NCBI GenBank assembly: GCA_016765075.1
Contig: JAESQP010000037.1
Location: forward strand, 1 to 43,113
From: Gammaproteobacteria bacterium
GTDB lineage: Bacteria; Pseudomonadota; Gammaproteobacteria; GCA-2400775
Direction of reading: 5' to 3'
Length of the DNA stretch: 43,113 nt
A program made the translations under genes and the position numbers. Positions 1 through 43,113 of this stretch are shown in pieces (position 1 is the first letter of the stretch; each line of letters opens with the position of its first letter). The notes beneath the pieces were generated by a model. That model saw only the letters and a program-made list of their open reading frames with translations. It had not been told where the DNA came from and ran no database searches.

Positions 1-187
1 AAATACGCTCGATGATCTGATCGGCATGTTTCATCTCATCAATGGATTCTTTAAATTCCATTTTGCCGAGTTTTTTAAAGCCCCAGTTGTCATACATCCT
101 GGCGTGCAAAAAATATTGATTAATTACCGTCAGTTCATTTTTTAATGCACCATTTAAAAACTCCAGAACCTTTGCATCGCCTTTCAT
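1..187 (-). CDS. bfr: Bacterioferritin, N-terminal part, cut by window edge
   Basis: The first 62 codons of a bacterioferritin, the haem-containing 24-mer that oxidises Fe2+ and stores iron as ferric mineral in the cytoplasm. The protein begins [19 protein letters not shown] and aligns without gaps to the E. coli protein. Ferroxidase ligands Glu18, Glu51 and His54 and haem ligand Met52 (in SIDEMKHAD) are present. The start at 187 is set by AAGGAG eight bases upstream; a second ATG five bases further out is in another frame and stops at once. The rest lies beyond base 1. It is divergent from ispG and shares a 286-base intergenic region holding a Fur-like palindrome, which suggests iron control. 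The family call is secure. Confidence 0.95.
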
Positions 188-321
188 CGCATGAACTCCT
201 TAATGATATCACCACCTGTTTTTACGTTCAGATCGGTGAGAATTTAGTCGTATTTACTATTACCGTAAGACTAACATTCGGCAGCTTTTTGGTCAACTTA
301 AGTTATTGTTTTTTAAAGATA

Positions 322-340
322 AATAAGAATAATTTTCATT
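322..340. promoter_or_regulatory. Possible Fur box between bfr and ispG
   Basis: AATAAGAATAATTTTCATT is an imperfect 9-1-9 palindrome (7 of 9 pairs) that closely resembles the Fur-box form AATGAGAATAATTCTCATT. It lies about 135 bases from both start codons, in an AT-rich stretch between an iron-storage gene and an iron-sulfur enzyme gene. Fur control is inferred from similarity and context only, and I could not fix a promoter next to it. Confidence 0.4.
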
Positions 341-473
341 TCGATAACGTTTGTGTTTATGACTCATGTTGTGTGCTTCTTTACTCGCCTTTGTGTCCTG
401 TTACAGTGCTAATCGTTTACAATGCGAAGGCGAATGGTTCGTGTCTAATAATCTGGGAGATAGTAGTAATAGC

Positions 474-1817
474 ATGAGCAAGGTAGAGAGTGTGATACAC
501 CCCAAGAGGCCTGACCCCCGTGTCAAGCACGGGGCAGGCTCCGGGAAAGCATGGGATGCTTCCTCGAAAATACCATCGCATTCCCTTAGGGTGCAGCCGC
601 GAGCGACAGTGGCAGTAAAAGTAGGCAAATATACCGTTGGTGCTGGCGCACCGGTCGTTGTGCAATCGATGACTAACACAGACACTGCCGATCTTGAGTC
701 AACTGTGCAGCAAGTTGCAGAGTTGGCAAAGGCTGGTTCAGAATTAGTGCGCATTACCGTCAATAACGAAGACTCTGCACGACAAGTTCCCTATATTCGA
801 GATCGTCTCGATGCTATGGGCGTTGATGTGCCGTTAGTGGGTGATTTTCATTTCAACGGCCACACCTTGCTTGAAAAACACCCAGCTTGCGCTGAGGCAT
901 TGGCCAAATATCGAATAAATCCTGGTAACGTCGGTAAAGGCAGTCGCCGTGACCCACAGTTTGCCAAGATGATTGAACTTGCCTGTCAGTACGATAAACC
1001 GATTCGTATTGGTGTTAACTGGGGTAGTCTCGATCAAGACTTATTAGCACGACTGCTGGACGATAACGCCGCCAGCAAAACACCAAGACCGCTTAATGAA
1101 GTGACTCATGCTGCTTTGATTGAATCGGCCTTGTCCAGCGCTGCCAAGGCTGAAGAGTTGGGTCTTGGCCATGACAAAATTATTCTGTCGTGCAAGATGT
1201 CAGGTGTGCAAGATCTCATCAAAGTTTATCGTGATTTGGCTGCTTGCAGTGATTACCCGCTTCATCTAGGTTTGACCGAAGCGGGTATGGGTACAAAAGG
1301 TATTGTCGCCTCGACCGCCGCGCTCAGCGTGCTATTGCAAGAAGGTATAGGCGACACCATTCGTATTTCGTTAACACCCGAGCCCGGTGGTGATCGCACG
1401 CAAGAAGTGTTAGTTGCACAGGAAATTTTGCAATCGCTAGGTTTGCGTGCATTTACCCCCACTGTTATTGCCTGCCCAGGTTGTGGCCGCACTACTAGCG
1501 AATATTTTCAACAGTTAGCACAAGATATTCAATCGTATTTGCGTCATCAAATGCCCGTTTGGCGTAAGCAATATCCTGGTGTTGAAGATATGACAGTTGC
1601 CGTAATGGGCTGTGTAGTAAATGGCCCTGGTGAAAGCAAGCATGCCAATATTGGTATCAGTTTACCTGGCACGGGCGAACGGCCTGTGGCGCCTGTGTAT
1701 GTGGACGGTGAGCGTCATATTACCTTAAAAGGCGATCACATTGCTAACGAGTTTCAGAGCCTTGTTAGTGATTATGTTGAAAAGAATTATTCCGCAGCGC
1801 AGGCTAAAACAAAATAG
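474..1817 (+). CDS. ispG: 4-hydroxy-3-methylbut-2-enyl diphosphate synthase (IspG/GcpE)
   Basis: Catalyses the penultimate step of the MEP isoprenoid pathway, reducing methylerythritol cyclodiphosphate to HMBPP with a [4Fe-4S] cluster. Visible motifs are [16 protein letters not shown], the barrel segment [28 protein letters not shown] and the cluster cysteines in CPGCGRT (Cys334, Cys337) and [10 protein letters not shown] (Cys380). The longer internal segments resemble xanthomonad and alphaproteobacterial IspG more than the shorter E. coli type. Starting at ATG 474 gives 447 residues; the SD is weak (GGGAG, 14 bases away), and the frame stays open to an ATG at 366. The conserved domain starts only near residue 43. 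Residues 9-41 are encoded by a nested P2-in-P1 repeat insertion (see 498-594), so this N-terminus is acquired sequence. Confidence 0.93.
498..594. repeat. P1 palindromic repeat with nested P2, translated inside ispG
   Basis: P1 begins CACCCCAAGAG at 498 and resumes after an interruption at about 556 with GATGCTTCCTCGAAAA, ending near TTAGGGTGC. The interruption (about 510-555) is a copy of P2, with the hairpin core CCCCGTGTCAAGCACGGGG followed by CAGGCTCCGGGAAAGC. P2 copies recur near 1866, 23803 and 26376; P1 copies near 23755, 25806, 38848 and 20640. The whole unit is open in the ispG frame and encodes [16 protein letters not shown] and a short tail. The nesting is inferred by comparison with the 23755 copy, where P1 runs on before P2 starts. 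Confidence 0.8.
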
Positions 1818-1849
1818 GGTATAAGATAAAAAATTCATTCTAAAGGGCG

Positions 1850-1912
1850 CGTAGCACCCCAAAAGCCTGCCCCCCGTGTCAAGCACGGAGCAGGCTCCGC
1901 GAAGGCGTGGCC
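1850..1912. repeat. P2 palindromic repeat, intergenic copy after ispG
   Basis: After GCACCCCAAAAG (the P1 left edge) comes a P2 unit with CCCCGTGTCAAGCACGG and CAGGCTCCGCGAAGGCGTGG. It lies 30-40 bases after the ispG stop, with no right half of P1 visible. The hairpin might act as a transcript end, but there is no T-run after it. Confidence 0.8.
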
Positions 1913-1956
1913 ACACTCTAATATATGTATAGTTTAATTTTGTTTTAGGTAAGTCA

Positions 1957-2700
1957 TTGGATTATTTTTTTCTACCACTGCAGGTTTTTTTTCAGCGCTT
2001 TTGGCTTGAGCCATTTTGGTTTGCGTTGCTAATTTTGACGCTGCTATTGCTCGCCTTGCTCATTCTATTGCCGGGTTTGCTTGATGCCTTACGCACGCGC
2101 AAGCGTTTAAGAATATTTAAGCGTATTGCCGATGACACCATGCACGATATTTTTGTGCCAGACGGTCTTGGCGGCGACGTTTATATCTCTCATTTGTTAT
2201 TAATGTCGGATCAAATCGCGATTCTCAACGAGAAACCCTTCGCTGGCAAGATATTTGGCGATGCCAATGTTGATCAATGGACCCAAACAGTTCGTCAACG
2301 CAGTTTTCGTTTTGCTAACCCTTTGGTTGAATTACAGTCACAGACTATTGCGATCAATAAACTGCTTGGCCAGTGCTGTGCCAAGGGTTACCTGGTGTTT
2401 TCTGATGACAGTGAGTTTCCATGGGGCAAGCCAGAAAATGTTTATTTGCGTAATGAGCTAACTAAAATATTTGCACCCCAAGAGCACGCAGCCGATAGTC
2501 GGCAGCCAATACACGAGGCCGTGAAGCAGGCTTGGTCTAAATTACAGCAGCTTGCTATTTCCAGTAAGCCAGAAATTTCTCGGTATAGAAGCTACTTGAT
2601 CGTCTCAATATTGATAGTGGCCGCTTTTTCCTTGTCTGGTTGGGCATGGTATGAGCAAGCTCCTGCATGGATACAATCGCGTGCAATTTTGCTTGACTAA
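1957..2700 (+). CDS. NERD-domain membrane protein
   Basis: A 247-residue protein with an N-terminal membrane segment (about 20-45), a nuclease-related (NERD) domain (about 50-165) and a C-terminal membrane segment (about 210-232). The NERD pattern shows as DDTMHDIFVPDGLGGDVYIS, then a hydrophobic strand, LNEKPFAGKIFGD, a Trp-Gln pair and NPLVELQSQ. The usual Glu-x-Lys of the nuclease fold appears as NEK. NERD proteins are thought to relate to nuclease folds, but most are not characterised, and I cannot assign a substrate. The start is TTG at 1957 after a weak AGGT; no ATG near the N-terminus fits better. It lies alone between the repeat at 1850 and an opposite-strand gene. Confidence 0.65.
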   Translation: MDYFFLPLQVFFQRFWLEPFWFALLILTLLLLALLILLPGLLDALRTRKRLRIFKRIADDTMHDIFVPDGLGGDVYISHLLLMSDQIAILNEKPFAGKIFGDANVDQWTQTVRQRSFRFANPLVELQSQTIAINKLLGQCCAKGYLVFSDDSEFPWGKPENVYLRNELTKIFAPQEHAADSRQPIHEAVKQAWSKLQQLAISSKPEISRYRSYLIVSILIVAAFSLSGWAWYEQAPAWIQSRAILLD

Positions 2701-2707
2701 AGCTTGG

Positions 2708-2908
2708 TTAAACTAGGGAAATTAACAGCCATACAAATAAAACTACTATGCCTACTGGCACGAGAACGCCGAGCCAGTCTTTGTTTTCAGCCTCGCTGCT
2801 TTGTTGAAAGGTTGCTTTGAGACCGGGCTTGAATATAAAGATTATTAATAATGCGGCGGCGCCAAAGAGTAATACTTGCCAGATGTTTGTGCCAGAACCT
2901 TCGATCAT
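2708..2908 (-). CDS. Small two-helix membrane protein, unknown
   Basis: A 66-residue protein with two predicted membrane helices, VLLFGAAALLIIFIF near residues 12-26 and a Val/Leu-rich helix at 48-65, separated by a charged loop (QSSEAENKDW). An upstream GGGGTAAC offers a modest ribosome-binding site. It converges on the NERD gene, with seven bases between the stops. I do not recognise a family. The clean hydrophobic-charged-hydrophobic pattern argues for a real gene. Confidence 0.55.
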   Translation of the reverse strand: MIEGSGTNIWQVLLFGAAALLIIFIFKPGLKATFQQSSEAENKDWLGVLVPVGIVVLFVWLLISLV

Positions 2909-2987
2909 AAACGTTACCCCAAGTGATTATTTGAATATTGTATGCCAATATAGTCAAAACGTAACTACTCACCCACCTTGACGCAGA

Positions 2988-3060
2988 CCCAGTGTCCATT
3001 ATTTCGGCTAAAAGACTGCCGGAATGACGAATAGCTACTTTTATTCGGGTCAGGACACTA
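2988..3060. repeat. Degenerate palindromic element (GTCATTCC-type remnant)
   Basis: AGTGTCC (2991-2997) and GGACACT (3053-3059) form short terminal inverted repeats. The inside contains CGGCTAAAAGACTGCCGG and GGAATGACG, which match one arm of the 32-bp palindrome at 32582-32613 with a few changes. It looks like a decayed relative of the element at 32497-32656. Confidence 0.55.
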
Positions 3061-3133
3061 CACTAGTCAAACTATATAAAAGCGTGATGTTTGATTGCGT
3101 ACAGGGGATTTATGATTTTGCAGCCAAAAAATA

Positions 3134-3952
3134 ATGATGCGCCCAGAAAACAAGAGAACAGTTAAGATGACGCTAGCAAGCACCTCCTTTTTTCGGTTTA
3201 TTTATACGGCATTAGTGCTGTTAAGCTTTGTGCTGCCATTTTCATTGTATGCCGATGAGTTGCCAGAATTTGATGATGCTGAATTCGCCGACGATGATTT
3301 CTCTGACGAAGCCGTGTTGGCAGAAGAGGCAGAGTTCGATATTGAAGAGTTAATAGTCTGGGATCCACTTGAACCTGTTAATCGCGGGATTTTTTGGTTT
3401 AACGATAAAGCTTATCGTTATGTGATTAAGCCAGTTGCCAGAGGTCTGCGTGTTGTACCAAAGCCGGTTAGAAAGTCAGGTTCAAACTTTTTTTCAAATT
3501 TATTGACACCGATGCGCGTTATTAATGCCTTATTACAGCTCAAACTTAAACAAGCAGGCACCGAGCTGGCGCGCTTTGGTGTTAATACGACTATTGGTAT
3601 TGTGGGTTTGTTCGACCCGGCGGACAAGCATTTCAATATCAAGAAACACTCGGAAGACTTTGGCCAGACCCTGGGCACTTATGGTCTTGGTCATGGGCTA
3701 TATATTGTTATTCCATTATTAGGTCCTAGCAGTGCCAGAGATGGCATCGGTCTATTAGGTGATGCAGCGGTTGATCCTGTCTATCGCATTTTTAACAACC
3801 AGGATGCGTTGGCAGTTAAAGTATTTGATAGCGTTAATAATTTGTCTCTGGATAATGATACCTATGAAACCTTAACTGACGACTCTATTGATCCCTACGC
3901 GACGATTCGTGATGCCTATCTGCAATCACGAAAAAACAGTGTTGCTGAATAA
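3134..3952 (+). CDS. mlaA: MlaA/VacJ-family phospholipid transport protein
   Basis: MlaA in E. coli is an outer-membrane lipoprotein that removes misplaced phospholipids from the outer leaflet. This 272-residue protein shows the family core: WDPLEPVNRGIFWFND, LTPMRVINALLQLK, ARFGVNTTIGIVGLFDPA, the segment EDFGQTLGTYGLGHG and a Pro-rich PLLGPSSARD. The N-terminus is a signal peptide (hydrophobic about 20-37, ending near LYADE) without a lipobox cysteine, followed by an unusually acidic stretch rich in Asp and Glu (about 40-72). It is therefore probably periplasmic rather than acylated. The start could be 3134 or ATG 3167 (MTLAST); neither has a strong SD. No other mla genes are nearby. Confidence 0.85.
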   Translation: MMRPENKRTVKMTLASTSFFRFIYTALVLLSFVLPFSLYADELPEFDDAEFADDDFSDEAVLAEEAEFDIEELIVWDPLEPVNRGIFWFNDKAYRYVIKPVARGLRVVPKPVRKSGSNFFSNLLTPMRVINALLQLKLKQAGTELARFGVNTTIGIVGLFDPADKHFNIKKHSEDFGQTLGTYGLGHGLYIVIPLLGPSSARDGIGLLGDAAVDPVYRIFNNQDALAVKVFDSVNNLSLDNDTYETLTDDSIDPYATIRDAYLQSRKNSVAE

Positions 3953-4001
3953 TTGACCAGAGCCGATTGACGTTTCACCAATACATAATAACCGGTAAAT
4001 C

Positions 4002-4205
4002 ATGACGGGTTGGCTCGATTGGCAAGATCAATGTCCCTACTGCGGCGAAACCATTACCTTGTATATCGACCCTGATAATAACGATAGTCGTTATATTGAA
4101 GATTGCTCTGTGTGTTGTCATCCCATTAATGTCACCGTGACAGGTGTCTATAACGAAAGTGGTTATTGTATTGAAAGCATCCTGCTTGGCGCAGAAAACG
4201 AATAA
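4002..4205 (+). CDS. CPXCG-motif cysteine-rich protein
   Basis: A 67-residue protein of the small CPXCG family (zinc-ribbon-like, function unknown). It has CPYCG at residues 11-15 and CSVCCHP near 35-41, the two cysteine pairs expected to bind one metal ion. It lies 49 bases after the mlaA-like gene and 50 bases before ribonuclease D, all rightward, and may be cotranscribed. Family recognition rests on the two cysteine knuckles and the acidic tail. Confidence 0.8.
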
Positions 4206-4255
4206 AGTTGGATCAAGGTATGCTAACCCACTAAAACACGCTATGCTGCGCCGCC

Positions 4256-5422
4256 ATGCCAGACTCTGATAATTCCCCTGATTTCCTGTTTGTTGACAAT
4301 ACCGCTGCGCTGAACGATTTGTGTCAGCAGTTGCGTAACGATAGCTGGCTTGCTGTTGATACCGAGTTTGTTCGTGATAGCACGTATTATCCCGAGTTTT
4401 GCCTGTTACAGATTGGCAACCAAACACTAAGCGCCTGTATCGATGTGCTGGCAATTGATGATCTTGCGCCAGTGCTTGAATTATTATTCAACCCTGATTG
4501 TGTCAAAGTGTTCCATGCAGCGACACAGGATTTAGAGATTTTTTATCATCTCTGCCAACGTATTCCCCAGCCTGTTTTCGATACACAACTTGCTGCGCCA
4601 TTATTGGGCTTTGCCGAGCAAGTAGGTTACGCCACATTGGTTAACCAAACCCTTGGTGTGCAATTAGCTAAAGGGCAACAGCGTACTGATTGGTCCAAGC
4701 GCCCCTTGAGCTATGCACAGCTTGACTACGCCGCAGGTGATGTGCGCTACCTTGCGCAGCTTTATCCTAAAATGCGCGATGGTTTAACAGAGCGTGGCCG
4801 AATCGATTGGTTAAGCGCTGATTTTGAGCAATTGGTCAGCATGGAAAAATACGCTATACCTATTGAAGATTCATGGCGCCGCATTAAAGCGACTAAAAAA
4901 CTCAAAGGCACTCGCTTGCGTGCAGCACAACGCTTGGCCGCATGGCGTGAGCAAACAGCACGCAGTGCAAACAAGCCACGTAACTGGATTGTGCGTGATG
5001 AAGCATTAATCGACATTGCAACAGTGTTACCGACTGACCGAGACAGTTTGTCGCGTGTGCGTAGTTTAAAGGGACGCAGTGGTGAACGTTATTACGATGC
5101 ATTGTTAAAAGAAGTGCAGGTCGCCAAGTCTGATCCAATGCCAGCTTCGGTGAATGATAAGCAAATGAATGCAGCGCCTGTCGATGCTGCTCTGGTTGAT
5201 TTATTAATGGCCTTGGTACAACTACGCGCAGAAGAGCATGAGATAAATGCCAACCTATTGGCTTCACGTAAATCTTTAGAGCAGGCCTTGCGTGGCGACC
5301 AAGACAGTTTGGTTTTAAATGGTTGGCGGGCACAATTGATTGGTGATGACATTCAGCGCATGATCAAAGGCGAGCTTGCCTTGTCCATTCAAAATAAGCG
5401 CCTGGCTATTAATAGTATTTAA
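4256..5422 (+). CDS. rnd: Ribonuclease D
   Basis: A 3'-5' exoribonuclease that trims tRNA precursors and other structured RNAs. At 388 residues it matches the family length. The DEDDy exonuclease domain (about 1-185) shows AVDTEFVRD (Asp and Glu metal ligands), FHAATQDLEIF (Asp) and the Tyr/Asp motif YAQLDYAAGDV. The HRDC domain follows (about 215-295: LAAWREQTARSANKPRNWI, then VLPTDRDSL), and then a second helical region. The start ATG 4256 lies just after the preceding gene. All metal ligands are present, so it is expected to be active. Confidence 0.95.
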   Translation: MPDSDNSPDFLFVDNTAALNDLCQQLRNDSWLAVDTEFVRDSTYYPEFCLLQIGNQTLSACIDVLAIDDLAPVLELLFNPDCVKVFHAATQDLEIFYHLCQRIPQPVFDTQLAAPLLGFAEQVGYATLVNQTLGVQLAKGQQRTDWSKRPLSYAQLDYAAGDVRYLAQLYPKMRDGLTERGRIDWLSADFEQLVSMEKYAIPIEDSWRRIKATKKLKGTRLRAAQRLAAWREQTARSANKPRNWIVRDEALIDIATVLPTDRDSLSRVRSLKGRSGERYYDALLKEVQVAKSDPMPASVNDKQMNAAPVDAALVDLLMALVQLRAEEHEINANLLASRKSLEQALRGDQDSLVLNGWRAQLIGDDIQRMIKGELALSIQNKRLAINSI

Positions 5423-5445
5423 TTGTACTGCTTGTTTTATTTCTT

Positions 5446-7323
5446 ATGCTATTGAATTTACATAACGCCGTATTAGACCTTGGTGGCCCAACTTTACTTG
5501 ATAATATTGATTTTCAATTAAATAAAGGTCAACGCGTCGCCTTATTGGGTCGTAACGGTTGCGGAAAATCCACTTTATTGAAAGTGTTGGCTGGGCAGCT
5601 TGCGCTTGATTCTGGCACAAGAAAAATCAACCAAGGCGTCACGCTGGGTTACCTCAGTCAAGCGGTGCCGAATGAGACACCTAAAACAGTTTATGAACTG
5701 ATAGCGCTGTCATTTGGTGAAGCAGGGCGCTTGTTAGTACAGAGCCACCATGCCGCCGATGACGATCATGCGCATCATGCGGCGATGAGTGAAGTCGATA
5801 CCTGGACGGTAGCTGCGCGTATCGACAAAGTGATATCACAGTTTCAGCTCGAACCCGAGATGCAATTTTCGGCTTTGTCTGGTGGTCGTCAGCGCCGCGC
5901 ATTATTGGCCAGTGTTGTCGCTACTGAGCCAGATATATTGCTGCTCGATGAGCCAACTAACCATCTTGATTTAGACTCTGTGCTGTGGCTTGAAAACTAT
6001 CTTGCTTCACGTCAAGGCGCCTTATTGTTTGTCTCGCATGACCGTGAGTTTATATCACGTCTGGCCAACCGTATTGTCGAGCTAGACCGTGGTCAAATGC
6101 ATCAGTACGACGTGACGTATAAGAATTACCTCACCTTGCGCGAGCAAAGAGAGGAAGAAGAGCAACGGCATAATGCCTTGTTTGATAAAAAACTCGCGCA
6201 AGAAGAGCGCTGGATTCGTCAGGGCGTGCAAGCACGTCGTACACGCAACGAAGGCCGTGTCAAAGCTTTAAAAGCATTACGTGAAGATCGCAGCGAGCGG
6301 CGCAACAAGCAGGCCAGTGCCACGCTTAAGCTAGATGCAGGCAAGAAATCCGGCAAACTGGTTGCTGAAGTAGAAAATATTAATTTTAGTTATGACAACA
6401 AACCAATTGTCAGTGATTTTTCTACCTCGATTATGCGTGGCGATAAAATTGGTTTGATTGGCCCGAACGGTATCGGTAAGACCACCTTGTTACGACTGTT
6501 ACTGGGAGACCTTACGCCTGACTCTGGCCAGGTCAAGCTAGGCACAAAAATCGAAGTCGCCTATCTTGATCAGCAGCGCAGTGAAATCGATGATGACAAA
6601 AGTCTGGTTGATAATGTCTCACTGGGCCGAGAGTTTATCGAAATCGATGGCAAATCGCAGCACATCATTGGCTATTTGCAAGAGTTCTTATTCGACCCCA
6701 AGCAAGCGCGGGCACGAGCAGGCTTATTATCAGGTGGTGAGCGCGCACGTTTGTTATTGGCGCGCTTATTTAGTCAGCCTGCCAATGTATTAATTCTCGA
6801 TGAACCGACCAATGATCTCGATATTGAAACATTGGAGTTGTTGGAAGAGTTGTTATTGCAATACCAGGGAACGCTTTTTTTGGTTAGTCATGACAGAGCA
6901 CTGTTAAACAATGTTGTGACAAGTTCATTGGTACTGGAAGGCGATGGACACGTGCTCGAATATGTGGGCGGCTATGACGACTGGTTGCGTCAACGCCCAA
7001 AAAAATCAGCGTTTAAAGAGGGCCAAAAAAAAGTCGTTAAAAACACTATCACTGCTAAACAAGTATTCACAAAGCAAGGAGGGCAAGGGGTAAAAGTGAA
7101 GCTGAGCTATAAAGACCAGCGCGAACTTGACACCTTGCCAGAGACTATCGCCAGTCTTGAAGCAGATCAGGACGCTCTCTATACCGAGTTATCGAGCCCG
7201 GATAGTCACGCAAACCAATCAGATCAATCAGATAAGGCGCGCAATATCACAAAACAACTTAAAGACATCGAGTCCAAACTAAATAACGCCTATGTGCGCT
7301 GGGAACAGTTAGAAGCCCTGTAG
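5446..7323 (+). CDS. uup: ABC-F ATPase Uup
   Basis: A soluble ABC-F ATPase with two nucleotide-binding domains and no membrane part; Uup acts at the ribosome or in replication and recombination and suppresses transposon excision. Domain 1 has Walker A GRNGCGKST, signature LSGGRQRR and Walker B ILLLDEPTNHLD. Domain 2 has GPNGIGKTT, LSGGERARL and ILDEPTNDLD. The linker is charged (HNALFDKKLAQEERWIRQG) and the C-terminal region (about 545-625) is the coiled-coil DNA-binding domain typical of Uup. A His-rich stretch (HHAADDDHAHHAAM) in domain 1 is unusual. It follows rnd by 23 bases with no clear SD, so translation may be coupled. Confidence 0.93.
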   Translation: MLLNLHNAVLDLGGPTLLDNIDFQLNKGQRVALLGRNGCGKSTLLKVLAGQLALDSGTRKINQGVTLGYLSQAVPNETPKTVYELIALSFGEAGRLLVQSHHAADDDHAHHAAMSEVDTWTVAARIDKVISQFQLEPEMQFSALSGGRQRRALLASVVATEPDILLLDEPTNHLDLDSVLWLENYLASRQGALLFVSHDREFISRLANRIVELDRGQMHQYDVTYKNYLTLREQREEEEQRHNALFDKKLAQEERWIRQGVQARRTRNEGRVKALKALREDRSERRNKQASATLKLDAGKKSGKLVAEVENINFSYDNKPIVSDFSTSIMRGDKIGLIGPNGIGKTTLLRLLLGDLTPDSGQVKLGTKIEVAYLDQQRSEIDDDKSLVDNVSLGREFIEIDGKSQHIIGYLQEFLFDPKQARARAGLLSGGERARLLLARLFSQPANVLILDEPTNDLDIETLELLEELLLQYQGTLFLVSHDRALLNNVVTSSLVLEGDGHVLEYVGGYDDWLRQRPKKSAFKEGQKKVVKNTITAKQVFTKQGGQGVKVKLSYKDQRELDTLPETIASLEADQDALYTELSSPDSHANQSDQSDKARNITKQLKDIESKLNNAYVRWEQLEAL

Positions 7324-7327
7324 CTGT

Positions 7328-7387
7328 TCTGGCGTATTGATATTTAAGGTAATTTTGTCTGTGATGATGGTGGTTAATGCGCCAGAA
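7328..7387. terminator. Possible hairpin after uup
   Basis: TTCTGGCGTATT and AATGCGCCAGAA form a 12-bp stem with one mismatch around a 36-base loop, starting five bases after the uup stop, with AAAA right after it. A long loop and no T-run make it a weak terminator; it may be another small palindromic element. The rest of 7388-7584 has minor hairpins (GCAAGC/GCTTGC) and presumably the cold-shock gene promoter and leader, but nothing I can define. Confidence 0.35.
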
Positions 7388-7584
7388 AAACGACACTCTC
7401 TTTTGTTGGCCATGCCAGCCTTCTGTTTCGTCTTGGCGAGCCAAGGTTTTCAGTAATATACTCAAAAAGGATGCAAGCGCCCTATAAGCTTGCACCAGCG
7501 AGGAGAGGCTCTGTTACTAAAGCCATACAAAATGGCCGTACAAAATAATCAGAGCAGCTGTAATAATAATTAGACAGTAGGACT

Positions 7585-7797
7585 ATGGCGATGACAAACG
7601 GTATTGTAAAGTGGTTCAATAATTCAAAAGGTTATGGTTTTATCTCACCCAGCGACGGCAGTGAAGATGTCTTTGTACATCACACCGCGATCGAAGGCAC
7701 CGGCTTCAAGACCTTAAACGAAGGTCAAACCGTCGACTTCGAAGTGCAAAAAGGCCCCAAAGGTTTGCAGGCGACGAATGTTGTTCCGGCGGCGTAA
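7585..7797 (+). CDS. Cold-shock-domain protein (CspA family)
   Basis: A 70-residue single cold-shock-domain protein that binds single-stranded RNA and DNA and acts as an RNA chaperone. RNP1 ([11 protein letters not shown]) and RNP2 (DVFVHHTAI) are intact, and the protein starts [19 protein letters not shown]. The start at 7585 has TAGGA at proper spacing; a second in-frame ATG two codons later is also possible. The upstream 260 bases hold no gene. Which paralogue it is cannot be told, so no symbol is given. Confidence 0.95.
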
Positions 7798-7830
7798 CGA
7801 GGGCGAGTCGTCTCCATATAACATATAGTT

Positions 7831-7863
7831 AGGCTGGTAGCAGCGATATTACGCTGCCAGCCT
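7831..7863. terminator. Hairpin between convergent csp and pilE
   Basis: AGGCTGG (7831-7837) pairs with CCAGCCT (7857-7863), extended by CAGCG/CGCTG around ATATTA. It sits in the 85-base gap between the two convergent stops and may end transcription from both sides. No T-run follows on either strand, so intrinsic termination is only likely. Confidence 0.5.
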
Positions 7864-7882
7864 GGTGCCTTATGTGCTGTGG

Positions 7883-8311
7883 TTACCAGCAGTTGGCGGC
7901 GTCATTGCCTGTGGCGCCTCGTAACCCTGTTTGGTCAAGCGTAAACGTGTCGCAATCATCATCACTTGCCTGTGCGGCAATGGCGGTCGCAGTGAGTGTA
8001 TAATTCGTGGCGTTGAGTGTGGCTGTGATGGTGTACTCACCTTCTGGCGAAGCCAAAGAAACAGGTGCTGGGCCAAGACAGCCAACATACGTGTTGGTAG
8101 TGGTAAAGCATCGCTCGAGTTGTTGCGCGGTGCTGGTTAGCGAGATAGTCGCATCTGTCCTCTTCGAGCGTGTCACCTGGTCAAAATAAGCCGGGATGGC
8201 GACACTGGCGAGTATTGCCACAATGACTACAACAATCATCAATTCAATTAAAGTAAAACCACTTTGGCGACGCATTGTTTTTTTGCCCGGGTTAATCATC
8301 TTAATCATCAT
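7883..8311 (-). CDS. pilE: Type IV pilin-like protein PilE
   Basis: A minor type IV pilin. After a 19-residue leader comes the prepilin peptidase site G/FTLIELMIVVVIVAILA, with Glu5 of the mature protein present and the helix ending in ASVAIPAYFDQV. The C-terminal half has cysteine pairs (C-x-x-C around CFTT/YVGC and DDDC...NC) that may form pilin disulfides. The start at 8311 is supported by GGAG eight bases upstream and overlaps the preceding gene by 11 bases; a shorter start at 8275 (MRRQSG) lacks an SD. It is the last gene of the pil operon, as in Pseudomonas (fimU-pilV-pilW-pilX-pilY1-pilY2-pilE). Confidence 0.88.
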   Translation of the reverse strand: MMIKMINPGKKTMRRQSGFTLIELMIVVVIVAILASVAIPAYFDQVTRSKRTDATISLTSTAQQLERCFTTTNTYVGCLGPAPVSLASPEGEYTITATLNATNYTLTATAIAAQASDDDCDTFTLDQTGLRGATGNDAANCW

Positions 8312-8717
8312 TTTGGCTTCTCCGGCGATTTTTTCCTATATAGCCTTTTGGCAGTAGCCAGATCTCGGTAATTAGCTGATGGCTGCCACTTTGGCTGATG
8401 AGCTGATGGCTGCCGCTTTCAATGATGATCTGATGATTACCATTTTCGGAAGCGAGCTTGTAGGCGGCTTCTGTGCCGAGTTTTAGCTTTCGGTTTGAAA
8501 CGGATTGCTTGCGCAAAGAACGCACGATGACTGCTTCGTCTAGTAAGAAAAATCTGTCTCCAATAACAATTGTGCCTGCGTCAGAGTTAATGTTGTCGAT
8601 AGTGCCAATACCGGAAAACTCATTTTCCGCATAGTGGCTTGGCAGTGTTCCTGCCATGGAAAGGTTTGCTATTACCATTAGTAGGCTTGCGACAAGTAGG
8701 TTAATTTTCTTTATCAT
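8301..8717 (-). CDS. PilY2-like secreted protein
   Basis: A 138-residue protein in the position of pilY2, between pilY1 and pilE. A signal peptide (IKKINLLVASLLMVIANLSMA) is followed by a small beta-rich domain, IGTIDNINSDAGTIVIGDRF, recalling PilY2 and related proteins. Its role is presumably tied to pilus assembly or PilY1 function. The ATG start at 8717 is preferred to TTG at 8729; the SD is weak. The C-terminal third has a three-copy nine-residue repeat (see 8364-8444) and a basic tail. Its stop overlaps the pilE start. The PilY2 name rests mostly on synteny. Confidence 0.6.
   Translation of the reverse strand: MIKKINLLVASLLMVIANLSMAGTLPSHYAENEFSGIGTIDNINSDAGTIVIGDRFFLLDEAVIVRSLRKQSVSNRKLKLGTEAAYKLASENGNHQIIIESGSHQLISQSGSHQLITEIWLLPKGYIGKNRRRSQNDD
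8364..8444 (-). repeat. Three tandem 27-base units in pilY2-like gene
   Basis: The units encode NGNHQIIIE, SGSHQLISQ and SGSHQLITE. The last two are nearly identical at the DNA level (repeats of CTGATGGCTGCC on the plus strand). This looks like recent in-frame tandem duplication, giving a short beta-strand ladder that might vary in copy number. Confidence 0.8.
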
Positions 8718-8741
8718 AATATTATCCAATATTAGTTAGTA

Positions 8742-11700
8742 CTAACGCGCCAGTTCTTCCCAGGAAAGCCGTCCGGCATTCAAGCCGCCCAAGTCTTCAA
8801 ATTCAAAACTATCAATAATATCGTTGGGGCTTGTTCCGCTACCGCTAGTATCTGTCGTTGCAATGGCGACCAGATTGGCCTGTGACGCTGGCGAGGTGCC
8901 AATTCCGGATATAGCGGTACCGGCTGCGCCGTTACCATTGATTTCATCGCCGCTGTCAATGACACCATCGCCGTTGATATCAAATGCTGCTTCATCGGGG
9001 CTGCTGCCGTCATTGAAGTCGGCGACCATAAGAAAGCTGTTACCACCACTGCCACAGGGGTCGCCATCCGGGATAGTGGTGACAAATATCACTCTTTCGC
9101 CCCTGACAATGGCGTTAGTGACAGAACGTTCGCCAGCCACCGGCAAAGTCATAAACCAGCCGTTATCATGCTCACCGTTATCATCATCGGCATAGCTGAC
9201 GGGATTGCTGGTCAAGGTTCTGGCAGGAGTACCATCGAGAGTGGTGTCGGTGTCAATGATTTGTTCAACCAGGTCATTTTGCATCAGTTGCTGATCACTA
9301 CCGTTGTCCCATACGCCATAGAATGCTTGTAGTGGCGCAGTGGTGGTGATATCAGCGGTGGTGAGGTACTGGCCGGTGCCGAACAGTACGAGAGTATTGG
9401 GTTCGCGGCCCGAGGTAGGGATATCCGGGTTGCGAACGATGACAGGAGCCGTGGTAATGGGTGAGTTGTCAGGGGCGCTAAACAATTCCTTGGGTGTACC
9501 ACCCTGTTCGTAAGCAACGCCCCACAGGTTTGTGTTTGAACCGGATATATCAAATGCCCACATATTACCTTCCAGATCACCAGCGTAAACACGATCGGCT
9601 GTGCCGTTACCATCGCTGTCGATGACGGCTGGGCTGGCAAGACCATTACGGTCAATGGTGGAGCCAACACCGGTAGAGATTTTGATGTAATCGCTGTTGA
9701 TAGTCCAGGCACCGTCTATACCACCTTCGAGGAAGACAATAAACAACGCTGCCTGGCCGCTGCCACTATCGTTGTAGCCGTTACCGAATATCGCTGCCCA
9801 CTGACCATTATCAAGTGGCACGATAGAAGGTTGGCTGAAGGTGAAGCCTAAATCGGGATCGTCAGCGCTACTGAATTCCCACAGCACTGTGTTGGCTGGT
9901 GCAGGGGTTGTCTCGCTAAACGTGGGCTCGGTAATGTCCAGGGCGAAGATTCCTCGGCCACCACTGCGTGCACCGCCGACCAGTATGGTTTTCCAGCCAG
10001 CATCGTCTCCCACATAACTTTCAATATAAACATCCGCAATGGACGGGGTTAAATCAACATAGTATTGATGCGCATATTGTTGATAGGTTAGATAGTGAAG
10101 CCCTTCATCCACTGCGGTGGAGGAGAGAAACCCTGGCACATAGGCCAGCAGTTCTTCACCGCTGTTTTCGGCAAAGCCATGCAACATACCGTCGTTGCTG
10201 CCAACGTAGACAATACCGCTGCGGTTGGCTTCTGCTACCCTGAAATTGCTATAGGGTGTGGTGCCAAAAGATTGATGCAGGGTGTCGGGCCAGTTAAAGT
10301 TGGGTGCACCGACAAAAACGGGGCCTGAATGGACAATGTCACCGAGTCGGCTGTTGCGATCACGCAGGTTTTTGTCATCATAGTCATCGCCTCCCTCAGT
10401 GACGCTGCATGCGTTACCTGTGCTGTTGGCTTCGCAACTGCGGTCACCGCGCAGATATTCCAGACGTGCGCGCGCCGTGGCGTCATTGGGTGGACTACCG
10501 TCGGCGTTCGTGCGCAGATCGTTTTTCTGAGCAATGTCTAAGTTCGCCCACTGAAACGGTATACCGTCGTTTGTCGTGGCGCTGTACGTGAGTATAGTGC
10601 GAGGGGCATTGGAAAGAATGCGATCAGTCAATACCGTGCTAGCAGACCAAGTGGGGGTGTTACTGATATCGCCACTCACTGGATCCAGAGCAAACGAGAG
10701 CAAGTCACCACTCCAACTGTCACTGTTGAACAGTGCCAGATAAATCTCTGAATTTGTACTCAACGAGCTGGTATTAAATGTCACAGCAGCCGCTGAGCCA
10801 GTAATGGCGGAAATCGAACCGATCACGGAATTTAGGCCGTTGATAAGCTGTTGCGGGTTTCCGGCATTTAAAAATTCGCCACGACCGTTCCAGGCGGCAT
10901 GACGCATATCATCAACCGTTGTCAACTGATTTTCGATAGGCGTGGGCCAGCCGGTTCCGTTTGGCGGGTTACCACTTAAAGTTCCATTCAGACCAAAGGC
11001 AACGGTGAAGGTTTTCATATGCTGATGCATGGTGTTGTCAGGCAAGCCGGTAGGGTTAGGGTCGAGCGGTGCGCGTGGTACGTTGTTGGCAAGGCTGCTA
11101 TTGAGGTCACGTTCATAGAAATGCATGGCGACATCGGCCAGTGTGTTAGCAATGTCGTCATTAGCATCGGCATAGGAGCCGCCGTCAAAACCGTTGCTAC
11201 TGTCAGCATCGGTATTGCCAACCGAGGGACTGCCACCGCTCCAAAAACCATCTGACATGATAATGCCAAAATTATGCTGGCACTCACCGCCTTGTGCGGC
11301 GTTAAGTATAGGTGAGTTGCCCCAGTTACTATTATTGCCCTCAAAATAATCACCCACTCTCTCAAGCCCGGTTCTTAACGGTGTGGCACCAGCAGAGCCA
11401 ATGGTAAACAGGTTGGTGAGCAGGTTGTTTTTATTGGTTTGCGCCGTCGGATTCACAGGCAGACTGATATTATTGATATCCAGTACTTGAGCACTGTCGG
11501 AATCCTGGACACCGCCGGGATCACTGCTACTACCATCATCATTTATGACGCCCAGCCCCATTCTCGCGCTGGATTCAACAATGATCTGTGACAAGGCGCG
11601 TTTGACGATGTATTCGCGTTTACGATAATACGACCACCAGTTGGCATAGTTTTGCTGCTCGGCTGGGCTGAGGACATTAGTATTATTGACGGCGACCCCC

Positions 11701-12371
11701 CCTGTATTAGACTCGGCAAATATATCACCACATTCAGCTGCCCCAGTATTTGGACCCCCGCCGGGGCCATCGTATGCGCGATCCTCATCGATATCATTCC
11801 ACTCGAAATAGACGTGATTTGTGATGTTCCTGTTCTCGGGGTTATAGGGATTGAAGCGGGCAGTGGTCAGTGTCAAATTGCTGTAGGCTTCGCCGTTAGA
11901 GTCTGTTCCGGACCAAGGCGTATATTGCACAGTGTGGTCGTAGGCCTGAATATTAAACCCACGACAGACCATAAGCCGTTCAATTGGAGTGTCAGGTGTT
12001 ATATCAAGATTCTCGCGAGGCAGACTAACACCTGCAACGTTAACGTCATCCCCTATGGTGGAGCCTGGAGAAAACGTACCCGCATTGAGCAGGTTTTCTG
12101 CACCCATACTGCCCGAGTCATCGATCATAAAGGCGATGTTAGGCTGCACGGAATTCGCAAGGAATAGCGGGGTATCGGCCAGGTTGCCCGGGCCGGCATA
12201 ATTTATTGGGGCGTACAGCGTTAGCATGGCAAGGGTGGATGCTGAAAAGAACACCTTGATTTTATAGGCGATTTTATGAGCCATTGTATTCACTGGCGTA
12301 CTCATTGCTGTATTCATTGTGGTTACCGTTATAGGGTTGCTTGATATCAGGGTTATATGGGATAAAATCAT
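8742..12371 (-). CDS. pilY1: PilY1, type IV pilus tip adhesin and calcium-binding assembly factor
   Basis: A 1209-residue PilY1-type protein; PilY1 sits at the pilus tip, promotes pilus extension and mediates surface sensing and adhesion. After a signal segment (about 34-59) the N-terminal von Willebrand A-like part carries the MIDAS motif DDSGSMG (residues 84-90). The C-terminal beta-propeller has GRGIFALDIT, LFGTGQYLT and the Ca2+ loop DSDGNGTADRVYAGDLEGN seen in PilY1 of Pseudomonas. A further EF-hand-like loop, DINGDGVIDSGDE, begins near residue 1131. The start at 12371 overlaps the pilX stop by one base, with GGAAGA upstream. It is the middle of the minor pilin operon. Confidence 0.93.
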   Translation of the reverse strand: MILSHITLISSNPITVTTMNTAMSTPVNTMAHKIAYKIKVFFSASTLAMLTLYAPINYAGPGNLADTPLFLANSVQPNIAFMIDDSGSMGAENLLNAGTFSPGSTIGDDVNVAGVSLPRENLDITPDTPIERLMVCRGFNIQAYDHTVQYTPWSGTDSNGEAYSNLTLTTARFNPYNPENRNITNHVYFEWNDIDEDRAYDGPGGGPNTGAAECGDIFAESNTGGVAVNNTNVLSPAEQQNYANWWSYYRKREYIVKRALSQIIVESSARMGLGVINDDGSSSDPGGVQDSDSAQVLDINNISLPVNPTAQTNKNNLLTNLFTIGSAGATPLRTGLERVGDYFEGNNSNWGNSPILNAAQGGECQHNFGIIMSDGFWSGGSPSVGNTDADSSNGFDGGSYADANDDIANTLADVAMHFYERDLNSSLANNVPRAPLDPNPTGLPDNTMHQHMKTFTVAFGLNGTLSGNPPNGTGWPTPIENQLTTVDDMRHAAWNGRGEFLNAGNPQQLINGLNSVIGSISAITGSAAAVTFNTSSLSTNSEIYLALFNSDSWSGDLLSFALDPVSGDISNTPTWSASTVLTDRILSNAPRTILTYSATTNDGIPFQWANLDIAQKNDLRTNADGSPPNDATARARLEYLRGDRSCEANSTGNACSVTEGGDDYDDKNLRDRNSRLGDIVHSGPVFVGAPNFNWPDTLHQSFGTTPYSNFRVAEANRSGIVYVGSNDGMLHGFAENSGEELLAYVPGFLSSTAVDEGLHYLTYQQYAHQYYVDLTPSIADVYIESYVGDDAGWKTILVGGARSGGRGIFALDITEPTFSETTPAPANTVLWEFSSADDPDLGFTFSQPSIVPLDNGQWAAIFGNGYNDSGSGQAALFIVFLEGGIDGAWTINSDYIKISTGVGSTIDRNGLASPAVIDSDGNGTADRVYAGDLEGNMWAFDISGSNTNLWGVAYEQGGTPKELFSAPDNSPITTAPVIVRNPDIPTSGREPNTLVLFGTGQYLTTADITTTAPLQAFYGVWDNGSDQQLMQNDLVEQIIDTDTTLDGTPARTLTSNPVSYADDDNGEHDNGWFMTLPVAGERSVTNAIVRGERVIFVTTIPDGDPCGSGGNSFLMVADFNDGSSPDEAAFDINGDGVIDSGDEINGNGAAGTAISGIGTSPASQANLVAIATTDTSGSGTSPNDIIDSFEFEDLGGLNAGRLSWEELAR

Positions 12372-12925
12372 TAGAAGATTCTTCCGTAATGACTGCGCAG
12401 CAATACTTCTGCTCCGCCTGCTGCTCCCCCTGCGCCACGCGCTGTGATGCGAAACGTGGTGACATCCCCAGATGTGTTATTAGGCAAATTCAGCGCCCCT
12501 CCTCCGCTTGAGATGGAGCCGATTTCTTTAATAAAATATTGCGCGCTATTACTACCCTCGGGCGCCGTCGCAACGACGTGATTCGTTGTTGTGTCGTCCC
12601 AGGTGATTGCGGCGCTGTAGTCAGGCGCGGTGGCATTCAGACCATAAAGCCCGTTGTTTCCCGTTAGCGCTGCTGTTGCAACAATGCTTTCCAGCCAGTT
12701 TTCAGCCTCGCGTAACGCGGCCTCTGCCGATTGCAAGGCAACATTTCTGTCAAGGGTGGCATGTGCCATTTTTTCTTCAAGCGAAGAATGGTTCATCGAG
12801 CTGATGCCAAGCAGCGTTAGCACCAATAGCATTAATAAGCTGACAACTAATACGGCACCTTTTTGTCTTCGCGGTGACAAATGCCCGTGTTGACGAATGG
12901 GTTGATTGATGGCTTTATATTTCAT
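12371..12925 (-). CDS. pilX: Minor pilin-like protein PilX
   Basis: A 184-residue PilX. The N-terminus has a basic leader, PRRQKGAVLVVSLLMLLVLT, then LLGISSMNHSSLEEKMA, the form of class III minor pilins where the cleavage Gly precedes Ala rather than Phe and Glu5 is missing. An N-terminal helix with AALREAEN follows, then a Gly- and Asn-rich globular part. PilX helps PilY1 prime pilus assembly. It lies 13 bases after pilW, and its stop overlaps the pilY1 start. Confidence 0.88.
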   Translation of the reverse strand: MKYKAINQPIRQHGHLSPRRQKGAVLVVSLLMLLVLTLLGISSMNHSSLEEKMAHATLDRNVALQSAEAALREAENWLESIVATAALTGNNGLYGLNATAPDYSAAITWDDTTTNHVVATAPEGSNSAQYFIKEIGSISSGGGALNLPNNTSGDVTTFRITARGAGGAAGGAEVLLRSHYGRIF

Positions 12926-12938
12926 GCTGTGTTCTCTT

Positions 12939-13925
12939 TTAGATTACGCGGTTTCTGAGAGTTATGGTGCTGGTAAACACCTGGTAAAGTCGATTATCGG
13001 TAGTGGTTGATGTGGCGCCATTAAAGGTGTAGGACTGAACCGATGTTGCGATGTTGTCGCTGTCGCTTTGTACTAACAGTGATATTTGTACACTGACGAC
13101 ATTTTCCATATCAACATTGTTTGCGATAACGTAATAGTTTGCTGTGCCGGATGCGTCCGTGTCTTCGCCATAGAGCACTTGCATGCTATTAATGCCACTC
13201 ACCAGTTCGGCACCATTGCGAAATAATGCCGGTTGACCATCGGTACCATTTGCAATGGTGTAGACCAGCGTTTGAGTGCGATATATTTGAGCGTCATCTA
13301 TATATATTTTCGATAAAGGCTGGGTAGCATTACCCGGTGTACCCGTGCCGGTATTGTGGACTAGCGTGCCGCTGGTGCTAGGGTTGGCATTGGTAATTTG
13401 AAACATATCAGCTTGTTGACAGTCGCTGACGATAACGATGTCGCCTTGTGACAAGCCGTTGCTGGTGGAAGTTTTGATGTTGGCGCTTGATGTCGGGCCG
13501 AATGGTGATGCAACACTCAGTCCTGCACCAAACACGCTGCGTATAACGATTCGGTCAGAGTTATTAATGCTGCCGACATCATCATCCGTTCCCTCAATAC
13601 CACCATTATTGAAAAAGAGCGCTTCACTGTAGCTATCGTCAGTGCCATCTCCGTTGCTATCGAAGTCGAAATTGAGGTGGTTAGTCAGGCTGTTAGTGCT
13701 ACGTGTGCAGCCGAAAAACCCGGCCATACGCAGATCTCTGGTGAGAAACTCCATGGCGAAGCGACCACTTTCCTGTACCCGCGACAGGCCTTCGTGAACA
13801 CGATAGGTTTGCTTGGTTGAGGCAAAGACTTGTATGACACCGGCGAGCAATAACAAGCCAATAGTGATGGCGACCATTAGCTCGATCAATGACAAGCCTC
13901 TTTGATTTATTTTTAAGAGAGACAT
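12939..13925 (-). CDS. pilW: Minor pilin PilW
   Basis: A 328-residue PilW. The prepilin signature RGLSLIELMVAITIGLLLL is near the start, with Glu5 kept, followed by VFASTKQTYRVHEGLSRVQE and FLTRDLRMAGFFGC, typical of PilW. The rest is a long beta-rich domain with GTDDD and SDSDN loops. ATG 13925 is preferred; a TTG at 13934 would overlap the pilV stop. Minor pilins PilV/W/X and FimU form the tip complex with PilY1. Confidence 0.9.
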   Translation of the reverse strand: MSLLKINQRGLSLIELMVAITIGLLLLAGVIQVFASTKQTYRVHEGLSRVQESGRFAMEFLTRDLRMAGFFGCTRSTNSLTNHLNFDFDSNGDGTDDSYSEALFFNNGGIEGTDDDVGSINNSDRIVIRSVFGAGLSVASPFGPTSSANIKTSTSNGLSQGDIVIVSDCQQADMFQITNANPSTSGTLVHNTGTGTPGNATQPLSKIYIDDAQIYRTQTLVYTIANGTDGQPALFRNGAELVSGINSMQVLYGEDTDASGTANYYVIANNVDMENVVSVQISLLVQSDSDNIATSVQSYTFNGATSTTTDNRLYQVFTSTITLRNRVI

Positions 13926-13930
13926 ATTTT

Positions 13931-14443
13931 TCAAGGCCTAAAGCTCGTAAAGAACAGTTGGTTTGGAGTGGCTGCGTTGCGATCATCATCCCACCACAAC
14001 TTTACTGCGAATAAATTTGCCGACGCATCACCATCACAATCATGATCGGTGGCACTGTCGCCATCGTTAGGTGTGCTGTCAACACAGATGACTCCCTGCC
14101 CTCCGGGCAGGGCTTGAGTGAGGCTTGCGTTCCATTGGGACATATCATTTTGTGCCAGTTGTGCTGCGGTGCATCCCGCTGTGGTGAGGCAACTGGCCGT
14201 TGGCGTAGCGGCTGGAAGATGATAGTTAGTGGTGGCGTTGGTGATGTTGGCGCGAACTCGATCAGCCATATCATAGGCCAGTATAGCGGCCTGGCTACTC
14301 TGCAAAGAGGTTTGGTTGGCTCTCAGGCTAGCGGCTTGTAAGCCTGCTAAACCCAGCAAGCCGACGGAAAGTATAACAAGGGCTACCAGCACTTCGATGA
14401 GTGAGAACCCGCTGAGCTGATTTTTGTTGGTGATATTATTCAT
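13931..14443 (-). CDS. pilV: Minor pilin PilV
   Basis: A 170-residue PilV. The prepilin peptidase motif SGFSLIEVLVALVILSVGLL is followed by LAGLQAASLRANQTSLQSSQ and AYDMADRVRAN, a stretch diagnostic of PilV. It has four cysteines in the globular domain (CLTTAGC, VICVD, DHDC) that may pair. It is 48 bases after the fimT-like gene and just before pilW, in the standard order. Confidence 0.92.
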   Translation of the reverse strand: MNNITNKNQLSGFSLIEVLVALVILSVGLLGLAGLQAASLRANQTSLQSSQAAILAYDMADRVRANITNATTNYHLPAATPTASCLTTAGCTAAQLAQNDMSQWNASLTQALPGGQGVICVDSTPNDGDSATDHDCDGDASANLFAVKLWWDDDRNAATPNQLFFTSFRP

Positions 14444-14491
14444 AGTGATGTTGTCTGTAAGTTCGCTTGTAATAAATTAGGCTAATAAATG

Positions 14492-15016
14492 TTAGGAGCA
14501 TGGCATTGGCGTATCAGCAACACTAACGCTTCCGGTTGCAGTAATAGTGATTTGTCTGCCTGTTTCGCCGGTGCGGTTATCGCAAAATGTCAAAGTGTCG
14601 CCATTGTCTACGAGACCCGTGGCTGAATAGCGAAATGTGCTTTGTGTGGTACTTGTCAGTATGGAGGCAGTGTTTAAAGGCGCTTGCACTCTGACAATTT
14701 CCCCGGCATCCAATGTACTGTCGCTATCCTGATCAACCCAAACTATCCACCCTGATGCCCAGTTGGTGGTGCCAGTGCAAGTCATCTGGTCGGTGCTGAC
14801 ACATATTTGAGCATTACGTTGTTGTTTGACGGCTGTGCTTCGCGCCAGTTGCAGGCTGGCGATAAACTGGTTAGTTTCTGCGCTGATACGATTGTTTTGA
14901 ATAATTTCGCTAAAGCTGGGTATCGCAGCGGTCACCAGGATGGCGGCGATAGCCATGGTGACTATTAACTCGATCAGCGTAAAACCGTGTTGGCCTACTA
15001 TATGTTTTTTGTCCAT
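14492..15016 (-). CDS. fimT: GspH/FimT-family minor pseudopilin
   Basis: The first gene of the minor pilin operon, 174 residues from ATG 15016. It has the leader MDKKHIVGQHG, then GFTLIELIVTMAIAAILVTA, the helix end IPSFSEIIQNNRISAETN and a GspH-type domain with LQLARSTAVKQ and SGWIVWVDQDSD. The frame stays open upstream to ATG 15106, but those extra residues do not look like a leader. FimT and FimU differ little in sequence; position fits FimU or FimT. The 253 bases between this gene and the divergent dehydrogenase should hold both promoters. Confidence 0.85.
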   Translation of the reverse strand: MDKKHIVGQHGFTLIELIVTMAIAAILVTAAIPSFSEIIQNNRISAETNQFIASLQLARSTAVKQQRNAQICVSTDQMTCTGTTNWASGWIVWVDQDSDSTLDAGEIVRVQAPLNTASILTSTTQSTFRYSATGLVDNGDTLTFCDNRTGETGRQITITATGSVSVADTPMPCS

Positions 15017-15269
15017 GTTGCTGTCATCGGCGGATAGTAGGATAGGTTTAGTCATTCTGGACAGGTGGCCGAGATTTGGCGATAAACGGTTAAAATCATC
15101 TGTCAATGGCTATATTTGGGTAGTTTTAAGGTGGTTTTATGCTCGGGCGTCAACAGTGTTTGGACATGTTTGGTGTGGGCTTAGCTATGGTAATCTGCGC
15201 GCATGGGTCAATGAGCAAAGAGTGTGGTATGGCTAAGTGGATAGCGTCAAATTTGGAGTGGAACGATCA

Positions 15270-16184
15270 ATGCGTGTTGGGATAATAGGTTTGGGTGCGA
15301 TGGGCAGTGGTATGGCCGCTAACCTACATCGTGCCGGGCTGTTGTCGATGGTCTATAACCGAAATCAGCAACGTAGTGCTGACTTTACAAAAGCCTGTAG
15401 CGTTGCTGTGGCGAATAGCATTGCTGAGCTTGTGGCGACCTGCGATACGATAATTGTTTGCGTCTCGCGCGATGAAGATGTGTTGCAAGTGGTCGCGCAA
15501 ATTAAAACAGATATAAAGCCTGATAGCGTGGTGGTAGATACCTCGACGGTAAGTCATACTACGGCTAAACACGTCTCCTGCCAGTTAGCAAAGTACGAGG
15601 CTCATTTTCTTGATGCCCCCGTTAGTGGTGGTGTTGAGGGCGCTAAAAATGGCACGCTGGCAATGATGGTGGGTGGCGACAGTGCAGTGCTTGAGCGTGT
15701 TCGGCCAGTGCTTGCAGCGATAAGCAAAACCATTGTGCACATGGGTGGTGTCGGTACTGGCCAGGCGACCAAGGCGGTGAACCAGATTATGGCCGCAGGG
15801 ATAAATCAGGCGGTGACTGAGGCCTTGGCCTTTGCTGAGGCAGAGGGATTACCGATTGACAAGGTGATAGAGGTGATTGGTGCGGGTGCTTCGGCTAATT
15901 GGTTTTTGCATCATCGCGGCGCCAGCATGACCCAAGGTGAGTTTGCGCCGGGGTTTAAGCTCGGTTTGCATCATAAAGATTTGCAGATTTGCCAGGCAAT
16001 GGTGGCCGAGCACGGTGTGCATTTACCTATTATTGAGATGAGTTTAATTCTTTATCAAAGACTGATTGATGAAGGCTTTGCCGATGAGGATATCTCAACC
16101 CTGTTTCGACATAAGCAACGCATGTTTCAGCAGGCTAGGAGCCTGTCGGACTTAGGTGATCGTAGCGAGAGAAAGCCATTTTGA
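15270..16184 (+). CDS. NAD(P)-dependent beta-hydroxyacid dehydrogenase, element-derived C-terminus
   Basis: A 304-residue member of the 3-hydroxyisobutyrate/tartronate semialdehyde reductase family. The Rossmann motif is [13 protein letters not shown] at the N-terminus; the substrate motif [19 protein letters not shown] and the catalytic-lysine region [18 protein letters not shown] follow. The substrate is not clear from sequence. ATG 15270 has GGAG at good spacing; the frame opens upstream at GTG 15237. The family normally ends near [13 protein letters not shown]. The last 15 residues ([15 protein letters not shown]) and the stop lie inside the palindromic element at 16135-16299, so the original stop was probably replaced by insertion. 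The enzyme may still work, since the end is peripheral. Confidence 0.85.
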
Positions 16185-16299
16185 GTTCATTTTTTTGATC
16201 ATTGGAGGCGTAGTTGAGCATATTTAACGAAAAGGATCGGAAAAAGGGGCCAAAATGGCTCAACGCAGTAGATTCATCCTAAGTCCGACAGGCTCCTAG
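16135..16299. repeat. MITE-like element with 22-bp perfect terminal inverted repeats
   Basis: A 165-base unit bounded by perfect inverted repeats starting CTAGGAGCCTGTCGGACTTA (16135-16156) and their complement (16278-16299). Inside, AGCCATTTTG and CAAAATGGCT form a second short pair, so it could fold as one long hairpin. It encodes no protein of its own. It overlaps the 3' end of the dehydrogenase and ends nine bases before the VOC start codon, leaving no obvious SD for that gene. No target duplication is evident by eye. Confidence 0.85.
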
Positions 16300-16308
16300 A
16301 CATTGAAT

Positions 16309-16692
16309 ATGCGTTTTAGTCTGACGAGTATTCATCATGGCAGTGTTGTTGTTGCGGATATCGAAGCCTCTTTGGCGTTTTACTGCAATATATTGGGCTT
16401 GATGGTTGATCCAGCGCGACCGGATTTGGGCTATCCTGGTGCCTGGCTATGCGTTGGTCAGCAACAAATTCATTTATTAGCCGTCGATAATGTTGATCCA
16501 GTAGCGGGACGTCCTGCCCATGTCGGTCGTGATCGCCATATTGCATTTCAGTTGGAAAACATTGATGCATTGGCCGAGCAGCTTGAGTACGCTGATATCT
16601 CCTATACACGCAGTCGCTCGGGGCGTAATGCACTGTTTTGCCGTGACCCCGATGGTAATGGCCTTGAATTTATCCAGGTAATCACTCAATAA
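16309..16692 (+). CDS. VOC/glyoxalase-superfamily protein
   Basis: A 127-residue single-module vicinal-oxygen-chelate protein. Family features are the N-terminal strand HHGSVVVADIEASLAFYCNI and the C-terminal NALFCRDPDGNGLEFIQV, with metal-ligand candidates His (HHGS), His (RHIAFQ) and Glu (LEFIQ). Members include glyoxalases, dioxygenases and antibiotic-binding proteins, so the substrate is unknown. ATG 16309 is nine bases downstream of the inverted repeat of the upstream element, so the SD appears to have been displaced. A TTG two codons earlier is possible. A hairpin follows the stop. Confidence 0.85.
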   Translation: MRFSLTSIHHGSVVVADIEASLAFYCNILGLMVDPARPDLGYPGAWLCVGQQQIHLLAVDNVDPVAGRPAHVGRDRHIAFQLENIDALAEQLEYADISYTRSRSGRNALFCRDPDGNGLEFIQVITQ

Positions 16693-16695
16693 GCG

Positions 16696-16723
16696 AGCAA
16701 ACCCAGTGTAAACTGGGCTTGCT
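16696..16723 (+). terminator. Hairpin terminator after VOC gene
   Basis: AGCAAACCCAGT and ACTGGGCTTGCT form a stem with one mismatch around GTAA, four bases after the VOC stop, with TTTT at 16728-16731. It fits a rho-independent terminator with a short spacer. Confidence 0.6.
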
Positions 16724-16761
16724 GCAATTTTAGACTAACTTTTTGTCTGAAGATAACACTC

Positions 16762-17031
16762 TTATTCAGCTTCCTCGGTGTTGGATTCTTGAGGAGAGTC
16801 TTGTGAGGAGTTAGCTAGAGTTGAAAACTCATCTTGATCAAGGCGGCCATCTGAATTACTGTCTGCGCCAGAAAACAACGGTGCTAGAACAGCTGATTTA
16901 GCTGCTTCACCTTGATCAATAGCGCCATCAGCATTGACGTCTAGCTCTGAGAAAGAAACGCCTGCCGATAATGCGGCAGCGGAAAAAAGTAGGCAGCTTG
17001 CACCTAATAATGTTGAAATACGATTTTGCAT
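16762..17031 (-). CDS. Small secreted EF-hand protein
   Basis: An 89-residue protein with a signal peptide (LLGASCLLFSAAALSAG) and two EF-hand loops, DVNADGAIDQGE and DSNSDGRLDQDE, each with the expected Asp/Asn at positions 1, 3 and 5, Gly at 6 and Glu at 12. An acidic Ser/Glu tail follows. It probably binds calcium in the periplasm; its partner is unknown. Start 17031 is supported by AAGGAG eight bases upstream. It stands alone and converges on the VOC gene. Confidence 0.85.
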   Translation of the reverse strand: MQNRISTLLGASCLLFSAAALSAGVSFSELDVNADGAIDQGEAAKSAVLAPLFSGADSNSDGRLDQDEFSTLANSSQDSPQESNTEEAE

Positions 17032-17350
17032 ATCAAACTCCTTATCTGATTAATAAAATATTAACCTCAAAAGTGCTAAGGGCAAACGTAAAGCGTTTGT
17101 ATCCGTTGCACCATCGAGCTTACTGTTATGCAATGCATTGCAACTAAGATTATAGGCAGCCTTCCTGAATCCTTGCTGATTATTCTTGAGCAGAGAAAAG
17201 TGATGAGTAGATCTCGTATTATGGCTATGTCGTGTATGTACTGTAGACTGCATATTGTGTGCAAATAAGCATTTTCTTACTAGATTTTTTCAGTCTATGG
17301 CCATATATAGTTAAGGTTTATGGGATAGTGCTCAATTGTTATGCAAGGGC

Positions 17351-17401
17351 TTTAAGGAGCCTCTGATTAATTCACCCAGAATTAATCAGAGGCTCCTTAA
17401 A
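17351..17401. repeat. Solo palindrome with the GGAGCCTCTGATTAATTC end
   Basis: Two 23-base arms, TTTAAGGAGCCTCTGATTAA then TTC, and its exact complement, flank the five-base spacer ACCCA. The same arm sequence forms the ends of the 208-base element at 38776-38983 and one end at 23655-23673, so this looks like a minimal or internally deleted member. It lies 26 bases before the M16C peptidase start. The rest of the 396-base gap 17032-17427 holds no gene I can support. Confidence 0.85.
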
Positions 17402-17427
17402 TTAATACCAAATGTTAAGGGGTAGGT

Positions 17428-20385
17428 ATGTCGACCACAGTGGCTGATAGACAGGCAATCGATTTAGGTTTCGAATGGTTGCGCAGTGAGGATATTGAAT
17501 CACTCAATGTCACCGTAGAAGAGTACCGACATAGTGTCACGGGTGCGCTGCATTACCATATTGCCAGTGATAGCCCTGAGAATGTGTTTCTGGTAGCACT
17601 ACGTACGGTGCCGATGGATTCCACCGGTGTGGCGCATATGTTGGAGCACACCGTGCTCTGTGGTAGCGAGCGTTACCCGGTACGTGATCCGTTTTTTATG
17701 ATGATACGGCGTTCGCTGAATACCTTTATGAATGCTTTTACCAGTAGCGATTGGACTGCCTACCCCTTTGCCAGCCAAAACCGTAAAGATTTTTTTAATT
17801 TGCTGGATGTCTATCTCGATTCGGTCTTTTTTTCGCGTTTGCACGAGCTGGATTTTTTGCAAGAAGGCCATCGTGTTGAATTTGAATCAGCTGATGATGC
17901 ATCGTCAAAATTGGTTTACAAGGGTGTTGTTTTTAACGAAATGAAGGGGGCGATGAGTTCAGTAACCAGCACCTTGTGGCATACCCTAACTAAATATTTA
18001 TACCCAAGCACGACGTATCATTACAACAGTGGTGGCGACCCCGAGCATATTACCGATTTGAGTTACAGCGATCTCAAGTCATTTTATCAAAGTCATTACC
18101 ATCCGAGTAATGCGGTCTTTATGACGTATGGTGATATTCCTGCATCGCAGCACCAAGTGATATTTCAAGATCGCGTGTTGTCACGTTTTGAGCATCTTGA
18201 TCATAATATTAGCGTTGCTGATGAAAAGCGTTATTTCTCCCCCATTGTTGTCGAAGAGTCCTATCCGCTGTCAGCAGATGAAGCCGAAGGTGATCGCACA
18301 CATATTGTGTTGGCGTGGTTGCTGGGTAACAGTACTAAGCTGGAAGACGTATTGCGTGCCAACTTGTTGAGCAGCTTATTGCTTGATGATAGTGCCTCAC
18401 CCTTACGTCGTGCGTTGGAGACGACAGATTTGGCTGGCTCGCCATCACCACTGTGTGGTTTGGAAGACTCTAACCGCGAGATGGCGTTTGTCTGCGGTGT
18501 GGAAGGTGCTAAGCCTGAAAGTGCGCAAGCGGTAGAAGATCTTGTACTGTCGGTATTGAAAGAAGTCGCTGACAAGGGCATAGAGCAGGACCGTATCGAA
18601 GCGGTGTTGCATCAGTTAGAACTGGGGCAGCGCGAGGTCGGTGGCGACGGTTTCCCTTATGGTTTGCAGTTAATGTTGGAAGGTCTGTCTAGTGCGGTGC
18701 ATGGCGGCGACCCGGTGGCGATGCTGAATCTCGATCCCGCGCTTGAAAAATTGCGTGAAGAAATTAAGGCGCCTGATTTTGTTAGTCGCTTGATTGACGA
18801 TCATTTATTGAATAATGCCCATCGGGTTCGTTTAACCTTAAAGCCTGATGCGCAATTAATTCAACGTCGCGATCAGGCGCAAGAACAGAAACTAGAAAAA
18901 GTTAAGCAAGCATTGACTGCAACGCAGCAAAGCAATGTGATTGATATGGCGGCCAAGTTGGCTCAACGTCAATCGCAAGAAGATGATCCGGGTATTTTGC
19001 CTAAGGTCGGTATCGAAGATGTGCCTGCCAGTATTCATATTCCTCAAGGCGAACAACTAAAAATTGATAGTGCGGCGCTACGTTATTATAGCCAGGGCAC
19101 AAATGGCATTGTCTATCAGGAAATTGTCACGGCACTGCCTGATTTAAGCACAGAAGAGCTGGCAATATTGCCTTATTACAGCGCGTTATTGCCAGAGCTG
19201 GGTTGTGGCGAATTGGATTATCTGGCGGCGCAAATATGGCAATCAAAAGTCAGTGGTGGTGTCAGTGCTTACAGCACAATTCGTGGTGCAACGGATGATG
19301 CGGCCAATACCAAAGGTTATCTGGTTATGTCGGGTAAAGCCTTGGTACGTCATCATGCAGAACTGACGCAATTATTAAAACAAAGTTTTCTTGCAGCGCG
19401 TTTTGATGAAACATCACGCATTCGTGAATTGATGAGTCAAATGCGACTGCGGCGCGAACAAGGAGTTGTTGGTAGTGGTCACAGCCTTGCCATGACGGCG
19501 GCCAGTGCAGCCTTTAGCCCCATCGCTAACTTACAACACACGATGCGAGGTCTGGTTGGTTTAAGTAATTTGAAAGCCCTTGATGATAGCTTGAATGACA
19601 ATAAGGCGCTGAATACCTTGTCAGAACAGCTTACTACACTGCACCAAAAGATTGCCGCATCACCTAGACAGTTTCTGCTTGTCGGTGAAGCAGAGCAACG
19701 AGATGTGTTATTAGATGCTTTGTCATCACAGTGGCAGGGTGTTGCTAATGCCCGCCAAGCAGCACACTCAGTGCTTGCTGTTGCATTGCCAGAAAAGACA
19801 TCGTTAGAAACACGCGGCGAATTTTGGCTGACCAATACACAGGTTAATTTTTGCGCCCGTGCGTATCAGGCTGTTGCGATTGCGCATGATGATGCAGCGG
19901 CCTTATCCGTATTGTCTGGTTTTATGCGTAATGGCTATTTACATACCGCAGTGCGTGAACAAGGGGGTGCCTATGGTGGTGGTGCATCTTACGATCCGGA
20001 TTCGGCGACGTTTCGTTTTTATTCCTATCGTGATCCACGTTTAGTTGAAACACTGGATGATTTTGACAAAGCTATTGATTGGGTATTGCAAAATAATCAT
20101 GATGAGCGCCAGTTAGAAGAAGCTATATTAGGCGTTATTGGTTCGATTGATAAGCCAGGTTCGCCTGCAGGTGAGGCCAAGAGCACCTTTCATGCTGAAT
20201 TATTTGATCGTGATGCGGCATTCAGGCAGCAGACGCGCGCACGCATACTTGATGTGACATTGAGTGATCTTAAACGTGTTGCCCAGACGTATCTCGATCC
20301 GGAAAAATCAGTAACTGCAGTAATTACTCATGCAGATAATACTGGTTTGGCCAGTGACTTGGGGTATAACACCAGGAAGTTATAG
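17428..20385 (+). CDS. M16C-family zinc metallopeptidase (presequence protease-like)
   Basis: A 985-residue peptidase of the M16 family, of the PreP/Cym1 type with four alpha-beta domains in one chain. The inverted zinc motif HxxEH is seen as AHMLEHTVLCGSERYPVRDP (His70, Glu73, His74), and the distal Glu is probably in FNEMKGAMSS near residue 171. Further family blocks are LNTFMNAFTSSDWTAYPFAS and YLHTAVREQGGAYGGGASYD near 830-850. Such enzymes degrade unstructured peptides of tens of residues. No signal peptide is seen, so it is probably cytoplasmic. ATG 17428 follows AAGGGGTAGGT. Confidence 0.9.
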   Translation: MSTTVADRQAIDLGFEWLRSEDIESLNVTVEEYRHSVTGALHYHIASDSPENVFLVALRTVPMDSTGVAHMLEHTVLCGSERYPVRDPFFMMIRRSLNTFMNAFTSSDWTAYPFASQNRKDFFNLLDVYLDSVFFSRLHELDFLQEGHRVEFESADDASSKLVYKGVVFNEMKGAMSSVTSTLWHTLTKYLYPSTTYHYNSGGDPEHITDLSYSDLKSFYQSHYHPSNAVFMTYGDIPASQHQVIFQDRVLSRFEHLDHNISVADEKRYFSPIVVEESYPLSADEAEGDRTHIVLAWLLGNSTKLEDVLRANLLSSLLLDDSASPLRRALETTDLAGSPSPLCGLEDSNREMAFVCGVEGAKPESAQAVEDLVLSVLKEVADKGIEQDRIEAVLHQLELGQREVGGDGFPYGLQLMLEGLSSAVHGGDPVAMLNLDPALEKLREEIKAPDFVSRLIDDHLLNNAHRVRLTLKPDAQLIQRRDQAQEQKLEKVKQALTATQQSNVIDMAAKLAQRQSQEDDPGILPKVGIEDVPASIHIPQGEQLKIDSAALRYYSQGTNGIVYQEIVTALPDLSTEELAILPYYSALLPELGCGELDYLAAQIWQSKVSGGVSAYSTIRGATDDAANTKGYLVMSGKALVRHHAELTQLLKQSFLAARFDETSRIRELMSQMRLRREQGVVGSGHSLAMTAASAAFSPIANLQHTMRGLVGLSNLKALDDSLNDNKALNTLSEQLTTLHQKIAASPRQFLLVGEAEQRDVLLDALSSQWQGVANARQAAHSVLAVALPEKTSLETRGEFWLTNTQVNFCARAYQAVAIAHDDAAALSVLSGFMRNGYLHTAVREQGGAYGGGASYDPDSATFRFYSYRDPRLVETLDDFDKAIDWVLQNNHDERQLEEAILGVIGSIDKPGSPAGEAKSTFHAELFDRDAAFRQQTRARILDVTLSDLKRVAQTYLDPEKSVTAVITHADNTGLASDLGYNTRKL

Positions 20386-20398
20386 AGGCACCCTAAGG

Positions 20399-20430
20399 AA
20401 GTTATAGTGACATCCGTGTCACTATAACTT
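20399..20430. terminator. Perfect hairpin after the M16C gene
   Basis: AAGTTATAGTGACA and its exact complement form a 14-bp stem with loop TCCG, 13 bases after the stop. The left arm is preceded by AGG, so AGGAAGTTATAG (20396-20407) repeats the last 12 bases of the gene (20374-20385). It may act as a terminator, but no T-run follows. The next 100 bases (20431-20538) have nothing I recognise. Confidence 0.45.
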
Positions 20431-20538
20431 ACGGTTGCTAGCACCAAATATGGCGTCATCCAAATCGCCATTGCAACATTCCAGTTGCCATTACGGCATC
20501 CTTACCGTCCTCCTTGGTTTTGTACGAGCGTCTAATTT

Positions 20539-20738
20539 CTTAAGTAACCTCTGATGTGTCATGGACGATTATCTTATGATCAAAATATTCGGATTCGCTA
20601 ATAGCAGGCGCTTTAGGCGAGGCGCAAATCGCACGTAATAGTGGGGTGCGCCCTGAGGAAGTGCCTTGGGGTGTAACGCAGAAGCTGGGTATTTTGATCA
20701 TAAGATAATCGTCCATGACACATTAGTAGTTCCTTAAG
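20539..20738. repeat. MITE-like element with 33-bp perfect terminal inverted repeats
   Basis: Arms starting TGTGTCATGGACGATTATCT (20555-20587) and their exact complement (20690-20722) extend outwards, with mismatches, to CTTAAG on both sides. The inside holds a P1 relative, GCGCCCTGAGGAAGTGCC then TTGGGGTG (about 20647-20673), so an older palindrome appears to be nested in this one. It carries no coding potential worth noting. It lies between the peptidase and nudF genes. Confidence 0.85.
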
Positions 20739-20783
20739 TAGGGTAACGACTGTTTGGACAATAACTTTAGTCGTCTAAATTTC

Positions 20784-20821
20784 TTTTCTCATTGCCACGC
20801 AGCTGCGTGGTAATGAGAAAA
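20784..20821. repeat. 38-base near-perfect palindrome
   Basis: TTTTCTCATTGCCACGCAG is followed at once by its complement with one change (G:T wobble in RNA), with A-runs after it. It could be a terminator or another small palindromic repeat. It lies 65 bases before the TTG start of nudF. Confidence 0.7.
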
Positions 20822-20886
20822 AATAAAAATCGAATGTGCGAGCGGTCTTGATGAAGTAATATTAACTATAATTAGGTAGACCTCAG

Positions 20887-21531
20887 TTGGAAAAATATAA
20901 AGAAATCAGCAAGTTCAAAGCAAGTAAGTTTAATCAGCAAGATGTTGAGATACTGAATCGCTGCCTAGCTTATGCAGGCTACTTTCGTATTGATGCTTAC
21001 CAATTGCGTCACAAACGTTTTGATGGTGGGTGGAGTGAAGCACGCGATTTTGAACTGTTTGAGCGAGGCCACAGCGTCGCTGTCCTACCTTATGACCCAC
21101 AAACAGACCAGGTTGTATTGATTGAGCAATTTCGCATGGGCGCTATTGCTAGCGATAGCGCCTGGTTGTTGGAAATCATTGCCGGCATGGTAGAAGACGG
21201 TGAATCGCATGAAGACACTGTGCGTCGAGAGGCAGTTGAAGAAGCCTGTTGTGACCTGACTACACTTGAATCGATTAGTAACGTCTATGTCAGCCCTGGT
21301 GGCAGTTCAGAAACCTGCCAAATCTATTGCGGCAAAGTTGATATCTCAACAATCAAGCATGACTATGCTGGCCTGGCTGATGAAGGTGAAGATATTCGCA
21401 TTCATATTACGTCTTACGATGAAGCTATTGCAGCGCTCAATACAGGGAAAATATGCAGTGCGCCGGCTATGATTGGCTTGCAATGGCTACAATTAAACAG
21501 AGCACGTTTACGACAACAGTGGGGGCCTTAA
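20887..21531 (+). CDS. nudF: ADP-ribose pyrophosphatase (NudF)
   Basis: A 214-residue Nudix hydrolase that cleaves ADP-ribose and related compounds to AMP and ribose 5-phosphate. It aligns well along its length with E. coli NudF: FERGHSVAVLPYDP, VVLIEQFRMGA, WLLEIIAGMVEDGES and the C-terminal SAPAMIGLQWLQLN. The Nudix box is GMVEDGESHEDTVRREAVEE followed by ACC, so the usual Gly of EExG is Cys while the catalytic Glu residues are kept. The start is TTG 20887 after AGGTAG; there is no ATG near. The next rightward gene is YqiB-like, as in E. coli, with a leftward gene inserted between. Confidence 0.9.
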   Translation: MEKYKEISKFKASKFNQQDVEILNRCLAYAGYFRIDAYQLRHKRFDGGWSEARDFELFERGHSVAVLPYDPQTDQVVLIEQFRMGAIASDSAWLLEIIAGMVEDGESHEDTVRREAVEEACCDLTTLESISNVYVSPGGSSETCQIYCGKVDISTIKHDYAGLADEGEDIRIHITSYDEAIAALNTGKICSAPAMIGLQWLQLNRARLRQQWGP

Positions 21532-21537
21532 AACAGC

Positions 21538-22878
21538 TTAGTGGTCATGCCCTTCGTGTGAAATAGGTTTTGCTTTAGGCAGTTGCGAAAACTCTACTGC
21601 GGCATCATCACCGCCACTTAAAATTAAACTGTAAATCAAGTGTGGCATAACGGTAAGCGTACGGCCGTTCATGACTAGCAGTGGTGTACCGCTAATATCA
21701 TGCTCCTGCGCCATAGCAATATCGGTTGCCAGTGCTTTTGCTGTCGCTGCTGAATCGATGCAAACAGTTAGTTTTATCATATCGACGTCGTGGTCACGGA
21801 TGATGTCGCGCATCATCTCGGTGTTCAGTTGCTTTTGGTTAGCGAAAAAGGTTTCTTGAACGCTGTATGCCTTGCTCTTATCATTACTTAGACAGATCAA
21901 TGATTTCGCTGCCAGGCAGCTCACCCCATTGTTGCGGCTGCGCGACATATTAGGGTTGCACTCACTGTCTAACGGGTAATAACGCGTTTCCAATGACCAG
22001 TCATCAGCACCCGCCGAGTTTTTAATACTGGCAAGCTGCTGGCTGAGTTGGGCGCAGTGTGGACAAGTGATTTCTAACCATTCGATGATCTTGACCGGGC
22101 TTTGTTCGTCACCAAAGGATAAGCGGCGAGGGTCAGCTTTATGTTCAATTGTTTTGGCATCGCGGTACTCAGCGAGAAAATCACTCATTGCCTGTAGTGC
22201 TTCCTCAGGTTGAGTTGCTATGAATTGTTTTAGTTTGTCATTGTTCTTAGTCGAGCTTGTCGCTAGGCCAGATCCAGAGTGAGTATCGTCGCCACCTGCC
22301 ACAATTGGGCTATTCAACACAGAGTATAAGGGCGTATTTTTTCCTGGAATGAACAATATTAAGGCTAGGACGATAGTCAGCGCCAAGGCGATGCCACTAC
22401 CAGCAAGAATTTTAGTGTTCTCACCTTTTAACCTGGCAAAGATAATAAAAGCGATGATGGCAACAATTATATAAAATATAATGCAACTCAAGCAAAACAC
22501 TTGCAGCGACAGGCTGTAGAGAATTAATGCGATGGTAGCAACAACTCCTGTTATCGCACAGATGCCTAGCGCTGAACGTGACAGCGACTCATCACGATTT
22601 TTTTGCTTATCTAATAATAGTTTGATGGCAAACACTATTATCAAGACAGACCAAATCAGACCCCAACCAGCAATAGGGATGCTGCTGAATTGATGAATGT
22701 TGGTTGATAAGGCAGAATCCCAGATAACACTGCAATCGAGAGTTTCATTCACTGCGCATAGTGGTTTTTCGCCGCTATTACGCAGCGATAGCAACGCAAG
22801 CCACTGGTAGACCGTGGTGGCAATACCAGCTAATGCGGCGATAAGCAGGGTTAATATTGCAGTGCGTGATGGTTTCAT
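21538..22878 (-). CDS. VKOR-thioredoxin fusion, disulfide-forming oxidoreductase
   Basis: A 446-residue fusion of a vitamin K epoxide reductase domain and a periplasmic DsbA-like thioredoxin domain. The VKOR part (about 5-190) has several membrane helices, loop cysteines in CAVNETLDCS, WDS and the active-site CXXC in VFCLSCIIFYI. The thioredoxin part has CPHC in LEITCPHCAQLSQ (near residue 270) and the cis-Pro in ISGTPLLVMNGR. Together they would oxidise substrate thiols and pass electrons to quinone, replacing DsbA and DsbB. ATG 22878 is preferred to TTG 22944. The C-terminus is His-rich (HEGHDH). The stop lies six bases from the nudF stop. Confidence 0.85.
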   Translation of the reverse strand: MKPSRTAILTLLIAALAGIATTVYQWLALLSLRNSGEKPLCAVNETLDCSVIWDSALSTNIHQFSSIPIAGWGLIWSVLIIVFAIKLLLDKQKNRDESLSRSALGICAITGVVATIALILYSLSLQVFCLSCIIFYIIVAIIAFIIFARLKGENTKILAGSGIALALTIVLALILFIPGKNTPLYSVLNSPIVAGGDDTHSGSGLATSSTKNNDKLKQFIATQPEEALQAMSDFLAEYRDAKTIEHKADPRRLSFGDEQSPVKIIEWLEITCPHCAQLSQQLASIKNSAGADDWSLETRYYPLDSECNPNMSRSRNNGVSCLAAKSLICLSNDKSKAYSVQETFFANQKQLNTEMMRDIIRDHDVDMIKLTVCIDSAATAKALATDIAMAQEHDISGTPLLVMNGRTLTVMPHLIYSLILSGGDDAAVEFSQLPKAKPISHEGHDH

Positions 22879-23104
22879 AGGGGCATAGTATAAAGCTAAA
22901 TCGGTTTTTGAGATAGACTGCAAGTCGTGTATCAGTTGTCGCAATCTATGATATTGTCATTATCAAGCTAAAGATAACAATGACGTTTTTCAGATTGTTT
23001 TTTATTGTATTCGCAAGATGAGGAAAAGTTTCTTTGCTATTGGTCGCTAGACTATAGAAGTAAAGGGTGTGTAAAAATTCCGTGTTGATTGATTAGGTTG
23101 TGGA

Positions 23105-23584
23105 ATGAATAAGCATTGCATCTCAAAATCACGTGGCAGTTTTCGCGAAAGTGTGAGGGCGCGTAGTTGTGCCATTGAATATTACGCCTCCCTTGAAGTG
23201 TACGATGATAATTACGAGCGACTTATGATTTTGTGGCCCGCACTGCTGCAAGCGAACTTAAGACATCGGCTTGAATTTTCAGGGGGTGATGGTTTTAGCT
23301 TTGAGTTGCTTGAGAAGACGCCTTATACCAGTGTGGTGCGCCTAACGGCAGACTGGAGTTTATGCTCAAAGCTTGTACCGACAGCGGAAATGGCAGTGCG
23401 CTTATATCACGATGCTGCGGTGGCGGAAGTTTTGTCTTATCAAAATCGCAGTCGTTTCAAAGTCGAATATGACTACCCTAACCCCAATATGTTTAATAAA
23501 CGCGAAAAACGGCGTTTGAACGAATTTCTGGGTGAATGGTTAGCTTGTATTTTTCACCACCGTTCTACTGCGGCAGCCCAGTGA
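23105..23584 (+). CDS. yqiB: DUF1249 protein (YqiB family)
   Basis: A 159-residue protein with the DUF1249 features: YERLMILWPALLQ, VVRLTADWSL, the block MAVRLYHDAAVAEVLSYQN and NKREKRRLNEFLGEWL at the C-terminus. In E. coli yqiB follows nudF in the same operon; here a leftward gene sits between them. Its function is not known; a role linked to lipid or nucleotide metabolism is only suggested by neighbours elsewhere. Confidence 0.88.
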   Translation: MNKHCISKSRGSFRESVRARSCAIEYYASLEVYDDNYERLMILWPALLQANLRHRLEFSGGDGFSFELLEKTPYTSVVRLTADWSLCSKLVPTAEMAVRLYHDAAVAEVLSYQNRSRFKVEYDYPNPNMFNKREKRRLNEFLGEWLACIFHHRSTAAAQ

Positions 23585-23654
23585 TACGCGCCAGATGGCT
23601 TGGTGTGCATCCTTGATCTATTTCGCCACGAACAGTGGTGAGAAATGCAGGCCA

Positions 23655-23890
23655 GGGAATCTCTGATTAATTCGTAGAACGTGACCTTGCTGCTTAAAAT
23701 TCTTCAGCTCTTTGTTGCACTTTCAGGGTGCTTTCTGCGAGGTGCGAATCTTGCCACCCCAAGAGTGCTTCCTCAGAAATACTACCGCATCCTCTCAGGG
23801 TCTGCCCCCCGTGCCAAGCACGGGGCAGGCTCCGCGAAAGCGTGGGGGCGCAATAGCCCCACTCTTGACAAGATGGGCACCTCGGTCTAA
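23655..23890. repeat. Partial GGAGCCTCTGATTAATTC-family element with P1 and P2
   Basis: It begins with GGGAATCTCTGATTAATTC (the terminal repeat seen at 17351 and 38776). It continues with AAAATTCTTCAGCTCTTTG and GAATCTTGCCACCCCAAGAG, which match the right arm of the 38776 element in reverse, then P1 (23755-23801) and P2 (23802-23848). CACTCTTG (23861-23868) is the returning P1 arm. No right terminal repeat is seen. Short open frames here are repeat-encoded and not genes. Confidence 0.75.
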
Positions 23891-24099
23891 AAAATTGTAG
23901 CCATCAAACTCACCACTCCAGACACATCAGATGCTGCCTCAAGGTTTGTTTGTTACATTTGAGGAAGAGCAAAGAGCAAGCTTATTTAGTACGCAATGTG
24001 TGTGCTATATCACATGTTTTGACTGTTTTGTCTATCATTCCCTTTTAAAGTTACTGCGCACCAGGTCGATATTCTAAGTGTAGTATGACATCTTGTTTT

Positions 24100-24120
24100 G
24101 CGGCTAAAACAGCCGCTTTT
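24100..24120 (+). terminator. Hairpin with T-run upstream of small acidic ORF
   Basis: GCGGCT-AAAAC-AGCCGC is followed by TTTT. It resembles a rho-independent terminator or an attenuator 60 bases before the ORF at 24180. A second hairpin (GTGGGCC/GGCCAC) follows. The stretch 23891-24099 shows nothing else. Confidence 0.5.
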
Positions 24121-24179
24121 AGGGTAGTCAGAAGCGTATCTGGTGGGCCGTATGGCCACTCAACATCGGGAGTAACGTG

Positions 24180-24356
24180 ATGCAATCTGCACCAAAAGAG
24201 AAGCAACGTAGTGAGCTAGCGATGGAATCCGAGGGTTTCCTGCTTGATGAAATGGAAGAAATCAGCGCCGAGCATATCCAGGTCGATGCCTGGGGTAACG
24301 AATGGGATAATAACGGCGATTTTATGGATATGGATTTTCGATTGGTAGAAGACTAG
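24180..24356 (+). CDS. Small acidic protein, unknown
   Basis: A 58-residue ORF beginning MQSAPKEKQRSELAMESEGF and ending DFMDMDFRLVED. It is very acidic, has two Trp in a DAWGNEWDNNGD segment and no cysteine, signal peptide or membrane helix. The start has GGGAG at fitting distance. The codon use resembles the neighbours. I do not recognise a family; it may be a small regulator or binding partner. The 184 bases after it up to 24540 hold no clear feature. Confidence 0.5.
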   Translation: MQSAPKEKQRSELAMESEGFLLDEMEEISAEHIQVDAWGNEWDNNGDFMDMDFRLVED

Positions 24357-24540
24357 CCTGATCTGTTGGCAGCAAAAAATCCTGGTGTGTGTGTCGGCGC
24401 TGAGAAGAGTACAATATTGGCCTTGTTAAGGGATTATTAAGACACCTTCTAGTTTAATATTAGTTGAATTTCGCCGAGTAGCGTCTAATTTTGCAGTCTT
24501 TATTGAAGGCAATGAGAGAAGAATACGCTTCTCTTAGGTT

Positions 24541-25533
24541 ATGGATAACATTTTGATAGATTTGTCCGCCAAGAGCCTGCCTGCGCGCGAGCGTAGCGGC
24601 ATGTTTCAGCAAGGTATTGTTACACTTGCCCTCTTTTTTCTTGGTGTCTCTGGCGCCCAGGGTAAAGACACTGTCGCAATATTCCAGCCTGATTTGCGCG
24701 CGCCCTATGATCAAGTGTTTCGTGTCATTATCAATGGCATTAAAGAAACAGCTGATTTCAAAGTAAGCATAAGAAAAATTTCCAGTAATGACAATCAACA
24801 AACGCTATCTGACTGGCTGGATAAAAAAAATATAAAAGCAATTATCGCCCTTGGCCACCAAGGACTTGAAGTAGCTAAAATTGTTGCTGGTGGCAGACCT
24901 GTTTTGGTGGCTGTTTCGTTGCTTTCAGCAGATATTCTTGAACACGATAACATCGGCGGCATTAGCCTTGCCGCAGATCCTGAAGCGATTATTATCGAGC
25001 TTAAACGCTTAATCCCTGCTGTAAAGAAAATATTTGTCGTCTATAGCCCAATACATAACGACTGGCTGATGCAGTATGCTGCTAAGGTAGCAGAAAGTAA
25101 TGGTATTGAGCTTAAATCGATTGCGGTATCAGACCTTAGGCAAGCGGCTATTCAATATAAGACAGTGCTTAATGAGCTTGAGACCGAGCGCAGTGCACTT
25201 TGGTTGCCATTAGACCCCATTACTGTGGAGAATCGCACGATTTTACCGTTAATACTGCGTGTTACCTGGGATCGAAATTTAACGCTGATATCCAGTAATC
25301 CGTTACATGCCAAACGCGGCGCGCTATTGTCTGTCTTTCCTAAAAATAGGCAGATGGGACATAATATTGCCAACACAGTAAACAAATGGCTGAGTACGGG
25401 TAACCCAGACTTTGAGGTAAAGCTTCTTATGGATTTAGGTTTTGCTATTAATATTCGAACTGCAGCACATTTGGCTATCAATCTCGATAAAGAAGACCTC
25501 AAGCGCTACGATCTTAAGTTCCCTCAAAACTAG
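24541..25533 (+). CDS. ABC-type periplasmic substrate-binding protein (PF04392-like)
   Basis: A 330-residue protein with a signal peptide (about 21-41, ending VSGAQG/KD) and a two-lobed binding fold like the ABC_sub_bind family: TVAIFQPDLRAPYDQVF, IIALGHQGLEVAK and AVKKIFVVYSPIHNDW. It ends with a lobe containing GFAINIRTAAHLAINL. No permease or ATPase gene is adjacent. The next rightward gene is a membrane histidine kinase, so a sensory role is plausible. The start may be 24541 or ATG 24601; both have weak SD. The ligand is unknown. Confidence 0.75.
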   Translation: MDNILIDLSAKSLPARERSGMFQQGIVTLALFFLGVSGAQGKDTVAIFQPDLRAPYDQVFRVIINGIKETADFKVSIRKISSNDNQQTLSDWLDKKNIKAIIALGHQGLEVAKIVAGGRPVLVAVSLLSADILEHDNIGGISLAADPEAIIIELKRLIPAVKKIFVVYSPIHNDWLMQYAAKVAESNGIELKSIAVSDLRQAAIQYKTVLNELETERSALWLPLDPITVENRTILPLILRVTWDRNLTLISSNPLHAKRGALLSVFPKNRQMGHNIANTVNKWLSTGNPDFEVKLLMDLGFAINIRTAAHLAINLDKEDLKRYDLKFPQN

Positions 25534-25536
25534 CCC

Positions 25537-25929
25537 GGATAATTCATGAATAACGCAATTTCTCACTTGGCTCTTGACCCTAATCCCCAGATAGAAACAC
25601 GTATACTACACAAGCTCTTGATTTCACAGCAAAACAAAAAATAGCCGCCGAACCTATGGGTGCGACTGATATTTTTTGGTTCACTGTGAAATCAATATCT
25701 TGCACATTACCTCGCGTTTCTATCTGGGGATTAGAGCTTGATATTACAGTAGATTATCTTTAATTGACCGTACCCACCAGTACGACACTCAATCAGATAA
25801 TCTACTGTAATATCAATTACCTGCGCGCCCTGAGGGTTGTCGCTAGACAACCCGAGGAAGTATACCCCTCAAGGGGGTACTAAAAAGAGCTCTTGGGGTG
25901 CAATAATCTCGCGTATTCATGAATTATCC
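25537..25929. repeat. Composite of stacked palindromic elements
   Basis: Outer arms GGATAATTCATGAATAACGC (25537-25556) and GCGTATTCATGAATTATCC (25911-25929) enclose 353 bases. Inside are (a) arms starting TAATCCCCAGATAGAAACAC at 25581-25601 and 25713-25733 with one mismatch, with inner TTGATTTCACAG/CTGTGAAATCAA; (b) perfect 22-base arms starting TTGATATTACAGTAGATTAT at 25738-25759 and 25795-25816; (c) a P1 copy in reverse, about 25818-25905, including CTCTTGGGGTGC. It fills the whole gap between the binding-protein gene and the kinase gene; the kinase frame is open back into it. Confidence 0.85.
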
Positions 25930-25944
25930 AGGCTAGAGTATTTA

Positions 25945-27717
25945 ATGAGGGCATTACTAAGAATATTACTACCACACAATAGAGAGTTTCGACGCCAGAT
26001 AATGTTATTAGTGTCAGTCGGCATTCTTGTGTTAGCGCTGGTCTCTTCGCTATTAACTGCGTGGGTTACCAGTAAAAATTCACGTCAGCAGCTTATTGAT
26101 CAAGGCTTACAGCTGACCCAGAGTTTTGCTGAGCAAAGCGTATTAGCACTATTATTTGAATCTGCCGAAAACGCAGAAGATTTGGTTGCCAGCACCTTAT
26201 CTTTCCCAAATGTAATGTATGTTAAGTTATTGACACATGATGGAAAAATGCTGCTGCATGAAGGGGATGATTCGGTTGATAAACTCAAAAATATTCAGGC
26301 AAATGTGCGCGGAAGGCTGGGCTTCGAGGGTTCTTTTCAAGCCCCCCTTGAGGGGCGCACGCTGCACCCCGAGAGCCTGTTACCCGTGCCAAGCACGGAG
26401 CAGGCTCCGCGAAAGCGTAGGGGTAGGATGCCTGAAGTCGTTGAGCAGGGCGCGGTTTTACTCTGTGAAACGGATATCTACCTCTGTTTTCGCGCCCCTG
26501 TGTTTGATAGGCAGGCAGACGAACAAATAGTAGCGTTTATTGGTAGTGATCAAGCTCCAAATTTATTGGGGTTTGCCGACATAGTGATGAGTAAGGCTGA
26601 GTTAAATTCCCAACGTATAACGACTATTTTGCAATATACCCTAGTGTCTTTTGTGCTGGCCATTATCATTTTGCTTGTTTTACAAAAAATATTATCCCGT
26701 ATCGTGACGCCTTTGAGTGAACTGTCTGCATTAATGCACAAGCAAGACGTAGGGGAAAAGACATCACGAGCGAAGATTAGGGGGCCAGTAGAAATTCGAG
26801 ATATGGCACATGCTTTTAACTCTATGATGGATGTATTGGATGAACGCGATCTGCGTCTACGTAATCAAAATGACAATTTAGAGAACAAAATAAAGGAACG
26901 TACACGTGACTTGCGTGATGCGCGTGATGCGGCAATTCAGGCAAGCAAACATAAGTCAGCCTTCCTCGCCAATATGAGTCACGAGCTAAGAACACCTATG
27001 AACTCTGTACTGGGTTATACCAGTATGGTGCTTGAGGATGCTCGTAGCGATCATTTTAATCTTGCAACTTGTGTCGAAGACCTCAGCCGAGTCGACAATG
27101 CGGGTAAGCATTTGTTGTCAATGATTAATAATATTCTTGACCTGGCAAAAATTGAAGCCGGGCGCATGGAATTAGAATGTGGCACGGTTGATATTAAACA
27201 ATTGGCAGGTCAGGTTGAAGATAGTGTATTACCCCTGATTACGGATAAAAATAATAAATTAGTAGTGGACGTGGTGTCTGATGTCAGCTCTTTGTCGATG
27301 GATGCTGTTAAGCTGAGACAAATTTTAATTAACTTGCTGAGTAACGCCGCCAAATTTACCGAACAAGGCACCATAACACTGAAAATCGAGCACAGTATTG
27401 ATGCATTGTTTTGTTCTGTTGTTGATACCGGTATGGGCATGGATGAAGAACAGCAGCAGCGAATATTTCAAGCGTTTAAGCAGGGGAATATGACAACCAC
27501 CAAGGAGTTTGGTGGCACCGGTTTAGGTTTAACGATTTCGCAACATTTGTGTGCCTTGATGGGCGGCACAATTAAAGTGAAAAGTGACTTGGGAAAAGGG
27601 TCGGCGTTGTATTTCACATTGCCACTACCGTTGCAAGAGCACCAGTCAGAAGAAGCTCAGTTGGTAGGACTGGTGGGTAAGTATAGGCTGCCAGAGGAGA
27701 GAGCTTTGTCAAGTTGA
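25945..27717 (+). CDS. Membrane sensor histidine kinase with repeat-derived segment
   Basis: A 590-residue hybrid-less kinase. TM1 is near 20-41, the extracytoplasmic domain spans about 42-229, TM2 is near 230-248, then come HAMP (about 249-304), a coiled coil and HisKA with His346 in FLANMSHELRTPMNSVLGYT. The ATPase domain has LINLLSNAAKFT, DTGMGM and GGTGLGLTIS. No receiver domain is fused and no regulator is adjacent. ATG 25945 is chosen because the 36 codons upstream are encoded by the palindromic composite; those codons are also open. Residues about 126-161 (including TLHPESLLPVPSTEQAPRKR) are encoded by P1/P2 sequence and are unusually Pro/Arg-rich for this domain. The preceding binding protein may be its ligand sensor. 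Confidence 0.85.
   Translation: MRALLRILLPHNREFRRQIMLLVSVGILVLALVSSLLTAWVTSKNSRQQLIDQGLQLTQSFAEQSVLALLFESAENAEDLVASTLSFPNVMYVKLLTHDGKMLLHEGDDSVDKLKNIQANVRGRLGFEGSFQAPLEGRTLHPESLLPVPSTEQAPRKRRGRMPEVVEQGAVLLCETDIYLCFRAPVFDRQADEQIVAFIGSDQAPNLLGFADIVMSKAELNSQRITTILQYTLVSFVLAIIILLVLQKILSRIVTPLSELSALMHKQDVGEKTSRAKIRGPVEIRDMAHAFNSMMDVLDERDLRLRNQNDNLENKIKERTRDLRDARDAAIQASKHKSAFLANMSHELRTPMNSVLGYTSMVLEDARSDHFNLATCVEDLSRVDNAGKHLLSMINNILDLAKIEAGRMELECGTVDIKQLAGQVEDSVLPLITDKNNKLVVDVVSDVSSLSMDAVKLRQILINLLSNAAKFTEQGTITLKIEHSIDALFCSVVDTGMGMDEEQQQRIFQAFKQGNMTTTKEFGGTGLGLTISQHLCALMGGTIKVKSDLGKGSALYFTLPLPLQEHQSEEAQLVGLVGKYRLPEERALSS
26341..26432. repeat. P1/P2 repeat inserted in frame in the kinase gene
   Basis: GCACCCCGAGAG (P1 edge, 26363-26374) and P2 with ACCCGTGCCAAGCACGGAG then CAGGCTCCGCGAAAGCG. 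A CCCCCTTGAGGGG palindrome just before it also occurs in the reverse P1 at 25862-25880. The P2 frame used here (PSTEQAPRKR) differs from the one used in ispG ([10 protein letters not shown]). Exact boundaries are uncertain by about 20 bases. Confidence 0.8.
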
Positions 27718-27722
27718 ACACA

Positions 27723-29225
27723 TTATTGTATTCCTTTGCTTGGGCCTCGTTCTGGCGCAGTTCCAGCAATTAGCTCGTTTATATACTCAAACGCAGTATC
27801 TCCAAATACGCTACAAAGCTTATTGCTTACATCAACAGCAGCTTGAAAATGCACGCCTGCCCATACCCGGCTTTGACCGCAATCTTGGCTAAACTCTGTC
27901 CAGGTTTTCCAACTCAAAGTAGTATTAGTAGCAGGAGTAATGCCTGGCTCTGTTTTGGATGAGCCCACTGTGCGGTCAACCTGGAAGCCCAAGGTATCGC
28001 TATTAAAATACTTACGGGCTGCCTGTGCCTGAGCCGTACAGAAACAAGCCGAAGCCGATGGATATTCCGGATGATCTGCTGCTGCCAGGTAGCTTTTCCA
28101 TTCCTTGCCTGGAATATCATCAACGCTACCTTGTCCCACACCTCCCCATGCCGTTACAGCTTTATCGCCATAGATATGGTGAATTGCGCTAAACGGTCTT
28201 ACCGCATCATAACGCCGTTTTTCCTGCCAAATTACAATACCTGCATCAAATGAGGCCATATTGACCAGAAAATCCAGGTGAATAAATTCCAATAGCGATA
28301 AACCTCGTGATTGTGCAACAAATATAGCGGTTGTTGCCAAGCTAGCTATCTTGTCATCAAAAAACTCGGCTGACAGTTTTTGCTTATCAGTTAACTTAGC
28401 CGAAATTTTTAAAACCCTGTCTGCTTGAGCCTTATAATTATTCAATTCAAGGTGATTGCTATTCACTGGTGGGGGAACCTGATAAGCCGTTGCGGTTTGA
28501 TAGGAATAGGGTTCTACCAGCGCATACTGTGGTGTGACAAATTGCTGAATCTTGTACAGACCCATACTTTTGCGCTGCATATCTGGCTGCCAGCGTGATG
28601 GGTCTCGCAGCTGATAGGCGGTGTTAATGGGCTGGTATTCCGTATAGTCCCTATACGGCATCCTGTTGTAGCGCTGATCACCTTCATCGCCGAGTTGGTT
28701 CATGCCATCGTGCTCGCGTCCGCTGACCACGCCATTGCCAGCGGCGTTGCCAATGCCAATGGCAGTTGTTAAGTCGGTACTATCGTCATCAGGATTTAAA
28801 CCAATGTTTGTTAACATATCACGCCAAACCTGTTCTTGTTGTGGGGCTAGGCTGTTTAATATTCGGTATGATGCATAGAGTAGTGCGATATTGATATTGC
28901 GATTGGTTTTAGATTCCAGCGCTGGTCGTCTGCCTAACCGTGTGTAGACCCCTACTGCAGTAGGATGATACGGTGCGGCCGCATCAAACCATGCGTTAGT
29001 GGTTAAAGCCGAGGTTCTTAATATCAGACTGGCATCGCCACCACTTGGAGAAATATGATGACCGAATGGCGCGACGGTTGGAAAGAAGATTTCTGTTAAG
29101 GCATTGCCACTATCAAAATCAAAACCTTCTGCTAGCGCATTTTTCTGCGTTAAACCACAGAGCAATAATAGAATAAATATTAATTTAGGTGTCTTTAGTC
29201 TTTGCATAAAATGCTGATTGTTCAT
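27723..29225 (-). CDS. Vanadium haloperoxidase/PAP2-like secreted protein
   Basis: A 500-residue protein with a signal peptide (LIFILLLLCGLTQKNALA). The vanadate/phosphate-binding motifs appear as K-x6-RP (Lys336, Arg343-Pro344 in KRRYDAVRP), a second loop at 389-393 and SRVWAGVHFQAA (Arg453, His459). In the second loop the standard PSGH reads PSAS, so the acid-base histidine equivalent is Ser392. It may be a distinct subfamily, a phosphatase or an inactive form. GGAAAT upstream supports start 29225. It is last in a leftward run behind the TonB receptor and converges on the kinase. Confidence 0.75.
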   Translation of the reverse strand: MNNQHFMQRLKTPKLIFILLLLCGLTQKNALAEGFDFDSGNALTEIFFPTVAPFGHHISPSGGDASLILRTSALTTNAWFDAAAPYHPTAVGVYTRLGRRPALESKTNRNINIALLYASYRILNSLAPQQEQVWRDMLTNIGLNPDDDSTDLTTAIGIGNAAGNGVVSGREHDGMNQLGDEGDQRYNRMPYRDYTEYQPINTAYQLRDPSRWQPDMQRKSMGLYKIQQFVTPQYALVEPYSYQTATAYQVPPPVNSNHLELNNYKAQADRVLKISAKLTDKQKLSAEFFDDKIASLATTAIFVAQSRGLSLLEFIHLDFLVNMASFDAGIVIWQEKRRYDAVRPFSAIHHIYGDKAVTAWGGVGQGSVDDIPGKEWKSYLAAADHPEYPSASACFCTAQAQAARKYFNSDTLGFQVDRTVGSSKTEPGITPATNTTLSWKTWTEFSQDCGQSRVWAGVHFQAAVDVSNKLCSVFGDTAFEYINELIAGTAPERGPSKGIQ

Positions 29226-29280
29226 TTCATTTCCCTTAATCTTAGGCGAGGTAATCCATTGATAGATTTAGTTGCGATTT

Positions 29281-29483
29281 CACTGCTGTCCCCTTAACTT
29301 TTTTCCGTCATTCCCGCGCAGGCGGGAATCCAGAATGTCGTTGAAACCACTGGGTTTCAGTCTTCGCTAGAATGACAGCAGGAGGTTATTGATTTTCATT
29401 TCTCTAATCCCACAAAGTAACCTAATAGCTAAGTGTTATGCCAGTTAAACAATGATACATATTAAGTTAACGGGACAGCAGTG
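29281..29483. repeat. MITE-like element with 20-bp ends and inner GTCATTCC repeat
   Basis: CACTGCTGTCCCCTTAACTT (29281-29300) and AAGTTAACGGGACAGCAGTG (29464-29483) are inverted repeats with one mismatch. Nested at 29307-29376 is a palindromic unit GTCATTCCCGCGCAGGCGGG ending in GAATGAC. It fills the gap between the haloperoxidase-like and receptor genes. Confidence 0.8.
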
Positions 29484-29490
29484 TTACGAT

Positions 29491-31599
29491 TTAAATACGA
29501 TATTCCAAGCTAATGAAGCCGTGAATGCCAGGCAAAGGTAAATCATTAGTGATCGCCGGTGCAGGCACGCCATTCAAGCTAGGTTCGCGGGCATCCTCAT
29601 CAAATAAATTACGCACAATCAATGATATGTCTAAGGGTAGTTTGCCAAAGCTATGACGTAGGCCGAGATCGACTGTGGCGTAATCATCAATATCATCACG
29701 CGGGTCATCGAATGCACGCTTTCTGCTGCCTACCCAGTTAATTTGTGTATTTAACTGCCAGCCGTGAATAAACTGCCAATCGCTGCGGATATAAATTTGA
29801 TGCTGCGGTGCATTGGCGACATCACTGTTACTATCTTCGTCGGTGGATTTTTGAAAGGCATAGTTGGCCAGCAAGTTCAGTTCGTCATTGACGCGCCAAT
29901 TCATTTCCCACTCCAGGCCGAAGCCAGTTTGATCGCCGGTATTTTGAATTACAACTGCTGACGAAGTAGTGGGTACAGGCCGAATAATATCGCGTAACTC
30001 ATAACGAAAAATATTAAGCGTTGTCGCAATATCCTGGGTTGGGTGATAATCAAAAGCCAACTCGATGGTGTCAATAATTTCTGGGTCAAGATTAGGATTA
30101 CCCAGCGCCACCGGGTTATTGATATTTCGTGTCTCCGCGAACGAGGGTGCCCTAAAAGCACGACCATATAACAGTTTGGTGGTGAGGTTATAGGCCGATT
30201 GCCAGACCAAGGCAGCACGCGGATTAATAGTAGTGCCAAAGTCGGAATAATTATCCCAGCGTACACCTGCGGTCAAATCCCAATCACGCGTGAAATTCCA
30301 TTCGTCCTGAACGAAGAGATATTGAATGGTACGACTACCCGGCTGTATAAAAACCTGGTTTGGGTCATTGCTAACATCAATAACATTACCACCAGCAATG
30401 GTTGTCGGTAGAAAATTGTTATCTAACTGAAAATTTCTACTTTCTCTCACCCTGTCAATTTCCTCATGGTTGACCCCTGCTCCGAGCCGAATTCGGTGAT
30501 TGGTAAAACCGTGATAAAACGCCGAGCCGCCGAATCGCACATGGCGCTCAAAGACATCCGGATTGCCAAGCACGCCATTGGTAAAGGTTTGTCCATTGGG
30601 GAAGCTGGCGCCTGCTGGAAACAGAAATAAGTCGGATTTTGCGCTGGTGTCGAAATAACTTAACTGCCCAGTGAAGTCCCAATTATCGAAGCTGTCTTCA
30701 TTTTTGTAGGTCAGGTCGGCGTTAAAGCGTTCGCTATTACCTTCACCGATAGGATCGAGCGTTGGACCGACACCTGCACCGGTGCCGACGTTTTTTCTGT
30801 CCTGGTAACCCAGTCTTAGTTGCCAATCCAAGCGCGTTAAATCGAGGCGCACATCCAGCGTCTCACGTTGGGTATTGACTGGCCCGGGTGCGTTAGAGGC
30901 AGCAGTACCTTGCGCGTTGTCAAGCGCGGTTTGCGCATCGAATTCGACAATCTCACGTTGGCCATCTGTTTTGTGATATTGAAATGAAAACGCGACATCG
31001 AGGCCATTATTACTTTGGCCATGCAGTAACCACACGCGTTGGCTGTCAAAGGAACCGGCACCGGTGCCGATTTGTGTACCGTTAATTTCGCTGGCGCTTT
31101 TGGTGACGATATTAATGGTGCCAGCAAAGGCATCGGCGCCATGCAAGGCCGAGCCAGGGCCACGAATCACTTCGATGCGCGAAATATTTTTAACCGGCAT
31201 GCCACCCCAAACCAGGCTTCTGTCTCCTGCAAAGAGATTGGTAATGGGTATGCCGTTAATCAACACCAGTACTTGGGGGTTGGTGTCTGAATAGATGCCG
31301 CGAATCGTATAGATGGGGTTATAGCCACGTGATGACCGTGCGACATGCAGGCCAGGAATGGTTTCGAGGATTTGATCGAGATCGGTGGCACCGATAGCCT
31401 CTATATCATCGGCAGTAATCACGCTGGCCACAGCCGGTGCGCGCGAGATCGCTTGGCTTGTTCCGGTTGCCAGGCTAATAAATTCTTCACCGCCATAAAG
31501 CAGATCAAGTTCTTCTTCCTGAGATAGCTGTGCTATTGCTGTACTGCAAGCTAAAAAAACAAGAAAAAGCCCAAGTGCAGGGCTAAGATGTGGCGGCAT
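29491..31599 (-). CDS. TonB-dependent outer-membrane receptor
   Basis: A 702-residue receptor for energised uptake of a large or scarce ligand. Signal peptide about 1-24; the plug domain includes ASVITADDIEAIGATDLDQI, LETIPGLHVARS, YTIRGIYSD and IEVIRGPGSALHGADAFAGT. The barrel follows and ends LPLPGIHGFISLEYRI. The TonB box is not clear; EEELDLLYGGEEF may take its place. It looks like the FepA/CirA-type group, but substrate cannot be read off. GGGGAGGAG immediately before ATG 31599 is a strong though close SD. It is on the same strand as the citrate-synthase-like genes 81 bases upstream. Confidence 0.93.
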   Translation of the reverse strand: MPPHLSPALGLFLVFLACSTAIAQLSQEEELDLLYGGEEFISLATGTSQAISRAPAVASVITADDIEAIGATDLDQILETIPGLHVARSSRGYNPIYTIRGIYSDTNPQVLVLINGIPITNLFAGDRSLVWGGMPVKNISRIEVIRGPGSALHGADAFAGTINIVTKSASEINGTQIGTGAGSFDSQRVWLLHGQSNNGLDVAFSFQYHKTDGQREIVEFDAQTALDNAQGTAASNAPGPVNTQRETLDVRLDLTRLDWQLRLGYQDRKNVGTGAGVGPTLDPIGEGNSERFNADLTYKNEDSFDNWDFTGQLSYFDTSAKSDLFLFPAGASFPNGQTFTNGVLGNPDVFERHVRFGGSAFYHGFTNHRIRLGAGVNHEEIDRVRESRNFQLDNNFLPTTIAGGNVIDVSNDPNQVFIQPGSRTIQYLFVQDEWNFTRDWDLTAGVRWDNYSDFGTTINPRAALVWQSAYNLTTKLLYGRAFRAPSFAETRNINNPVALGNPNLDPEIIDTIELAFDYHPTQDIATTLNIFRYELRDIIRPVPTTSSAVVIQNTGDQTGFGLEWEMNWRVNDELNLLANYAFQKSTDEDSNSDVANAPQHQIYIRSDWQFIHGWQLNTQINWVGSRKRAFDDPRDDIDDYATVDLGLRHSFGKLPLDISLIVRNLFDEDAREPSLNGVPAPAITNDLPLPGIHGFISLEYRI

Positions 31600-31680
31600 T
31601 ACTCCTCCCCATGGTGCTAATTATTCCTTTATGCCAAGGCCATCGGCGCTACTTTACGATAAGCTTAGATGAGATACAGT

Positions 31681-32484
31681 CTACCAGCTCCTGGCCATTT
31701 TGCCGTGGTAGGCGACCACGTCGCAGCGAACAGGCAAAAATGTGCCTTGTGTTTGTTTTAAGCTGTCAATAAAGCACGGCAGCATGCCGCCGGTAAAGCC
31801 AAGGCACACATAGTGGGCAAATTCGTCACGAGACAGCCCCCTGTCTATAGCGATCGCTGCGACGGGCGCGGCAATATTCATTTTCATGCGCCAACGCCCC
31901 TTGATTAAGGTTTTTTCTATCTCATAGGCCAGTTGCAAATGCAGGCCGGGTTCAAAGCCTAGTCTGTCTAACAGTTTCGATAAGGGTTTTATGCGTTCAT
32001 CCTTATTGATAATGGGTCTGCCATAACCGGCTATGGATCGATGGGCGCTGAGTTCTTGTTGCAGCATGTCTTTTAAACAGGTATCGGTGGAGTCGAGCAT
32101 TAATTGACAGCGTGTTAAAAAATCATAAGCCCTGACCAAAGGTTGACCACCATATAACTGGGCTTCGGATAAGGCGTTGGCACCGCTGAGCGCCAATGTT
32201 GGTGTTGAGCGTACTGTGCCAGCCAGGGCGGCGACGCGGTTATTCCATACCCGTGGATCAGGATAGCTGGTACATAGCACCCAGATGCCTTCAAACAGTT
32301 TGATTTCGTTGTCACTGAAACGGCGCCCGGTAATGGCGAACAGCAATAGCTCCATCCAGCGCATATCTTTGAGTTCAGTGAACAAGTCTTTGCCACGGAT
32401 GACAACGCGCTCGCCGGGGAACGACAAGCCCATCGCTGTTTGCCAACTATTTTCTGCTGCGAGTAATTTTTCAGGTGAGGTCAT
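31681..32484 (-). CDS. Citrate-synthase-like protein 2, divergent
   Basis: A 267-residue protein of the citrate synthase/citryl-CoA lyase superfamily, much shorter than citrate synthase (about 430). Recognisable parts are MRWMELLLFAITGRRFSDNE, CTSYPDPRVWNNRVAALAGT, GGQPLVRAYDFLTRC and IAGYGRPIINKDERIKPLS. The last aligns with the family's GFGHP-x-YP block, but its His is Arg here. The C-terminal part MNIAAPVAAIAIDRGLSRDE also lacks the usual acidic catalytic residue. AGGAA six bases before ATG 32484 is the SD; the arm of a palindromic element begins right behind it. It is a paralogue of the next gene and may form a complex with it. Confidence 0.6.
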   Translation of the reverse strand: MTSPEKLLAAENSWQTAMGLSFPGERVVIRGKDLFTELKDMRWMELLLFAITGRRFSDNEIKLFEGIWVLCTSYPDPRVWNNRVAALAGTVRSTPTLALSGANALSEAQLYGGQPLVRAYDFLTRCQLMLDSTDTCLKDMLQQELSAHRSIAGYGRPIINKDERIKPLSKLLDRLGFEPGLHLQLAYEIEKTLIKGRWRMKMNIAAPVAAIAIDRGLSRDEFAHYVCLGFTGGMLPCFIDSLKQTQGTFLPVRCDVVAYHGKMARSW

Positions 32485-32496
32485 GTTTTATTCCTA

Positions 32497-32656
32497 TTCG
32501 AATGGCACTTACTTAAGACATTGAAATAGCGCTATTACGTCATTCCGGCATTCTTTTAGCCGGAATCCAAGCCTCAATAGCTGGATTCCGGCTAAAAGAA
32601 TGCCGGAATGACGGGAGTGGCTGATAAATGTTTCTTAAGTAAGCACCATTCTATTC
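32497..32656. repeat. MITE-like element with 32-bp inner palindrome
   Basis: The inner arms, CGTCATTCCGGCATTCTTTT and twelve more bases (32538-32569), and their exact complement (32582-32613), are separated by 12 bases. Outer arms carry CTTACTTAAGA at both ends (32508-32518 and 32632-32644 reversed). It separates the two citrate-synthase-like genes and could affect their shared message, since it should fold strongly in RNA. Confidence 0.85.
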
Positions 32657-32672
32657 CGATTCCTTATTACTG

Positions 32673-33485
32673 TTAGGGTCTGTTGTTAGGGCCAGGGTCG
32701 TTAGTGAGTGTGACCGCATTTTTAAAAAAGGGATATTTACGCCAGCCATAATGGCGTTGTTCTAAAGCATGTGCGCCGGCACCGGGTAGACGTAATAGTA
32801 GATAGAGCATCTCACCCTGTTCGGGTGATAGCTCCAGATCAGTCAATGCGGCAGCCATTAGTCCGGTCATAGCCAGGGGCATATTGGCGCTGCTTTCTAA
32901 TTGTTCGCGCTGTGTTTGTAACCAGGGCAATGCTTTGCCTGGTGACAGTGCAGTGAGGTGTTTGAGGCTTTGTAGAACAGGCGTTGCGCAGTGAGCGCCA
33001 TGCGGATCAAAGCCGGGTGTGTGTTCCATCTCAGGCCAGACATCAACACGCGCAGGCTTGGGTGGTTGCGCGATGATGGCCTGCCATGCTGTTAATGAAC
33101 AAGCACATTGTTGCCAGTATTGCATGGCGAGAAAGACTTCTCTGGCGCCGCCCAATTGACCTGCGCCAACCGATAAGGCGGCAATGAGACTGGCCGCACT
33201 GTGCGAACCCCCCACCCCGCCTAACATGGCAGCACGGACGGAATGATCACGCGGCCCGGGGTTTGCCAGCACAACAGCAATGCCTTCGAGTAATTGGCTT
33301 TGTTCGGCAGTGGGGCGTTCCAGGGTATATAACAGGAAGAGATAGTCGATCCAACTGATTTTCCCCAGCAAATCACCATAGACATCATAGCCACTGCAAA
33401 AACAACGTTTTGCCGCAAAGGGATTATCGTTTTCTGCTTCTTCTTGCCAGATTTTTGTATTAATTACTTCTTGTTTGTCTGTCAT
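32673..33485 (-). CDS. Citrate-synthase-like protein 1 (citryl-CoA lyase-like)
   Basis: A 270-residue protein. The N-terminal half matches short citryl-CoA lyase-like proteins: NPFAAKRCFCSGYDVYGDLL, LANPGPRDHSVRAAMLGGVG, and SVGAGQLGGAREVFLAMQYW. The block TPGFDPHGAHCATPVLQSL stands where GFGHP normally occurs, so the catalytic His is shifted or lost. The end has LLLRLPGAGAHALEQRHYGW. The reaction may be C-C bond cleavage or formation on a CoA ester, or it may not be catalytic. It lies 13 bases after the ThDP enzyme with no SD, which suggests translational coupling. Confidence 0.6.
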   Translation of the reverse strand: MTDKQEVINTKIWQEEAENDNPFAAKRCFCSGYDVYGDLLGKISWIDYLFLLYTLERPTAEQSQLLEGIAVVLANPGPRDHSVRAAMLGGVGGSHSAASLIAALSVGAGQLGGAREVFLAMQYWQQCACSLTAWQAIIAQPPKPARVDVWPEMEHTPGFDPHGAHCATPVLQSLKHLTALSPGKALPWLQTQREQLESSANMPLAMTGLMAAALTDLELSPEQGEMLYLLLRLPGAGAHALEQRHYGWRKYPFFKNAVTLTNDPGPNNRP

Positions 33486-33498
33486 AATTTATATCGAT

Positions 33499-35388
33499 TT
33501 ATTTGTGTCCAGAGGCAAGCATCTCAAGTCGTCCTGATAAGGGTGGTGACTCCGTTGTATCGATAAGTATGTCAATAAGTGTAGGTTGCAGACGTTTGCT
33601 TAATTGCGTGAGATTGATGTTGTTTAAACCATCGAGTGATGTCACTTTGATTCCATTTGCACCAATTGATTTTGCGTATAAGGCGAAATCTACCGCAGGT
33701 AAGTCGCTACCAATTTCTTCGGCGCCAGCCATTTTCTGGCCATGTTTCACCGTTCCGTAGGCTTGGTCATTTAATACAATGTAAATAACGGCTAGCTCTA
33801 ATTGGACGGCAACGGTGAGTTCGTGCGCGCTCATTAACATAGAGCCATCACCAACAATACATATCACTGATTTTTTAGGGCTCGCCATTGCAACGCCTAT
33901 GGCAGCAGCAATAGACCACGCCATAGACGCAAAGCCCATACCCATATAAAGGTAACTTGAGTTCTCACCACTGGTTTTATAGCACGGGTTGAGATAATGA
34001 ATTGACCATAAAAAACTATTGCCAATATCTGCTAAGAAACACGTGTTATCGGGTGCGCGTCTGGAGAGTTCGTGCATGATTCGCTGTGGTTTAAGTGGTT
34101 CATCGTTATCGAGATACTTAAGTTCGTCTTGCAGCTGAAAATTGCGCGACAGCGGAGTTAATATGCCTGATTTTCTACGCTCTTCATGTCTTTTGTCATG
34201 TATTGAATCGGTGTTTTGTTTTCTTCTGTCTATTCTGCGCCGTTCAAATGGAATGACTTTGTGCTCAGTTTTTTTTGTAGTTTTGCGAGGGCCAATTGGA
34301 AATATATTATTTTTCGGCGTGTTTAGGTATTCAAATATTGATTTGATATTGCCGAGTACGTTGATATTGGCATATTGACTGTGATTGAAATGATCAGGGT
34401 TGGAGCCAATGTATACGGTTTTGTTAGAGCCTGGATCACTGGGTTGCCAGCCGTAGGTAGCTTGTTGGTCTAGCATGCAACCAATGACGACAATAAGGTC
34501 GGTTGTTTTTGAAGTAAGTAGTTGTATTGCAGAGTTGTGCCCAGCGAGACCACATACACCATAAAAATGGGGGTGATAGGGGTTGATTAGTCCTTTGCCT
34601 TGTGGCGTTGCAACCATTGCTGTGCCACTTTGTTCACAATAAGTCAGTATGCTGCTAATCGCTTCTTTACAACCTTCGCCGATAACAAATACCGGTTGCG
34701 ATGAAGCGTGTAATTCTTCAGCTAAGGCATTGGCCGTTTCAATATCAAAAGCGGTACTTTGGTGAGTAAAAGGTGGGAATAAGCGACGGTTGGGTGGGGT
34801 GGGGTATTTGCTTCTCGCAATATCCAGTGGAATGCTCAAGTGAACGGGTTGTTGATGTTGATAAGCCTTGCTAATAGCAGCAATAAGTTTGCGTTCTAAT
34901 TGATCGGGATGTGAAATCAGGCTGCTATAGGCTGTGCAATGTTTAAAGATGGCGACGGTGTCAATGGCAGTGCAAGAGGACTCTTGAACTGCTTGGTTGC
35001 CAAACTGATTGATTGGAGTTTGACCGGTAATAACAAGTATTGGTGTTCTATCTTGATAGGCTGATGCAACGCCGGTAATCATATTGGTTGCGCCGGGGCC
35101 ACTGGTGGCAATGCAAACGCCCAGTTTGCCGCTTTCTCTGGCATAGCCATCTGCCATAAACACAGCACCAGCTTCGTGCCGTGCAATAATGGCTTGCGGC
35201 CCATTGCTGGCGGCACTGCGTGCCAAGGCATTAAAAATAGGTTCTATTGCACCGCCAGGAAGGCCAAACACGTATTCAACTTCTAACTCCTTTAGATACC
35301 TTAAGATTATATCCCCAGCTTCGTATTGCTCAATTGAAACTGGTGTTGCTTTGTCTAATAACTGACCCATAGGTTGGGATATAGACAC
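33499..35388 (-). CDS. ThDP-dependent acetolactate-synthase-like enzyme
   Basis: A 629-residue ThDP enzyme of the acetolactate synthase family (others do decarboxylation or ligation of 2-oxo acids). The activating Glu72 is in ARHEAGAVFMADGYA, followed by CIATSGPGATNMITG. The central domain has VIGEGCKEA. The ThDP-Mg motif is GDGSMLMSAHEL at about 513 ending with Asn540 in VLNDQAYGTV. A basic insertion at about 365-410 (PFERRRIDRRKQNTD, DKRHEERRKSG) between domains 2 and 3 is unusual. The start is GTG 35388 after a strong AAGGAGG. No small regulatory subunit follows; two citrate-synthase-like genes do. It is thus unlikely to be the housekeeping enzyme of branched-chain amino acid synthesis. 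Confidence 0.8.
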   Translation of the reverse strand: MSISQPMGQLLDKATPVSIEQYEAGDIILRYLKELEVEYVFGLPGGAIEPIFNALARSAASNGPQAIIARHEAGAVFMADGYARESGKLGVCIATSGPGATNMITGVASAYQDRTPILVITGQTPINQFGNQAVQESSCTAIDTVAIFKHCTAYSSLISHPDQLERKLIAAISKAYQHQQPVHLSIPLDIARSKYPTPPNRRLFPPFTHQSTAFDIETANALAEELHASSQPVFVIGEGCKEAISSILTYCEQSGTAMVATPQGKGLINPYHPHFYGVCGLAGHNSAIQLLTSKTTDLIVVIGCMLDQQATYGWQPSDPGSNKTVYIGSNPDHFNHSQYANINVLGNIKSIFEYLNTPKNNIFPIGPRKTTKKTEHKVIPFERRRIDRRKQNTDSIHDKRHEERRKSGILTPLSRNFQLQDELKYLDNDEPLKPQRIMHELSRRAPDNTCFLADIGNSFLWSIHYLNPCYKTSGENSSYLYMGMGFASMAWSIAAAIGVAMASPKKSVICIVGDGSMLMSAHELTVAVQLELAVIYIVLNDQAYGTVKHGQKMAGAEEIGSDLPAVDFALYAKSIGANGIKVTSLDGLNNINLTQLSKRLQPTLIDILIDTTESPPLSGRLEMLASGHK

Positions 35389-35507
35389 GTTGCCTCCTTG
35401 CAAGATTGATATCCTATCAATGATCCTTAGGGGCTAGATTAACGGTTGCTGAATATAGTTTCAACCCTGGGGCCGTGGTGTTGTCGTAGTGAGTTTAATG
35501 GTTCTTG

Positions 35508-37268
35508 CTAAGGGGGAGCCGGTTTGCCGACGGAGAAGCCTTGGATATAGTCAACACCGATGTCGCTAAGCAGATCAATGGCTTGTGTGCTCTCGACGCA
35601 TTCGGCGATGGTTTTATGACCCAGGGCATGAACCATATCGTTCATTGAGCGCACCATTGCCTGGTCGATCTTGTTGTCACAAATATTCTTGATGTAGGAG
35701 CCATCGAGTTTGACGTAGTCGGCAGGCAGGTGTTTTAAGTAGCTGAATGAGCAAAAACCGGTGCCAAAATCATCGAGCGCAAATTGACAGCCGATCGCGC
35801 GCAGGTTTTTGATAACCGTGTGGGTCTGTTCGAGATTGATGAGGCGGCTGGTTTCAGTCAACTCAATAATAACTCGCTGCGGCGCTACCTGAAAATGCTT
35901 GAGTCGTGCTTGAATGAGGCTGTGAAGCTGCGCATCTTCAAAGGCGTGCGCGGATAAATTAATAGCCAGTTGTTGTATTTTGGGTCGTTGGCTAAGTAAT
36001 TGAATGGCATTATTAATGACCCAACGATCAACATCTATGATGGCGCCCGAACGTTCGAGGGCATGGATAAAGCGTTCGGGTTCGATGACCTCGCCACTAT
36101 CGGCGTCGATAAGCCTTAACAGTGCTTCATAGTGGTTAATTTGTTGGCTATCAATCGCGCGGATAGGTTGCAAGTAGAGTCGTAAGCGGTTTTGTTCGAT
36201 TGCCTCGTGGATGCGGTGATTCCAGTCGCAACCATGAGAGTGGTGGGAATCGTCATCATCTTGGTTGAAGAGATGACTGCGATTACGCCCGAGTTTTTTT
36301 GCTATGGCGGTGGCTTTAACGGCATCAGCAATGTATTCGGTAGCGCTAGTGCTAATATTATCGATAAGACGAATACCAATATTGCCGCTGACGATAAAAC
36401 TGAAAGGTTCTCGGCTGTAGCGATAACTAGACAGTCGTTTTAAAATTTTATCGGCAACACCGTTGGTTTCGGTTGGGTTACTGTTAGGTAAGAATAAGGC
36501 GAATTCGTAGCCACCCATGCGACACAGCAAGTCATTTGGCTTGAGGCAGGAAGAGAGCAGATCTGCAATGTCTTTCAGCACGATGTCACTGTCACTGTGG
36601 CTGAGGGCTTGGTTGATAAGGTTAAGGTTGCGTAGTTCAAGGTAAAGCAGGCCGTGTTGATCTGTTTGTGTTGTCAACGTATGGATGTGACTTTGCAGAT
36701 CAAGCTCCAAATAATGCCGATTGTAGGCTCCAGTAACGGCATCGTGCACAGTCGTGGTGTTGGCTAAATGGTTGTTGAGTTGGTGTTTGTCTATGCCGGT
36801 GATATAACCGAATAGTGCTTTGCCATTTTGCGTTGGTTTGCTATCGAGTGACAGGGCGATCCATAAGCTGTGTCCTGCTTTATGCAGTAATCGTATTTCA
36901 CCGTTTACGCTGTCATCATCCGCCTCATGCATGCGGCGAATCATCGTTTGGCAGAGAGTCACATCATCAGGGTGAATATAGCTGCTAAACGGCTTGCTAA
37001 GTGTTATAGCGCATGAATGACCGGTTAATTTGTTCCAGGCTTGGTTTACATAGCTGAAATTGCCATGCGAATCGAGTTCAAAAATAACGCCACGAATGTT
37101 GTCTAAAATGCGCGATTCTCGGCTATCTTCTACGAAAATAGCACTATTCCCTGATGTTTTTGCCAAAAAACTATCGCTAGCGGTCATAGGTGGGGTCGTA
37201 GTCGTGGTTGCTGTAAGAGGTGACGATATGCCCTGAGAGCCAGGTTTCGCGAAAGTGCAGAGACACAT
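35508..37268 (-). CDS. PAS-GGDEF-EAL protein, probable c-di-GMP phosphodiesterase
   Basis: A 586-residue signalling protein: PAS (about 52-160), GGDEF (about 165-335) and EAL (about 345-586). The GGDEF active site reads GGYEF (252-256), so cyclase activity is unlikely. The EAL domain keeps YEALLRL, AINLSA, ELTET, ALDDFGTGF, VKLDGSYI and AECVES, all the metal and catalytic positions. No membrane helix is seen, so it is cytoplasmic. A start at 37187 (MTASDSF) is equally possible. It is upstream of the ThDP cluster on the same strand with a gap of about 120 bases, so it may have its own promoter. Confidence 0.88.
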   Translation of the reverse strand: MCLCTFAKPGSQGISSPLTATTTTTPPMTASDSFLAKTSGNSAIFVEDSRESRILDNIRGVIFELDSHGNFSYVNQAWNKLTGHSCAITLSKPFSSYIHPDDVTLCQTMIRRMHEADDDSVNGEIRLLHKAGHSLWIALSLDSKPTQNGKALFGYITGIDKHQLNNHLANTTTVHDAVTGAYNRHYLELDLQSHIHTLTTQTDQHGLLYLELRNLNLINQALSHSDSDIVLKDIADLLSSCLKPNDLLCRMGGYEFALFLPNSNPTETNGVADKILKRLSSYRYSREPFSFIVSGNIGIRLIDNISTSATEYIADAVKATAIAKKLGRNRSHLFNQDDDDSHHSHGCDWNHRIHEAIEQNRLRLYLQPIRAIDSQQINHYEALLRLIDADSGEVIEPERFIHALERSGAIIDVDRWVINNAIQLLSQRPKIQQLAINLSAHAFEDAQLHSLIQARLKHFQVAPQRVIIELTETSRLINLEQTHTVIKNLRAIGCQFALDDFGTGFCSFSYLKHLPADYVKLDGSYIKNICDNKIDQAMVRSMNDMVHALGHKTIAECVESTQAIDLLSDIGVDYIQGFSVGKPAPP

Positions 37269-37480
37269 GACTGCGCCTAATAATGGCAGCGCAGAAGGAA
37301 GAGAGCCTGTCTTGATTAAACCTTAGCGTAATACGCTCGGTGCACATTTAATCTACTGATTTTCAAAGCGCGAACAATACCATATATAAGTGAAGTGCGC
37401 AGTTTGTCTTGAGACGCACCAACAGTAGGCACTTTAGGCGATGAAGAGCTTTCTTAAATATTTTGACTCAAGGTTTTTAT

Positions 37481-38755
37481 TCATGGCTTAATCAAAGCTT
37501 GCTTGATAAACGGGCGCAGCTGTACCACTCGTATGGCATTATCTTTTGTCTGTTTTATTTCCATGGAATGTCCTGAAATGAGCACGCTGGTGCCGCGTTC
37601 GGGTATCGATTCTAATGTTTCCAGAATTAAGCCATTAAGCGTTTTTGGGCCATCAGTATTGAGCCCAAGATCCAGCATACGGTTTAACATGCGCAGGGTA
37701 ACACTACCCTCGATAATGTAACTGCCGTCTTTTTGTGCCTGAATTTCAGGGATGGTAGTGTCACGCGCTGTGGTGAATTCGCCAACGATCTCTTCAAGAA
37801 TATCTTCCAGTGTGACCAAGCCTTGAATGTCGCCATATTCATCTACTACCAAACCGATACGGCGTTTTTCGCGTTGGAAATTAAGCAGTTGAGTGTTAAG
37901 CGGCGTTGCTTCAGGGACGAAGTAAGGGGGTCGTATGGCGGCTTCAAATACGTCACGATCTGACTCAGAATCTAACATCGTTAGTAGGTTGCGTGCATGG
38001 ATATAGCCAATGACATTCTCGATCGAGTCTCGATAAACTGGCATGCGTGTGTGCTCGGCATGTTTTAGGTCGGCAATAATCTCTTTCCAACTATCATGGA
38101 GGTCGATACCAACAATTTCGTTGCGTGGCACCATGATGTCATTGACGTTGACCTTTTCCAGGTCAAGTATATTAATGAGCATTTTCTTATGGCGTTGAGG
38201 AATCATCGCTGCGGCTTCGTTGACAACGGTACGCAGCTCGTCACTATTAAGGTTTTCTTGTTGACGTGAATTTGCTGAGACACCAAAGAGAGACAATATG
38301 CCATTGGCAATAGTGTTAATTATCCACACTACGGGGTAAGTGATTTTCAATAAAGGTTTGATTACAAATGCAGCAGGAAAGGCGATTTTTTCAGGGTGTA
38401 AAATAGCCAGTGTCTTGGGTGTTAGTTCTGCAAAGATCAGCACTACGATAGTAAGCGCCACTGTTGCCAGCAATACAGCCCCTTCACCATAGAGTCGAAC
38501 AACGATTACCGTTGCAATAGATGCAGCGGTAAAATTAACCAGGTTGTTGCCGAGCAGAATAAAGCCGATCAGGCGGTCGGGGCGCTCAAGTAATTCGGCA
38601 GTGCGGCGTGCGCCTTTTATTTTTGCGTTGCTCAAATGGCGTAGGCGATAACGGTTAAGGCTCATCATTGCAGTCTCAGACCCGGAAAAGCAGGCAGAGA
38701 GGATAATAAGTACGACAAGAATGATGGACAATGTATCGATCGATAGCTCATTCAT
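37481..38755 (-). CDS. corB: CNNM/CorB-family transport protein with CBS domains
   Basis: A 424-residue member of the HlyC/CorC family; CorB proteins are linked to Mg2+ and Co2+ export. DUF21 membrane domain (about 1-170) with SACFSGSETAMMSLNRYRL, LLGNNLVNF and FAELTPKTLAI; two CBS domains (about 205-330) with DIMVPRNEIVGIDL and HTRMPVYRDSI; C-terminal CorC domain with GLVTLEDILEEIVGEF and a hydrophobic strand. In E. coli the homologue (yfjD) lies beside ypjD and ffh, as here. The 5' end is 21 bases from the palindromic element at 38776. Confidence 0.9.
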   Translation of the reverse strand: MNELSIDTLSIILVVLIILSACFSGSETAMMSLNRYRLRHLSNAKIKGARRTAELLERPDRLIGFILLGNNLVNFTAASIATVIVVRLYGEGAVLLATVALTIVVLIFAELTPKTLAILHPEKIAFPAAFVIKPLLKITYPVVWIINTIANGILSLFGVSANSRQQENLNSDELRTVVNEAAAMIPQRHKKMLINILDLEKVNVNDIMVPRNEIVGIDLHDSWKEIIADLKHAEHTRMPVYRDSIENVIGYIHARNLLTMLDSESDRDVFEAAIRPPYFVPEATPLNTQLLNFQREKRRIGLVVDEYGDIQGLVTLEDILEEIVGEFTTARDTTIPEIQAQKDGSYIIEGSVTLRMLNRMLDLGLNTDGPKTLNGLILETLESIPERGTSVLISGHSMEIKQTKDNAIRVVQLRPFIKQALIKP

Positions 38756-38775
38756 GTGCAGGGTTTTCGGTTATT

Positions 38776-38983
38776 ACTAGGGAGCCTTTGATTAATTCTG
38801 GGACAGCGAGATTGTGACTGAAATTTTTCAGGCCGAGACGCGAATCGCACCCCAAGAGTACTTCCTCAGGAATGCTAACGCATCCCTGAGGAAGTACTCT
38901 TGGGGTGGCAAGATTAGCAACGAAGAGCTGGAAAATTTTAGGTGCAAGATCGTGTTCCATGAATTAATCAGAGGCTCCTTAGT
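38776..38983. repeat. 208-base palindromic element, GGAGCCTCTGATTAATTC family
   Basis: Ends ACTAGGGAGCCTTTGATTAA and the complement of ACTAAGGAGCCTCTGATTAA. The P1 palindrome CACCCCAAGAGTACTTCCTC, 23-base perfect arms at 38848-38870 and 38885-38907, forms the centre, with ATGC-TAAC-GCAT at the tip. The sequences between core and ends (GAAATTTTTCAG and CTGGAAAATTTTAG) also match inversely, so the whole unit can form one long imperfect hairpin. It is the most complete member in the window. Short open frames through it are incidental. The gap 38984-39069 shows no gene. Confidence 0.9.
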
Positions 38984-39069
38984 TTCATATGTTGGCGCAA
39001 TGCTACGGTGGTGAGAGTGTAGCGGCCAGGGACGGTATAGGGGATAGCATAGACTTATTCAGTGGTTTG

Positions 39070-39900
39070 CTAGCGGCCGAGCACAAGTTCTTGTACTAAT
39101 TTGCTGCCAATATAGGCAAGCAGTAGTGCGACAAAGCCGACTAAGGTCCAGCGAATAGCGATACGGCCACGCCAACCATATTGCCAACGCCCCCACAGCA
39201 AAATAGCGAAAACCAACCAGGCAATAATGGCGAATACAGTTTTATGCACTTTGTCTTGGGCAAACATATCGTCCAGACTGACAAAGCCACTGAATAAGGA
39301 GACGCTGAGAAAAGCAATGCCCACAGTAATCATTTGAAATAAGAGAGATTCCATGGTCTCCAGTGGTGGTAGAGCGCGGACAAAACCGCCGGGGTGACGG
39401 TTGTGCAGATGTTTATGCTGTATAGCGACTAAAATCGCTTGCACTGAGGCCAAGCTTAAGACTGCATAAGCCAGTAATGAGGTGAGTATATGGATACCGA
39501 GTCCCAACGCCATATCACTGCTGATGACATGGTCAGAGGGCAGAAATATTTCCAAAGCTAACGCAAGTGCTGCCAGCGGTAATAAGACGATACCGATATT
39601 TTCGACAGGGCTTTTGATGGAGGCGAGGAGTAACAGTAACGCGATAAACCACAATAGCAATGAAATGGCATTAAAAAAGCCAAGGTTAAGGCCAGCATCA
39701 GTAACAAGTAAGTGATACAGCACAATACCGTGCAACAGCACAGCTATTAAGCCAAGACCCAGTAGCGAGGCCTTGTATTTGGCGGCGGGTTTGGCAGCGG
39801 TAATAGCAGCGCCTTTTACCAAGCGTGCGCCCAAGAGCCCACCTGATGCCAGGTAGAGTACGATTGCAACGATACTGATAACCGTAAGATAGGCGTTCAT
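39070..39900 (-). CDS. ypjD: Cytochrome c assembly-family inner membrane protein YpjD
   Basis: A 276-residue protein with about eight membrane helices, homologous to CcsA/CcmC-type haem-handling proteins. Seen are ALGLGIHILTSLLAYAVLSL, SVQAILVAIQHKHLHNRHPG and a C-terminal helix ending IGSKLVQELVLGR. The family's tryptophan-rich WWD motif is not evident, and in E. coli YpjD is of uncertain function, linked with CorB-type proteins. Its position next to corB and near ffh matches the E. coli order ffh-ypjD-yfjD. Confidence 0.85.
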   Translation of the reverse strand: MNAYLTVISIVAIVLYLASGGLLGARLVKGAAITAAKPAAKYKASLLGLGLIAVLLHGIVLYHLLVTDAGLNLGFFNAISLLLWFIALLLLLASIKSPVENIGIVLLPLAALALALEIFLPSDHVISSDMALGLGIHILTSLLAYAVLSLASVQAILVAIQHKHLHNRHPGGFVRALPPLETMESLLFQMITVGIAFLSVSLFSGFVSLDDMFAQDKVHKTVFAIIAWLVFAILLWGRWQYGWRGRIAIRWTLVGFVALLLAYIGSKLVQELVLGR

Positions 39901-39960
39901 AGATGAAGGTCGAACGAAAGTTCGGGAGGCTCTGAATAAGTCTGGTTGAATTTAGGCTGA

Positions 39961-40048
39961 GATAAAATCGTTGCAATGGGTGTCGAAGTGAGCGGCAATA
40001 GTGGTTCTATTGTTGCGATCTTCGACGCCCATTGGGGCGATTTTAGCC
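39961..40048. repeat. Long near-perfect hairpin between ypjD and the hydrolase
   Basis: GATAAAATCG-TTG-CAATGGGTGTCGAAG pairs with CTTCGACGCCCATTG-GGG-CGATTTTAGC, and inside it GCAATAG pairs with CTATTG. The total stem is about 30 bp, with small mismatches. It lies in the leader of ypjD and upstream of the divergent hydrolase, within the 383-base gap 39901-40283. It could be a structured leader, a small RNA or another palindromic element. The rest of the gap (40049-40283) shows nothing clear. Confidence 0.7.
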
Positions 40049-40283
40049 AGCGTAAAACAATCATGACTTGTTCAGAGCTTCCCTTACAGTCCATAGGGGT
40101 TCTATTCTAGCGAGAGATGGTTGAGTTGAGTAGCGCTATTACGCGTTATTGTGTAATTAATAGAGAGAAACGGAATTTATTGGCATATTTGTTAAAGAAT
40201 GCTCAATTTTGGATAAATTTTTGCAAGTCAGGCTATTTTTTGCCGCTAGCACTGACAACAGTGGATCAAGCTATGAGGGACGT

Positions 40284-41048
40284 ATGAAGCTGCGGGTATT
40301 AGGTTGCAGCGGAGGTATTGGGGATGCTCGGCGAACAACATCGTTGGCATTGGATCAGGACATACTGATTGATGCTGGCAGTGGTGTTGGTAATCTTTCG
40401 CTTGTCGAAATGGCTGAGATTCACCATATTTTCATTACCCATTCACATCTTGATCACATCGCGTTTATCCCGCTGTTACTTGACAGTATTTTTGATGCTA
40501 TCACCACGCCAATTATTATTTATGGCCAGGCTGAAACATTAGCTGCATTGCGCGTACATATTTTTAATAATGTGATATGGCCTGATTTTTCGGTTTTGCC
40601 AACCGTAGACAAGCCTGTATTTCGCTATCAAGAAATGACGATCGGTGAGGTGATTGAGTTAAATGGCCGCCGTATTAGTATGTTGCCAGTACAACATACA
40701 GTACCGGCTGTGGGTTATTACGTCGAGTCTGATAGCGGCGCTTTTGCCTTCAGTGGCGATACTAGCGTCAACGACTGCTTGTGGCGTGCACTCAATGATC
40801 GGCAGCGCCTGGATTTCATTATTATTGAAGCTGCATTTGAAGACAAAGATGCGCAGCTTGGTAAGCTGGCAAAGCACTATACACCACAGGTTTTAGCAAA
40901 AGACCTAAAAAAACTTCACCATCACCCCAAAGTGTACATCACGCATAATAAGCCTGGAGCAGAAGAGAGAATAGCCGCAGAGTGTCGACAACACATTGGC
41001 GGTTATGAACTACATTTTCTCTGCGGTGGCGAAACCATCGCGCTATAA
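40284..41048 (+). CDS. MBL-fold hydrolase, cyclic-nucleotide phosphodiesterase-like
   Basis: A 254-residue metallo-beta-lactamase-fold protein starting MKLRVLGCSGGIGDARRTTS. The metal motif is THSHLDHIAFIPLL (HxHxDH), with further ligands likely at His in VQHTVPAVG, Asp in FSGDTSVND and a late His (YITHNKPG). The N-terminal GCSGG and the helix after HSHLDH match class II 3',5'-cyclic nucleotide phosphodiesterases. It may instead act on another phosphodiester. ATG 40284 has GAGGGA upstream; the frame extends to TTG 40209 without support. It lies 101 bases before ffh. Confidence 0.75.
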   Translation: MKLRVLGCSGGIGDARRTTSLALDQDILIDAGSGVGNLSLVEMAEIHHIFITHSHLDHIAFIPLLLDSIFDAITTPIIIYGQAETLAALRVHIFNNVIWPDFSVLPTVDKPVFRYQEMTIGEVIELNGRRISMLPVQHTVPAVGYYVESDSGAFAFSGDTSVNDCLWRALNDRQRLDFIIIEAAFEDKDAQLGKLAKHYTPQVLAKDLKKLHHHPKVYITHNKPGAEERIAAECRQHIGGYELHFLCGGETIAL

Positions 41049-41065
41049 TCACCCAAGGACACTTC

Positions 41066-41088
41066 ATATTAATGAGGTTCCTTAATCA
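41066..41088. repeat. Degenerate end of the GGAGCCTCTGATT family
   Basis: The minus strand reads TTAAGGAACCTCATTAATA, close to TTAAGGAGCCTCTGATTAA of the repeats at 17351 and 38776. No partner arm is seen before ffh. It may be a solo remnant; chance similarity is not excluded. Confidence 0.4.
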
Positions 41089-41149
41089 CGAATTTCTTTT
41101 ATTATTTTTTTGGCAGACAGTGTCTGCATTCTATCAAAAGTGATTGCTT

Positions 41150-42496
41150 ATGCTTGAAGTATTAACCGAGCGACTAGGGCGCACCATTCGGAATGTTCGC
41201 GGTCAAGGTCGTCTTAGCGACAGCAACATTAAAGATACATTGCGCGAAGTGCGCATGGCCCTCTTGGAAGCCGATGTTGCCTTGCCGGTCGTTAAAGGGT
41301 TTATTGATAGAGTACGTGATGCAGCGCAGGGCGAGGCGGTACTTAAAAGCCTGACACCGGGCCAAGCCTTTGTCAAAATCGTCAATGATGAATTGGTTCA
41401 CCTAATGGGTGAGGCCAATGTGCCGTTATCGCTGAACACACAGCCACCGGCAGTGATTTTAATGGCAGGTTTGCAAGGCGCAGGGAAAACTACTAGCGCT
41501 GCCAAGTTGGCGTTACATCTTAAACAAGATAAAAAATCAGTGATGATGGTGAGTTGTGACGTTTATCGTCCCGCAGCCATACAACAATTGGAGATACTTG
41601 CCAAAGAAACTGATGTAGCATTTTTTGCTAGTACGGTTGATCAAAAGCCCGTTGATATTGCCGCCGCTGCTATTGCGCATGCACGGCGTCAGGCGATTGA
41701 TGTGGTGATTGTTGATACTGCTGGTCGTTTGCATATCGATGAAGCCATGATGGCTGAAATCAAGGCGCTGCATGCCACACTTGAGCCGATTGAAACCTTG
41801 TTCGTTGTCGATAGCATGACCGGTCAAGATGCGGCCAATACTGCCAAAGCCTTTGCCGATGCGCTGCCACTAACGGGTGTTATCTTAACAAAAATGGATG
41901 GTGATGCACGCGGTGGTGCCGCTTTATCTGTGCGCCAGATCGTTGGCAAACCGATTAAGTTTCTTGGTATGGGCGAAAAAATTGCTGCCTTGCAGCCGTT
42001 CCACCCTGAACGCATGGCATCGCGTATTCTTGGCATGGGTGATGTGCTAAGTCTGGTAGAAGAAGCGCAGCGCAACGTTGATCACGATAAAGCGCAAAAA
42101 TTAGCCAACAAGCTGAAAAAAGGCAAGCGATTTGATCTTGAAGATTTTCGCGATCAATTAAAGCAAATGCAGAGCATGGGGGGCGTTGCTAGCCTGATGG
42201 ATAAACTGCCGGGAATGGGTAATGTTTCGCCACAAATGAAAGAGCAGGTAAACGATAAAGAGTTTCTAAAAATGCAAGCGATGATCAATTCCATGACGCC
42301 GCATGAGCGACGACTGCCAGCAGTCATTAAAGGCTCAAGACGCCGCCGCATTGCACTGGGTTCGGGTACGCAGGTGCAAGATGTTAATCGTTTGCTCAAA
42401 CAATTCACTCAGATGCAAAGAATGATGAAGCAATTTAAAAAAGGTGGCATGTCAAAAATGCTCAAACGTATGATGCCTGGTATGCGCTTAGGTTAA
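41150..42496 (+). CDS. ffh: Signal recognition particle protein Ffh
   Basis: A 448-residue SRP54 GTPase that binds signal sequences with 4.5S RNA and docks with FtsY at the membrane. N domain about 1-90 (RLSDSNIKDTLREVRMALLE); G domain with GLQGAGKTTSAAKLA, VDTAGRLHIDEAMM and TKMDGDARGGAALS; the methionine-rich M domain with SMTPHERRLP, a basic SRRRRIALGSG RNA-binding loop and repeated Met near the end (MQRMMKQFKKGGMSKMLKRM). ATG 41150 is preferred to TTG 41144. The usual downstream neighbour rpsP is absent; a repeat element and a TetR gene follow instead. Confidence 0.97.
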   Translation: MLEVLTERLGRTIRNVRGQGRLSDSNIKDTLREVRMALLEADVALPVVKGFIDRVRDAAQGEAVLKSLTPGQAFVKIVNDELVHLMGEANVPLSLNTQPPAVILMAGLQGAGKTTSAAKLALHLKQDKKSVMMVSCDVYRPAAIQQLEILAKETDVAFFASTVDQKPVDIAAAAIAHARRQAIDVVIVDTAGRLHIDEAMMAEIKALHATLEPIETLFVVDSMTGQDAANTAKAFADALPLTGVILTKMDGDARGGAALSVRQIVGKPIKFLGMGEKIAALQPFHPERMASRILGMGDVLSLVEEAQRNVDHDKAQKLANKLKKGKRFDLEDFRDQLKQMQSMGGVASLMDKLPGMGNVSPQMKEQVNDKEFLKMQAMINSMTPHERRLPAVIKGSRRRRIALGSGTQVQDVNRLLKQFTQMQRMMKQFKKGGMSKMLKRMMPGMRLG

Positions 42497-42499
42497 ACC

Positions 42500-42668
42500 T
42501 AAATAAATCAGTTAAATCTACTGTGGACGCCTAATGCACTAAACCTAACGTATTTTTGCTAATTGTAGACTCACCCGTAGAGTAACTACGCGATCGTCTA
42601 AAATTAGCAAAAAATACTTTATCTTCATCACTTTAGACGCCCTCGCTACGATTCAACTGATTTATTTA
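42500..42668. repeat. Nested palindromic element after ffh
   Basis: Outer arms TAAATAAATCAGTT (42500-42513) and their exact complement (42655-42668). Inner arms GTATTTTTGCTAATT (42550-42564) and AATTAGCAAAAAATAC (42602-42617) differ by one base. Between them is a hairpin around TAGACTC and GTCTA. It starts four bases after the ffh stop and may form the 3' end of its message. Confidence 0.8.
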
Positions 42669-42784
42669 AGATAATGAACACGCTGAATTGGATTGATAGG
42701 TTTCAGTACTTGACAACACAACAACGTTCAATAAAATAAACACCGTTTAATTGAGTGTAATATTCATGATAATAGGCAACATTC

Positions 42785-43113
42785 ATGGCGAGACGTAATG
42801 ATCACAGCCGAGAACAGCTACGAGATCTAGCGATACAGGCTGTGCTAAATCTTGTCGATCATGATGCGTTTGTCAGCGTGACAGCCCGCTCTGTTACTCA
42901 GGATATGGGTTATACGGTCGGTACCTTATACCTTGTATTTCGTAATTTCGATGATTTGCTATTACAGGTGAATGCCGAATTATTAAAACGCCTTCATTCA
43001 GATATGCAGTTTGCGGTAAAAATGAAGTGGATCCACAAACCACGATCTTTACACTGGCAAAGTGCTACTTTTCCTTGGCAGAGCAATATCCTGGACGCTG
43101 GCAACTGTTATCT
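42785..43113 (+). pseudogene. TetR-family regulator, frameshifted and cut by window edge
   Basis: The N-terminal DNA-binding domain is clear: SREQLRDLAIQAVLNLVDHD, then ARSVTQDMGYTVGTLYLVFR and NFDDLLLQVN. The frame then runs into unrelated residues (MKWIHKPRS). One base earlier, from 43021, the other frame reads NEVDPQTTIFTLAKCYFSLA then EQYPGRWQL, which fits the TetR C-terminal domain (WHG type). The break falls in a run of five A (43018-43022), so one A may have been lost in the genome or in the read. The C-terminal part lies beyond the window. Confidence 0.75.

Follow-up and report, generated by a model that had tools for sequence, protein, structure and literature searches.

The window analysed here is a stretch of 43,113 nt from genome G000 (95.6% complete, 163 contigs), which was compared with its relatives G001 to G003; contigs are given as C-numbers. 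Within it, an ABC substrate-binding gene (24541-25533; PF04392) is followed by a histidine-kinase gene starting from the ATG at 25945 (PF00512, PF02518). A total of 411 nt lies between the stop codon of the binding protein, at 25533, and this ATG, and 403 nt of these were found to be insertion (160 + 164 + 75 + 4 = 403 inserted bases), which leaves 8. An earlier, sequence-only reading had placed a stack of four palindromes at 25537-25929. These limits proved too narrow, the true ones being 25530-25936, as both the ends and the two copies of CTAG had been missed. CTAG is a rare word in the window as a whole, with 59 sites outside the element against the approximately 166 expected from base composition.

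Four arm pairs were indeed found, namely an outer pair (25530-25552/25914-25936; 23 nt, 96%) and three further pairs at 25580-25601/25713-25734 (22 nt, 95%), 25611-25654/25659-25702 (44 nt, 80%) and 25738-25759/25795-25816 (22 nt, 100%). They are real palindromes, far above chance, both by arm score and by RNA folding. The four best non-overlapping arm scores were 22, 20, 19 and 18, against a best score of no more than 11 and a fourth best of no more than 8 across 200 dinucleotide shuffles, and the 407 nt folded as RNA gave -178.8 kcal/mol against -89.2 +/- 5.4 kcal/mol for shuffles (z -16.5; 0 of 100 as stable). The mobile elements represented number three rather than four (O, A and P1), as one of the arm pairs, H, belongs to O.

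The outermost of these, element O, is a CTAG-type MITE (25534-25932, plus strand) of 160 bp without its inserts, with ends CCCGGATAATTCATGAATA and TATTCATGAATTATCCAGG that match the PF13701 transposon L247. It is flanked by a target-site duplication of CTAG, the left copy of which (25530-25533) contains the TAG stop codon of the binding protein and the right copy of which lies at 25933-25936. Inside O is element A, a 159-bp MITE (25578-25736, plus strand) with ends CCCTAATCCCCAGATAGAAAC and its own inner hairpin (25611-25702), bordered by the 5-bp duplication CTTGA which it made (25573-25577 and 25737-25741). The central hairpin of O, termed H (25738-25816, plus strand), is formed by the perfect 22-bp arms given above with a smaller stem in its loop. 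P1, a 75-bp palindromic repeat, lies inside O on the minus strand (25827-25901), bordered by CTGCGC and AATAATC and lacking a duplication, and corresponds to the reversed P1 copy reported previously. The kinase frame is also open for 36 codons upstream, as had been noted, to a TTG at 25837; this extension into the outer arm and P1 looks incidental, because in three relatives the gene starts at the position of ATG 25945, 8 nt past the stop. The features by which MITEs are recognised were found in structure (terminal inverted repeats, small size and no transposase gene), in insertion (the CTAG duplication of O, the CTTGA duplication of A and an empty orthologous site in G001-G003) and in the presence of multiple copies at unrelated sites.

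Simpler forms of the stack were identified elsewhere. Removal of 164 bp for A with one CTTGA and of 75 bp for P1 leaves 168 bp including both CTAGs, and an O with neither insert is present at G000:C136:11187-11349, which is identical to this pruned window copy at 132 of 168 positions with no gaps. Element A occurs by itself at G000:C82 (92-93% identical, with TAGAG on both sides), and identical 5-mers flank 11 of the 13 A copies examined; these 13 comprise C37, C82 and eleven others with both ends (nine with identical 5-mers), and four further stretches showing one end only stand outside this count. Across the class, 7 of the 369 genomes contain the A ends. P1-type matches are numerous elsewhere in G000 and occur also in G001, G003 and G004, with none in G002, and the core was found without P1 at C110, C39 and C147. 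In G001, G002 and G003 the site is empty, with the two genes 8 nt apart from stop to ATG, and the joined site of the window, TAG-AGTATTTA-ATG, has this same 8-nt gap. No match to the binding protein was found in G004 (52% complete). In a separate observation, A is nearly identical between G000 and both G081 and G309, which are of another family, and this suggests that it may have been transferred between lineages.

Judged from these copies, the stack is layered, because simpler copies of O exist, A is found alone and P1 is found elsewhere, with O first, carrying its own hairpin H, followed by A and P1 in either order. The sequence-only reading had offered a relative age order with P1 and the inner pairs arriving with or after the outer one, and it had proposed that separate occurrences of the arm pairs and simpler versions of the locus be sought. 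Both were found, A and P1 each alone elsewhere, and O without inserts at C136 together with the empty site in three relatives. The order stands for A and P1, which are later than O given the copy at C136 that lacks both, but not for H, which came with O. As a separate palindrome family H was dropped, for the two O copies carry it at one and the same offset, and it recurs in related CTAG MITEs from other genera. It is less likely that the simple copies are the result of precise loss of P1 or A.

With respect to P1, Y1_Tnp genes (PF01797) were identified in G000, G001, G003 and G004, with none in G002, a genome that likewise gave no match to the stack. The arrangement of REP/RAYT systems, in which a palindromic repeat lies beside a Y1 transposase gene, was not found for P1; in a motif scan of Y1_Tnp loci, no gene had a complete P1 beside it, and the flanks of these loci gave no support to P1 being driven by a Y1 transposase. 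Its insertion shows no duplication, and the Y1_Tnp loci examined yielded no driver. P1 itself looks modular, because longer copies hold extra inner hairpins. The shortest P1-like unit seen (window position 20674, minus strand) is approximately 27 bp, running from ACACCCC to CAGGGCGC, and a near-perfect palindrome from two P1 units is found at 38847-38908. The kinase gene also has an in-frame insertion of approximately 32 residues (~26300-26410), absent from G001-G003, which consists mostly of palindromic repeat sequence, P1-like and of the GTCAAGCACGG type; palindromic repeats thus enter coding sequence too. At G000:C5:28060-28339 and G000:C69:7613-7887, P1 has the same core position as in the O of the window and the ends differ, which would reflect either insertion more than once at a single site or the exchange of a core already carrying P1.

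A link to a transposase was found in the IS1380 family (PF13701). Both the O-type ends and the duplication are common to O and the PF13701 transposon L247, whose ends are CCCGGATTATTCATGAA. A sister type, B, has the form CTAG-CCCGCATTTCTCACCA ... CTAG, with L235 and L236 as PF13701 partners bearing B-type ends. Allowing up to 2 mismatches, the B-type end was present in 47 of the 369 genomes of the class, the highest number in any one genome being 147 + 142 matches, and a reversed-pattern control for the CTAG ends gave 0 among the matches listed. Of 25 chosen end-bearing genomes, 13 contained PF13701 genes (11 of the 25 over the cut-off). In five of the 14 PF13701 loci tested the gene lies between inverted CCCG... 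ends, these being of B type with CTAG in L235 and L236, variants in L234 and L249 and of O type in L247, and in the other nine it does not. There is also a degenerate copy of 1,736 bp in G046 with CTAG on both sides, all four frame pieces of which match PF13701. G000 itself gave no PF13701 match, and across G000-G004 there was one weak partial match only, in G003, under the cut-off; given the 95.6% completeness and 163 contigs of G000, the source of the transposase is therefore absent, lost or unassembled. For A, both its CCC end and its 5-bp duplication are in keeping with the IS1380 family; among the 14 extended PF13701 loci there was no transposon with A-type ends and no autonomous partner for A. 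The plasmids searched for similar DNA gave no match, and the exact end strings were matched in two viral contigs.

Two further observations were made on these transposons. In L233, L234, L235, L236 and L247, an inverted repeat lies ahead of the transposase start, with its second arm abutting or near the start codon and with arm sequences that differ per copy; it is possible that this forms a hairpin hiding the start. In L211 (G059:C6:4000-6743), a different transposase-like frame, which may resemble the IS110 family, lies between B-type ends spaced 1.8 kb apart.

The sites occupied by the CTAG-type elements are frequently stop codons. For eight of the 13 such elements in G000 (O37, O136, C5, C14, C110a, C104, C81 and C13), the flanking duplicated site holds a stop that closes a frame of at least 100 codons, and one of the five misses, C136b, has flanks too short to pass. 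By comparison, such a frame is closed by 1 of the 59 CTAG sites in the window outside the element (Fisher p 9e-7), by 1 of 18 in the window outside genes (Fisher p 0.0012) and by 3 of 53 at 13 further loci from the genus (Fisher p 3e-5). In other genomes, 9 of 13 long-flank copies are on stops, a figure which has no matched background and comes from genomes of which some are probably higher in GC. The excess may reflect target choice or selection, which cannot be separated here.

For analysis of the core, 13 insert-free copies from six genomes were aligned over 160 columns, comprising two O and five B copies from G000 and six B copies from G056, G103, G182, G218 and G267. The pair count took in neither the six related, insert-bearing copies (C5, C69, C14, C104, C13 and G187) nor any element in which the same ends enclose another core. 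Two-sided changes were seen at 13 of the 22 stem pairs of H and variation on one side alone at none; three pairs are invariant and six deviate only by unpaired cells, with H being 87.1% paired across copies. The whole structure (H and 17 outer pairs) scored 0.341 compared with 0.134 in shuffles and no more than 0.102 when slid, and 0 of 500 shuffles were as high. A profile built from the B core without its ends found the two O copies at 42.5 and 45.5 bits, against 4,200 decoys at no more than 7.1, and because O stands so far over the decoys the two end types, O and B, have one core in common. Homology of the A core to this core was unsupported (no more than 4.0 bits, with decoys up to 7.1); A shares with O and B only layout and length (158-161 bp, with a hairpin at a like offset). 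A second core type of 175-177 bp was also seen between B ends (L212, L213, L215, L218, L219 and L226), having an inner hairpin with varying arms.

Element length (159-160 bp) and hairpin offset (~40/41 bp) are both constant across genera. Selection on the hairpin core through transposition is weakly favoured, whereby the core, as a cruciform or single strand, would allow the two end blocks of approximately 40 bp to meet for the transposase. The full proposal is that a core of approximately 80 bp is selected as a folded structure of fixed length and offset, survives the exchange of ends between two IS1380 subfamilies and acts as an end-joining hinge, with the CTAG target leading it onto TAG stop codons that the duplication then restores, and so permitting spread without gene damage; this we put forward tentatively and with some doubt. 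H may instead be kept by copying and not by selection, with template switching between the arms (quasipalindrome correction) rewriting a mutated arm, a plausible explanation although one that falls short of being probable. Such correction yields two-sided changes without function, and the six of 22 stem pairs that differ between O37 and O136 all do so on both sides; on its own, however, it does not require the constant length and offset, and the copies also contain unpaired cells. Arm-to-arm correction during replication and a hinge role for H are considered about as likely as each other.

As for the locus itself, we consider it very probable that the stack consists of three nested, non-autonomous mobile elements, of which O arrived at CTAG by means of an IS1380-family transposase and A and P1 came later. 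The boundaries, duplications, empty sites, simpler copies and matching autonomous transposons elsewhere were observed directly. First, the 160-bp O, presumably moved by an IS1380-family transposase, would have entered the CTAG containing the stop of the binding-protein gene, where the duplication re-created a CTAG at either end, leaving the protein unchanged. Later, the 159-bp A would have entered the foot of the central hairpin of O, duplicating CTTGA, and P1 would have entered O approximately 31 bp from its right end. The kinase gene, formerly 8 nt past the stop, would thereby have come to lie 411 nt off beyond a strongly structured spacer. The coupling of the two genes has probably been weakened, and transcription of the kinase, if from the old promoter, would now have to cross this folded spacer.

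It is improbable that the stack has instead been retained for a regulatory or terminating role in the host operon; although the fold is very stable, no terminator-like or sigma-70-like site was found in the spacer, no Rfam family matched above its gathering score (two miRNA-family matches were far under theirs), the site is empty in three relatives and the same elements occur at unrelated loci. A single complex element of four palindromes always moving as a unit is extremely unlikely and, for the set of four, already refuted by separate copies, for although composites can persist or travel together (the B-type core in C5 and C69 also has P1 at the same place plus another palindrome), the constant co-occurrence that the sequence-only reading had named as the outcome against it fails, O being found without A and P1, A by itself both at C82 and in other families, P1 in numerous locations and the core without P1 on three contigs.

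The nest of O, A and P1 is ordinary as a kind, and it is the conserved hairpin core and the landing on stop codons that are the points of note. The locus shows cleanly how small mobile elements can be layered and their layers put in order. A widespread family, unlabelled in the papers searched and with ends in 47 of 369 genomes, is now tied to a transposase family. With its hairpin core, the idea that a transposon is maintained for its shape can be put to the test, and landing on stop codons offers a simple reason why such elements may grow common harmlessly.

In the open-licence literature searched, there was no occurrence of the end strings and no paper was found in which IS1380, target site duplication and CTAG appear jointly. 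The available portions of PMC3281130, PMC4133298 and PMC9330008 do not describe these CTAG elements, and those of a MITE review (PMC10969869) make no mention of IS1380, CTAG, stop codon or nested. P1 resembles REP/REPIN repeats in being short, palindromic and present in many copies (portions of PMC3116915, PMC3733652) and differs in that no Y1 transposase gene was found with a complete P1 adjoining. The QMITE2 elements of Coxiella, as far as described in the same portions of PMC10969869, are like the stack elements in size, in inverted ends and in transcripts with stable stem-loops, and differ in having other ends and duplications of 7-9 bp. The closest likeness of O is to IS1380-family (PF13701) MITEs, which are short and non-coding with terminal inverted repeats starting with CCC and duplications of 4-5 bp; IS1247, a member of this family, has a listed duplication of 5 bp (in a portion of PMC3281130). 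As with these, transposons with the same ends and CTAG are found in other genomes of the class. Unlike the known IS1380-family MITEs, O has no transposase in G000 and carries a covarying hairpin in a fixed core common to two end types, and the CTAG MITEs often lie on stop codons.

Follow-up and report, generated by a model that had tools for sequence, protein, structure and literature searches.

The window, by which we mean the whole 43,113-nucleotide stretch of DNA that was analysed, carries a gene for a sensor histidine kinase. Its open reading frame (25837-27717) is open throughout and opens at a TTG at 25837; the ATG at 25945 is the likely start and gives the residue numbering of the original prediction. 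Codons ~126-161 (26320-26425) consist of two palindromic repeats in tandem, a P1-type element followed by a P2-type element, and the predicted derivation of these residues was right to within about 10 bases. The features of the window are as follows.

474-1817, plus strand: ispG, containing at codons ~9-39 a palindrome that is a mosaic of P2 and the sister family (Pfam, alignments)
496-590, plus strand: P2-type copy with a sister-family right half, in ispG (repeat analysis, covariance model)
1853-1920, plus strand: P2 copy, intergenic (repeat analysis, covariance model)
23788-23855, plus strand: P2 copy, intergenic, joined to a sister palindrome (23753-23792) (repeat analysis, covariance model)
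25841-25905, no strand assigned: another palindrome bearing the shared end CTCTTGGGGTGCAA, immediately before the likely start of the kinase (sequence)
25945-27717, plus strand: sensor histidine kinase with HAMP, HisKA and HATPase_c domains (Pfam; likely start ATG 25945)
26320-26425, plus strand: lineage-specific in-frame insertion, a net gain of ~32-34 codons for the extracytoplasmic domain (orthologue alignments, AF2 loop)
26322-26361, plus strand: P1-type palindrome, canonical form TTGCACCCCAAGGGTTCNTTTCAATACCCCCTTGAGGGGTACAC, left end decayed (8 places in the genome)
26362-26425, plus strand: P2-type palindrome, where the kinase reads ...PVPSTEQAPRKRRG (repeat search, BLAST, covariance model)
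38846-38909, no strand assigned: sister palindrome, which has the same ends (CACCCCAAGAG...CTCTTGGGGTG); tilS and hisF, elsewhere in the genome, contain members of its family (repeat analysis)

The repeat at 25841-25905 stretches the kinase reading frame to the TTG at 25837, and a start annotated there may be wrong.

Repeat analysis within the window returned a 62-nt P2 repeat in four copies, at 491, 1847, 23782 and 26357, and the kinase copy was 84% identical to the one at 1847-1908. The kinase copy was recovered by BLAST with an E-value of 3.9e-13 and by a covariance model, of which it is one of the 13 training sequences, with an E-value of 7e-22; the match is therefore not due to chance. 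As predicted, the repeat is read one base shifted relative to ispG: the kinase reads CCC GTG CCA AGC ACG (PVPST...) and ispG reads CCC CGT GTC AAG CAC (PRVKH...).

Two further repeats of the window are of other kinds. A perfect 32-nt inverted repeat, CGTCATTCCGGC...GCCGGAATGACG, CGTC-tagged, REP-like and unrelated to P2, was observed at 32538-32613 and 3001-3029. Two 58-nt inverted repeats, 86% complementary and 84 nt apart, lie in the intergenic region at 20539-20738.

Comparison of the kinase with its homologues

An AlphaFold2 model built from a 25-sequence alignment predicted a PAS-like extracytoplasmic domain flanked by two long membrane-spanning helices, with the repeat segment in this domain between the two helices. 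Residues 125-163 were modeled as a disordered loop, mostly with pLDDT <50, while the remainder of the domain was mostly >90. The nearest solved folds include the periplasmic sensor domains of the WalK, CitA and LapD type, with modest scores.

The kinase orthologues of three congeners (G001-G003) each aligned as two blocks interrupted at the repeat, covering residues 1-122/157-569, 1-128/164-571 and 1-108/169-570. By protein and DNA alignment the ~32-34 extra codons were present in this genome only, at a loop of variable length that lies between '...LLHEGD' and 'AVLLCETD'. When an insert-free query was run against 369 genomes of the class, about 30 homologues matched continuously and the kinase of the window was split at the repeat. 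The aligned loop region comprised 45-61 residues in 29 homologues compared to 93 here, and the repeat segment was absent in all 29, three of which belong to the same genus. The orthologue comparison thus revealed an indel at the repeat both in the three congeners and in the other homologues, which together with the modeled disorder bears out the earlier suggestion of an added loop in the extracytoplasmic domain.

The P2 family and its host genes

The genome assembly is fragmented (163 contigs), and the census was compiled from searches and fetched stretches. Sequence searches located P2 at ~40 places in the 2.0-Mb genome, and the covariance model gave 74 matches including shorter 44-nt relatives. 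Four congeners carry almost no long-form P2. Out of 274 genomes of the class searched with P2, 7 matched, and the matches outside this genome were short and partial. The exact P2 core was not found in IMG/VR viral contigs, on which ground a phage origin was rejected; likewise P2 was rejected as a known RNA family, with no Rfam hit.

The P2 element is ~65 bp long, and its consensus folds as a three-way junction of an outer stem, a long hairpin and a short hairpin (dG -24.3, z -5.1). Covariation in P2 gave no signal beyond shuffles and the palindromic make-up, and was discarded as proof of RNA function. Imperfect terminal inverted repeats, TTGCACCCC...GGGGGCAC, delimit P2, P1, the sister palindrome and the 44-nt forms, and the end sequence TTGCACCCC(A/G)AG is common to P1, P2 and the sister palindrome.

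Elements lying inside long open reading frames were compared with congeneric orthologues by searches followed by alignments. About ten conserved genes, the kinase included, carry in-frame palindromic inserts, each adding roughly 17-34 residues:

holB: +22 codons, element antisense to the gene, absent in congeneric orthologues
mutS: +19 codons, inverted pair, absent in congeneric orthologues
HDOD gene: +18 codons, sense, absent in congeneric orthologues
ChaN-like haem-uptake gene: +16-17 codons, sense, absent in congeneric orthologues
DUF484 gene: +21-27 codons, antisense tandem, absent in congeneric orthologues
zapG/yhcB-like gene: +24-29 codons, antisense, absent in congeneric orthologues
Arc-type regulator: +21 codons, antisense, absent in congeneric orthologues
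UPF0149 gene: several segments, sense, absent in congeneric orthologues
kinase: +32-34 codons, sense, absent in congeneric orthologues
tilS (L259:1294-2685): +16 codons exactly, sister palindrome
hisF (L242:623-1444, L266): +16 codons exactly, sister palindrome

Insert lengths vary from 48 to 102 nt. The cleanest junction was found in the HDOD gene, where the orthologue reads CGTTGC|AACAAA and the host gene CGTTGC[54 nt]AACAACAAA. According to the alignments the insert sites are length-variable in congeners, with a structure model for the kinase only, and the mutS insert lies where E. coli MutS is shorter. The least certain case is ispG, because its N-terminal copy leaves a downstream GTG start possible; at this end the ispG orthologues are 16-25 residues shorter. 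Congener G003 has the hisF insert as well, and G001 and G002 lack it. Its presence in two separate assemblies means that the insertion is not an assembly artefact and that such inserts are not always recent, and shows that this one persisted through a speciation.

Copies at two loci (L017, L039) lie upstream of likely starts and were not counted as intragenic. A copy in an M1 peptidase gene (L035), at a contig end, was also left out since the gene looks broken or misassembled; here (L035:2845-3216, end of contig C55) an M1 aminopeptidase fragment is apparently interrupted by a P2 hairpin and other repeat sequence, representing a broken gene or a misjoin. The UPF0149 gene (L034, L031; contigs C92, C143) contains several repeat-derived segments, including a duplicated block of 32 residues, and occurs as two slightly different partial versions at two contig ends.

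Reading frames, selection and alternative explanations

Of the six frames of the P2 core, five are in use among the host genes. The sense PVSSTG frame is used by the kinase, HDOD, ChaN and UPF0149 genes and by an arm in mutS, and the sense PRVKHG frame by ispG and the second UPF0149 copy. On the opposite strand, the PCLTRG frame occurs in holB and mutS, the PVLDTG frame in DUF484 and zapG, and the PRAxHG frame in the Arc gene and possibly in the first arms of DUF484 and zapG. This last frame is the only one that is closed in the consensus, by a TGA. The Arc-gene copy has TCCAG for TCAAG, which changes the TGA to GGA, a core seen in no other extracted copy. The repeat has thus been put to independent coding use, in different frames, far more often than in the two cases originally noticed.

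The original prediction had proposed that the repeat was selected for, or filtered to, open frames. Five of the six frames are open in the P2 consensus, while 3000 dinucleotide shuffles average 5.19, and a stop-codon check of the copies gave 4.25 open frames per genic copy vs 4.15 per intergenic copy, hence no excess openness in genes. Since shuffles and intergenic copies are equally open, frame openness is a by-product of high GC, and selection of the repeat itself for open frames was rejected. The filtering part of the proposal holds for insertion events, of which the survivors are in frame: P2 is not built for coding, and it is the insertions that selection filtered. The frame was kept in 11 of 11 genes, for which random joins give a probability of ~6e-6; it is thus selection on living genes that maintains the frame.

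About 10 of the 39 extracted copies are genic, compared to roughly 85% expected under the assumed coding density. Such depletion from genes would be expected from strong purging of gene-breaking insertions, or from a preference for intergenic targets. Gene-breaking copies were sought only among the flanks of some intergenic copies. Four of these (L015, L018, L019, L021) have Pfam-matched genes on both flanks, and because the flanking genes differ these copies split no gene.

The same data bear on whether the inserts are beneficial, as flexible or charged peptides or as a DNA or RNA signal, and are kept by positive selection. The presence of inserts in holB and mutS, which act in replication and repair, resembles the situation for intragenic REPs elsewhere (PMC3733652), and the one hisF insert that lasted through a speciation also fits with a benefit. 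However, use of five frames on both strands yields unrelated peptides, the hosts are functionally unrelated, and the open frames are explained by GC content. Moreover, the strong depletion of copies from genes and the location of inserts at loops, termini and length-variable positions speak against a benefit, and we consider this explanation improbable.

Repeats can induce misjoins, and the insertions could be assembly or binning artefacts. Four contigs (C135, C143, C92, C55) do end at or near copies, and at the end of C55 the M1 peptidase gene appears broken. Against this, the ~10 conserved genes stay collinear and in frame across the inserts, which is where the probability of ~6e-6 for 11 genes under random joins applies, and the hisF insertion occurs in two separate congeneric assemblies. 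The inserts of 48-102 nt are also shorter than ordinary sequencing reads. An artefact is therefore highly improbable.

One could also regard the segment as an old and functional piece of the kinase sensor domain whose likeness to the repeat is incidental; in favor of this, it lies in frame within an intact, well-conserved kinase. It is missing in the three congeneric orthologues and in all other aligned homologues, its DNA matches copies in unrelated genes and in intergenic regions at 84-90% identity, and it is predicted to be disordered. The alignment of 29 homologues thus excludes the ancient conserved domain that would have spoken against the original prediction, and we give such an origin almost no weight; the kinase segment is a lineage-specific in-frame insertion, one of many. 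Equally negligible a prospect is intron- or intein-like removal of the segment after transcription or translation to give a normal mature kinase: the stable hairpin fold could in principle be processed or bypassed, but a spliced element would require neither the preserved frame nor the lack of stops seen in every host, no Rfam family matched in the window, and known self-splicing introns and inteins are larger than the element.

Origin, mobilisation and relation to known elements

Given these data, we think it very likely that the kinase segment is a pair of non-autonomous palindromic selfish elements, P1-type then P2-type, that was inserted in frame in a variable surface loop of the PAS-like domain after the split from the congeners. 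The P2 family would have multiplied in this genome, and insertions that broke genes would have been purged. The survivors would be those that were stop-free, comprised a multiple of three bases and lay at loops or termini, and they would be translated as low-structure inserts of ~17-34 residues. We infer that the element transposes as a unit and that its inserts have next to no effect on function.

The leading guess for the mobiliser, held tentatively, is a Y1/HUH transposase of the RAYT type that would act in trans on hairpins in single-stranded form. The genome has two Y1-type (RAYT-like) transposase genes, at C135:577-906 and C67:16992-17318. In a search restricted to Y1_Tnp, P2 was not found flanking either gene (L227, L228); the flanks carry other short repeats, of the GGGTCAG.../ACCCCATTGATCT and GGGTCAGGTCTAGATTC types, which ruled out P2 as a RAYT-flanking REP. 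One P2-related hairpin lies ~1.2 kb from one of the Y1_Tnp genes. Comparison of the HDOD, tilS and hisF junctions with orthologues revealed no constant target-site duplication, and no excision footprint could be fixed among the insert junctions.

The nested hairpin is the least explained aspect of P2. This genome also contains a shorter bare form, TTGCACCCCAAGAGCCTGCCCCCGCGAAGGCGTGGGGGCAC, of which G001 and G002 have slight variants, and P2 equals this bare form plus a 24-bp hairpin. The hairpin module CCCCGTATCAAGTACGGGGCAGGCT is found between the arms of unrelated palindromes in several other gammaproteobacteria, as observed near position 1500 of five loci (L219, L221, L223, L224, L226), for example in TTCCGGA...TCCGGAA. 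Possibly, though we would not favor it, the tips of other palindromes serve as targets for insertion of a 24-28 nt hairpin module (CCCCGTRTCAAGYACGGGGCAGGCTC), which, nested into a 41-44 bp palindrome in this genome, gave rise to P2; P2 then burst and entered genes. A nested hairpin would keep reading frames because 24 bp is a multiple of three. If true, this would make P2 a hairpin-in-hairpin mobile unit.

In-frame palindromic inserts in unrelated conserved genes have been described as Rickettsia palindromic elements (RPE; PMC10969869), and Wolbachia palindromic elements (WPE) are cited as such in a passage of PMC3733652. Like P2 these are short palindromic repeats, with several families per genome, that occur in frame in unrelated conserved genes as well as in intergenic regions and are predicted to be translated. 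In contrast, the host of P2 is a gammaproteobacterium, the elements are 48-65 bp rather than the ~150 bp of RPE, and they are read in five frames on both strands whereas RPE are described as encoding a conserved peptide. Compared by features, with a structure model for the kinase only, P2 shares with the RPE/WPE type the ~40 hairpin-forming places, several unrelated conserved hosts with empty orthologues, and insert positions that the fold can accommodate.

Intragenic GTAG/CGTC REPs were reported in several free-living species (Di Nocera et al. 2013, PMC3733652). They are also palindromes, add 20-30 codons, occur as singles, dimers or clusters and often lie in replication or repair genes. The families described here differ by the shared end TTG[CT]ACCCCAAGAG. 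Copies of P2 mostly start with TTG[CT]ACCCC and rarely with GTAG or CGTC; GTAG precedes the stem only exceptionally, as at window position 1852. Furthermore, the GTAG type is linked to RAYT, whereas P2 flanks neither Y1 transposase gene. Coxiella QMITEs and enterobacterial RU/ERIC are small non-autonomous gammaproteobacterial repeats that sometimes form in-frame gene fusions (PMC5896051, PMC2759123). They are longer than P2 (103-168 bp in the RU series), and the in-frame cases seen in Coxiella concern hypothetical genes or a gene end; P2 inserts, in comparison with intragenic MITEs, are mostly internal and in conserved housekeeping genes.

The P2 core sequence was not found printed in the literature searched. 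On the features compared, P2 belongs to the same kind as RPE-like elements, to which it adds a new family from a new lineage. Our analysis suggests that it is best read as non-autonomous palindromic selfish DNA of the RPE kind, unusual in two respects: several families have the same ends, and a shorter palindrome encloses a 24-bp hairpin.

Most of what is known about in-frame selfish palindromes comes from the Rickettsiales and their reduced, intracellular genomes; intragenic REPs were reported from other bacteria later on. In the present gammaproteobacterial lineage such DNA has entered about ten conserved genes, among them holB (replication) and mutS (mismatch repair), and sister elements lie in tilS (tRNA modification) and hisF (histidine synthesis). 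Repeat-encoded peptides of this kind look like shared motifs and are not homologous domains, which is a warning for annotation. With the empty sites in close relatives one can test directly how old the insertions are, which frames they use, how well they are tolerated and what mobilises them, and the inserts constitute a natural loop-insertion experiment on well-known proteins.
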